The position numbers and the translations under genes were made by a program. From contig CM034546.1 in assembly GCA_020055645.1 (NCBI GenBank), positions 125,943,875-126,007,874 of the forward strand: a stretch of 64,000 bases of DNA, read 5' to 3'. Numbering within the stretch: the first letter of the stretch is position 1; the number at the start of each line of letters is the position of its first letter. Source of the DNA: Tomocerus qinae. Its lineage: Eukaryota > Arthropoda > Collembola > Entomobryomorpha > Tomoceridae. The notes under the pieces were generated by a model, which was not told where the DNA came from, did no database searches, and saw only the letters and a list, made by a program, of their open reading frames with translations. This document shows, one piece after another, positions 1 through 64,000 of the stretch.

Positions 1-1059
1 GGAGGACCATTTATTTTTGACGAACCCGTTTCCCATGTTGATTCTCGTGATTTTAATTGGAATGCCCTTCGAGAGTACGTTGAAAAGGGAACAGGACCAT
101 TCAGTGCGTTGGGCCTGCCAGTGGGATCCGCTTTATTATCTTCTTCTCAAGCTCCAAAAAATTGGCCGGACATCATAATATTTGTGCATGGAAATGGCCC
201 TTCGTCGGAATTTGGAAAGTCGACGGACTCTCTCTTTTCCTTCCCCAACAACGTCCTAGAAAAATTGTACGAAAAAGATGAAGGACGCGATGGTAATATT
301 CCGACGATTATGCTCGGTCGTCCAAAGAGTCGAGGGGAGATTCTTTTGAAAGATTCCAATCCACTTTCCCGTCCTCTAATTAACCCGGTTAGGCCATATG
401 GCGACCACCCTGATGATTTTTCCAGATTAATTGAAGGTTTTGTTTTAAAATATTTGAGATTTTTGGTTAATTAAATATAAATTTTGATTTCGAATTAATA
501 AATTATTTTTTTCTTTTCACTTAGCTCTTAACTACACTCTTAATATCTATGAGGGTACTTCGGCTTATGCCAAATTGGGCGCAAGATTATCTGCACATCA
601 CTTACCTGGCTGTGAACAATTTGAATTGCGAAGTTATCCGTACTGGGAGTGTCTTCTTAAGCTGGTTAATTTCTCTGGTTTCCATCCCTCCTCCACCTGC
701 TCCATGGGAAAACCTGGAGATCCAAATGCCGTTGTCGATTCTCAGCTAAGGTTAAACTAAACATTCTTCCTTTCGAATTAATTTTGTGAAATGAAATCTT
801 GAAATTTTCCTAATAATGTTACGGGAATTATAATAATAAACTCCTTGATCATTTAGGTTGTTATTCAATAGTAAGTAAATAATATTTAAATGCTTTTGTT
901 TTAAATTTAAATAGAGTTTTGGGCACTGCCGGACTTCGAGTAGCGGACGCTTCGATTATGCCGTTTATTACCAACGCTAATCTAAATGCTCCTGCTATTA
1001 TGATTGGAGAAATGTGTGCTGAAATGATCATGCAGGACTGGGCCACATTTAAAAAATAA
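1..1059 (+). CDS. GMC oxidoreductase copy A, 3' end only
   Basis: This is the C-terminal part of an FAD-dependent GMC oxidoreductase, cut by the window start. Three exons are visible: 1-436 (rest of exon 7), 525-750 and 915-1059 (TAA stop). Splice phases match all complete copies downstream. Exon 7 carries the family block [17 protein letters not shown]. Exon 8 carries the active-site His in [10 protein letters not shown]. Exon 9 carries the [20 protein letters not shown] block, whose Asn is the expected second active-site residue. The exon 7/8 junction codes Ala where most copies have Gly. Its closest relative is copy B, including in the introns and the 3' flank, so A and B are a recent pair. 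The substrate is unknown; insect members oxidise sugars, alcohols or steroids. Confidence 0.93.
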
Positions 1060-1073
1060 AAAGATTGGAGTAC

Positions 1074-2170
1074 TGTTACCCGCTTTGAAGTTTAGCCTTC
1101 CTATCCCCAAGTTGCATAGCGATACGCATTCTGATTGGTTGATAATTTTTGAAATCCTGCAATCTGATTGGTTATTTCTATGACAAAAATTCTATAGGTT
1201 ACCTAAATGGGGACACATTTTCAAAAATTATGAAATTGTTGCAAAACTCAACCAAGTCATATTATGAATCATCTGAATGATCTATTTACCTACTACTTTC
1301 CCTTTCAATGTACACATTTATGAGAATGGTGAATCGAGCTATTTATATGCACAATATTATGCAATTATTTAACTATGACTCTGGTACAAGTGAACAATCG
1401 GTACTACTTTATTCCAATTTATTACCAAATAAAGGTTATATATAATATAGGTCGGTTTGAAGATTAATATCATTCAGTACTGTGTTATAGTAGCGTAGAA
1501 CAAAATATCAATAAATCATTAAGATCCATCTTTTTTCATTTCAGCTGTATTATTTAGCCTAGGAGTCCTTTTGACCTGGATTCGACGAAAATTAAAAGTT
1601 AGTCGCCTGAGTGTCATTGAGGAGTTGTCCAAGAAAGGTTACAGTCAGCTCGCAAATACTGATGAAGCATCAGCTTCTGAGACAGTGTAATCTGATTGCT
1701 TCTACATATTTATAGAGATCGAATAGTTAATTAATGTTGTGTAAACATATTTTCTAGAATACAGTGCAATTAACTAGTTAGTTACATAGTTAATTCTAAA
1801 TGCATTTACCTTCATGTGGTAATAAATTGGAATAAAGTAGTACCGATTGTTCACTTGTACCAGAGTCATAGTTAAATAATTGCATAATATTGTGCATATA
1901 AATAGCTCGATTCACCATTCTCATAAATGTGTACATTGAAAGGGAAAGTAGTAGGTAAATAGATCATTCAGATGATTCATAATATGACTTGGTTGAGTTT
2001 TGCAACAATTTCATAATTTTTGAAAATGTGTCCCCATTTAGGTAACCTATAGAATTTTTGTCATAGAAATAACCAATCAGATTGCAGGATTTCAAAAATT
2101 ATCAACCAATCAGAATGCGTATCGCTATGCAACTTGGGGATAGGAAGGCTAAACTTCAAAGCGGGTAACA
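1074..2170. mobile_element. Foldback DNA transposon, 353-bp inverted arms, GTAC duplication
   Basis: Two near-perfect inverted arms (1074-1426 and 1818-2170) begin TGTTACCCGCTTTGAAG and enclose a 391-bp centre. GTAC flanks both ends (1070-1073, 2171-2174). The paralogous 3' flank of copy B has a single GTAC followed by the same sequence (9043 onward), so this is an empty site and GTAC is a 4-bp target duplication. There is no transposase. The superfamily is not assigned; several superfamilies make 4-bp duplications. The centre holds a spliced-exon-like coding segment. Confidence 0.9.
1545..1690 (+). pseudogene. Captured last exon of a single-pass membrane protein
   Basis: A pyrimidine-rich tract and acceptor TTTTTTCATTTCAG precede an open segment of 47 codons ending in TAA. 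It has a hydrophobic stretch (VLFSLGVLLTWI), then a basic stop-transfer run (RRKLKVSR) and a polar tail with SVIEELSKKGYSQL and a Ser/Glu-rich end. This is the layout of the C-terminal exon of a single-pass membrane protein with a short cytoplasmic tail. It lies wholly in the centre of a foldback transposon and has no upstream exons nearby. I infer a transduplicated host exon. The parent gene is not recognised. Confidence 0.55.
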
Positions 2171-2174
2171 GTAC

Positions 2175-2545
2175 AAAAAATCTTAAGTATACATTCCAAG
2201 TTAGGAAATAAAAACAAACTAAAACACTTCCCTTTATGTAGGCAGTAAGCAATTCAGGTTCAAACAGCGCAGATAACAAAGTGGCCTGAATGTATAGATA
2301 TCCACTACGTAGTGTAATTGAATGAAAAATGCAATGGGACTGCATCAATGGATAGCATTGAAAGGGAAATCCGTTCAACAGGCACGTACAGTGTGTGGAC
2401 ATAGAAATAATGTAAGTGTAACATAGCAATAGAGCAAGTAAGATAGGATCTTGAGTGCATTGTACTTTTTGTTGTGGTGTTTGTATTGCATTTAGTTATA
2501 TTTACAGAAGGACTAAGACGTAATGGGTGGAAGTGATTCAAGTAC
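2175..2545. repeat. Copy A 3' flank, paralogous to copy B 3' flank
   Basis: The sequence after the foldback element aligns with 9047-9440 downstream of copy B, including the ACTACGTAGTGTAATTGAAT stretch in both. Homology resumes at 3144-3240, where it matches 9440-9525. This flank therefore duplicated together with the A/B gene pair. No coding potential is supported. Confidence 0.8.
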
Positions 2546-2553
2546 ATTGGAAT

Positions 2554-3143
2554 CAGTGTACAAAATACCATTTACCACTTACCAGTGGTAAGTGGTTTTT
2601 AATGGTATTTAACGTTAAATACCACTACCTAAAAATAGTGGTAAGTGGTATAAATGGTAAAAATGGTAAGAAATAGTTTCATTTAAATTTCGTGTTTGAA
2701 TTTTGAACAAAATTCGGGGGCAAAGTACGAAATAGCTTAGCAGATGATCATTGTTGTCACAAATTGATAAGTGTTCATTAATCAGAGTAGGATTCAACCA
2801 ATGGGGGCGCTAACAACCCTTGCCGATTGAGAAATTAATTGCAATTAAATTAGCATCTATTTTAAATGGGCGATACCAAATACAATCTTTCTTTCTTCAT
2901 TTTTTATAACTTTTGGTGTACAATCAAATAAATATGATTAATTTAATTGGTGATATTGGAAATATTTCATAGAAAACAAAGTTTTAAAACTTATATTTTA
3001 GGAAGTCTAGTGTATCTGTACTCAGCTGTCTAATGAATCGCTAAAATTTACCATTTTTACCATTAAATGCATTTTTACCATTAAGTGCATTTTTACCACT
3101 GTGATGGTAAAAAAGGCTAAAAAGTGGTAAATTTTGTACACTG
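2554..3143. mobile_element. hAT-type MITE, family 1 copy 1
   Basis: The 590-bp element has termini CAGTGTACAAAAT and ATTTTGTACACTG and is flanked by a perfect 8-bp duplication ATTGGAAT (2546-2553, 3144-3151). The copy B flank (9436-9443) has ATTGGAAT once, which is an empty site. CAGTG ends and 8-bp duplications are hAT hallmarks. The inside is rich in ACCATT/ACCACT subterminal repeats and has no transposase. A second copy lies at 14334-14906. Confidence 0.93.
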
Positions 3144-3246
3144 ATTGGAATTCCCACAAAATAAATTCTAAATAGGGCAAACATTAAGAATTAATTATTG
3201 TTATTAATTTAAGATTACTAAATGGCAGTTTGTACTTACCTATAAT

Positions 3247-3868
3247 GAGTGGTATGATTAAGGTCTACCTTATGCTTTTACTTAAAGTTTTTGAAGTAAA
3301 AGGTTCCTTTGGTATGAATAAAAATATTAGCAATTACTTTTGCTTATGCTTAATCTAGGAGTAAAAGTATTTGCTAATTTGCATGAAGCATTTACTACCG
3401 TTAGAAGTAAATACTACATTTTGGTATGAATAACACCTTGAATTTACTTCTACTTTGAGTATTTGATTCAAAAATTTGAAGTTTCTCCGATAGCAACTTC
3501 ACCTATTACTTCCCCACGCAAAAGAGTAGGATTAGTAGGATTCACGATTAATTTTCTATAGTAACTCATACATAACTCTGACCGGTTACTTATAACCATG
3601 ACCACGAAATTGCATTTGTGAATTGAAGAATATATAGATGTGATTCGTTGCTGGTCTCTGATTGGCTGAGTCATAGTAACCAAATTTTGTTCTGTACAAA
3701 ATGAGAAGTAAATACTACAATTGCAAAGTATTTGCTTGACAGTAAAAGTTTTCTTTTATTCATTCGATTTGAAGCAAATACTTTTGCTTCTACCTTTTAC
3801 TTCAAGTCTAGACCTTTTACTTATACTTTTTGCTTTGTAGTAAATACTTATTCTTATTCATACCACTC
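3247..3868. mobile_element. Non-autonomous TIR element, about 622 bp
   Basis: Imperfect 16-bp terminal repeats (GAGTGGTATGATTAAG against the reverse complement of the right end, 15 of 16 matching) bound an AT-rich interior full of AGTAAATACT-like motifs. AAT is present on both sides, a possible 3-bp duplication. The block is missing from the paralogous copy B flank near 9525. No coding capacity; superfamily uncertain. Confidence 0.65.
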
Positions 3869-3960
3869 AATAACAGGAGAATGATTTCCTATCGATTAAG
3901 AAGGCTCTCCACACACGCCTGCATAGCAACCACAGCATATCTAAATTCATGTTAAAAAAC

Positions 3961-4281
3961 GTTTTACATCTGGCTTTATTCTTCCTGAAGGATAAGTCCG
4001 ATTTTTATGGGACTTACATTTTTGGAATCCTGGACTATCGAGAAACACACGAGGGTTTTTGGATTTTTGATATCGTTGACTTAGATCGTGCAAAAAAAAT
4101 CAACATATAAAAACTAAAACGGATTCACTTTTCTTTGGGATTGGATTTTTAAAAGCATTTAAAGCAATGACATCAAAAATCCAGCAACCCTCGTGTGTTC
4201 TCGATAGTCTAGGATTCCAAAAATGTAAGTCCCATAAAAATCGGACTTATCTTTCGGGAGGAATAATGCCAGATGTAAAAC
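3961..4281. mobile_element. Foldback element upstream of copy B
   Basis: The left arm (3961-4081, GTTTTACATCTGGC...) and right arm (4172-4281, ...GCCAGATGTAAAAC) are inverted copies of about 110-120 bp around a 90-bp centre. Target duplications could not be read with confidence. No coding sequence. Confidence 0.75.
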
Positions 4282-5163
4282 ATTTGCCAACATTTACGAC
4301 TGCCACTGTTGTAAACATACAAAACAATATTTTCAATTCTTGGAATATTTTCCGATTTCTAAATTCCATCCTTAGAATTTTCACCAACTTTGGTTTTTCT
4401 ACCTCTGAAGCCTAATTAAATTAAATTATTCACAAAATTATATATTTTAGGATTCGCTTAATTGAGTAGGTTAGGTTAGGAACAAATATATTATTATAGT
4501 ATTTTATTACTTGGAGTATAATTTTTTTTAATCCGTCCATGAAATTGGCTAAAAAGGATTAGGTATATAGGGTTACCTTGATATTTTAATGCTGTACTGT
4601 ACACTGTGCAATAGCGCTATGCCCTTCCACTAAAATGGTAATGTGTTACGTGTTTAGTATGTATAATATGCACTTAGCCTTTAATTACTATTAACCCTGT
4701 AACATTTATAGTTTTATTTCAGTGTCAATACTAGTGTAGTATCAGGTAACAATTATTAATTATGCGTTCATAGATAATAAATAACTAATTTAAGCAGTTT
4801 TTCTAGTTTTTGTGAAACTAGATAATAAATTATGTCCATATCTCGGATAACTAAAACTAATAAATTACATAGTGGAATACTTATATCCGGCATAATGTAA
4901 ATTAATATACTGATAACGCAATGTTTGATAATAAAGATTAAAGGCAATATTTAATGTAAATTTTAGTTTGAGTTTGACATCCGAAGGACACTTTTGATAA
5001 TTTATGTTCTACTGATTTTAATAAGTATCATCAGAAAAATCTATCTTATTATTACTTTGTATCTCAGTTAATTCATAGAAACGGCCATCTTAACATCTAC
5101 TCAAAGTATAGAAATAGTAACACAGTAAATCCACAAAATTTTGATTTCTAAAGACTACTTAAA
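4282..5163. other. Non-coding spacer 5' of copy B
   Basis: AT-rich sequence with no supported gene. It presumably holds the promoter and 5' leader of copy B, but no convincing TATA box or initiator can be fixed. Confidence 0.5.
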
Positions 5164-8100
5164 ATGAGTTCTTTAGCGGTGGCTACGACGGCCGCCGTTC
5201 CGTTGGCTTTTTTCATAGCTACTTACGTGCCACTTTTAATAGCATCGGTCGCGTCTTACATGAAAGAAATGGATTTCCTATCTTCTGGATTAAACCTTCC
5301 AATAATTACTCTCAATGAAGATGAAAACACTTACGAGTTCATAGTCGGTGTGTAATTTAAATAATTTAATTGTAATTCACAAATTTAATTCAAATGGTGT
5401 ATTAATTTAACTAATTATTATAAACTTAATTAATATTTTGTTTCTGTATAGTTGGAGGAGGTTCAGCAGGAGCTGCAGTTGCATCCCGCCTTTCGGAAAG
5501 GTATCGGGTACTACTAATCGAAGCCGGAGGAGATCCATCTCCGTTCTCGGATATTCCTTATTTATCCGGTTTGCTTATAGATCAACCCTTAATAGACTGG
5601 CGCCATCAAAGTTGCCAAACTTCACTCAACGCTTCGAATTTTATTGAGCAGACGGTATTTCTAATTTTACTATAGTACAGAATAGTCTATGTAATTTAGT
5701 TCTACAAAAATATAATTTATTTAAAAAAACATTTTTAGTCTTTTTGAGAGAAAATTTTCAGGTTTCTAGGAAAATAGGTTTTTTAAGAATTGTTAACAAT
5801 AAATTAATTTTCTAAAGTGCCGAAAAATACCGAGAGGAAAATGTTTGGGTGGCTCAAGTGTCTTGAATTGGATGGCTTATATGAGAGGGAATCCTGAAGA
5901 CTATAACAATTGGGCCGTCCACACAGGAGACAGTCGATGGTCTTATGCCAATGTGGAAAGAGTTTTTCGCAAATTAGAAGACTACGACGGACATTGGAAT
6001 GGCAATGGTATTGTCATCGTGAGAAAACTTCTAAGTACAGGAGCGTATACAACCCATTCACGCTGACTAAATTCAACCATTTCAATACTTTACACAGCGT
6101 AAATGGGTTGAATACCCTCCTGTACTTAGAAGTTTGCTCACGGTAACAATAACGATTAACTAAAAAAACTATACATTTTGTACCAAATTGTTAGAAATAA
6201 TATTCTTCAGGTTTACATGGAGTTGGAGGTCCTATTCACATCGAAACAGTCACATTTGCACCCTCTGGAGACTATTGGCTACAGGCTGGTACAGAGCTAG
6301 GTTTTGAAGTTAATGACCCTAATGGCTATCAAACTCAAGGTATGTGGAAAACATGAAAACGCAAAAATTATTATTATAATTATTTACTCTATCTATTTTT
6401 TGCTTTATAATTTGTTGTCTGATAACTCCAAGGATTTAATCCCATTGAAGTGACACAAAAGCGAGGCATGAGGTTTAGCACCTACAAAGGATACATTGAA
6501 CCAGCACTGAATAGAAGCAATCTAATTATTCATCGCTTTTCGTTGGCTACTAAGGTTGTCGTTTTTAAAATAAAATAAATTCTTTTTAAAATTAAAATAT
6601 ATTTTCAATATTTTAATAATTATTATATTTTTGCCTTGAAGATACATTTTGACGTCAATCTTCGTGCTGTTGGAGTGGAATATCTCCGTCACGGGATTCC
6701 CAAATATGCACAGGTGACAAAAGAAATTGTTATCAGTGGAGGAGCAATAAATTCGCCTCAATTACTCATGCTTTCTGGAATTGGACCCAGGCATCACTTA
6801 ACTCAACACCAGGTTTAATTATTTTAATAACTTTGAAAAAATATCTTACATTTATTTAACTTTATTATAATAAGTATAATAAATAATTATGTACTCCTTT
6901 TTTACAAAAAGAAAGTTACTATTTTTTTACAAAAAAGTAAAATGTTACTCCTTTTTATACAAAAAAGTAAAAAGTTACTATTTTTTTACAAAAAAGTAAA
7001 ATGTTACTCCTTTTTTACAAAAAAAGAAAAAGGTATTCCTTTTAAAAAAAGTAATAAGATACTCCTTTTTTACAAAAAAGTAATAAGATACTCCTTTTTA
7101 CAAAAAAAGTAATGACATCCCCCTTTTTTACAAAAAGTAATGAGATCCCCCTTTTTTACAAAAAGTAAAATAGTACTCCCTTTTTAAAAAACATTTAAAA
7201 AAGTACTACTTTTTTTTTAAAAAAAAGTCCTTTTTACCTTATTTGCATGTAAAGTAGAAGTAAATGGAGCACGCTGCTACATCTAAAAAGGTAAAAAGGC
7301 AAAAAGGGACTGCTTTTTTATCAGTTAATTCTACCTTTTATATAAAAAGTAGTAAAAAGGTTCTTTATTGTTCCCGGCAAGATGCCTCGAATTTGTCACT
7401 CTATAGTAACGCATTTGTTTAATATCAACTCCATTACAAGGTGAAGACATAGAGGGGGTTTCCCGGATTTTTGCACCCAATCCGTATTTACTTTCTACCA
7501 CAGAGAGGTAGGCACCCAAACCAAATAACCATGGTTACTTTCGGCTTGGGTGTTTACTTCTCTGTGGCAGTGTAGGTAGAATTCGAATTGGGTGCAAACT
7601 CGGGGAATATCCTTCTATGTCTTCACCTTGTAATGGAGGCATCTTGGTTCCCGGTATAATTCACAATTTAATTAACATCTAAGCATAAAGTTATATTTTA
7701 ATTCAGATTCCAACGTTGGTGGATCTTCCTGTAGGACAAAACTATCAAGATCATTTAATTGTATTTGGAGGACCATTTATTTTTGACAAACCCGTTTCCT
7801 TTGTTGCATCACGTGATTTTAATTGGAATGTACTTCGAGATTACGTCGAAAAGGGAACAGGACCATTCAGTCGGATAGGAGTGGGAGCGGGAACCGCTTT
7901 TTTGTCTTCTTCTCAAGCTCCAAAAAATTGGCCAGACATCGCAATATTTGTGAATGGAAATGGCCCTTCGTCGGAATTGGGAAAGGCGACTGACTCTCTC
8001 TTTTCCTTGCCCAACAATGTCCTAGAAAACTTTTACCAAAAAGATGAAGGACGCGATGGGAATGTTCCGATGATTATGCTCGGTCGTCCAAAGAGTCGAG

Positions 8101-8996
8101 GGGAGATTCTTTTGAAAGATTCCAATCCACTTTCCTATCCTTTAATTAACCCAGTTAGGCCATATGGCCACCACCCTGACGATTTATCAAGATTAATTGA
8201 TGGTTTGTTATAAACATTTATGTCTGTTTTATACTTTTCACTTTCCTTTCACTTTCACGTTTAGTGACGCCAAAATGACGTCATTACGTTTGGAAACCAA
8301 ATTTTAAACACATTTTTGCTAATTACAAATTAATTGTTGTGACGTCATTAAACGTGAAAGTGAAGGGAAAGTGAAAAGTATAAAACAGACATTAAGGTTT
8401 TTTATTTAATTAAATATAAATTTTGATTTCGAATTATTAAATTATTTTTTTCTTTTGACTTAGCTCTTAACTTCACTCTTAGCATCTTCGAAGGAACAGC
8501 GACTTATGCCAAATTGGGCGCAAGATTATCTACACATCACTTACCTGGCTGTGAACAATTTGAATTGCGAAGTTATCCGTACTGGGAGTGTCTTCTCAAG
8601 TTAGTTAATTTCTCTGGTTTCCATCCCTCGTCCACCTGCTCCATGGGAAAACCTGGAGATCCAAATGCCGTTGTCGATTCTCAGCTAAGGTTAACCATTG
8701 CATTTTTCCTTTTAGTTTTGACAAGTGAAATTTTCTAATTAGTGGTACGGGAATTATAATTTTAAGCTACTTATCGGTAGATTTTGACAATTTAGGTTTT
8801 TGGTCGTCAATAGTAAGTAAATAATATAAAAATGTTTTTTAACTTAAATAGGGTTTTGGGCACTGCCAGACTCCGAGTAGCGGACGCTTCGATTATGCCA
8901 TTTATTACCAACGCTAATCTAAATGGTCCTGCTATAATGATTGGAGAAATGTGTGCTGAAATGATCCTGCAGGACTGGGCCACATTTAAAAAGTAA
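5164..8996 (+). CDS. GMC oxidoreductase copy B
   Basis: A complete FAD-dependent GMC oxidoreductase of 621 residues, expected in the secretory route. Nine exons: 5164-5347, 5452-5654, 5818-6007, 6211-6339, 6433-6554, 6642-6812, 7707-8202, 8464-8689 and 8852-8996. The N-terminus has a hydrophobic signal/anchor ([19 protein letters not shown]). The FAD dinucleotide fold [17 protein letters not shown] crosses the exon 1/2 junction. GMC signature 1 is [19 protein letters not shown] in exon 3, and signature 2 ([17 protein letters not shown]) is in exon 6. Exon 8 has the active-site His ([10 protein letters not shown]). Oddity: exon 9 reads [11 protein letters not shown] where every other copy has [11 protein letters not shown], a Gly-to-Arg change next to the active-site block. 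Introns 3, 6 and 7 carry transposons. The start ATG fits the conserved ATGAGT context of its paralogues. The substrate is unknown. Confidence 0.93.
6018..6142. mobile_element. Small foldback in copy B intron 3
   Basis: Inverted arms at 6018-6066 (CGTGAGAAAACTTCTAAGTA...) and 6096-6142 (...TACTTAGAAGTTTGCTCACG) are separated by about 30 bp. The structure is a MITE-like hairpin inside an intron. Confidence 0.75.
6893..7377. mobile_element. A/T-run hAT-like element (family 3), reversed, in intron 6
   Basis: Repeated units of the type ACTCCTTTTTTACAAAAAAGTA (about 6893-7240) lead into a block that is the reverse complement of the element at 58741-58912. It shares the core GATGTAGCAGC...CCATTTACTTC...TTTACATG and the end TTGTTCCCGG. 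The left terminus is not clear, probably because the internal repeat has expanded. No coding sequence. Confidence 0.7.
7379..7650. mobile_element. Palindromic element centred near 7531 in copy B intron 6
   Basis: Imperfect inverted arms run outward from the AACCATGGTT centre and share AAGATGCCTC, TTACAAGGTGAAGACATAGA and GTTTGCACCCAAT-type blocks. It resembles the palindrome at 47296-47572 in style but not in sequence. No coding capacity. Confidence 0.7.
8221..8391. mobile_element. 171-bp MITE with TTA duplication in copy B intron 7
   Basis: Terminal inverted repeats TGTCTGTTTTATACTTTTCA and the matching reverse complement at the right end are flanked by TTA on both sides (8218-8220, 8392-8394). 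A 3-bp TTA duplication suggests the PIF/Harbinger group. Copy A intron 7 lacks the insert. A 171-bp relative with the same duplication lies at 29308-29478. Confidence 0.82.
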
Positions 8997-10326
8997 AGCG
9001 ATTGGAGGTCTCATATGCACGGTGCAAAGTAGAAATGTAGGAGTACAAAAAATCTTAAATGTACGTTTTAAATTAGGAAATAAAAACAAACTCAAACATT
9101 TTCCTTGCACTTCCACTTATGAAGGCAGTAAACGATTCAGGTTCAAACAGCGCAGCGTAACAAAGTTAAGTGACCTGAATGGAAGGTATATATATTTATC
9201 CACTACGTAGTGTAATTGAATGAAAAATGCAATGGGATTGCATCAATAGATAGCATTGAAAGGGAAATCCGTTTAACAATGGCCATAAAAATTATTGAGT
9301 AGTGTAATATAATGGCAATAAAGCAAGTAAGATAGAATCTTGAGTGCATTGTACTTTTTGTTGTGGTGTTTGTAGTGTATTTAGTTATATTTAAAGAAGG
9401 ACTAAGACGTAATGAGTGGAAGTGTCTTAAGTACATTGGAATTCCCACAAAATAAATTCAAAATAGAGCAAACATTATTAATTGTTATTAATTAAAGATT
9501 ACTAAATGGCAGTTTGTACTTAATAACAGGAGAGTGATTTCCTATCGCGTGATTAAAAAGAAATAAAACAAATATTGACGTATCCAAATCTAGAATAAAG
9601 GTTAAAAGAAATTGTTTAGAAGTTAATAGATAATTAGTAGTAATTATTTTAAGCTATTTAAATGTTTAACCCTGGTATGGTTTTTACACATATTATGTAA
9701 TTAAAGATTACTAAGTAGCAATTTGTACTTAATTATGAGTTTTAATTTCCTTCCATTGCGTGATTACAACGATGTATCCAAATCCAAAATGAAGTTGGAA
9801 AAAATTAATTAAATAGTATAATCTGCCGTAATCCCCTAACGTGGCTAAGCCTAACCTAAACTAAAATAATCCTACCCATGTAAATATATACTCCCAACGG
9901 CAGTCTCATTTATAACTATGTCATATTAATTCCAAGTCGTGGAAAACAATAGAAAAACCTTTTAATCGCATAAAAAATTATTGATAATTAGTCTGAACTA
10001 AATTTACTTTACTTGCAGACAGACCACAAATTCACATTAAAGAATTGGTGCACTAAGGCATGGCCATTCATTGCAATACAAATCTGTCGCCGTGCCAGTC
10101 GCTGATTTAATAGGAAAGTGGCACTATCAAATATAACGTTTAAACGATGAGGTACTTTATTATACAAGTTAACACTTAGAAGGAGAACAATTCATGTACA
10201 AAAATATTTATTTTATCTGTTAAAAATACCAAAAACAATTCAGTAATTGTACAAACGGCCGGAAAAAGGTTATCCAGCACTAATTTGAAATAAATTAAAA
10301 GTTGTTTAATTGTGGGGAAGGTGACA
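8997..10326. other. Spacer between copies B and C
   Basis: The first 530 bp are paralogous to the copy A 3' flank and hold the empty sites for the insertions at 1074 and 2554. The rest is AT-rich, with no supported gene or clear core promoter. Confidence 0.6.
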
Positions 10327-13300
10327 ATGAGTGTTGTTGAAATTGCAAGTATGGGATTGGCCACGGCCCTTCCCCTAACATTTTTCATCATGGCATTTAA
10401 CACATACCTACCACATCTTATTGTGTCCATTGTTACCCACATGAAACAACTGGATTTTTTGCATTCTGGATTACAGACCCCAAATGAGTTTAGTGAAGGA
10501 AGCATTTATGATTTTATTGTTGGTAATTATTCCAAATTTATTTATTATTCCAAGATGTGAATGAAAATCTTGAGAAATATTTAATTATTAATTTCTGCAG
10601 TTGGAGGAGGATCAGCAGGAGCCGCAGTAGCATCTCGCCTTTCAGAAAATCATAGAGTGCTACTTTTAGAAGCTGGAGGAGATCCAACACCAATGTCCTA
10701 TATTCCAATTCTGGCTACCAATTTAGCAAATCAATCACTCATAGATTGGCAGCACCAAAGCTGCCAGACGGCCATAAATCCTTCAGGCCTTCAGGAACAA
10801 ATCGTATATTTACAAAAATTAATATTTTATTTTTCCAGTTTTTGCTAGATGAATGAATTAACTTAATTTTCGTCTATAGTGTCAATCAATACACAGGGGA
10901 AGAGGTTTGGGAGGGACAAGTAGCATAAATGGAATGATTTACATGAGAGGCAATCCAGAAGATTTTAACAACTGGGCAGCTCATACAGGAGATAATCGAT
11001 GGACTTATGCAAATGTAGAAAAAATATTCAGAAAAATGGAAGATTATGACGGCCAATGGAAAGATAACGGTAAGTTTGAATTTTAAAATAGTAAATGGAC
11101 TTTGGAAGGACAGCGTAGGGTTAAGGGGAAGTTTGTTGTTTGGTTGTTCTACCAACAAATAATATTTACTACGGGAATCACCAACATTGTTCGCCCAGCA
11201 GTAAAATTGCAATTTGTTAAATTTTCACTACAGCCACGAGAATTTTTAAAATAGCATTTTCCAAATTCCAAAACTTTGGAAAAACTAATAAATTTTTCTA
11301 ATGTATTTCTTCTAAGGAAACAATTTTAAATAGGATGCCTTAAAGTTGAAGGTAAAATACGGAGATATTTCAAATAATTAAAATATCTAAACCTCATTAC
11401 TATTACTGTAAAATTGGCTACTCCCCTTGAACCTTGAAAACCGAACCCTTAAGGCCACCCTTAATTACCTAAAAGATTGATTTAAGTAATTATTTGATTT
11501 AATTTAAAAATAATTCTAATTAACATTAGGTTTTCACGGAGTGGGGGGTCCTTTGCGTATAGAACCTGAAAGGTATGCACCTTCCCTTAATTATTGGCTG
11601 GATGCTGGTCGGGAACTCGGGTTTGATATAATCGATCCAAATGGGTATCAGAGACAAGGTTAGATCAAGGAAATGAAGAATGGAAAATTAAAAATAAATA
11701 ACATTAAAATAGAATACGATCATGAACCTTTGTTTTATTTGCTTTGTGGAGGATTTAATCCGATGGACATGAATCAGAGAAGAGGAATGAGATTCAGCAC
11801 TTATAGTGCATACATTGAACCTGCCCTCAAAAGAGAAAATCTAATTATCCACCGATTCTCTTTGGCTACTAAGGTAAGGTAGAATATCTACTTTATCCAA
11901 AAGTTAATTTTATAAATGGTTAAAAAAATCTTGTGCTGATGATTATAAGATTCGTTTCGACGTTCATCTGCGAGCAATTGGAGTAGAATATCTCCGTCAT
12001 GGTATTCCAAGATACGCACAAGTGACCAAAGAAATTGTCGTCAGTTGTGGCACAATAAATTCACCTCAACTGCTCATGCTGTCCGGAATCGGACCCAAAG
12101 AGCACTTAACCCACCACCAGGTTAGACTTTCATTATCATTTAAAAATTCAGAAATTAAACATTTTGAATTATTTTAGGGAATATAATTAACCGTCAATGA
12201 AATAATTTAAATCGGCGATAAATAATAATTTACTCGGTAAATGTTGAGGAAGTAAGTGGAGATAATTTGAAAAGGTCAATATATAATAATTTAAAATCTC
12301 TTTTGGATTTCTATCTATTGGCAACTGTCATTTACCTATTCAGCGTTTTTAAGTTATTATATATTGACCTTTTCAAATTATCCCCTTTTACCTATTCAAC
12401 ATTTATCGATTAAATTATTATTTATCGCCGATTTAAAATATTTCATTGACCCATTAAATGATATCCCTGTAATTTAACCCTAAGCGTTTGTATGGACTTT
12501 TTAAATTATTATGTATAACCCTTTTCAAATTATCCCCATTTATGTATTCAACGTTTACTTCATTGACGATTTAAATTATTTCATTGACCCATTAAATAGC
12601 ATCCTTATTTTAGATTCCGACGCTAGTTGATCTCCCCGTGGGACAAAACTACCAAGACCATTTAGTTACTTTTGGAGGACCATTTCTTTTTGACAAACCA
12701 GTTTCACATGTTGGTTCTCGTGATATGAATTGGAATGCTGCTCGTGATTACTTGGAATATGGAACAGGCCCCTTCAGTACTGGATTTTTATTACTCGCAT
12801 CAGCTTTTCTTGGATCATCGCACTGTCCTAAAGAATGGCCAGATATTATGATATTTGTAAATGGAAATGGTCCTTCTAAAGAATTTGGACAGCGATTAGA
12901 CAGAATATATTCCATTCCAAATAATCTCCTTGAAAGGTTTTACGCAAAAGATGAAGGGAGAGATGGCAATATGGCATTGGTAATGCTTGGTCGACCGAAA
13001 AGTCGTGGAGAGATTCTTCTGAGAGATTCTAATCCACTTTCTCATCCTCTAATCAATCCTTTCAGAAAGTATGGAGATCATATTGAAGATTTACACAGAT
13101 TAATTGAAGGTAGTTACTTTTTTCCTTAAAGTGTCATTTTAAGAACAATTTTAGGAAATTAAATTAATTTTAAAATTAATTAATTTTAAAATTAATTATA
13201 AAATTAAATTTTTTGGTGTACAGATTTTTAAAAATTATTTTCTATAATTGAAACTTGCGTTTTCAGGTCTTAATTACACTATAAATATCTACGAGCAAAC

Positions 13301-13709
13301 TGCATCGTATGCTAAATTGGGGTCGAAATTATCTTCACATCATATCCCCGGCTGTGAACAATTCGAATTGCGAAGTAATTCCTACTGGGAATGTCTAACT
13401 AAATTGGTCTATTCCACCCTTTTCCATCCTGCAGGAACTTGTTCAATGGGAAAACCTGGGGATCCAAAAACTGTTGTGGATTCTCAGTTAAGGTTGCCAA
13501 TCAGATATTCCAAATATACGATAAAAATTCTGAAGTATAGTAATTCTTCTACTTTTCTTTTCAGAGTTTTGGGCACTGCAGGACTTCGAGTGGCAGACGC
13601 CTCAATTATGCCATTTATCACAAATGCCAACACAAATGCCCCGTCTATAATGATTGGTGAAATGTGTGCAAAAATGATTCTACAGGACTGGGCCACGTTT
13701 AAGAAATAA
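10327..13709 (+). CDS. GMC oxidoreductase copy C
   Basis: A complete GMC oxidoreductase of 625 residues. Exons: 10327-10522, 10601-10803, 10880-11069, 11530-11658, 11752-11873, 11950-12120, 12614-13109, 13267-13492 and 13565-13709. I chose ATG 10327 because the upstream in-frame codon at 10312 is GTG and the ATGAGT context is shared by paralogues. An N-terminal hydrophobic segment precedes the FAD motif [17 protein letters not shown]. Signature 1 reads [19 protein letters not shown]. Signature 2 is altered to [17 protein letters not shown], with Gly-to-Cys and Ala-to-Thr changes. The active-site His lies in FHPAGTCSMG, the most canonical version in the cluster. Intron 8 is 72 bp, a multiple of three with no stop, so its retention would add 24 residues in frame. 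Its last exon and 3' flank resemble those of copy E. Confidence 0.93.
12180..12605. repeat. Foldback plus direct repeat in copy C intron 6
   Basis: An AT-rich block (12180-12300) is repeated in inverse orientation at about 12350-12460 and again, in that same orientation, at about 12490-12600. Shared motifs include ATTTATCGCCGATTTAAA and CTTTTCAAATTATCCCC. It is likely a decayed foldback transposon with one arm duplicated. Confidence 0.65.
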
Positions 13710-14325
13710 TAATATGTGAATTGGTTTCTAATCTTTTTTCACCCTGAAAAATCCCACACCCAAATCTAAGTTTTATTTCAAGCTTGCTTCCTATACCTAT
13801 GTCAATAATCGATATATATCTTTGATATTAACAAACAATTTATTTATTTTAAACATGCCGAGTAGGCAAACTTATAGAATTGTACACTCCGTTTATTACA
13901 TGCGATACTATCTACGATTTTTAAAATAAGGCACGCATTTGTCACTCTCAAATTATGGTTACCAAGGCATATTTTTTATGAAAATATATAAGACCCTTAT
14001 CCTACTGAGCCCGTCATATATTTAAGTTAACCACTAGCCCTAAATAAATTCTAGTAATAATCTAATAAGTACAATTTAAAACTGATTCAAGGTTGCATTC
14101 TTGAGTCACAAGAATTAACTTCACGCATACATATCCAATAGCAGAGTTACGATGCATAATAGTAGCATAACAATATTTTTACCAAAAAATACAATATAAA
14201 CAAAGCAATCACTTCATCTTATCTGTTTTAGTAATTCATGAAGTGTACAGACATTTTTAATAGTGTTATTGCTGTTAATAGTTTTCTAACCTAGCTGCTG
14301 AATGCTGGAAAGCACCGTATACACA
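13710..14325. other. 3' flank of copy C
   Basis: No gene is seen. The first 120 bp (the TTGGTTTCTAATCTTTTTTC stretch and the following CCCAC-containing block) are shared with the 3' flank of copy E exon 9 (29684 on) and with the orphan exon 9 at 36381 (36444 on). This marks a duplicated segment. Confidence 0.7.
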
Positions 14326-14333
14326 GTGTACAA

Positions 14334-14906
14334 AATACCATTTACCACTTACCAGTGGTAAGTGGTTTTTAATGGTATTTAACGTTAAATACCACTACCT
14401 AAAAAGTAGTGGTAAGTGGTATAAATGGTAAAAATGGTAAAAAATAGTTTCATTTAAATTTCGTGTTTGAATTTTGAATAAAATTCGGTGCCAAAGTATG
14501 AAATAGCTTAGCAGATGATCATTGTTGTCACAAATTGATAAGTGTTCATCAATCAGAGTAGGATTCAACCAATGGGGGCGCCCTTACCGATTGAAAAATT
14601 AATTGCAATTAAATTAGCATCAATTTTAAATGGGCGATACCAAATACAATTTTTTTTTCTTCATTTTTTTATAATTTTTGGTGTACAATATGATTAATTT
14701 AATTGATTAAGGGGCTAATTGGTAATATTTCATAGAAAATAAAGTTTTAAAACTTATATTTTAGGAAGTCTAGTGTATCTGTACTCAGTTGTCTAATCAA
14801 TCGCTAAAATTTACCATTTTTACCATTAAATGCATTTTTACCATTAAGTGCATTTTTACCACTGTGATGGTAAAAAAGGCTAAAAAGTGGTAAATTTTGT
14901 ACACTG
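14334..14906. mobile_element. hAT-type MITE, family 1 copy 2
   Basis: The 573-bp element has the same CAGTGTACAAAAT ends as the copy at 2554. It is flanked by a perfect 8-bp duplication CGTATACA (14326-14333, 14907-14914). The internal sequence is closely similar to copy 1 with small indels. No transposase. Confidence 0.94.
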
Positions 14907-14914
14907 CGTATACA

Positions 14915-15207
14915 TTCATTTCATTACAAATCTTGATAGTGCATCATAATCCATCTCTTGCTCAGAAAATTAAAGTTTTTTTCAAACTTTATCCTAAAAA
15001 TTCATGCATGAACACATTTACAACATTCTTTTGTTATATTCTACGTGCGTATACTTTAAATACTAATCGTATTCACAATTAATATTTCAGTTTCATCTTC
15101 TCATTCATTAATTTATCTCTTTCTCAAAAGGGATTAGCTATAATTATTAAAGTAGCAATTAACCAAAAATATATTTAATTTTAAATTTTTTGTGTGCAAA
15201 GCTGAAA
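14915..15207 (+). promoter_or_regulatory. Conserved 5' block of the D/F/G genes
   Basis: About 290 bp upstream of copy D align with 30185-30468 (copy F) and 36930-37218 (copy G). Shared words include CTTGCTCAGAAAATTAAAGT and ACATTCTTTTGTTATATT. Some of it may be conserved simply because of recent duplication. It must contain the 5' leader and probably the core promoter; no single TATA box is certain. Confidence 0.45.
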
Positions 15208-18200
15208 ATGAGTGCCGTTGAACTTGTAACGGCAGGTATGGGATTGGCCACTGCACTTCCCTCGTCATTTTTCATTGCACTCACTACATACGTGCCTCTT
15301 TTTATTGCCTCCATTGCCACTTACATGAGACAAATGGATTTTCTATCTTCCGGACTACAGACATCAAGAAACAATGAGATCTACGATTTTATAGTTGGTA
15401 ATATTCCTGTTATAAATTATAAATTTTATTTATTTAAAAATTTAAAGTAAATTAAATAAAAAAAGATTAATTATTTTTAAGTTAATCCTTAATCACATGC
15501 AATTTTTAGTTGGAGGGGGTTCCGCAGGGGCAGCCGTTGCGTCCCGGCTTTCTGAAAAACACCGGGTATTACTCCTGGAAGCTGGAGGGGACCCAACTCC
15601 GTTACACAATATCCCATTTTTATACTCTATGCTATCAAATCAACCTTTAATAGACTGGGAATACAAAAGTTGTCAAGCCGCCCTTAACTCATCCGGATTA
15701 ATAGAAGAAAAGGTAACTTATTTATTTTTATTAATGGAAAATGTTTTTGAAATCTTTTTAGAACATGAAGAATAAAGAACAAGAAAGTAATTCAAAGCTT
15801 TAATATTTAGTGTCAGACAGAACCCAGAGGAAAAGGTTTGGGAGGAACGAGTAGCACAAATGGAATGATTTACATGAGAGGCAGTCCGGAAGATTTCAAC
15901 AATTGGGCTGCCCATACAGGAGACGATCGATGGGGATATGCGAATGTTCAAAGAGTATTCCGAAAAATGGAAGATTATGACGGACCTTGGAAAGATAATG
16001 GCAAGTTTGACCTAAAATAGTTATTCAAATTATTTTTGAACAATAATTTTCAAATTTATTTATTTTAGGTCATCATGGAGTCGGTGGACCGATGAGAATA
16101 GAGCCATTGAGATACAAACCTTCTCTTGAATATTTTTTGGAGGCTGGTAGGGAACTCGGATTTGATACAATCGATACAAATGGGTACCAGACACAAGGTA
16201 AACTAATTAATTAATTAACAAATTTTACGGTATGAAAAACATTTTTGACTCAATCTGTGTTTTATGAACGAAGGATTCGCACCCGTTGAAATGACAGAAA
16301 AGCAGGGCACTAGGTTCAGTACTTACAGAGGATACATTGAACCGGTGTTGAAAAGAGAAAATTTAATTATTCATAGATTTTCTTTGGCCACCAAGGTTAG
16401 ATTTTCTGTTAAAAGTTAATTATTTACTATGCTAATAATTTAAATTGTTTATCGTCTTTTTTGAGTAGATACGTTTCGATGTCAATCTTCGAGCAGTCGG
16501 AGTGGAATATATCCGTCACGGGATTCCAAGATATGCACAAGTGACTAAAGAAATTGTAGTTAGTGGTGGAGCAATAAATTCACCTCAACTGCTCATGCTT
16601 TCGGGAATTGGACCCAAACATCATCTAAATTACCACAAGGTTAATCCAAAATAATTTTTAAAAATTTCCATGAATTGATAACATGATATCCTAAATTAAT
16701 TTTGATTTTTTTTCTAAAAATTGTTCTTTAACTCATTGACAATTTAGATACCAACGTTGGTTGATCTTCCGGTCGGTCAAAACTATCAAAATCATTTAGG
16801 TGTGCCTGGAGGACCATTTATTTTTGACAAACCAGTTTCTCATGTCGGATCACGTGATTTGAATTGGGGAGCACTCAAAGATTATTTAGAGAATGGAACA
16901 GGACCTTTTAGTCTAGGGATTAATATCATGGGTCATGCCATCATATCTTCTTCACTGGCTCCAAAAGATTGGCCGGATATACTTATTGCATTATTGGTAA
17001 ATGGTCCTTCGGAAGAAGGAGGACGAGGATTTGATACCTTTTTCTCATATCCTAATAATGTCCTTGAAAAGTTTTACGGCAAAGATGAAGGCAGAGATGG
17101 AGTCATTCCTTTTGTATTTATTGGTCGTCCTAAGAGTCGCGGAGAGATTCTTTTGAAAGATTCGAATCCACTTTCTCCTCCTCTCATTAATCCATTCAAA
17201 AAATACGGAGACCACGTGGACGACTTGCAAGTACTTATTGAAGGTAAATAAATTTTTTTTCTTCGTTCAAAGGATTTTATTATAACGATATTATCATTTC
17301 AGGTCTCAACTTCACCCTTAGCATCTTTGAAGGAACTGCGACTTATGCTAAATTGGGATCCAAATTATCTGTTCATCATATACCTGGCTGCGAACAATTC
17401 GAATTGCGGAGTTATCCATACTGGGAATGTCTTGTCAAATTAGTTTCTTTTACCACCGGTCATTCCTCCTCTACTTGTTCAATGGGAAAACCTGGAGATC
17501 CGAAAACTGTTGTGGATTCTCAATTAAGGTTGTCAATAAGATTTTTATGCATATCAATAATAAATGACGGGTTAAGCCGTAGAACGATGTATGTTAGAAC
17601 AAAGTCCTAAAATTGTTTAAAACCCCTAGTTACAAAATGTTGTCAACTCGAAGGAGACCAGTACACACGAAAGAATGTATCCGACACCGAGACAATTTTG
17701 AAATCTTTTGTTAGTTATTAATAACATAGATGAAAAATGGCTTTTATTGAAACAAGTTTCATTTAAAGGAGCATTGGTTTTCACTAATAATGAGTTTCAT
17801 TTCAGTGCACAAAAAGCAGTCTGAAAATTCAAATTTCATTGCTTACTGCGTTCTAAAAACTAAAATTCCAAAACAAAAATTTTAGGTTACTGCGAACAAG
17901 CGAACTAAAACTGTAAACTGGAGTTTCTTTGCATTCTGTGGCATGAAAATTAAATTTTGTAGTTGTATTTATTTAAATTGTAGTTAAATTAAGCATTTGT
18001 CCGCATTTCTTCGGTGTGGAAACTAAAATTTTAAGTTTCTGTGAAATTTAAAACTAAAACAAACAAACATGTTGCTAAACATTTGCCTTTTCCGTTAAAA
18101 TTGAATTATAATTTTAAATGTTTAAATCGTTACGTGCACAAGAAACTTAAAATTTAAATTTTTAGACCCGTACGTTCTCGCTATTAAGTGCTGTTAGTGG

Positions 18201-19100
18201 TCAGTGGTTTTCATTTGGTACGTTCAGTGGGAGGGGTAATTTTTAAGCGTTGGAAAATTTGGAGGCTGAATATAGGCAGCGGAATACCGTTTCTTCCCTT
18301 GCCTCGTAACCTATTATCTGTTTCCTCCAACATCCAAACTTAATAAAACCTATTTTTGCCTCTTTCTAAACTGATGTAATAAAAAAAAATTTATTTCTTA
18401 CCTATGATTATTTTACGGGAGGCATATTAGGATAATAGGTTATGTGGCATCGTGGAGGAAACGGGGTAGGAGAAAACGGAGGAAACAATATCCCGCTGAC
18501 TAAATTCAGCCAAATTGGACCCTACCTTGACTTGGGAATAGTGTTCGGTCGGTGACCAGCCGGCAGCCGGCTAAAATGGCTTTCAAGGCATTTAAAAAAA
18601 GTTTAAATTCTTTGTTAGCCAGTCGACTATCGGAGACTTTTGTCGGAAAATTTTCAACCGTTTTATAGATTTCCAAATTAAATGATAGTTTTTGCACTTT
18701 TTGCACTATCCCATTTAATTACTAACATTATTATTCAGTTGTCGGGTGCGTTGTGAAGTTGCTATCGGATATTTAGTTTGTTTACAGTTACTATTGTAAA
18801 ATAAATACCAGGGTGAGCTGGATATTATTCTAACATACATCGTTCTTCGGCTCAAGCCGTCAAATAGCTTCTTTAATTTATAGACGATGATAAAATATTA
18901 AATTAATTACAAAATACATTTCGAAAAATTAAAAAATCTGTAATTTTGATCTCAGAGTGTTGGGCACTGCAGGACTCCGAGTAGCAGACGCATCAATTAT
19001 GCCATTTGTCACAAATGCCAACACAAATGCCCCTTCTATAATGATTGGAGAAATGTGTGCAGAAATGATTCTGCAGGACTGGAGCATATTTAAAAAATGA
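15208..19100 (+). CDS. GMC oxidoreductase copy D
   Basis: A complete GMC oxidoreductase of 623 residues. Exons: 15208-15397, 15510-15712, 15811-16000, 16069-16197, 16274-16395, 16469-16639, 16748-17243, 17303-17528 and 18956-19100 (TGA). The N-terminal hydrophobic segment [20 protein letters not shown] serves as signal or anchor. The FAD motif, signature 1 ([19 protein letters not shown]) and signature 2 ([17 protein letters not shown]) are intact. The active-site His is present in [10 protein letters not shown]. Intron 3 begins with GC (GCAAGT), as in F and G; a GT four bases further would break the frame. Intron 8 is lengthened by a 1.3-kb inserted element. Exon 9 differs from that of copy G at only about one base, which points to recent duplication or gene conversion. 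It forms a sub-group with F and G. Confidence 0.93.
17565..18862. mobile_element. TIR element in copy D intron 8, about 1.3 kb
   Basis: Inverted ends of about 37 bp (TGACGGGTTAAGCCGTAGAA... at 17565 and the reverse complement ending at 18862) share AGAACGATGTATGTTAGAA. The corresponding introns of F and G lack the block, so it is an insertion. The interior has no supported reading frame. It contains a GACCAGCCGGC/GCCGGCTAAAATGGC motif pair reminiscent of the hAT element at 20954. The target duplication is ambiguous in AT-rich flanks. Confidence 0.8.
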
Positions 19101-19886
19101 AAAATATCATAGAAATTGAGGATTTCTCAAATAAATACACTTAATAATAATTTATCACTGTTTATAATTTGTAATTATAAACAGTTAATAATAAATGACT
19201 GATTGTTAAAACATTGAAAGTAATTTGACGAAGATAATTTTTGCTATTTTATACTCCAGCGTTGAAATAACCATAAATATGTAACATGGTAGCAGAGCTA
19301 GAATCAAGATCTAAAAGCTATTGTCGTAAGACAAGATAAGAAGAAAAAAATTAATACTGGGAATTAGCCAAGCTGCAGAATAATGATTGTAGGATAATTG
19401 ATAATAACTTAGTTTTTATGAATGATTTACAGATAATAATTGTCTTCCACCTCCGCCCGTGCATCATTCGTATAACATACATCTCTCTTTGGTTTTTTGC
19501 ATGCACATAAATAATGCTGACTCTATTTATACTAACCTAAACTAAATTTATTACACGCATTAGGTATTTATTATACGCATCTTACGACGTTATGGAAAAT
19601 TGATGAGCACAATTGAGTACCTACTTACTATAAATCACTAGTCTCACAAGGACCACCAAAATCAATTCTATTTAAAGTACATGCTAAAAGCTACGCCCTT
19701 CTTTTATTATTATTTTTCCATGATGAGAAATAATTCAGGCTACAATCAGTTGTTAATTGACTCTCGTTGAAGTTAAACAATAATAATTAACAAAATCGAA
19801 AATAATATATTTATCAATATTAATACCTAAAATTTAGAAATTGATTTCAAGTTTATAAATAAATGTAGATTGCCCTCAAAATTAAA
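19101..19886. other. Spacer between copies D and E
   Basis: AT-rich with no gene seen. The last 200 bp share short words (for example AATCAGTTGTTAATTGACT) with the upstream region of copy H near 42838-42860, consistent with an E/H-type promoter region. Confidence 0.5.
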
Positions 19887-22800
19887 ATGAGTTCAATAAT
19901 AGAATTGGCAAGTATGAGTCTGGCCACGCCAATCCCGTTGTCATTTTTTGTGGCACTCACAACTTATGTACCACTTCTAATCCTATCCACTGTCACTTAT
20001 ATGCAACAAATGGATTATCTATCTTCTGATTTACATACACCGACAACCTTTGGCCAAGAAATCTATGATTTTATAGTCGGTAAGTAAACTATTAATTTCC
20101 AGAATTATTCCGTTTTCAATATATTGATAAAAATATTTTAAAATACTTCAATCGGTATTATGATCACAAGTTATAATTTATTCAACGTATTTAATTTTTA
20201 TTCATTTTTAATGTCAAAATACAGTTTTTGATTTGGTCTAAATGGTTTATAATAGTTGGGGGAGGATCAGCTGGATCTGTTGTTGCGTCCCGTCTTTCCG
20301 AAAAGTACCGAGTGTTACTTCTGGAGGCAGGCGGGGACCCAACTCCCTTGTCCAATATCCCATTTTTGAGACCCATGCTTGTCAACCAATCTGGTATAGA
20401 CTGGCAATACCAAAGCTGTCAAACTCGTCTAAATCCGTCGGGAAAAATAGAACAAAAGGTTAAGAAACTTACTTATTCTATAAACGCGAAGTTGAACATG
20501 CGCAAAAAATAATTCCATATGTATACCCGTATCGGTATTCATGTCGTGCTAATGCCAGTACACATCAAATGAGAATTTTCTAAGTTGTGATTATTAACAC
20601 TAAGTCACAGTATTGCTATTGAATTTCAAAACGTTTAGACATCAAAGGTATTATCTTATTTTAAAACATTTTCGAATCTTATTCAGCATTTTCGAATCTG
20701 TTCGAGCGTTTTCGAATCTGTTCGAGTGTTTTTGAATCTGTTCGAGCGTTTTCGAATCTGTTCGAGTGTTTTTGAATCTGTTCGAGCGTTTTCGAATCCT
20801 TTCTCCCTATATTGGACCTTAGAATCTCAGATTATCTTATGTTTACAGAAGTCTACCTGACTGAAATGAGCTTTTTCTGTTGAAAACGAAAACTAAATCT
20901 GTCAAACTGAGGGAGTGATTGATTTATGAAGCTAAGCGTTCCTTACTCTTAGTCAGTGTTCGTTAACCAGCCGGCTGGTTGGTTAAAATGGCTGGTTAAA
21001 ATGGCCGGCGCGCTGGTAGAAATTTTTGTTAGCCGAGGGCTGTTTAAAGGCGAGTGTTTGAATTGTTAATGTGGAATAAGACAAAGGTTAAGTACGAACC
21101 CGCAATTAGAAGGGCCATCTCATGGATACCTCGTCTCGACCTTGAGAGACGTCTTTGTTGGGCTAGTAGACTTCCGATAACAATCCCACAACAATGACTC
21201 GTAAATGTCAGCCTTAAGTTTCTCGGGTATTAATTAACAACAACACCAGTGTTGAGGGAGTTGGCAATGGGTCCATATTTGAGGCCTGCACCCAGTACTA
21301 TCACTATGTAGTGATCCCCATATAACATACATACATACATGTGAACTGAGAAAATAATCCTTCATTTGGCGGAAAATTTAAAAAACCGTGATTTTGGCCA
21401 TTTTGGCCACCAGCCATTTTAGCCACTTTAGCTGGCTGGTCAAAATCATTTTTGTCCGGCTAAAATGTAACACTGATCTTAGTCGTAATTCTTCTGAGGA
21501 AATTCTATTAAGTACGTTACAAACAATCTCAAATTAAATCTGGTACCATTGCAACGTATTTTGAAGTATTTTTCTGTTTATAATAAAACTAGCCTTGCTC
21601 ATAAAGTATATTGTAGCATACGCGCTTGCGCATTGCAACAAAAAGCCACAAAGTCAAAGAGGCATGGATAGTTGCGACATAAGAATAAATATTTTTATTA
21701 TGTAGTGATGTCGGCTATGCTGCAAGGTGACTGTTGGGTGAACTATCGACTTTAGTTTTACTTATTTTAAAACTTAGGAAACGTACCAGCTAATATTTTC
21801 AGGCTACAAATTTTCCTTTGACAACATGTCAACTATTAAATGTACTAATAGTATTAAAAATAATGGTTAGCATTAAAGCATCGAGATTGTACTTTTATAG
21901 AAATTAATTGGCAACTTACCAGTTCTGTTGGTAATCAATTAGATACTTCTACGCCAAAGCTTAAATTTAAAGTCTTATAGTACCCCAAAAATGCTCTAAA
22001 TTATTTTTTCTTGTACTAAAATATTAATAAATAATTTTCATTTTAATGTTCCACCCAAAATTCTTTTACATCTTCTTTAGCATTAAAACCTGATCTTCGT
22101 CAAAAGTTTTCATGCAATTCTGGGGTGGACGCCAATGGGATAATACTAATATTTCATTTAGACATAGTATATAAAAATGCATTTGTTAAAAAAATAATCA
22201 TTCGGTTGTGGGTTGGTACCTTTATGGTAATTATTTTCACTCTACTCTACTCGTTCTGTTAGTAGTTACTGGAACCCTGTGGGCAGGCATCAAAAAAATT
22301 TCCAGTGTAACAGGTCCCGCCCACTGGCTAATTACCACACTTTAGCTCCGCCCACTTGCCACGCCCCCTTGGCTGAGAACACATAAGCTCCTTCTAGTGT
22401 GGGCGGGGCATTGCGTACGCGGGGCGAAAGCCGATTTCCACAGCAACCAGGTTGCAAGTCTGCAAGAGATTTTCGATTCCTGCTGGGGATATTCCTGCAT
22501 ACGTGCCTAGTACAAATATGAAAGGTATAGAGATAATAAAAGGTGATAATCGTATTTTTAAAACGAATGAATTTCTTTTGAAGTGCCATGCTGTACCTAG
22601 GGGAAAAGGCTTGGGTGGATCAAGTATTATAAATGGAATGATTTACATGAGAGGCAGTCCTGAAGATTTCAACAATTGGGCAGCTCATACCGGAGACAAC
22701 CGTTGGGCATATGCAAATGTAGAAAGATTATTCCGAAAACTTGAAGATTACAACGGGCATTTTAAGGACGACAGTAATTTTTTTTAAATTGTTAAGCCTG

Positions 22801-25800
22801 GCTAAATTGTATTCTTTTTATTTATTCTTTTATTTCAATTTTATTTTAATGTTCTTTAATTCAAAATTAGAGCTAGCATTAAAACATCATGGAATTGGAG
22901 GTCCTATGCGTATTGAGCCTATTGGGTATGCACCGACTCTCAATAATTTTTTGGATGCTGGAAAAGAATTAGGATTTGATGTTAACGATCCCAATGGGTA
23001 CCAGACTCAAGGTTAGTTCATGAAAATGCAAAACAAACAAAATCAAACTACAACTAGCAATGATTAAACCGTACAACCGTAGATTAAAATAGTTAAAATG
23101 GACAAGATTCCAATTTATACATTTAATTTCAGGATTCAGCCCAGTTGAAATGACTCAAAAGAGAGGTACGAGATTCAGCACGTACAGAGGATACCTTGAA
23201 CCAGTGTTGAAACGGGAAAATCTAGTTATCCACAGATATTCTTTGGCTACTAAGGTTAAAAAATTTTATTCTTAAAACTAAACTTATGCGGATCTGTTAA
23301 TTTAACAGATTTTTTTCATAGATACATTTTGACATACATCTGCGAGCAGTTGGAGTGGAATACCTCCGACATGGAATTCCAAAATATGCCCGGGTGACTA
23401 AAGAGATTGTGGTCAGTGGAGGGGCAATTAACTCACCTCAATTGCTAATGCTTTCAGGAATTGGACCCAGAGAACACTTAACCCATCATCACGTAATACT
23501 TTTAACATACAAAATACAAAAAAATAGGAAAAGAACTAAACACCTGGAGAAATATAAAAGAGAATACAAACTAAAAACAAAAAACGAAGTGCAATATTTC
23601 ATTTTTCAAGAAAAGTATCTTGAAATAAGAAATTAATGTTATGTCTGATACAAACTAAATTGAAAATCTAGAAAACTGAATATTACCGTCTAAAACTGAT
23701 TTCTTTAAAAACAGGAAGACATTACAGCCAGTTGAAAATATTGATTTGAGTGGAAATAAACATAATTTCAAAAGTAATATTGTTTGCCAACAAAGTCTCA
23801 AATGCAAAATGAGTATTAACTACCAAAACGAATAGAAAATCAAAATAAAATAATATTAACTCCTATCAAACTAAAGAAATTTAAAATAAAATTTTGACCA
23901 CCAAAAGAACAGATAGAAAATAATGTAATTTTTGGACCATGAAAATGATAAAAAATTCAAAGTAGATTACTATTGAGCATAAAATTATTCAGAAGATCAA
24001 AATAATGTAATTTTGACTACCAAATTGAATAGAAATTCAAAATAGATTTAAATAATTTCTGGTTTCAGTTCATTTACCATCAAATTTCAATTTTGGTATT
24101 ATGAAATATTTCGTAATTATGGGTCAATGGTAGTAAATCATCTTTTGAAGATATTAATTTTATTTTGAAATTAGATTCCAACGTTGGTTGATCTTCCTGT
24201 GGGAAAAAACTATCAAGAACATGTTGCAGTGATCGGAGGACCATTTGTTTTTGACAAAGCAGTCTCTCATGTTGCATCACGAGATTTGAATTGGGGCGCT
24301 GCTAGAGAATACTTAGAAAACGGAACGGGACCATTTAGTACAGAGTTTAGCATAATCGGCCAGTTCATGCTATCTTCTTCCCTAGCTCCAAAAAATTGGC
24401 CAGACATTCTTATAACTCCATTACCAACACCCTCTGCAGCTGTTGGTCGAGGATTTGACGAAGTATTTTCCTTGCCGAATAATCCCCTTGAAAGACTTTA
24501 TACCAAAGAAGAAGGAAAGGATGGGAATATTCCAGTTGTCATTTTGGGTCGTCCTAAGAGTCGAGGAGAAATTCTTCTGAGAGATTCCAATCCACTATCC
24601 CATCCCCTCATCAACCCTTTTAAAAGACACGGGGACCACGTCGACGATTTAAAAAGATTGGTCGAAGGTAAAAAAACAATTTTTTTTAAACTAAAAAACA
24701 ATTTTCTGGAGTTTCTATTTCAAAAAATCCAGATCTGAAAGAAATTCAATTTATTTTCGTTGATTGCCTATGAAAAGTGAAATAATAATTAAATTAAGAG
24801 GAAGGGTTACCAAGTAACTTGACCTGACCTCGACTATCAAATTAGCCCTAAACTTTTTTTGCCAAATTGGAAACTCCTCCCAATACTGGTCGTAGAAAGA
24901 CAAGATTGGTCTCTAAATTCACAGAAAAACCTGGTTGAGGTCTGGTAATCAAATCTAATTCATATTCATCTCCAATTTCGAGATATTAAGGTTTTAATTT
25001 TAAATTCGCAATATCTCGAAATTGGAGGTGAATATGAATTAGATTTGATTACCAGACCTCGACCAGGTTTTTCTGTGAATTTAGAGACCAATCTTGTCTT
25101 TCTACGACCAGTATTCTCTGAGGAGTTTCCAGTTTGCCAAAAAAGTTTTTTTCAACCTTGTCATAGAGTAAATTTCTATGCCTCCATGCGAATTTAAATC
25201 GTAGTCATAGATACTTCCCCATCAAATTTATTTGACCTTTATTTATTGAATTCTCCCGTATTTTGTGTATACCTGACCCTTAAAGCTACCCCACAAATTC
25301 TGAGTTTCTTTCAATTTTTTTAGGTCTTAACTACACTGTTAATATTTACGAGGGTACTTCCACATATGCAAAGCTGGGAGCCAAATTATCACCACATCAC
25401 TTACCTGGCTGTGAACAATTCGAACTTAGGAGTTACGCATATTGGGAATGTGTGGCCAAAATAACGATGTTGGAGACTTTCCATTCCTCTTGCACTTGTC
25501 CTATGGGAAAACCTGAAGACCCAACCACTGTGGTCGACTCTCAATTAAGGTAATGGAAACAAAATTAGTTAACTTAACTTCAACAGTTATAAGACTCGTT
25601 AGCACAAGCCTAAATTCGAGAAAACATGATCGGGAAGGAGTTTGGATCCTTTTTACGATTGTTAAAAGTTCTTTAAGCTCAAAAATCAAATGTGATTTTG
25701 TAATTCTTAGAGAGTGGCCTTTAGAAATTTTTTGAAATAAAACTTTTTAAAAAGATTTCTTAACTTTTTTTTATTGAAAAGTTAAAAATCCATTTAGCAT

Positions 25801-28800
25801 TATATCATTTGACTCATTCCCTAGTAAAAGGGGCTTATATAATTTTGCAAATTAAATACCGTAGTAACCATAATTTTAAAGTCACTAAAGCCCGCCCAAC
25901 TCAGTTTTTTAAAATTTACTCTCAAGTTTCATTTCTTTCAAATTGAGCTTGAAGTTTTACTCTAGGGTGAACTGAATCTGCGGTGCTTGTGTTTTCTGAG
26001 TTGCATTTTCTACAAAAATATGAGTAAAAAGGTGGCAAAGGTTTCTCGTAAGCTGCTTGAAAACTTAAATTCTGGAAAGAGGAGAAAATTGAATATTCTA
26101 AGCTGGAAAGATCGGGTTGACCAGTCCAGCAGAAATGAAGGAAAACCATAACAAGGAAGAAATGGGATGCAAAACCTTCCAAAAATACCTCCCCAACTAG
26201 ACGTAATTTTAGAATAATCACCAAGAAATTGTCATTCTTTGTATTATTTAACATATTAAAAGTAACTAAAGGAAACGTTTCTTGGCCCAGATCTGCTCTC
26301 AAAGGCTGTCAAAAGGAAGGTTGTAATTCTATCAATTTAGAGAGAAAAGTAGAACTATTCCAACAATTTTGGAGTACAGGAAATTATGATATGCAGACAA
26401 GTATCCTATCTTGGTACATTCGAAAAATGTCCAAAGCAGATGAAAATAATCGTTTACGTCAATTTTACGGTTATTTCCTCGCAGATACTTCTGGATTTCA
26501 GATGCCGGTATGCAAAAAAACGTTTTTGGGAGTTTTCGGAATAGGCAAAAAGCGAGTAGAAGTTTTACAGAAAAAGATCTCGTCAGGAATCCTAAATTTT
26601 ACAGATAAAAGGGGCAAGGAACAAAAAAGCAATGGCTTTTTTACTTTAAAGGTAAAAAGGTACCTATTTAAAAAAGCTACCTTTTTTGCTTTTTTACCTA
26701 TGCATAAAGACGTAGTCAGTCTAATCGATCAAATATAAACATTAGTAATGAGAAATAGTGTTTAAAATCAATAGAACACTAATCTAGAAATATCGGACTA
26801 CAAAATAAGACGTTTTATTTATTTTTATTGCAACTTTTAGTAACGTAAAAAAGCAAAAAGATAACTTTTTTTAAAAATTTTGCACTTACCTTTTTTACAA
26901 TAAAACAAAAAAAGCAAAAAAGGGCTCTTTTTTGTTCCTTGAAAAGAGGCAGCCATGAAAACTACAGACGGTTTCCGGAAAATGGTTGGAATCTAATACA
27001 TGCACATATTCAAATTTATGAGACTCCCTGTTACCACTATTCCAGAAACAGTGGTGACCCTACTCGACAATACCTAGCTAGGGACTTGTCCATATCACGA
27101 ATGTTCCGCGACTTTGTTGAATTGTATGATGAAGTTGCGGACTGGGAGTGGGCCTACCGAACGGGTGTGTGTTGTTTTGCGAAAGCTTAAAAGATAAATC
27201 TAAAAATATTTTCTACCTGCCGACCGCAGGTACTCGAAAGGCAATTTTGTTACCTGGCCGTTGCACAGGGAGTAAGAAAACCTTAAGTGCCCTTCTTGTG
27301 CTTATATTTTTTTGGTGGTACTACTCCGCTTATGCTTGCTTCTCATTCACACGAAGAAACAATATGCATATAGAAATAGCTTGTACTGCACACTTAGGCA
27401 ATCGTGTTGGTTGTTCAGTATGAGTATATGTGGTCAGCATATTTTATCGCATGGCCATTGTAGTGAACTATACCTTGCAAATATATTTAAATATATGATG
27501 ACTGCGTAATGTAAATTACTTACTGCATAAATTAAATTTGTTGTAAAGCACAATTACATCGAGATTTCTTAGCTTTCTAGCTTGTTCTATCAAATAAATT
27601 AATGGAATTTCGTAGATCAGTTAAAATAATTTATTTTATGTTGGATAGTAAACAATTTTATTTTTTAAGAGAAAGAAAAGGGGGCAGCTTGGTAATTTTC
27701 AATGACAGAATATATCGAAACAAAAAACAAAAAACAGACCAAAGCCAACATACACATGGATCCAAAATAATAGAGATAGTAGTTTTACTTTTTATAAATC
27801 GGCTAAGAAATGCCACTGAAATGGATCTATGGAAAAAAGTCACTAGCGATTCTGTACAGGTAAGCAATTTTAAACAAGCTTTAAATTCAGTATATGTACA
27901 TGGTTTCACATCGAGATAGTTAAATATTTTGCTGATAATTTAAATATACGGAAAGAGCTTGAACTAGTTCCAGTTGAAATTCGTCCAGAAATGCCCCAAT
28001 ATTCATCGCTGCGTCATACATTAACATGCTTTAGACGGAATGTGCTACCGAAGTTTCCAAAAAATAGTTCCGAAATTGATCTTACTGATAACTTACGGCT
28101 ATCTAAAGATGGAGAGAACTTCGTTTTGCGGGATGCCAACACGAAAAATTGCTTTTTGGTCAGTAATTATATTTTGAACCGCAATAATACACATATTATA
28201 ATCCATCTAATATTATTTGCCGGAATGAGCTGAATAATCTAAAGTTGCTTTGTAAATGTGAAAAAATTTATATGGACGAAACTTTTCAAACATATCCAAG
28301 GCAAGGCCCTTGTTTTTTCATATGTACACTTTACATTTCCGTTGTGATTTCTACGATTTATCACATTATATTAGTAGAAAATCTTTTAGAATTACAAAAT
28401 AAAATTCTAGTACTAGTTTTCTGTATAAGGTTAATTAGTTTTTATAAAATTCTTTATAATCATTTTAAAGTATGAAATATTTTCTGATAAAATTGCGGAG
28501 ATATAATTAAATTGCTTTTATCATGTAGCAGCTGTAGTTTTTTTGAAAATATTGTAATTAAATAACAGCGTATAAACACGTGTATTGTCTTCATAAATGT
28601 ATGGACACTAAGTAGTGCTTTAGTTGGGACAAGGAGAAAAATTTCATTGCAAATTGGTGATGTCATTTTTTATAGAATATTAATATTTTTTAACATGTAG
28701 CAGCAATTTTAGCGAGTAGTTTTTTAGAAAATATTGTAATTAGATAATGCAACGTATGCACTATATATGCCATTGGTCGTACAGAATAAAATACAGCATA

Positions 28801-29683
28801 ATATTATGCTTGCACGCTTCACAACCAACACTACACTTTTCTATATGTTCCTGCGTAGCATATAATAACCTGAGCTACTAAATGCAAACATTAATTGGTG
28901 TATGTGAGCTTTTCCTTCACCCTATAAAGCACAGGCTAGAAAATTGGGTTTCTTTCCTCGCGGTCGGTCATTTTAACCTTTTTGTAGTTCTTGGAAAAAG
29001 GATTAAGGCGCGGATTAGCTCATCACCTACCGAACATGCTTCAAGGTATTACGGCTCAAGTTAGCTTATTAAGGCTCATTTCTGGGAAACTTATAATCAA
29101 CGGGGTTGAAATATCCTATTTAAAGAAAACCTTCAGTTCCCATGTTAATATTGCATTGTATAGTATTATCTAAGGTTCATTCGTCATTATTGTTTTATTT
29201 AACAGATTGATTCGTTTCCATAAGCTTACCCCGTCTGGTCACTATAAAATAAATTATTTGTTTACAAATATCTAAGCCCCTTTTACTAGGGAATGAGTCA
29301 TTTATTAAGCTAGGTTTTGAGTGTTACTTCTTTTTCACTTAACGCGCAAAGAAACATTCATAAATAAAACATTGCCGTTGCCCCAGGTGAGGATATTTGG
29401 AATTTTAGGCAGAGTAAGTAATTGAATGGTCTATTTTCCGCGTGAAGTGAAAGGAAAAGTGATACTCAAAACCTAGCTTTAACCATGATTTACCTCAAAT
29501 ACCAGAAAAACTTTAATAATTTTAACTTTTTGTTTCAGAGTGTTGGGCACTGCAGGACTTCGAGTGGCAGACGCCTCAATTATGCCATTTATCACCAACG
29601 CTAATACAAATGCTCCTACTATAATGATTGGAGAAACGTGTGCAGAAATGATTCTACATGACTGGGACTCCTTTAAAAAATAA
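19887..29683 (+). CDS. GMC oxidoreductase copy E (long introns, chimeric last exon)
   Basis: A predicted GMC oxidoreductase of 627 residues. Exons: 19887-20079, 20256-20458, 22584-22773, 22871-23011, 23133-23254, 23322-23492, 24175-24667, 25324-25549 and 29539-29683. The FAD motif is [17 protein letters not shown], signature 1 is [19 protein letters not shown], and the His motif is [10 protein letters not shown]. Exon 4 is 12 bases longer than in B-D and F-G, adding residues before the HHGIGG block, as in copy H. Exon 7 is one codon shorter. Intron 2 (2.1 kb) and intron 8 (4.0 kb) are swollen by transposons. Exons 1-8 are closest to copy H, but exon 9 and its 3' flank are closest to copy C. 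The last exon was therefore probably acquired from a truncated neighbour. Whether the 4-kb intron is spliced needs RNA evidence. Confidence 0.85.
20668..20808. repeat. 20-bp tandem repeat in copy E intron 2
   Basis: About six to seven units of TTTTCGAATCTGTTCGAGCG alternate with a TTTTTGAATCTGTTCGAGTG variant, giving a 40-bp higher-order period. Spacing is head to tail with no spacers, so this is a minisatellite and not a CRISPR array. Confidence 0.9.
20954..21475. mobile_element. hAT-type element, family 2, in copy E intron 2
   Basis: The 522-bp block starts CAGTGTTCGTTAACCAGCCG and ends GGCTAAAATGTAACACTG. Flanking octamers CTCTTAGT (20946-20953) and ATCTTAGT (21476-21483) match at seven of eight bases, as expected for a hAT duplication. 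The inside contains GGCTGGTTAAAATGG/GGCCA repeats. It also has a segment ending in a CATACATACATACAT tail that could be a nested SINE or LINE 3' end. Confidence 0.82.
22262..22480. repeat. GC-rich repeat-like island in copy E intron 2
   Basis: This stretch is much richer in G+C than the surrounding intron, with words such as CCCGCCCAC, CGCCCACTTGCCACGCCCCC and GGGCGGGGC. The opposed CCGCCCAC and GTGGGCGG motifs suggest a decayed inverted-repeat element. Ends and duplication could not be fixed. Confidence 0.4.
24850..25150. mobile_element. Foldback element in copy E intron 7
   Basis: Inverted arms of about 140 bp (24850-24990 and 25008-25150) share ACTGGTCGTAGAAAGACAAG and GATTTGATTACCAGACCTCG-type blocks. 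They meet at a short AT-rich loop, so the intron RNA would form an almost continuous hairpin. No coding capacity. Confidence 0.88.
26229..27190 (+). pseudogene. Decayed transposon-associated ORF split by a MITE
   Basis: The first part (to about 26610) encodes CQKEGC, then [34 protein letters not shown] and finally DKRG. The second part (from about 26945) encodes [39 protein letters not shown] and ends near YRTGVC. This order (C...FW...CK..FL..GI..KRV...DKRG...H...YRR) resembles the N-terminal part of an arthropod multicopy family of uncharacterised transposon-linked proteins; the assignment is from memory and not certain. The downstream catalytic part is absent. A 327-bp hAT-like MITE interrupts it inside the DKRG motif. 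Confidence 0.55.
26615..26941. mobile_element. A/T-run hAT-like MITE (family 3) inside a transposase-like ORF
   Basis: The termini CAAGGAACAAAAAAG and CTTTTTTGTTCCTTG are inverted. Flanking octamers AAAAGGGG (26607-26614) and AAAAGAGG (26942-26949) match at seven of eight. The flanks belong to one reading frame that the insert splits. Relatives are at 58741-58912 and 62572-62988. Confidence 0.85.
27602..28362 (+). pseudogene. MULE transposase fragment with degenerate FLYWCH finger
   Basis: In copy E intron 8, three pieces in order look like a Mutator-like transposase. The first is a worn FLYWCH-type finger near 27670-27730 ([18 protein letters not shown]). The second is the linker block [13 protein letters not shown]...[13 protein letters not shown]...DGENFVLRD (27970-28150). 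The third is [10 protein letters not shown] followed by CTLYIS (28270-28340), matching the first catalytic Asp block (D-x-T-F) and the following aromatic strand. Stops and frame changes separate the pieces, so it is dead. Its central block is the part missing from the MULE at 34499-36130. Confidence 0.65.
28363..29271. other. Remainder of copy E intron 8
   Basis: AT-rich with no gene seen. One segment (about 28520-28575) is repeated in direct orientation at about 28697-28760 (ATGTAGCAGC...AATATTGTAATTA), a local duplication of roughly 180 bp. Confidence 0.5.
29308..29478. mobile_element. 171-bp MITE with TTA duplication in copy E intron 8
   Basis: Inverted ends AGCTAGGTTTTGAGT and ACTCAAAACCTAGCT are flanked by TTA on both sides. 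Length and duplication match the element at 8221-8391, and the subterminal TTTTCACTT / AAGTGAAAGGAAAAGTG words are also related. PIF/Harbinger-like by the 3-bp duplication. Confidence 0.78.
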
Positions 29684-30468
29684 TAACATCATAAGAATTG
29701 GTTTCTACTAACCTTTTTTCACCCTAAAAAAGCCCACATCCAAATTTAATTTTTATTTCAAGCCTTCTTCCTATTTATCTATATCCAAAATCTATATATA
29801 TTTAAGTTAACTGCCAGTCATAAATAAATCCAGATATCAGAAAAGCGATACAAATGCTAATAAAGATAAGAATTACAATTTCTTCAAGGTTAACTTCATT
29901 AATTAATTAACATCACGTCACAAATACTACTATAACGCATACATACATTTATTCTATAGCAGAGATTTGTTTTTGCCAAAAAAATACAATTAAATACAAC
30001 ACAAACAAAGCAATCTTATCTATCTGTTTTAGTAATTCATATGAAGTATACTATAACTTATATTTTATTATTGTTATTGCTTGTTTTATAAGATGCAGGA
30101 AAGCCCCGTATGTGTACATTGCATTGGCAAATCGTCAATAGTACGTACGTTTACAAGTTTACCTTACTAATTCATCATATTAATCCATATCTTGCTCAGA
30201 AAATTAAAGTAAGTTTTTTCAAACTTAATCATAAAAATTCATGCATAAATACATTTACATTCTTTTGTTATATTTTACTTGCGTAGACTTTTAATACTCA
30301 TTACTTGAAATATTATTTCGCATTCGCAATTAGATTTCATAGACCATAGGGAATAGAATATTCATGGAAAATTAATTCGTTATTTAATTAAAAGCGATTA
30401 ACAATAATTTAGTAGCAATTTAACCACAAAAACAATTAATTTTATAATTTTTGTGTGCAAAGTTGAAA
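29684..30468. other. Spacer between copies E and F
   Basis: No gene. It aligns along much of its length with 36444-37218 upstream of copy G, and in part with the copy C-D spacer, which shows that the spacer duplicated with the D/F/G genes. The last 280 bp are the shared 5' block of these genes. Confidence 0.7.
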
Positions 30469-33256
30469 ATGAGTGCCGTCGAACTAGGTATGGGATTGGC
30501 CACGGCACTTCCCTCGTCATTTTTCATAGCACTCACCACATACGTACCTCTTTTTATTGCCTCCATTGTCACTTACAAGAGACAAATGGATTTTCTATCT
30601 TCCGGACTACAGACAACAAGAAACAACGAGATCTACGATTTTATAGTTGGTAAAAATATTCCTACGTTTTTGCATAAATTTTATTCGGGATAATAACTAA
30701 AATATTAACTATTTAAAAATCACATGCAATTTTTAGTTGGAGGGGGTTCCGCAGGGGCAGCCGTAGCGTCCCGACTTTCTGAAAAGCACAGGGTATTACT
30801 CCTGGAAGCTGGAGGGGATCCAACTCCGTTACACAATATCCCATTTTTATACTCTATGCTATCAAATCAACCTTTAATCGACTGGGAATACAAAAGTTGT
30901 CAAGCCGCCCTTAACTCATCCGGATTAATAGAAGAAAAGGTACTTAAAATTTAAATTTTATTAATGAAAAATGTTTTTGAAATCTTTTTTGACCATCTTG
31001 AATTAAAAAGGAAAGTAATTAAAAACTTTCTTAATATTTAGTGTCAGAAAGAACCCAGAGGAAAAGGCTTGGGAGGAACGAGTAGCATAAATGGAATGGT
31101 TTACATGAGAGGCAGTCCTGAAGATTTTAACAATTGGGCTGCCCATACAGGAGACGATCGATGGGCATATGCGAATGTACAAAGAGTATTCCGAAAAATG
31201 GAAGATTATGATGGCCAATGGAAGGATAATGGCAAGTTTGACTTAAAATATTTTTCTATTTTTCTAAGCAAATTAATTTACATTTATTACACTATCCATA
31301 CTGAATTTGTTTAGGTCATCATGGAGTCGGAGGACCCATGAGAATAGAGTCGGGGAGATACAAACCTTCTCTTGAATATTTTATGGAGGCTGGTAGGGAA
31401 CTAGGATTTGATACAATCGATGCAAATGGGTACCAGACACAAGGTAAAATAATTAATTAATTTTGAACCATGTGTTAATTACTTATTGGTGTCAAAACTG
31501 CATGTACACGTAATAGGATTGGACAACAAGAGACAATTCCTTCATTTTTCGTAAATTTCCAAAACCTTTACTTCCTTCCAAATCTTTACTTCCTAAAGAG
31601 TTATTGTTAACATAGTATTGTCTATGATTCGAAATTTTAATTTTTAACGTCAATGGCAATAAAGTCCTTAATATGATCTGAAAAATATTATTGATTCAAT
31701 TTGCGAAAATATTTTTTGAACAAAGGATTCGCACCCGTTGAATTGACACAAAAGCGGGGCACGAGATTTAGTACTTACAGAGGATACATTGAACCAGCGT
31801 TGAAAAGAGAAAATCTAATTATTCATAGATTTTCTTTGGCCACCAAGGTTTGATTTTCAAAATTATTGTTAAAAATTAATTATTATACGTTTTGTATATG
31901 ATAATGGATTTTATAACGTAGATACGTTTCGATGTCAATCTACGAGCAATTGGAGTGGAATATCTCCGTCACGGGATTCCAAGATATGCACAAGTAACGA
32001 AAGAAATTGTAGTCAGTGGAGGAGCAATAAATTCACCTCAACTGCTCATGCTGTCTGGAATTGGACCCAGACATCATCTAAATTACCACAAGGTTAATCC
32101 AAAATATTTAACAAGATTTTGGTTTAATTGATAACATGATTTCCTAAATTAATTTTGAATTTGTCCTAAATATATAATTTCTGTGATATATTGAAAATTT
32201 AGATACCAACGTTGGTAGATCTTCCTGTCGGCCAAAACTATCAAAATCATTTAGGTGTGCCTGCAGGACCATTTCTTTTTGATAAACCAGTTTCTCATGT
32301 CGGATCACGTGATTTGAATTGGGGAGCACTCAAAGATTATTTAGAAAATGGAACAGGACCTTTTAGTTTAGGAATCAATGGCATCGGCCACGCCATAATA
32401 TCTTCTTCATTAGCTCCAAAAAATTGGCCAGATATACTTATCACTTTAGTAACAAATAGTCCTTCGGCAGAATTTGGACGAGGATTTGATACCTCTCTTT
32501 CTTTTCCTAATAATGTCCTTGAAAAGGTCTATGGCAAAGATGAAGGGAAAGAAGGAGTCATTCCTTTTGTATTTGCGGGTCGTCCTAAGAGTCGCGGAGA
32601 GATTCTTTTGAGAGATTCGAATCCACTTTCTCCTCCTCTCATTAATCCATTTAAAAAATACGGAGACCACGTGGAAGATTTGCAAGTACTAATTGAAGGT
32701 AAATAAAATATTTTTTATTCATTCAAAGGATTTTATTATAACGATATTATTATTTCAGGTCTCAACTTCACTCTTAGCATCTTTGAAGGAACTGCGACTT
32801 ATGCTAAATTAGGATCCAAATTATCTGCTCATCATATACCTGGCTGTGAACAATTCGAATTGCGGAGTTACCCGTACTGGGAATGTGTTGTCAAGTTAGT
32901 TAATTTTCCTACCTTTCACCCTTCTTCTACTTGCACAATGGGAAAACCCGGAGATCCGAAAACTGTTGTGGATTCTCAATTAAGGTTTGAATAAAATGTT
33001 TATGAATATCAATATCATAGTTTCGTTAAATTATAGAGACGATGATAAAATATTAAATTAATAACAAAATAAATTTCGAAAACTTAAAAAATCGGTAACT
33101 TTTGATTTCAGAGTTTTGGGCACTGCAGGACTTCGAGTAGCAGACGCATCAATTATGCCATTTGTCACAAATGCCAATATTAATGCTCCTTCTATAATGA
33201 TTGGAGAAATGTGTGCAGAAATGATTCTGCAGGACTGGAACATATTTAAGAAATGA
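30469..33256 (+). CDS. GMC oxidoreductase copy F
   Basis: The most compact copy, 620 residues. Exons: 30469-30649, 30737-30939, 31042-31231, 31315-31443, 31726-31847, 31922-32092, 32203-32698, 32759-32984 and 33112-33256 (TGA). Residues of about 13-32 form a hydrophobic signal/anchor. The FAD motif [17 protein letters not shown] is at about 60-76 and the ribose-binding Glu in LLLEAGGDP. Signature 1 ([19 protein letters not shown]) is in exon 3 and signature 2 ([17 protein letters not shown]) in exon 6. The predicted active-site pair is His551 ([10 protein letters not shown]) and Asn595 (TNANINAP). Length is normal for insect GMC enzymes. Intron 3 starts with GCAAGT instead of GT. It is followed by pseudogene 1, a pairing repeated for copy G and pseudogene 2. 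The substrate is unknown. Confidence 0.94.
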
Positions 33257-33777
33257 AAATAATATTATTGCAGTTAATTGGTTTTTAAAGATGGCTAATA
33301 TAATGTTTATAATATAATATAATGTTTCCCTTATTATAATATCATTCATCTTTCGATGCTTATAATAAACTTAGCAACAGAATTTTTTATTACATATTAT
33401 TAGTTAAATTAAAGTCATTTATTTCACATATCTGTACACATAACATGTGTAGCAAAAAAGTCCCGCATTCAATTATTAAGCGCTAAATTAATCTTATCTC
33501 GTATCAATGGTACAGTACAGTACTCATTGCTATTTTAAATTATTTTTGTTTACGCTGGTAGCAAATTATCGTAAACAAATGTAAGATTCAATAGTGCGTT
33601 GCCTGCGTTTACAAGATGTTTCACCTTTAGTATCACACGTATAATACGTTCATGTTTCTCTGTTTTTTAAAGTAATTTTTGTATATAGTTGATCAGAAAT
33701 CATTTGTAAAGGCTTTGTTATTTACAGAGCTAAATAGTAAAGTAATGAAGCATTAAAATTGTTGTGCGTATGAAAAA
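33257..33777. other. Spacer between copy F and pseudogene 1
   Basis: No gene. It aligns with 40101-40577 between copy G and pseudogene 2 (for example the ACACAT.A.CATGTGTAGCAAAA stretch), which identifies a block duplication. Confidence 0.7.
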
Positions 33778-33945
33778 ATGAATGAAGTTGAACTTGTTCG
33801 GACACGGATTGGGAGTCCCAGACCGTATACTACACGACTTATACTAAATTGTAGCTTGTAAACAATTCGAATTACGGAGTTATCCGTACTGGAAATTTCT
33901 TGCCAAAATGGTCCTGCAGGACTGGGGCACGTTTAATTTAAAAAA
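33778..33945 (+). pseudogene. GMC pseudogene 1 (exon 1, 8 and 9 remnants)
   Basis: An exon 1-like start (ATGAATGAAGTTGAACTTG...) runs after about 35 bp into a broken exon 8 remnant (TTGTAAACAATTCGAATTAC, CGTACTGGAAATTTCTTGCC). That is joined to the tail of exon 9 (CCTGCAGGACTGGGGCACGT). Exons 2-7 are gone and in-frame stops are present. The same first-exon spelling occurs in pseudogene 2 at 40578, so the two share an ancestor. Confidence 0.8.
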
Positions 33946-34498
33946 ATTCATGTCAATTAAGCCTAGTTTATGGTAAAAGTTTCCCAATTTTTTATCGTGA
34001 AATTAAAGTGAAAAAATAAAAATATGTTTGTAAATATTTTCATAGCTTTTTTGTATATAAATAGTGTGTATTGTAATTAGTGACTTTGACATAGTTCAAA
34101 ATTAATACCGTTTTATGCAAGTATGCAAATCGATGCGATGGTTTAAAACTAATATCGCTATGAGCTTCTAACTGATCTTATCCGACCTTATGCGCTTTTA
34201 TCCGGATTTATCCGCTTTTATCCAGATTTATCCCAAAGCATCGTAATATGTCTCAGGAATTTGATTTAATAGACTTTATCATCATTTAACAGAATTACAT
34301 TGATATTTTCCCCTTGATTTCTTTTATTGGCGTTTCATTTAGTACTAGTGAACCCAGCAAAGAGACGAACCTAGCACTCAAGAGAAATTCAATAGGCAAC
34401 CCATCCCAGTAATAAAAACAATCGCAAAATAATCATTGCTTTGCATTAGTAGCTTACTATGCTTTTGGCATACCACACTGACCTGAATTTTAAAATAG

Positions 34499-36130
34499 GG
34501 ATGCCCGTCATTTTGGCAAAAGTCAAATTGGCAAATGACCTATGATCAAATTGGCAAAAGGCCTGTGGATAAAATGGCAAAACGCTGTGGATAAATTGGC
34601 AAAAGTAACTTTTATTAGGTCAGCAATACAATTGCATGTCATGTAAAACCAAAAGAGTATAACAAGTAACGAATATAATAGGTAATTCAAATCATAACAA
34701 ATTCATGGCAATAATTTTGATGAATTTAGAAAATGGCAATCGTTTCTTTCCGTAGTTTCTGCTAGTTTTTCGAAGTCTGTTGTTTATTTTGACGTACATA
34801 GCCTTTCTTCGCGCTGGAAAGGTACCATTTAGAATGCGAAGAAGACCGTTTTCGGTTCGTTGTTGTTCTTTAAGCATAATTAAAATAAACCTCCACAAAG
34901 GAGGTTTTTCACAGCCCATTTTAATATGAAAGCGATTATGCCACCCTTCCATTGAGTTTGTGGTCCTTGGAGCATCATTGCGAAGGCGATCTCTTGCATT
35001 CCAGAATTTGGGTGGATACTGTGCTGGTGCCCAGTCTCTCCCTATATAAATATCTTCAAAATACTCGGCCACTTTAGTAAGGCAGGGCTTTAAAGTCCTC
35101 ATTAGTTCAGCAAATCTGCAATGCAATTATTACAAAATTATGTAGAATAACAGGTAAGTAAATACTACTAGTAATAATACACAAAATAAATGTATGCATA
35201 CCTTTTTCTGACGTCGCATACAGGAACGAAGGCCAAAGCGTATAGCTGTTTCACCTGTAGTCTAATTGACTCATTGGTAGAGTACGTAGTCTGAAGTCCA
35301 ACTTCTTGAATTTTCCGTAGCACACTTTGGGCAAGGTGAAACAGGCACCCACGTACATTGGCTTTTGGGAAGGCTTTTGTTAGTGCAGCAATAGGAGCTT
35401 TCTCAAAATCCACGACGATAAACTTAGGTTGATTAGCCGTTTAACAACGTCCTCACTTGGAAGTAAAGGCTGGTATGCCTCGTTTTCACCTAATGTTACT
35501 TCATCATAGATTTCACCAGTGCACTTCAAAGGGTTGTTAATTGCCACTTGTTTGTATCTGCCTTTAATGACATTCGTAGAAAACTTGTCACTGTGAGGTG
35601 TATGACTACTGTGGAAATTTTCGTCTAGCCAACCCTTACGACCACAACTGAAAACACCATCACTCTCAATTACAGATGCTACACATTTGTCTCTTTCAAT
35701 ACAATACCAATATTTTTTCCCTTTAACTGTGTTTCGTAGACTGTATGCATACCCATTTCGGGCTAGTTTGTGGGTTATCTTGTTTAGAGTTTGGGAAACG
35801 TACTTATGTGAAGACTCGGCCATTGTCTGAAGGTAACTGAGAGCTGAACTCAAGTATGAACTCACGATACGACTTTATGCATTTACATTTGACTATTTCC
35901 GATTTCCATAGACTACCAAATAGAATGCTTCGCTACACTACACACTGGATACATAACGACAGTAAAACTAAGAATTATGGTTTTGAATGCTTTTGCCAAT
36001 TTATCCGTACATACTTTTTGCCAAATTCTCCGAACGGTCAAAAACGCCATTTGCCAATTTATCCACAGGGGTTTATTTTTAAGGTTTTTTGGTTTTGCCA
36101 AAATGACTTTTGCCAAATTGACCTACAATC
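34499..36130 (-). mobile_element. Mutator-like (MULE) element with decayed transposase
   Basis: Inverted ends rich in TTTGGCAAAAGTCA (34499 on, and the reverse complement at the right end to 36130) bound a 1.63-kb element. The octamer TAAAATAG flanks both ends (34491-34498, 36131-36138), as expected for the 8-9 bp duplications of MULEs. Subterminal GTGGATAAATTGGCAAAA-type repeats occur on both sides. The transposase inside is on the minus strand and internally deleted, so the element is non-autonomous. It lies between GMC pseudogene 1 and an orphan GMC exon. Confidence 0.87.
34692..35865 (-). pseudogene. MULE transposase remnant with FLYWCH zinc finger
   Basis: Read on the minus strand, the first segment (35865 to about 35420) has a FLYWCH-type zinc finger: GYAYSLRNTVKGKKYWYC, then C and a His pair in HSSHTPHSD. 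The second (from about 35430 to 35168) has the second catalytic Asp block KFIVVDFEKAPIAAL and the FHLAQSVLRKIQ motif. The third (35126-34692) has EYFEDIYIGRD and RTTNSMEGWHNRFH, typical of the MULE C-terminal half. About 150-200 residues, including the first catalytic Asp block, are missing between the first two segments, and the frame shifts there. An intron-like gap or further decay separates the second and third. It is not functional as it stands. Confidence 0.85.
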
Positions 36131-36380
36131 TAAAATAGCGCTATAAATTTTCAAAATGCTGAAATCCATTGAGTCTGTCGAAGGGTATGTAAAAATGTTA
36201 TTTCAAATCATTTTGAACCAGTCAAATGTTTTGGGTACTCGTAACGCCCGTCTGGGGCTATCTCCGCCCCCTCTGGTGGGAATTGATTCATATTGAAACT
36301 AAAGGTCATCCATATTTACCCAAATATACTTGCCAAGTTTTATTTCAAAAGTCCCATTAATTTCTGAGGATAACCGAAAT

Positions 36381-36443
36381 ACATTGATAGGAGAAATGTG
36401 TGCAGAAATGATCATGAAGGACTGGGCCACACATCAGAAGTAA
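36381..36443 (+). pseudogene. Orphan GMC exon 9 remnant
   Basis: The sequence encodes [17 protein letters not shown] and a TAA stop, matching the end of GMC exon 9. The preceding half of the exon and all upstream exons are absent. The 3' flank continues as in copies C and E. It is the counterpart of copy E exon 9 in the duplicated block that carries copy G. Confidence 0.85.
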
Positions 36444-37218
36444 TAACATCTTGGGAATTGGTTTCTAATCTTTTTACTTTTTTCATTCTAAAAAATCCCA
36501 CTTCCACATTTAATTTACATTTCAAGCCTTCTTCCTATTTATCTACTATATCCCTAATCTATATATGTTTAAGTTAACTGACAGTCCTAAATAAATCCAG
36601 ATTTCAGATAAACGATACAAATTCTAATAAAAGATAAAAATCAAGGTTTCATTCTTGAGTCACAAGAATTAACTTCACGTTCACAAATACTACTATAACG
36701 CATATATACATTTATTCAATAGCAGAGATACAAAATACATTATTACAATAATATTTTTTACCAAAAAATACAATTAAATACAATATACACAAAGCAATCA
36801 CTTTATCTTATCTGTTTAGTAATTTGTTTAGTTTTATAACATGCATGAAAGCATCGTATGCAAATAATGCATTAGTAAATCATCAATAGTACGTACATTT
36901 AAAAGTTTATCTTACTAATTCATCATATTAATCCATCTCTTGCTCAGAAAATTAAAGTCAATTTTTTCAAACTATTAATCATAAAAATTCATGCATGAAT
37001 ACATTTACATTCTTTTGTTATATTTTACTTGCGTAGACTTTTAATACTTATTGCTTGAAATATTATTTCGCATTCGCAATTAGATTTCATAGACCATAGG
37101 GAATAGAATATTCATTGAAAATTAATTCATTAATTAATTAAAAGTGCTTAAAAATAATTTAGTAGCAATTTAACCACAAAAATATTTAATTTTATAATTT
37201 TTGTGTGCAAAGCTGAAA
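36444..37218. other. Spacer and 5' block of copy G
   Basis: No gene. It is nearly collinear with 29684-30468 upstream of copy F. It contains the D/F/G shared 5' block (36930-37218) with CTTGCTCAGAAAATTAAAGT and TTCTTTTGTTATATTTTACT. Confidence 0.65.
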
Positions 37219-40100
37219 ATGAGTGGCTTTGAACTAGGTATGGGATTGGCCACGGCACTTCCCTCGTCATTTTTCATAGCACTCACTACATACGTGCCTC
37301 TTTTTATTGCCTCCATTGTCACTTACATGAGACAAATGGATTTTCTATCTTCCGGACTACAGACAACAAGAAACAACGAGATCTACGATTTTATCGTTGG
37401 TAATATTCCTATTATAAATTTAAAAAAGTAAATTAAATTAATAAAGATTAACTATTTTTAAGTTAATCCATAATCACAATGCAATTTTTAGTTGGAGGGG
37501 GTTCTGCAGGGGCAGCCGTTGCGTCCCGACTTTGTGAAAAACACCGGGTATTACTCCTGGAAGCTGGAGGGGACCCAACTCCGTTACACAATATCCCATT
37601 TTTATACTCTATGCTACCAAATCAACCTTTAATAGACTGGGAATACAAAAGTTGCCAAGCCGCCCTTAACTCATCCGGATTAATAGAAGAAAAGGTACTT
37701 TAAATTTAATTTTTATTAATGGAAAATGTTTTTGAAATATTTTTTGAACATCTTGAATAAAGAATAAGAAAGTAATTCAAAGCTTTAATATTTAGTGTCA
37801 GACAGAACCCAGAGGAAAAGGGTTGGGAGGAACGAGTAGCATAAATGGAATGGTTTACATGAGAGGCAGTCCGGAAGATTTCAACAATTGGGCTGCCCAT
37901 ACAGGAGACGATCGATGGGGTTATGCGAATGTTCAAAGAGTATTCCGAAAAATGGAAGATTATGACGGGCAATGGAAGGATAATGGCAAGATTCAATAGT
38001 TATTTTGCTGGACAATTTAATGTACACTTTTTACACTATTTATACTAAATTTATTTAGGTTATCATGGATTTGGAGGTCCCATGAGGATAGAGCGTTTGG
38101 GATACAAACCTTCTCTTGAATATTTTTTGGAGGCTGGTAGGGAACTCGGATTTGATATAATCGATGCAAACGGGTACCAGACACAAGGTAAACTAATAAT
38201 TAATTTTGATTTTGATCCGTGTATTAATTACTTTAAAATAGTGTCAAAATTGTAGAAGTATAGGATTAATGATTGTATCACGAGAGACAATGACAATACT
38301 TAGTTGTAAGATCAGTGGCAATAAAGGCCTTTATATATATACGATATGAAAAACATTATTGATTCAATTTCCGAAAATATTTTTTGAACAAAGGATTCGC
38401 ACCCGTTGAAATGACACAAAAACGGGGCACGAGATTCAGTACTTACAGAGGATACATTGAACCGGCGTTGAAAAGAGAAAATCTAATTATTCATAGATTT
38501 TCTTTGGCCACCAAGGTTTGATTTTCAAAATAATTGTTAAAAATTTAATCCTTACTGTGCTAATTATTTAATTGCCCATCGTCCTTTTTCCATGCAATAA
38601 TAATGATTTTATGACGTAGATACATTTCGATGTCAATCTACGAGCAGTTGGAGTGGAATATCTCCGTCACGGGATTCCAAGATATGCACAAGTGACGAAA
38701 GAAATTGTAGTCAGTGGTGGCACAATAAATTCACCTAAACTGCTCATGCTTTCGGGAATTGGACCCAGACATCATTTAACTCAACACCAGGTTAATCCAA
38801 ATTAAATATTTAAATATAAATTGAATTTTCGATGAATTGGTATATTAACATATTTACTTTTACATGTATTTTCCCACACCTTTGTTTCGTGCATAACTCC
38901 CCAAATTTGGGCTTATAATAAAGATATGCTAAATATAGTTTAATTGATTTATCAACAATTTAGATACCAACGTTGGTTGATCTTCCTGTCGGCCAAAACT
39001 ATCAAAATCATTTAGGTGTGCCTGGAGGACCATTTATTTTTGACAAACCAGTTTCTCACGTCGGATCACGTGATTTGAATTGGGGAGCACTCAGAGATTA
39101 CTTAGAGAATGGAACAGGACCTTTTAGTCTAGGGATCAATGGCATCGGCCTCGCCATGGTATCTTCTTCATTAGCTCCAAAAGATTGGCCGGATCTACTT
39201 ATCACTGTAGTAGTAAATGGTCCTTCGGCAGAAGGAGGACGAGGATTTGATACCTTTCTAGACTATCCTAATAATATCCTTGAAAAGTTTTATGGCAAAG
39301 ATGAAGGGAAAGATGGAGTCATTCCGTTTGTATTTGTGGGTCGTCCGAAAAGTCGGGGGGAGATTCTTCTCCGAGATTCGAATCCACTTTCTCCTCCTCT
39401 CATTAATCCATTTAAAAAATACGGAGACCACGTGGACGATTTGCAAGTACTAATTGAAGGTATCTAATATTTTATTCATTCAGTTAAATTTATCGTCAAA
39501 ATCTTGAAAGTGGGTCCTGGTATGGCGCGATTTTTAAAATGTGCAACCACTGTCTTACTTCAACCAATTATTCTGTTGTCTTTATTTCAGGGCTCAACTT
39601 CACCCTTAGCATCTTTGAAGAAACTGCGACTTATGCCAAATTGGGGGCGAAATTATCTACTCATCATATACCTGGCTGTGAACAATTTGAATTGCGGAGT
39701 TATCCGTACTGGGAATGTTTTGCCAAGTTACTTACTATTGCTACCTACCACCCTTCCTCTACCTGCACAATGGGAAAACCCGGAGATCCGAAAACTGTTG
39801 TGGATTCTAAATTAAGGTTGCTAATAAGATGTTTATGAATATCAATTATATAGAATAGCTTCCTTAATTTATAGACACGATTATAAAATATTAAATTAAT
39901 TACAAAATAAATTTCGAAAAGTTAAAAAAATTCTGTAACTTTTAACTTTTTTTAGAGTGTTGGGCACTGCAGGACTTCGAGTAGCAGACGCATCAATTAT
40001 GCCATTTGTCACAAATGCCAACACAAATGCCCCTTCTATAATGATTGGAGAAATGTGTGCAGAAATGATTCTGCAGGACTGGAGCATATTTAAAAAATGA
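37219..40100 (+). CDS. GMC oxidoreductase copy G
   Basis: A complete GMC oxidoreductase of 620 residues. Exons: 37219-37399, 37492-37694, 37796-37985, 38059-38187, 38394-38515, 38620-38790, 38964-39459, 39591-39816 and 39956-40100 (TGA). The hydrophobic N-terminus, FAD motif ([17 protein letters not shown]), signature 1 ([19 protein letters not shown]) and active-site His ([10 protein letters not shown]) are present. Two departures stand out. Signature 2 reads [17 protein letters not shown], with Gln-to-Lys, and VVDSKLR replaces VVDSQLR at the end of exon 8. Intron 3 uses a GC donor (GCAAGA), the weakest of the three GC introns. Intron 7 contains a half-copy of a small element also present in the neighbouring alpha-glucosidase gene. 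Closest relatives are F and D. Confidence 0.92.
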
Positions 40101-40577
40101 AAATAATAATATTGCAGTTAATTGGTCTTAAAGATGACTAGTTTTTTATGTATATTAGTTAAATAAAATTGGTGAATTAATATAATCAATGGCTGCTAAG
40201 AAGTATTGTTATGCATGCATTAAAATGTATTTATGCACAACTCATTTATTTCTCATTTTTGTACACATTACACATGTAGCAAAAATGATAGTCTACCACA
40301 TTCAATTATTTATCGATAAATTGATCTTATCTCTCCATCAATAGTACAGTACATATTGCTATTTTATTTATTTGTGTTTACGCTGGTAGGAAAGCATCGT
40401 AAATAAAGGTACGATTCAATAGTGCCTGTATTTACAATAAGATACTTCATACTTCCGTTTTTTGTATCATATATATGTATAATATGTTCATATTTCTCTG
40501 TTCTTTTTCAAAGTGACTTTTGCATAGTTAACAGAAATCTTTTGTGAATGCTGAATGTTGATATTAAAAAATTGAAA
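40101..40577. other. Spacer between copy G and pseudogene 2
   Basis: No gene. Paralogous to 33257-33777. Confidence 0.6.
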
Positions 40578-41039
40578 ATGAATACAGTTGAACTTGTACG
40601 GTTACGTATTGAGACTGGGATTAGCCACGGCACTTCCCTTGTCTTTTTTCATGGCTTCTTCTTATTGTCTCCGTTCTTCGTTGTCACTTACATGAGACAA
40701 ATTGATTTTCTATCTTTCGGACAACAACGATATCTATATTTTTATGGTATTTAGTGCATGGAGAGCAAAGAGTCGAGGAGAAGAACTTTTAATCCCCCCA
40801 CCCCTAAATTCCCAGAAAAGAGATTTTTTTTGTCAAAACAGATCCTATCTAAAAGATGTCAAAATGCGTAAACGACTTATTTTTTTAACATATTTTGGTG
40901 TGCCCTCCTCTGGGAAAATTCCTGGATATATACTTACAACGCATTAATATTTTAATTGAAAAATATTTAAAAAGTATTTATTATACATTTAGAGCCTAGA
41001 GTTAATAGTAATAGCACAATTCCTTGTTAAAACTTTAAG

Positions 41040-41252
41040 GGCAGTATGCATAATGATGGGTTAGAGTAACGTAACCCTATACCCCGATTCCAAAATGTGA
41101 CCCCGGTGGACAACCATGGTAAGTTGCCAATAGTTACATTGGTTTTTCAATACAAAAACGTTGATCCTATAGGTTGTACTACGGTCGAGTTTTAGACTAT
41201 TTTGTGACTCCGGGTTAGGAGTAACCTCTGACTCGCCATTATGCATACTGCC
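41040..41252. mobile_element. MITE with GGCAGTATGCATAATG ends, copy 1
   Basis: The 213-bp element has 16-bp inverted ends, GGCAGTATGCATAATG and CATTATGCATACTGCC. It is clearly homologous to 54306-54513 (shared TTTTAGACTATTTTGTGACT and CAAAATGTGACCCCGGTGG). The flanking duplication is not clear. Its right end was itself the target of another insertion. Confidence 0.85.
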
Positions 41253-41470
41253 AAGGTAATTTAAATACCATGGCGACCTAACAAGGTATACTTATAGTTT
41301 TTTTTTAAATTTCTCAGAACCACTAATGGGGATCAAAGGCGAAGGAGCCATAGAGCATTACTCAATGGCATGGGGACGCCTGTACGTTTCCCCCATAAGT
41401 GGTTCTGAGTGAATATCAGTCTCCACTATAAGCATACCTTGTTAGGTAGCCATGGTATTTAAATTACCTT
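41253..41470. mobile_element. Foldback MITE nested in the end of another MITE
   Basis: Inverted ends AAGGTAATTTAAATACCATG and CATGGTATTTAAATTACCTT bound a 218-bp element. The 10-mer GCATACTGCC lies on both sides (41243-41252, 41471-41480), an exact duplication of the host MITE terminus. A 9-10 bp duplication is compatible with Mutator-like elements. No coding sequence. Confidence 0.88.
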
Positions 41471-41864
41471 GCATACTGCCATAATTTAAAGTTTCAACTT
41501 AGGTCTTTACACTTTGAATCTTTAAAGGAACTGCGACGTATACTAAATTGGGTCTTGTAAACAGTTCGAACTGTGAAACAATCCTTACTGTGAATATCTT
41601 GCCAAATTGGTTACGTTTCTTACATTTAACTCTTTCTCTACTTGTACAATGGGAAGACTCGGAAGGCGGAAACCCGAAAACTGTTATGGATTTTTAGCTA
41701 AGGTATTTACTATGTTGTGAATTTCGAATGATTATCTATTTTTTCAGAGGTTTCTCAATTTTCCATGTTTTAGGTGGCGGACGGATTTAAATACCTTTTC
41801 TATAATGAAAGGATAAATGTGTTCTGACATGATTTTGCAGGACTGGGGCACATTTAAAAAATAA

Positions 41865-42972
41865 AAAATATCATGTCAATTAAAGCCAATTAAATTAAAT
41901 TAAAGTTTTCCAAAATCATCGAGAAATTAAAGTAAAAAAATAACATAGGGATAATTCAGTATGCTAATAAATTAAAAATGTTTACAAATATTTTCATAGC
42001 TTTATTTTGCATATCTAAAACTTAGTATATATGTAATTATTGACTTCAGTTTTTACAACCCCAAATTACATGTGTAAACCACCGCATTTACAAAGTTTTG
42101 AAAAGATTACATACATAAATATGTTACAATGCTAAAGACTTTTAATTGCTATTAAAGTTAACATGCAAAGCGTGCTTTGACTTTATCAGAAGATCAAATG
42201 ATTTATTTCATGGATATTTTGGACCTTTGATAATTAGGACTTAATGATCTTTGAACGAAAAGGAGGGAAGAGACGGCCTTGTCATTAAAAAATTTATTGC
42301 ACTTATTTATCATCTATCTCATCAATTTCTTAAGATTTTCTTTAGTCTACTTAAAGAAGGTCGTAAGACATACAATAGACACTTAAGCAAGATGCGCTAA
42401 GATAAAATATAAAAAATATTACTAAAATAAGTTTTATTGCCCCTTAAAGCGAGAATGCAGAACTTGTAGCGTAGCGAAAGTGATTAAACATCCGTTGAAT
42501 ATAATGAACATCTTTACTACCCGTGTGCATCAATAAATACAATGTTACACCACCTATTTACCTACTCTATACACTTAAACATCAAAATTATGCGATAATT
42601 ACAATCATGATGCGATTTTACCAGCAGAATTAAAATTATTGACAAAAACACCAAAATGAATCCTACTTAGAGCACGTACTAAAGATAAACTACTAAAGAA
42701 ACAGTTAATTGAGCATGCCTCACCCTTTTTTTGCATACACTTAAGTTTATTTCTCCCTGATGAGAAAAATACGGAAATAATTGTTAATTTCATTCACCAA
42801 CAACAAAATAATATATTTTATTCGTTATAGTAATCTGGAATCAGTTGCTAATTGACTTGCATCAATGTAGGTTTAAATATGGATAAAAATTCGAAATAAA
42901 TCATACGATAAATAAATTATTTTGGCTAATTATATTTCTATCAAAGTGTTATCAGTGCCCACTCCAATTAAA
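41865..42972. other. Spacer between pseudogene 2 and copy H
   Basis: No gene supported. The last 150 bp share words with the copy E upstream region and presumably include the copy H promoter and leader. Confidence 0.5.
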
Positions 42973-45900
42973 ATGAGTTCATTAACTGCAATGGCAAGCA
43001 TGGGTTTGACCACGCCACTCCCATTGTCGTTTATTATGGCAATGACAACCTACGTACCAATTCTTTTTTTGTCCATTGCCACTTACATGCAGCAAATGGA
43101 TTACCTATCTTCTCAATTACATACACCAACAACCTTTGGCCAAGAAATTTATGATTTTATAGTCGGTAAGTAAGTGCAATTAATTCTCAAAATTTCTAAT
43201 TCTCAATTATCATTATTAGTCGCAATCTGTTGTAATAGCAGAATGAAAAAATTTTAAACAGTTGGAGGAGGGTCAGCTGGATCTGTAGTTGCGTCCCGTC
43301 TTTCCGAAAAGTACCGTGTGTTACTTCTGGAGGCTGGTGGGGACCCAAACCCCTTGTCAAACATCCCATATATGGCCCCAATGATGGCAAACCAATCTGG
43401 CGTAGACTGGCAATACCAAAGCTGCCAAAATGCTCGAACTCCATCTGGAAAAATAGAAAAAAAGGTTAAAATTTGTAATAGTAATTTAATTTTTGTTTTC
43501 TTTTTATTTTGCTTTAAATTAAAATTATTTTTTATTTTGCTTTAAATTAAAATTATTTTTTATTTTGCTTAAAATTAAAACTATTTTTTATTTTGCTTTA
43601 TATCAAATTAAGGTTTTATTTCGCTTTAAATTCAATTTATTTTTTATTGGGCTTTAAGTTAAATTAAATTTTTATTTTGCTTGAAATTAAATTTTTATTT
43701 TTATTTAATTATTATGAAGGTAACATTTGTGTCAATCTGTATGCATGTTGCAATGAGCTATTTTTTCCTGCAGTCTGCAGGTACTGCATATATTTGACAT
43801 TTGATAATAATTGCGGAAATGCTAGGTTGGTATTTGTGTTGGTTTTTTATTATAGGTTTGTAATTAAATAAGCGTCAAGTCATATTATAATGTAACCATT
43901 TAGCTTTAACATTAACCATCCGAAATCACTATAATTTTTATGTTGTGCTATAGTAAGTATGCAAGTCTTTATTCCTTTAGACATTCATTCATTGGGTTTA
44001 CTTCATGCTCGACTGAACTAGCCACATCATATTAGAAATGAATGTGTTTACCATTTCACTCAATGTGGGTAGACAGGCTTTGGTAATTAATTCTCAGCCA
44101 ACTGTGACTAATCGTTTCATTCAAATGCATTCGTGATAAAATAATGGTAATGTCTTTATGGATTACATGAAATTCGTGCATTCAAGAAATATTGTTTATG
44201 GTATTGGATTTTGGTATGGTATTGGAGGAAAATAAAAATGATGAAATATGAAACAAATAATAAAATAATGTATTTATTTTGAAGTGCCATTCTGTACCCA
44301 GAGGAAAAGGGTTGGGAGGGTCGAGCACCACAAATTGGATGATTTACATGAGAGGTAGTCCAGAAGATTTCAACAATTGGGCAGCTCATACTGGAGACAA
44401 TAGATGGGCATACTCAAATGTAGAAAGATTATTCCGAAAACTTGAAGATTACGACGGGAATTTTAAGGATGACAGTATTTTTTTTAATTTTTTAACTTGG
44501 TTAAATTTTGGCATTATTTTTTTTTCTTTTATTTTATTTTTATTTTTTTTCTTTTCTTTTATTTTTATTTTATTTTCTTTAATTTTATTTTATTTTTAAT
44601 ATTCTTTAATTCTCTTTCTGAAAAAATTAGAGCAAGCATTAAAACATCATGGAATTGGAGGTCCTATCCGTATTGAGCCTGCGAGGTACACACCTTCCGA
44701 CAACTACTTTTTAGAAGCTGGGAAAGAACTTGGATTCGACATAATTGATGCCAATGCAAATTATCAAACTGAAGGTGAATTAATTGATTAAAGAAAACTT
44801 TAATTAATTGGGTAAAATATACAAAAGTATTTTAATTGCAGGATTCAGTCCAGTTGAAATGACTCAAAAGAGAGGCACGAGATTCAGCACTTACAGAGGA
44901 TACCTTGAACCAGTGCTGAAAAGAAAAAATCTTGTTATCCACAGATATTCTTTGGCTACTAAGGTAAAAAATCTTCATTCTTAAAAGTAAACTTATTATG
45001 CTGATCTGTTAATTTAAAACAGATTTTTTCATAGATACATTTTGATATACATCTGCGAGCAGTTGGAGTAGAATACCTCCGACATGGAATTCCAAAATAT
45101 GCCCGGGTGACAAAAGAGATTGTGGTCAGTGGAGGGGCAATTAACTCACCTCAATTGCTCATGCTTTCCGGAATCGGACCCAGAGAACACTTAACCCATC
45201 ATCACGTAATGGCTTAGTTTAAATAGATATTTTACACACCTAAAATACCTTTTTAAAAAACTTTTTGATTTGAACTATTCTGTTTCAATAATGTTTAAAT
45301 TTCAATATATTTAATTTCTACTTATTATTATTGATCAAACACATTGTCAAATTTTAGTTAAATCTCAAGTTTTCAAGTCTTTGTCTTAAGGGTGTTTGGT
45401 AGCGGGGTAATTTGAGCTTACACTTTGTGTGTAGTACTTAGGATTAGAGTACAACCCGGATTTATTTACCAAAAAGTTGCGGAAGGTGAATACCTCGGAC
45501 TTGTGGTTCCGAAATATGAACATGTAACACGTTTTGAATTATAGCGTTAGCAGGACAACGTGATTTCCCGCCAACGCTATGATTCAAAACTAGTTAGAAA
45601 ATTCAAATTTTCCTGAGCCACAAATCCGAGATGTTCACCTTCCGCAAATTTTTGGAAATTTTGAAGACTTTTGGTAAATAAATACGGGCTATACTCCAAT
45701 CCTAAGTAATACACACAAAGTGTATGCTCAAGTTACCCCGCTACGAGTTACCCTTAAAAAGAAAAAGCATTAGTACAATATCATTACTAGGAAAATTTGT
45801 ATTTATATAAAATATAATTAATAACAATGATATAATTAACATAAATAATCATTTTTGCAGTCCAAAATAATTTCTTTAATTTATGTACAATTCAGATTCC

Positions 45901-48892
45901 AACGTTGGTGGATCTCCCTGTGGGCAAAAACTACCAAGATCATGTAGCTGTATACGGAGGACCATTTCTTTTTGACAAACCCGTTTCCCATGTTGATTCT
46001 CGTGATTTGAACTGGAATGCTGCTCGGGATTACTTGGAAGATGGAACAGGGCCATTCAGTATGGGAACCAGTTTAATTGGTCATGGCATTATATCTTCTT
46101 CCCTAGCTCCGAAAAATTGGCCAGATATGATCATAATTCCATTTGGAATTGGTCCTTCGGCAAGACAAGGACGAGGACTAGATAAACTCTTTTCCATCCC
46201 GAATAATGCCCTTGAAAGACTTTATGCCAAAGACGAAGGAAAGGATGGGAATATTGTAAGTATCTTTTTGGGTCGTCCAAAGAGTCGAGGAGAAATTCTT
46301 CTGCGAGATACGAATCCCCTTTCCCATCCTCTCATCAACCCTTTTACAAGACACGGCGACCACGTCGACGATTGGAAAAGATTGATCGAGGGTAAATTAC
46401 TTAGATCCAGCAGAATAATTAAATCAACTAATTCTGACTTTAATTATATTTTTTCAATTTATTGTCTGATGGTTTTAGGTCTCAACTTCACACTCAGTAT
46501 TTACGAGGGTACTTCCACATATGCACAGCTGGGAGCCAAATTATCGCCACATCACTTGCCTGGATGTGAACAATTCGAATTTAGGAGCTACGCCTACTGG
46601 GAATGTGTGGCAAAAATAACAGTTCTTGACACATTTCACTCCTCTTGCACCTGTTCCATGGGAAAGCCTGGAGACCCAACGACTGTTGTCGACTCTCAAT
46701 TAAGGTAAAACTGCATCTGCATCTTTCATCTATTAGATCTAAACTTCACCTCTATAAAGTTATGTCAGTTGGACCAAATTGGATTAAGTTGGACTAAATT
46801 GGTCTTAAGTTGGAATAAGCTGACTACGATAAACTACATTGGACTAAATTGGACTAAACCACGGAATTAGACTATTATTAATAGGTTAACCTGGAAGGAT
46901 AATGCTATAGGACGTAAAGTGACACAGTGCAGCTCTGAGTGCAGCTACAGATCAGGGTTGTGGGGCGGGTTTTTTATGGGTTGGGGTTTTTTGGGTTTTT
47001 TGGCAAAAAACCCACCCGCTTCACTTAAAAAACCCGGGGTTTATTGGGTTTTTTACAAAACATGATATAATGTGCACTAAAGCTCCATCTATATAAGCAA
47101 ACATACTAACTTTGTCATATTTCTATTTGAAAATGTAAACAAATGCATAATCAGGTGGAAACAAAATATTTAGCTTTTATACTATATATACTTGCAGTAA
47201 TTCTGTATCGTGATTCATGTGAATATATATAAACATCACGATCGTGATGTGATTATTTGTTTTATGTATATATTTTAATCGCCGTGAAGATATTGGTTTA
47301 ATCACAGTAGTTTGATCCCCATGGCTACTCCCCCACATACAGTAATGCAATACCCAAAATAACAAAAATTTTGCACCCAAGTTGGAGAAGCTCATGGCAT
47401 TGGCAATTTGGGTGTAGATTCTGCAAATTGCTGTTGCTATTAACTCCATGTGTTGGGCTGCCACCCAAGATCCCATTCAAAAATCGAAACTTGGGTGCAA
47501 AATTTTTGTTATTTTGGGTATTGCATTACTGTATGTGGGGGAGTAACCATGGGGATCAAGCTACTGTGGGTTTAATTAAATACAGGGCCGCAGCGAGGGG
47601 TGGGGCCGGGGGCCCGCCCCCCCCCCCGAAATCGAAGAAAAGAAAGGAATTTTTGCTTTAAAACCCAAAATATACTTTTATTTTTCAATTATTATTTGTC
47701 GGGCCCCTCCCGAAATTTTTTTCTGGCTGCGGCCCTGTTAAATAATTACCTTTTACTTACGAATTGCCAATGAATGCATAAGTGGAAACATTAATTATAC
47801 TGAATTTTAATTAATCACTTACATATTTATTACTGTACTGCTTTAAGCTCCATATTAATGAAGGAATTTCTTAAAGTCATTGTAATCAGTATTATATAAT
47901 AATACATAGTTTTTCACTAGTTGTTATCAAATATAGGTGCTCACGAAAAATACTGCGTGTTAACTGTGATAAAACATGTCAAAAATTAAATTTTTATGCC
48001 TTAACTTTTAATTTTACAGACGTAAATGGTAGTTTTAGGATTACATGGTTGTTGTTATTGTCAGCTGTAGTTTTCCTATGTATACTATAGTATAGGCTTG
48101 TATTTATGCCTATAATTATATGAAAAACCCTTAAACCCAAAAAACCCAAAAAACCCTAAAAAACCCAAAAAACCCGGGGTCGAGGGTTTTTTCCTAAAAA
48201 ACCCGGGTTTTTCGATACCTTGCTACAGATAAACAATTGTTGGTGGAGTAAAAGCTGCCCAGCAGCCAAATGGTCGTGGCGCAATCTCAAAATTCCAAAG
48301 ATAAAAATTCATGTGATTGCAAGCATAGTCTAAAGTTTGAAATCGCCCCACGACATTTGACTGCTGTGCAGCTTTTACGTTTATCTGTAGGTCTATGGCT
48401 GTTAGCGTGGTTTCCCAGTGGGTTGGACTAAACTAAACTAAAGTGGACTAATTTGAACTAAATTAAACTAAAGTCGAGTTTATTGGACTAAATTAAACTA
48501 AAATGGACTAAATTAAACAAAACTGTTCTAAATTGGACTAATTTAAACTAAATTAACCTAAACAGGACTAAATTAAGTTGGAATAAATGGGACTAGGTGA
48601 GTCTAAATTGGAATAATAATAAAGCAGGAGATGGTTTGAAACAGTTTGGGTTGAGATTTGTTTAATTCTTTATGCCTTGTTTATGACAATCGACGAATAA
48701 TGTTAAATGTAGCGAATATGAAAGCATTTTTTAAAACTTTTTTTCAGAGTTTTGGGCACTGCTGGACTTCGAGTGGCGGATGCTTCAATTATGCCATTTG
48801 TCACAAATGCCAACACAAATGCTCCTTCTATAATGATTGGGGAAATGTGTGCAGAAATGATCTTGCAGGACTGGAGCATATTTAAAAACTAA
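42973..48892 (+). CDS. GMC oxidoreductase copy H
   Basis: The last complete copy of the cluster, 629 residues. Exons: 42973-43165, 43262-43464, 44285-44474, 44631-44774, 44842-44963, 45035-45205, 45896-46391, 46479-46704 and 48748-48892. I chose ATG 42973 by the ATGAGT context of paralogues; an upstream codon at 42922 is in frame but not conserved. The FAD motif is [17 protein letters not shown], signature 1 is [19 protein letters not shown], and signature 2 ([17 protein letters not shown]) is intact. The active-site His is in [10 protein letters not shown]. Exon 4 is 15 bases longer than in most copies, as in sister copy E (12 bases). Intron 7 (87 bp) is a multiple of three without stops, so retention stays in frame. 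Introns 6 and 8 carry transposons. Exon 9 resembles the D/G type. Confidence 0.92.
45390..45753. mobile_element. TTAA-flanked palindromic element in copy H intron 6
   Basis: The 364-bp element is bounded by TTAA on both sides (45386-45389, 45754-45757). Its ends are GGGTGTTTGGTAGCGGGGTA and the reverse-complementary TACCCCGCTACGAGTTACCC. Subterminal inverted blocks (ACACTTTGTGTGTA, GCGGAAGGTGAA) make it a near-palindrome. A relative lies at 52783-53140. TTAA targets suggest piggyBac-type mobilisation, although the GGG start is not canonical. Confidence 0.83.
46763..46862. repeat. GGACTAAATT-type degenerate tandem repeat
   Basis: Loosely repeated TTGGACTAAA units occur here and again at 48420-48610 on the other side of the hAT insertion in copy H intron 8. 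The two blocks may once have been one array. Confidence 0.7.
47296..47572. mobile_element. Palindromic element nested in the hAT element
   Basis: Arms 47296-47382 and 47486-47572 are inverted copies sharing GATCCCCATGG, AGTAATGCAATACCCAAAAT and TTTTGCACCCAAGTT. They enclose about 100 bp. No coding support. Confidence 0.82.
47583..47747. mobile_element. 165-bp GC-rich hAT-type MITE nested in a hAT element
   Basis: The ends CAGGGCCGCAGC and GCTGCGGCCCTG are perfect inverted repeats, and the heptamer TTAAATA lies on both sides. CAGGG termini fit hAT; an eighth duplicated base may be lost. It is strongly GC-rich at the ends with a C-run. Confidence 0.85.
48252..48396. repeat. Palindrome in copy H intron 8
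   Basis: Opposed blocks AAAAGCTGC, CAGCAG, CAAATGGTCGTGG and CCACGACATTTG, CTGCTG, GCAGCTTTT form a roughly 145-bp hairpin next to the hAT right end. Confidence 0.65.
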
Positions 48893-50491
48893 AAAACACT
48901 TAGAGCCAAGTTTATAGTACAAGTTTCGCCAAGCTAAAGATAATTAATATTTCTATAATGTCTCTAGAAAACGTCTATCATTTTTGATAAATGCTAATAA
49001 ATTCGTTTACTTTTGATATCACACAAGACATTGTCACGTCAAGTTTATGGTCTGCACATTCTTGTTTGCATGGTCGATTATCCGATTTTCGATCGCTATT
49101 ACATCCTTTTCTATTTATTTATTGTCTGGAAAGAATGAACAAATATAATATGAGAACATATACAGGGTGGTCGGAATTGAATCTTTTGATTAGTCAAAAG
49201 TCCTAGTTCATTTCCAACCACCCTGCATATTTACATAACTAGATATTTACCTTAATAATATATAACATTTAAAATGGACATGTCATTTGCTAAGATAAAT
49301 GAATTGCTTACAGTTTCCTAAATACCAGGAAAACAGATAGCACGTTTCTTAAGAATGATCTTATTTATCTTTCATAAGAAACTCATTAGTTAAGTTGTCT
49401 CATTTGTCATTAGGTAGCATTGATTGTTGTTACAATTACAACGTAGTTAATTATTTGGCATGGCCGTCATTCAGAGATCGGAAAGATAGGAAAAATTTAT
49501 TTTCCCCTAAGTGACATAATCCTAGGAATAATATCCTGGCTCTGTTAAAATACGAAAAGGAATTTTGGCTGACATTACGTTATATTAAATTACCAAATAT
49601 TTGTAATTGTGAGTAGTTAAGTATTTTAAGTCCTGTCTTTCCGTTGTCTGAATTATTATTAATTTAATCTTCTCATCATAATGTAATTAGATAATATTAT
49701 CAAACGATTCAACATCTTTTAAAGCAGTTTAAGTAATATGTTTTGCTCCGTTCTTCGTGCTGAGCTGTGCTATTAATTTATACAATTGGTTTAACAGTTT
49801 ATTGTCTGTTATTATAAAACGAAAAGCTAATCGGTATGGTCAATTACTTTATTTTTCACAGAACTGATAAGCCCGACCTAAATCCAGGTATTTCTCGATA
49901 ACCCAATAATTTGCCCACCGGAGAAATTAATTTACTCTTCTACTTCCACTACTTAACTAAACTTGTCAAAAACCTGCACTGTTTAGAATTACCCTTCTCT
50001 ACAATATTGAAGTCTTGTTTACCTAACCGAATGCAATCAAAAATGCCTCAAACACCGTTTATATTGTCAATCGAAAAAATTTGGAAAAAAATATTGAGTC
50101 GGAAAACAGTTGTGTATATCCACTCGGGCAACCAAACTGAGATAAAGATAATGGCATGTAAATGTAAGTAAACGCCTTTAAATCCTGACAATAATAAAAT
50201 AAAAATTGCATTGTAATGCTTTTGTCTAATCTTCGTTGGTGATTGACATGCAGTACAATTTTATCCTAAATGACTGAGGCAGGTAAATAGTTGATTTCTA
50301 TGTAATGTCGTTATAAATCAAAATAAATAATGGTGCTTGTGATTATGGCTAATCTGTTGATTATGTGTTCTACTTATATAGTCTTTATATACATGTTTAC
50401 GTGCAAGTACATTTGCATGTTTTTATGTAATATTGTACATAGACATAATAAACTTAATCACTCAGACATAATCTACTGATCCATTTAATGG
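48893..50491. other. Spacer between the GMC cluster and the alpha-glucosidase
   Basis: No gene supported over about 1.6 kb of AT-rich sequence, apart from a small terminal-repeat element at 49163-49225. This marks the end of the GMC array. Confidence 0.6.
49163..49225. mobile_element. 63-bp mini-element with CAGGGTGGT ends
   Basis: CAGGGTGGTCGGAA and TTCCAACCACCCTG are inverted ends around a short centre. TATA/CATA flanks and the ACAGGGTG start recall Tc1/mariner ends, but the element is too short to classify. Confidence 0.6.
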
Positions 50492-50498
50492 TATAAAA
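50492..50498 (+). promoter_or_regulatory. TATA box of the alpha-glucosidase gene
   Basis: TATAAAA lies 109 bp upstream of the ATG, allowing a start site about 30 bp downstream and a leader near 75 nt. The position and sequence are typical of a strongly expressed arthropod secretory gene. Confidence 0.65.
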
Positions 50499-50576
50499 CC
50501 GGAGAGAATTGTCCATGTTGTTTTAATTCCCTATTTAAGTGCTCACTGGAAACATTCCTGCCTGATCTATTTCTGA

Positions 50577-54173
<3,597 letters not shown>

Positions 54174-54255
54174 ACCAGACTTTAAGTGATTTGAATATGT
54201 ATATGTATAAATAAGCTGTTAATAATATAAAATCTCTAGCTGTAGAGGGCAGGTA

Positions 54256-54261
54256 AATAAA
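54256..54261 (+). terminator. Likely poly(A) signal of the alpha-glucosidase
   Basis: AATAAA lies 82 bp after the stop codon. It is plausible as the cleavage/polyadenylation signal; AT-rich context makes chance matches common. Confidence 0.45.
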
Positions 54262-54305
54262 TAAGCTAAAAAAAGTCATTCAAATATTAGTCTAATTTGA
54301 TTTAT

Positions 54306-54513
54306 GGCAGTGTGCATAATGAAGGGTTAGAGTAACATAACCCTTCACCCCGAGTCCAAAATGTGACCCCGGTGGGCGACCATGGTAAGTTGCCAACAGT
54401 TATGCTATTTCAATACAAAAAAGTTGACCCTGGGTTGTATTAAGGTCAAGTTTTAGACTATTTTGTGACTCAGGGTTAGGAGTAACCTATGACCCGCCAT
54501 TATGCATACTGCC
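54306..54513. mobile_element. MITE with GGCAGTGTGCATAATG ends, copy 2
   Basis: This 208-bp element is homologous to 41040-41252 over its whole length and ends CATTATGCATACTGCC. It sits 130 bp downstream of the alpha-glucosidase. No clear duplication. Confidence 0.85.
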
Positions 54514-55768
54514 ATTGAAGTAACTCATGTAAATATTATTAATTAAGGCAAATACATTTTAACTTTTCCGCGTGCAGCTAAGGACATTTCATACTTTAAC
54601 TACTATGAAATACAGAATTCTTCCCTTCTATTATATTATAACACAAAAATTCATAAATCATCACAGTAATTAAGCGTGGCCACCAAATGTCCATATTTAA
54701 GTATTTATGCTTTCTATTACAGGACAGCAGAAAGAAATTCTCAAGAAAATTGTAATTAGAAAGAGTAGATAAAGTTTCTTAACATTGTCCATTCACAGCA
54801 CTCAGTAAGCAAAAGCAAATCCTTTAAACGAATTCATTTACAAACAGCTTTTCTGAGAAACTTGTATCTATTCATGTTGGATGACTATAATATCACTAAT
54901 ATGTAGCATTAGTTCGTTACCATTATTTCTAACAAAGAATACATATTGAAGACTGAAGACAAAAGCACATTCACTGAATTTGTGGATGAGAATGTCAAGT
55001 CATTAAGTATGGTCAAAGTAATGCAGTAGATCCATGTAATTGGTATTCATGTTTTTGAAGCATGGTTTTAATGCACACCTAATAACATCGAGTTTAATTA
55101 TTAGATATAACAATAATTTATTCATTTTTAACCAAATAGTTTCATAATAAACGAATTCTCAGTAAGTGTATGGGTAAGGAATGAAAATTGAATTTAGGTC
55201 GAAAAGACTATAATAGAACTGCATAGCTAAAATACAATTGATGTTTTTAGAAATAAAACAAAATTACTTTTTAGCACTGTGATTTCATTATCTTTGGATT
55301 TGTACAAAAAGGGTATAATGTATACCTTTATGTAAGTATTTATTGTTTGCTCAGTAAGGTAAAATAAAAATAGCCTCATTATTAGTTAAGCTGCAAGTGG
55401 AAATGTACAAGCAAGGTGCAAGGGTACAACTTCCATGAAAGAAAGGCTTAAGCAGGTGCCGCATTACCTAGCGATCCCGTCTACCACGTTAATATCCTTT
55501 GTATAAGTCTTTTTGTTAAAGTACCTAAAAAGAAGTCAATAAGTACCTAGCCCTTAATTTAAAAAAAGAACTGACTGTTTATTAATTAGATAAAATTCTC
55601 GTCGATTGTTGTATAAGACTAACAATGTTCAGTCAGGTTGAGGGTCAACCTTTTTATTAATAAATTGTCTTCAATTTGAATCCCAACAAATTGTGGGCCA
55701 TTCAACCAAAGAACCTCAACCAACGCTGACATCCAAGTGCCACTTGGAATAACTAACCTATTAACACA
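54514..55768. other. Spacer upstream of the cysteine-rich gene
   Basis: No gene supported. A TATAAG at 55612 and a TCAGTC initiator-like word at 55629 lie close to the next gene, but their 17-bp spacing is too short for a normal TATA-initiator pair. The promoter is left unassigned. Confidence 0.45.
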
Positions 55769-58063
55769 ATGACTCTTTTAAGGTAAGCTTTTGTGTTTCT
55801 TATTCATTATTCATTTAAAATCTCTTAAAATTCATAATTTAGCTCCAGAAAATTACTTATGAATTTACCATATGCTTAAAGCCCTTTTGCTTTTTGATAT
55901 TCATTTTATTTTTTATAGTTCATATTTTTCAAGTCAATTATGAAGTGTTATTTGATTTCCGAAGTCAATGTTGAAATCCGTATTGTATTCTCTCCTACCC
56001 ATTTTAACAATAGTGTTCACTTTGTATTCCTCAATTTGCTTAGAATGGAATTGAAAATTTACTGATATTGTTTTGTTACCATTTGCAGATATCTATGTCT
56101 GTTACTATTCACGCTAGCGATAACAAGAAGTGAAGTAATAGTCGAAGAAGAGCCAACAGTAGAAGAGACAAACGTACCAAATAATCTTCAAGTTAACAAT
56201 TCTCCAGTAGTTGATGAGAAACTAGTAGAAGAACCAGTAAATGCAAAAACTGAAAATTCACCCGTCGTCGAAGACAAACCGAGTGTTCCAGTTGGAGAAA
56301 CAGAAAATTTGGTGGTAGCCAAAGAAAAGCAAGCAGACTCTGAAAATCAAAATGCAGAAATCGCTGAGGAATCTGAGAAATCCGAAACTCCCGCAAATGG
56401 CGTAAAATCTTCTCCCGTCTCTTCAGAAATTAAAGGCGAAAAGTCTACCGCTCCTACAAATTCTAACGGTAGCAAATCTCCTCCTCCTCCCGTCTCTTCA
56501 GGAATTAAAGGTGACAAGTCAACCGCTCCTACAAATCCTACAGGTAGCAAAGCTCCTCCTCCTCCCGCCTCTTCAGGACTTAAAGGTGACAAGTCCACCG
56601 CTAATGAAAGTTCTAAAGGTAGCAAATCACCCTCCGGTTGGTCATCTAATCGTCCTCCACCTTCCGGTTGGGGATCAAATTCTCCGCCTAATTCCGGCTG
56701 GTCTTCAAATCCACCTCCTAATTCCGGTTGGGAATCGAATCCACCTCCCAATTCCGGTTGGGGATCCAATTCTGGTCCAAACTCTGGTTGGGGACCCAAT
56801 TCTGGTTCAAACTCTGGTTGGGGATCCAATTCTGGTCCAAACTCCGGCTGGGGTTCCAATTCTGGTCCAAACTCCGGTTGGGGATCCAATTCTGGTCCAA
56901 ACTCCGGTTGGGGATCCAATTCTGGTCCAAACTCCGGTTGGGGATCCAATTCTGGTCCAAACTCTGGTTGGGGATCCAATTCTGGTCCAAACTCCGGTTG
57001 GGGATCCAATTCCGGTCCAAACAATGGTTGGGGATCCAATTCTGGTCCAAACTCCGGTTGGGGATCCAATTCCGGTCCAAACAATGGTTGGGGATCCAAT
57101 CCTCCTTCAGATTCTGGTTGGTCTTCTTCAAACTCTGGTTGGGACTCAAATTCTGGTTGGTCTGCAAAAACTTGCGCCTCCTACCCTGAATGTACTACTC
57201 CGGACAACAGCTGTTGCGAATGCAATCAGAATTTTGCAAAATGCTGTTCGGACTACTTCACATCTAGCAACGAAGGCTACTGCCAGTACGATAAATGCAG
57301 ACCTTGCAAAACCTCCGGGAGTTACTGTGTCAGTTCTAACCAATGCTGCAACAGCCAGAATCCAGATAGCCAGAATGTCACAACTTGTATGAACAACGTC
57401 TGCTGCGTGTCTCCAAGTTCTGCCGGATGCCATACCGACTCCGACTGTTGCCAGCCCTTGGACGCTATTTCAGGCTACCAATGCGATAATAAATATTGCA
57501 AACCCTGCAAGAAAAATCAACAGAGTTGTACATCGGATGCAGAGTGCTGTGGAGAGAACGAATGTGGATATACTTTGGACAATGATAGCAAATATGCGCA
57601 ATTCGGTATCTGTTGTATTAGCCTTAATTCCCCTTGCAGATTCAGTGTTGACGTTTGCTGTGATAGTTTTGAATGCACAACGCGGAAGCGAACTACTACG
57701 CCAAAAGGAACGGGAACCTACTGCGAGCCTGGCGATAATATTAACCCTGGCACTGGGTCAGGATGGGGATGGAGGAATTCTTTGACAGAAGACCCGGAGA
57801 AACGTGGATGGAGCAGCGGCGGATGGGGAAACCAAAATCAAACTAGTGGATGGGGAAATGGATGGAATTCTGGAAATAATGGATGGGGAAATGTCGAAAA
57901 AGTCCCACAGCAATATATTTGGGGAACTTGTAAAGAATGCAAGGATAAAGATGACACTTGTACAGCTGATTACCAATGTTGTTATGGATTATTGTGTGAA
58001 AATAAGAAATGTGCAAAGATATCAGACTCGCATCCTCAATGTGAACAGCCGGTAGGACGGTAG
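55769..58063 (+). CDS. Secreted Gly-Trp-repeat, cysteine-rich protein
   Basis: Two exons, 55769-55782 (14 bp) and 56089-58063, give a 662-residue product; the tiny first exon restores both an ATG and a signal peptide (YLCLLLFTLAITRS). Residues of about 20-120 are acidic with valine. About 120-188 have Lys/Ser/Pro repeats (GSKSPPPP, KGDKSTAPTN). About 189-365 are Gly-Trp repeats of ten residues (GWGSNSGPNS). About 366-560 are a cysteine-rich region with many CC pairs (SCCEC, KCCSDY, NQCC, DCCQ, ECCGENEC). A second Gly-Trp stretch follows (GGWGNQNQ, GWGNGWNSG), then a final CKECKD...CC module. No enzyme motif is visible. The layout suggests an extracellular structural, cuticular or secretion protein with disulfide modules; a defined function cannot be given. 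Confidence 0.85.
56746..57103 (+). repeat. 30-bp coding minisatellite (GWGSNSGPNS units)
   Basis: About twelve 30-bp units of the form GGTTGGGGATCCAATTCTGG plus TCCAAACTCC repeat in frame. They are nearly identical, with variation mostly at TCT/TCC and AACTCC/AACAAT codons. Because the unit is a multiple of three, other frames are also open across the array. Such homogeneity implies ongoing unequal exchange or slippage, so allele length probably varies. Confidence 0.95.
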
Positions 58064-58740
58064 GTAAAATTTTAGATTGACAAGGTGATCTAAAATTTTA
58101 CTTACCTTGGTCAAGAGTAAACAACTAATTTTAGTTCAACTCCACTACATTTCTATTAATTATTATACTTCCAAATGTTCATCATCAGTTACTATATAAT
58201 CATGCTATTCTAATTTATGATTTTGATTTAGTTATTCGTATTTGCTTTTGTAAAATCTTTTTTTTTTAATTTTTCTATTTTTGACAAAACTTGCATGACA
58301 TGACAATTGTGTAAAATATTGTTTTCATTGTTCATTTCACTCTTGCTAATTTCAAATTCTGAATGCTAAAACAAGTTTATGGTTTGATTGACATTTGAGT
58401 GTTTAAAATATAAAATTATACAACATTTTTAACGTTTTTTAAATATATATTGTGTACAAAATATTCAGCTCTTGATTTTTAATGAAATTTGAACTCTTTG
58501 TACATAATTAAGTATCAATAAATTATCCAACCCAGCATGTTTTAATAAACATAATATTGAAATACATTAATTATTTAACATTATTTTGCTTTTATAATCT
58601 AGTGACTAGGTAAGGAGACTAAAACTACTTTAGATCCAAATTCTTCATAATTCAACGTTTATATAATAGCTATTGTAGCATATTTACGATAAAAGGAGAA
58701 GCTGGCACTATTCATATTCAAATCACATTTTGGTATTCAC
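58064..58740. other. 3' region of the cysteine-rich gene
   Basis: AT-rich, no gene. AATAAA at 58517-58522 could be a poly(A) signal, giving a 3' UTR near 450 nt; other AATAAA-like words are present. Confidence 0.4.
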
Positions 58741-58912
58741 CAGGGAACAAAAAAAATGAGCTTTTTTACCTTTTTATAAAAAAGATGGGAGTAAGATTTT
58801 TAAAAAGCAGTCCTTTTTGCCTTTTTACTTTTTTTGATGTAGCAGCTTACCCCATTTACTTCCCCTTTACATGTAAATAAGGTAAAAAAAAGAGTACCTT
58901 TTTTGTTCCCTG
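58741..58912. mobile_element. A/T-run hAT-like MITE (family 3)
   Basis: The 172-bp element starts CAGGGAACAAAAAAAATGAG and ends CTTTTTTGTTCCCTG. Flanking octamers GTATTCAC and GTATTCAT match at seven of eight. Internal poly-A/T runs alternate with the conserved GATGTAGCAGCTTACCCCAT core. Confidence 0.87.
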
Positions 58913-59017
58913 GTATTCATCTGGTTCTACGTAAACTTGCAATTAAATGACGTAGTAAGACTTCTGTGTAAACTAATTATGCATATATACGAATTGACAT
59001 CTGCTTCTGTAAAACGT

Positions 59018-59024
59018 ATAAAAT
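59018..59024 (+). promoter_or_regulatory. TATA box of the small secreted peptide gene
   Basis: TATAAAA occurs 126 bp before the ATG at 59144, leaving room for a start site near 59050 and a leader of about 95 nt. Confidence 0.5.
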
Positions 59025-59143
59025 GCTACATTTTCATCTATCTTATCCGAATTACATCTAAACAAGTACGATCAAGTATTTCTCATCTCTAAGTATTTAG
59101 GAAGGGTAAAATATTCTCAGTGAAGCAGAAGCAGTTTATAATT

Positions 59144-59398
59144 ATGTATACACTAGGGAATCAAAAATACGTCCATATTTGGTTTTTGTTGTTCCTGACC
59201 TTAACATTGACACAAATGAGACACTCAACTGGCAGCCCTTTGGAAGGTGATGTAGAACTTAATTTTGTTGACGACTACTACACATACGAAGATGACCAAG
59301 TGGCAAAAGATGAAATCTTTCCGTTCAATATATTAAATATTCCGCCGTTTCGTCATACTACTGGAAGAAGTATTTATTTAAACAGTGACTCTCAGTGA
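59144..59398 (+). CDS. Small secreted acidic peptide, 84 residues
   Basis: The first in-frame ATG (59144) opens an 84-residue product; the upstream in-frame GTG is not a likely start. Residues of about 1-26 form a signal peptide with a leucine-rich core (HIWFLLFLTLTLTQM). The mature part is acidic (ELNFVDDYYTYEDDQ, KDEIFPF) and ends with a GRSIYLNSDSQ tail after RHTT. It has no cysteines and no clear dibasic sites, so a classical neuropeptide precursor is not supported. A TATA box upstream and AATAAA at 59458 give it a full single-exon transcription unit. It could instead be one exon of a larger gene. No family is recognised. Confidence 0.6.
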   Translation: MYTLGNQKYVHIWFLLFLTLTLTQMRHSTGSPLEGDVELNFVDDYYTYEDDQVAKDEIFPFNILNIPPFRHTTGRSIYLNSDSQ

Positions 59399-59457
59399 TA
59401 ATTGTACATCGTTATAATTAATTATTCTTCTAATTCTTTTGTTGTCAAAAATTGGGC

Positions 59458-59463
59458 AATAAA
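59458..59463 (+). terminator. Likely poly(A) signal of the small peptide gene
   Basis: AATAAA lies 60 bp after the stop codon, a normal distance. Confidence 0.5.
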
Positions 59464-62400
59464 TACCGACAAAATATTTTCTCATTTCAATTTTGAATTC
59501 TGAAATTAAATAAGTCTGATAAACATTTAAATTTATTTTACCTGAAACTACAAAAAAAATATTTTGCGGTTCTCTAATGAAAAATTCAAAAAGTTTTTAT
59601 CAATTTAATTTAATCTTAACTGGTTTGTAAAAATGCATAGAGTGGAGAACCACCCAGGGCTCATCAGTCAGAGGTATTGTTATAGGATATTATACAAGAT
59701 GCTTTTATCATTAGAGAACAAGTAAAGTATGTCCTACTGCCAATTGTGTGTAGATTGTAGATGCACCTGCATAAAAAGTACACTTAATACTAAGCAGGGA
59801 GTAAGAAATCAGTCAACGTGTGGCGACGAGTGTGGATTTCCATATTTGGTCACCTGCTCGTCTGACCTGCCTTCTTTTTGGGCTGTTGTTTGTGTTTGAT
59901 CACATTAGTTACAACACTTTCGATAAAAAACAATAACATGATGACTATCCATTAACATTGAACCTTGACGATATTTTTAGTCTTCAGCATTCACGTAATT
60001 AAAGTAAATTAATTGCATGTAAATGTTATAAGGGTAGTAGGCAAGAGTAGGTAGAAGTATATTTAATTGTTTATCGCTTTCAGCGCAGTTTTTATTTGCT
60101 AACGTCATTTCTGTGTAGGTCGGGTCACCGGGTCGATCTCATTTTTATGGTTACTTTTGTCGTGATCAATCCTAAAAGAGTCAGTGGAAAATCAGTTTTA
60201 GCAATCATGCAAAAAACAAAAATCGTGAGATGATATTTATACCATTTTTTATTCTCTGCTTATTTTTGGAATTCCTTAATTCATTTTAGATAATAATTCA
60301 TCTCTATCCTTTCCCACTCTCACCTTGTAAATTTAATTCAATTAACATTAGTTAGTTAGCTTGCCAATAATTTTTAACTCCTGGAGGATAGAAAATCATT
60401 GAAAAGTTTTTTAAAAAATGGTCAAATATTCGTTAGTGTCATTCGCGAAAATATTCAGTATAATTTTTGCATAGATCCTCCAACGCTCTTTGAGGATTCT
60501 GATATTTCGCATAATATTTTGCAACAGAATGTATTAAATAAGCTGACATTGACATTGAAAAGATGATAATACTACCATACCTATTGATGTAGAAGCCTCC
60601 AACGTTTGCATTCGATTATTTTACTGCGTTACACGAACACATCTAAAATGGACATTTGCATGACGCACCGATTCACAAACCAGACTACAGACTTTCAACA
60701 ACATTATATAACTATATATAATATACATGTCACGAGCGTGCGACTATTCTTCTCTCTTATAATAATCACTATCAGCCTACATTCTCCCTTTTCTCCTTAT
60801 AGGATATTTTCTTACCATCTTTGTATTTATTTATGACGGACGGATGCTAAGAATTCTTTTTGCCACGGTCCTTATAACTCTTATCCCACAACCATTTTAC
60901 ATCTATTTACAATTTGTTAAAATTTGCAACAAAATCATATGACCATGGTTTCGAATTATTTTCCAACCATGACATTCAATATTCAACCTCTGCAAAAATA
61001 ATTATATCCAAAATTAACTTTATTAACTATCTAAAATTTAAATGATTTAATTTTGCAAACTATTATAACAATGGTTTGCAAAAATTATTTCTTTTCATAA
61101 TTTATTTTAATAAAAAAATATTTGCGGGAATTTAATTTAATAAAACAATGTTTGAGGGAATTTAATTTAATTAAAAAAATATTTGCGGGAATTTAATTTA
61201 CTAAAACATTTTTTGCAACAACTAATTTAATAATAAACGCATAAATGATGCAATTTAATTTATTTAAAAAATTTGCAACAATTAATTTAACAACAAATAC
61301 ATCAATTATGCAGTTTTAATTCAAGAAAATATTTTTGCGCTGGTTTATTTGGAAATTATTCATTTAAATTATGTTAGCATGAATGAAATTGATTTAATTA
61401 CTGTAAATTTTTGATTTGCGAAACAATGAAAATATTTTGACACTTGACATGTTGATTTTTCAATGGAAGCGACATCACGTCAGACAACATGACCATCATG
61501 GATTTGCCTCGGTTAATACACAAGCAGTCTCTTGTTTTTATAATCATCTCATCTTTATCCAATGCTTTATGTGTATAAGATTTAGTTGCATGTAGGTATT
61601 GGTGCAAGAATGTTGTATAATGTCTAAGACAATTTGCAAATTATCTTAGCTGACGTGGTGGACGGTGTATACATGGGATTTTAGTATTCGTTAGTACAGG
61701 TACTCTAAATGGTTTTGGGATTTATCTGTTGACCTGTAGAGAATCAGGAACAATCCAAGAGATAAACTTGAGAGAGCAGAGATAACATCAAAAACAATAA
61801 AATCCGTCGTTAATTTTTGCATTTTTATGAAAGTTGACTTTCTCATTGTCACCTCTCAGCCAAACACTTTTCAATCTGTTTACATTGATTTACATACATC
61901 TCTATATACGGGCATAAATATATCAGATTTCTTACTACGAAGTTAATCTCATCCAATCTAAACGATAAGGAAATACAAATTACCCTACTAACTAAATAGT
62001 TTCTTGCTGCACTTCACTACTTTTATTGTGATTAGTTCTTCAACTGGATTACTTACAAACTCTCTATTTCCTTCCATTTCAAAAGCGTGCCATTTATTTC
62101 CGAGTGTATTGTTTACTATTGTTGAAAATTGGGTTACCATTACACTAAAATTAAACTTCTATTTAATTGTAATATCTTCTGCACTACGAATACCATCATT
62201 TTATGATTAATCATAGAATTGTTTTGGAAATAACAATTAGTGAAATTTCTCAAGTAGTGAAAAACTTCTCAAAGAAAGGGGGAAAATGAGATAAATGTAA
62301 AAAAAGTAAAAATAGTGATAAAAATATTTGTAATTGCCTGATTGATAGATGTGGGAGTAATTGTATTAGCGTTTTCGCCGAAAAGTGAACGAAACATTAT

Positions 62401-62571
62401 TATCTATTGCATCGCAGTATATTATTTACTTATGATAATCTTTTTAAGATGGGAATAACTCCTGTAAGAAGTTGTCATCGAATATTTATCTCAATGTACC
62501 TGTTCTTCAAACAACTATGTAAGTAAATATGGATTTTTCTCTTTATTACTAAAACCTCTGTTTATAATTAA
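59464..62571. other. Long non-coding region, AT-rich
   Basis: Over 3.1 kb with no supported gene. It is probably an upstream part or long intron of the coiled-coil gene that ends at 63953. A degenerate tandem repeat of GGGAATTTAATTTAAT-type units lies at about 61110-61330. No tRNA or other RNA gene was recognised. Confidence 0.5.
61110..61330. repeat. Degenerate AT-rich tandem repeat
   Basis: Units of roughly 35-50 bp with the words TTTGCGGGAATTTAATTTAA and variants (TTTGAGGGAATTTAATT, TTTGCAACAATTAATTTAA) recur head to tail about five to six times with growing divergence. Confidence 0.7.
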
Positions 62572-62988
62572 CAGAGAACAAAAATGGACACTTTTTACCT
62601 TTTTATAAAAAAGGTGGGCTAAGGTTATAAAAACAGTCCTTTTTTGCTTTTTATGCTTTTTAGATGTAACAATGTGCCCCATTTACTTCCACTTTACATG
62701 TAATAATAGCAAAAAGGGAGTAGTAAGGTTTTAAAAAGGTCATTTTTTGCCTTTTTTCCTTTTTTGATGTAGCATTATGCCCCATTTATTTTTATTCACA
62801 TGTAATAAAAGAAAAAAGATAGGAGTAAGTAAAGCTGCTCTTTTCCCTTTTTTGTAACAATTTTCCTCATTTATCAATTTACATGCAATAAAAGCAGAAA
62901 AGGGTAAAAAAGCAAAGAAGGACAGCATTCTTTTAAAAGTAGTACTATTTTGCTTTCTTGTTCAAAAAAGTGGTTTTTTTATTCCCTG
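62572..62988. mobile_element. A/T-run hAT-like MITE (family 3), expanded
   Basis: Ends CAGAGAACAAAAATGG and TTTTTTTATTCCCTG bound a 417-bp insert. Flanking octamers ATAATTAA and AAAATTAA match at seven of eight. The internal core GATGTA(A/G)CA...CCCCATTTA...TTTACATGTAATAA is repeated about three times, so the element has grown by internal tandem duplication. Confidence 0.83.
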
Positions 62989-63034
62989 AAAATTAACAAA
63001 CAAGATCTAAAAGTTTGCTCAATTCTCGTTGTAG

Positions 63035-63953
63035 ATCGAAATATTTTTATCCGTGATGCATTCAAAGGGGGTATAAGTCAACCACTTTTGCATGACCATC
63101 AGAAACCAAATGAAAAGAAAAACAATTGCCAAGAGACCAAAGATGATGACGATGATCTTACTCCAGGCAAAATTAACATATTGCAGTGCAAAATCTCTCA
63201 AGTTTTGTCAATTTGCTTTGCACTAGAGAAGAAAATTAGGCATTATGGAAAAGAAAACAAGTCTTCAATGTACTCTAAAGAAATTCCTGGTACGTTTTCA
63301 TTTTTGAAGTATAAACTAAACAATTAAATTGAAAAAAATTCTTGTTTTTTTCACAAAAAAAATAAGTAATTAATTATATCTATCGAAATATAAGGCAATA
63401 CTGACACTGAGGAAACATTGGAGGACATTGCAAAAGAATTTTATGAAAAATTAACCCGCGTAGAATCTTCTGACTCAACTGCTGGTGGAAATGTAGATTT
63501 AGAACAGATTCCAAGGAAGGAGGACTATGATGAAAAGGTAAATAAAGAGGATTGGTTAATTTTGTGCATACATCAGGTTTTGCAAAAGATGAAATTTTCT
63601 TATAGAATCCAAATGACGTTTTGCGTGAAGAGATCAGATCTTTGCGAGTTGTACTGGATCTAAGAAACGAAGAAATCCGAAAACTGCATGACGATTTATT
63701 GTGCTATCGCGAAATCCAGGAGGAGATGGTTTTGAAGAAGGAGCATATCAAAAGACTGGTAGCGAGAGTGGAGGATGTCGAGGCTCAACTGCAGAAAAGT
63801 CGCGAGGACAAGACAGAACTGAAACTTCAACTTTTAAATTCGGGCAGTAATATCTCCCAACTCAGATCTGAAAATATTCATCTGGCCAAACGCAATGAGC
63901 AACTCTCTTGGAAAATCCATACTGGCAAAACAGAAAGTCCGGATATTGGCTAA
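63035..63953 (+). CDS. Coiled-coil gene, last three exons (MTUS/ATIP-like C-terminus)
   Basis: This is the 3' end of a larger gene whose earlier exons are not seen. Proposed exons are 63035-63289 (5' boundary uncertain), 63395-63537 and 63606-63953, with matching phases. The last exon encodes an almost continuous heptad-rich coiled coil. It runs from LREEIRSLRVVLDLRNEEIR through YREIQEEMVLKKEHIKRLVA to ENIHLAKRNEQLSWKIHTGK. The pattern RSLRVVLDLRNEEI and the near-terminal NEQLSWKIH recall the C-terminal coiled coil of MTUS/ATIP microtubule-associated proteins (family end ENEELLWKLH). That match is from memory, so the name is tentative. The upstream exons are charged and low-complexity (ETKDDDDDLTPGK). 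The likely role is a cytoskeletal scaffold. A hAT-like MITE sits just before the first visible exon, presumably in an intron. Confidence 0.65.
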
Positions 63954-64000
63954 TAGATTTCTTATTGTATAGTTACCTCAAATCTAGCTGAAAGGCATTT

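Follow-up and report, generated by a model that had tools for sequence, protein, structure and literature searches.

The element at positions 1073–2171 of the window is best explained, with a probability that we place at roughly 80%, as a passive remnant of a foldback transposon lineage whose ancestors carried a three-exon membrane-protein gene. The window is the whole stretch of DNA that was analysed (64,000 nucleotides, C1:125943875–126007874), and the genome searched comprised 334 Mb in 115 contigs.

Structure of the element and its insertion site

We identified an inverted-repeat foldback element at 1073–2171, composed of two 364-nt arms and a 371-nt loop. Including the adjoining TA, the inverted repeat spans 1070–1436 and 1808–2174 (367 nt, two mismatches). 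The original prediction was therefore correct that the arms are near-perfect, whereas their length, given as 353 bp, is 364 nt without the TA. The features of the element and its surroundings are as follows.

915–1059, plus strand: last coding exon of a GMC oxidoreductase gene (PF05199, E 3.1e-7; exon start estimated)
1071–1072, no strand: left copy of the TA target-site duplication (TA on both sides in 24/29 two-ended copies; single TA in the paralogue)
1073–1436, plus strand: left arm, a terminal inverted repeat beginning CTGTTACCCGC (two mismatches in 367 nt against 1808–2174)
1131–1215, plus strand: conserved arm core, two ATTGG motifs and then TTTCTATGACAAAAATTCTATAG...GGGGACA (family comparison)
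1437–1807, plus strand: loop separating the arms (inverted-repeat comparison)
1531–1544, plus strand: 3' end of the former last intron, acceptor AG, phase 1 (sequence; same acceptor in copy L024)
1545–1690, plus strand: terminal exon, termed exon B (homologous exon in family 2; genome matches)
1808–2171, minus strand: right arm (inverted-repeat comparison)
2172–2173, no strand: right copy of the TA target-site duplication (copy flanks and paralogue)
2207–2212, plus strand: AATAAA, common to the paralogue at 9079 (paralogue comparison)
9044–9045, plus strand: paralogous empty site with a single TA (GGAG-TA-CAAAAAATCTTAA)

The 3' splice acceptor, 47 open codons and stop that had been predicted for the loop are all present within 1531–1690. 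The acceptor, which ends at 1544, is pyrimidine-rich and is followed by CT, the 47 codons (1547–1687) and TAA (1688–1690). The product of exon B features a short hydrophobic stretch, the sequence RRKLK and a tail with GYSQL and a C-terminal ETV. Exon B and its acceptor are all that remains of the gene in the window copy, which is without upstream exons.

The element starts 13 bp past the stop codon of the GMC oxidoreductase gene (1057–1059), and we saw no evidence of a splice donor feeding exon B in this setting. The AATAAA downstream, which is also found in the paralogue, places the element within the gene's presumed 3' UTR. The paralogous site at 9044–9045 was described earlier as empty; it carries a single TA and its right flank is collinear with that of the insertion, but its left side is 36 nt longer, and it is thus an imperfect empty site.

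The region around the insertion (window 1–49000) holds a tandem cluster of eight GMC-oxidoreductase gene copies, and ten matches to the last-exon segment were located there, some of them degenerate. This gene content, together with the introns, points to an arthropod genome. Beside the element, at 2546–3151, lies a second short inverted-repeat element with GGTAAAAATGGTA runs. Other strong inverted repeats at 24882–25115, 3949–4293, 47303–47568 and 45565–45757 (with 52779–52971) are perhaps other foldback or MITE-like elements. The window also contains minisatellites at 43446–43753 (28-bp) and 56572–57171 (30-bp), the latter within its GC-richest 2-kb stretch (45%). A tRNA scan of the whole window and an Rfam scan of positions 1–6000 returned no match.

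Genomic copies and target-site duplication

Searching the genome with the DNA of the element returned at least 149 matching pieces from the best 40 of 435 candidates. Copies were retrieved from 40 places (L001–L040, window included), and 16 of these, again counting the window, are near-full (1.09–1.11 kb, 97–100% identity), so the predicted further copies with the same cargo do exist. Some share the arm-loop-arm architecture of the window element, others contain two inverted copies of the exon (L021–L024), and the rest are truncated, rearranged or nested. L023 (contig C12) and L024 (start of C2) represent the same insertion with identical flanks, which suggests redundant assembly.

Of the 29 two-ended copies, 24 are flanked by TA left and right (TA-C...G-TA), and in only five of the 24 does GTAC flank both ends. 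Based on this, the target duplication is TA, and GTAC, which had been proposed for this role, was ruled out. The arms, the dispersed copies, the TA duplications and the paralogous site together bear out the original identification of an inserted foldback transposon.

Seven matches to DDE_3 (PF13358) were found in the genome, none of them inside a long arm pair among the arm-core sites listed (of 392; see below). One long arm pair, at C1:100248374–100254964, spans 6.6 kb, and several others are lengthened by unrelated sequence. As candidate autonomous elements we rejected L041, which holds a LINE-like reading frame, L044, which holds Harbinger-like frames (both labels are our presumption from the look of the sequences), L043, which holds a tandem repeat, and L042 and L070, in which no transposase was recognised. 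No transposase was linked to the family among these arm pairs. The window element would be a type that is mobilised in trans.

The cargo gene

A protein search of the genome with exon B yielded 67 places at E values up to 10. L024 retains the 3' portion of a preceding exon (exon A, 2870–2996), which ends at a GTAAGT donor and is followed by an intact 96-nt intron (2997–3092) and exon B (3093–3238). Homologous exons A and B are found in family 2 (L045–L051); in L048 they occupy 1922–2134 and 2276–2457, respectively, and the intron matches that of L024 in both position and phase. Exon A, which carries a recurring cysteine pattern, is also present, whole or in part, in L053, L055, L056, L057, L059, L060, L065 and L069, and in family 2 it is 37–48% identical to that of other families. 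Exon B is a real exon, as some sister copies retain the exon before it together with matching phase-1 splice sites.

A further upstream exon (exon 1) was recognised on the minus strand of L056 (2738–2678), where it comprises a start codon, a signal-peptide-like sequence and a phase-1 donor; its acceptor is mutated in this copy and kept in L064 and L066. The signal-peptide-like exon of family 4 is a different one (in L057, L060, L065 and L059); its frame is shifted after 13 codons in L065, and its ATG is replaced by GTG in L059. The gene of exons 1, A and B, with both introns in phase 1, was thus pieced together from different copies, and in none of the copies examined were all three exons intact. 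This cargo is common to at least four diverged families, at about 35–70% amino acid identity. A common small repeat (GGCCGCAGC...) has integrated within or next to the cargo gene in L056 (about 2405–2045, minus strand), L057, L058 and L060; a DNA search with the part of L056 containing this repeat brought up 1717 first-look candidates.

The hydropathy maxima of the spliced forms fall in exon 1 and over the junction of exons A and B, from which we inferred a type-I membrane protein. The hydrophobic stretch of exon B is itself short, and the best 17-residue window of spliced L024 includes the end of exon A. Simple hydropathy applied to a composite of copies therefore suggests that the cargo encodes a three-exon type-I membrane protein. 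Searches of the exons against Pfam and PDB yielded no convincing hit, and neither exon A nor the spliced sequences matched a Pfam entry. An AlphaFold model of exon A was set aside (mean pLDDT 54.8, pTM 0.33). A trefoil-domain frame adjoins a transposon copy in L052 (2360–2581; PF00088, E 1.7e-8); it falls outside the element and was dropped.

Selection and decay of the cargo

Comparisons within families comprised 12 pairs, nine of which gave dN/dS values of 0.05–0.45. One pair (L058–L063) reached 0.91 over 31 codons, and two were without synonymous change (L001–L040, four non-synonymous differences; L057–L060, one). For exon B, tests gave 0.07 for L046–L047 (p=2.8e-5), 0.05 for L047–L048 (p=3e-8) and 0.23 for L046–L048 (p=7e-4). 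The values were 0.19 for L001–L038 (p=0.011) and 0.23 for exon A of L058–L024 (p=0.018), whereas L045–L048 was not significant (0.45, p=0.12). Five of the six tested pairs are thus at p below 0.02, although they share loci and hence are not independent. In these tests, synonymous differences exceeding the number of sites were set to that number, and the exon A pair L048–L063 was left out of the results. Synonymous sites are near saturation in most between-family comparisons.

The families other than family 1 were detected by protein search and are biased toward conserved copies; family-1 copies, found by DNA, thus provide the cleaner test of selection. In family 1, variants private to single copies number three synonymous and 20 non-synonymous, whereas those in at least two copies number six and five (p=0.033 against private variants). 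Among variants in at least four copies the counts are six and two, one of the two non-synonymous variants lying behind the common frameshift; random single changes would be synonymous in 24% of cases. This test used 30 of 33 exon rows, leaving out the second exons of L021 and L022 and the row of L023 (the L024 insertion), and disregarded codons 1–10 of L020 and L028, which are rearranged. The difference between shared and private variants indicates that the source was constrained and that the inserted copies drift.

The reading frame is broken in 15 of the 33 exon rows and open in 18, where L021 and L022 are counted twice, L023 and L024 are both counted, and rows that lost the stop or carry 6-nt insertions are taken as open. 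A single 4-bp frameshifting deletion in exon B is common to 11 of the 15 broken rows, from which it follows that the element can spread without an open frame.

Arm core and families

The arm core of approximately 85 nt, with two ATTGG motifs that we take to be inverted CCAAT-like, is 61–93% identical among the five family representatives compared. Its pattern occurs at 392 genome sites with up to three mismatches, as against none for a control pattern. The core could bind the transposase or act as a promoter. Families 1, 2 and 4 end in CTGT adjoining TA, and the third group has one such end, in L056. Arm matches between families are confined to roughly 70–200 nt around the core. Core identity and cargo identity are weakly correlated over 10 family pairs (rho 0.50, p=0.14), which leaves room for repeated capture or exchange of arms.

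Homologues without arms

Of the 29 stretches L045–L073, 25 contain arm sequence, which L055, L061, L064, L066 and L071 have on one strand only; none was detected in L053, L062, L067 and L068. L067 has an exon 1 (2697–2610), exon A (2504–2295) and exon B (2156–2093) on its minus strand and, in our reading, both of its introns are in phase 1, the same layout as in the cargo. A genome search with L067 exon A gave one strong match, to itself, followed by L053 (34% identity, E 0.015). Profile comparison of this exon with the cargo gave an hhalign probability of 96.3% (one pair, with no database correction). On these sequence comparisons, the single-copy, armless L067 is a distant homologue of the cargo, and L062 and L068 are further, weaker relatives. 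Among the armless loci retrieved, apart from L053, these three are about 31–32% like the cargo.

L053 contains an open exon A that is 59–69% identical to those of L056 and L055, and no recognisable arms were present in 5 kb. It is flanked on both sides by inverted pieces of exon B, so it is either an armless gene that has undergone rearrangement or an element that has been truncated. No close intact parent gene was found among the genome matches retrieved, and the closest clearly armless gene among these loci is about 32% identical to the cargo. Given that armless homologues exist, the cargo looks host-derived. The proposal of a captured membrane-protein exon thus proved largely right, with upstream exons now recognised in related elements, although a close parent did not emerge. 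That the open segment arose by chance, with neither parent nor selection, is contradicted by the upstream exons, the armless homologue and the synonymous bias of old variants.

Origin of the element and alternative explanations

We hypothesise that the window element is a non-autonomous, TA-inserting foldback transposon, the ancestors of which would have enclosed a host-type gene of three exons. Of these, exon 1 would have provided the start codon and signal peptide, exon A a cysteine-rich ectodomain, and exon B the transmembrane segment and a short tail. Purifying selection would have acted on the protein in source lineages as the transposon families diverged, and inverted rearrangements of arms and cargo would have trimmed the gene. 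The window copy, reduced to exon B and its acceptor, would be passive passenger DNA without function, subject to neutral drift, and a transposase acting in trans would have brought it to its place in the presumed 3' UTR of a member of the eight-copy tandem GMC-oxidoreductase cluster.

The original prediction had proposed for this element a portable exon trap, a mobile 3'-terminal exon that could be spliced onto the genes it enters and add a membrane anchor to them; in this reading the element is selected for this action or at least acts so. An acceptor, an open phase-1 exon and a stop are present, 18 of the 33 exon rows are still open, and the relevant passages of PMC8277862 report that Pack-TIRs of other animals form chimeric transcripts with the genes beside them. 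We nevertheless consider such a trap highly improbable, since 11 copies share the frameshifting deletion, private variants are neutral and the exon is not kept open by selection, the window element is positioned after the GMC stop codon, and the best membrane window of spliced L024 needs the end of exon A. The idea is thus unsupported, and the exon appears instead as the remnant of a longer gene. Quite unlikely, too, is an effect of the arms themselves, whereby transcription of the 3' UTR would produce a 364-bp dsRNA, which would silence the GMC gene or serve as a source of small RNAs. The near-perfect arms within the presumed 3' UTR fit this idea, which leaves the exon unexplained but is compatible with a passive remnant.

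The history of the cargo allows several readings. We tentatively hold, at somewhat below even odds, that a host-derived three-exon gene has been a long-term resident of the transposon, selected through its split into at least four families; with equal reserve, the small type-I membrane protein would then be the only conserved gene of the transposon, serving either the element or the host. It is possible, if doubtful, that one arm type instead repeatedly took different members of a host membrane-protein family, so that what is conserved between families would reflect the host genes. In favour of this, arm cores have diverged much less than synonymous sites, as between family 4 and L055 (core identity 93%, amino acid identity 42%, pS 0.84), and L053 is cargo-like yet without recognisable arms. 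Against repeated capture, the armless loci retrieved other than L053 (L062, L067 and L068) are only about 31–32% like the cargo, the restriction of between-family arm matches to the vicinity of the core fits old co-divergence with a constrained core, and shared variants are synonymous-biased within family 1 itself. An accessory gene native to the transposon superfamily would not sit easily with spliceosomal introns and a signal peptide, nor with an armless homologue in which both phase-1 introns recur; we regard it as unlikely, although a cargo present in at least four families with a common arm core and a synonymous bias is what it would predict.

If an old, multi-family cargo with a synonymous bias is confirmed, such cargo can persist under selection over long times, and it would offer a system for asking whom the cargo serves. 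The apparent exon trap could be understood as debris, produced as foldback arms grow inward over a gene and its last exon stays in the loop.

Comparison with known systems

PSI-type type-I proteins such as PTTG1IP consist of a signal peptide, a short cysteine-rich ectodomain, one membrane segment and a short tail. The cargo shares this architecture by eye, and its exons are without a Pfam match. The TA target-site duplication is characteristic of the Tc1/mariner superfamily. The window element has the same duplication; however, its arms are 364 bp long, and no Tc1/mariner transposase was linked to it among the arm pairs listed. In the relevant part of PMC8277862, the general features of Tc1/mariner elements are given as TA duplications and terminal inverted repeats under 100 bp.

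In its long, near-identical arms, short middle and many dispersed copies with a target duplication, the window element is of the foldback type. Long inverted arms, a variable middle and rearranged forms are also features of foldback elements such as Galileo and Tetris of D. virilis (PMC4079207). According to the report on Tetris, no transposase was found for it, its target-site duplications are 8–10 bp and its middle domain is without apparent coding capacity. The 8–10-bp duplication of Mutator-type elements, as in FB4 and Tetris, is not seen in the window element, which has TA only.

Literature searches returned no report of the window element itself. Its families feature an exon/intron gene segment between arms, as in Pack-TIRs, and the kind of element is already known from Ssk-FB4 of D. 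melanogaster, a foldback that carries a membrane-protein gene. From the pertinent passages of PMC8277862, Ssk-FB4 resembles the window element in being foldback-type and multicopy with an unknown transposase, and resembles its families in carrying a near-complete host gene, introns included, that encodes a small membrane protein. The same passages describe Ssk-FB4 as young and polymorphic, with a known parent gene and signs of positive selection, and with 9–10-bp duplications on which the authors assign it to MULE. Here, by contrast, the duplication is TA, the cargo is shared by several families that have diverged, the matches retrieved include no close parent, and the old variants bear the mark of purifying selection. 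The system described here therefore differs from Ssk-FB4 in depth, in how many families it spans, in its TA target and in the kind of selection seen.
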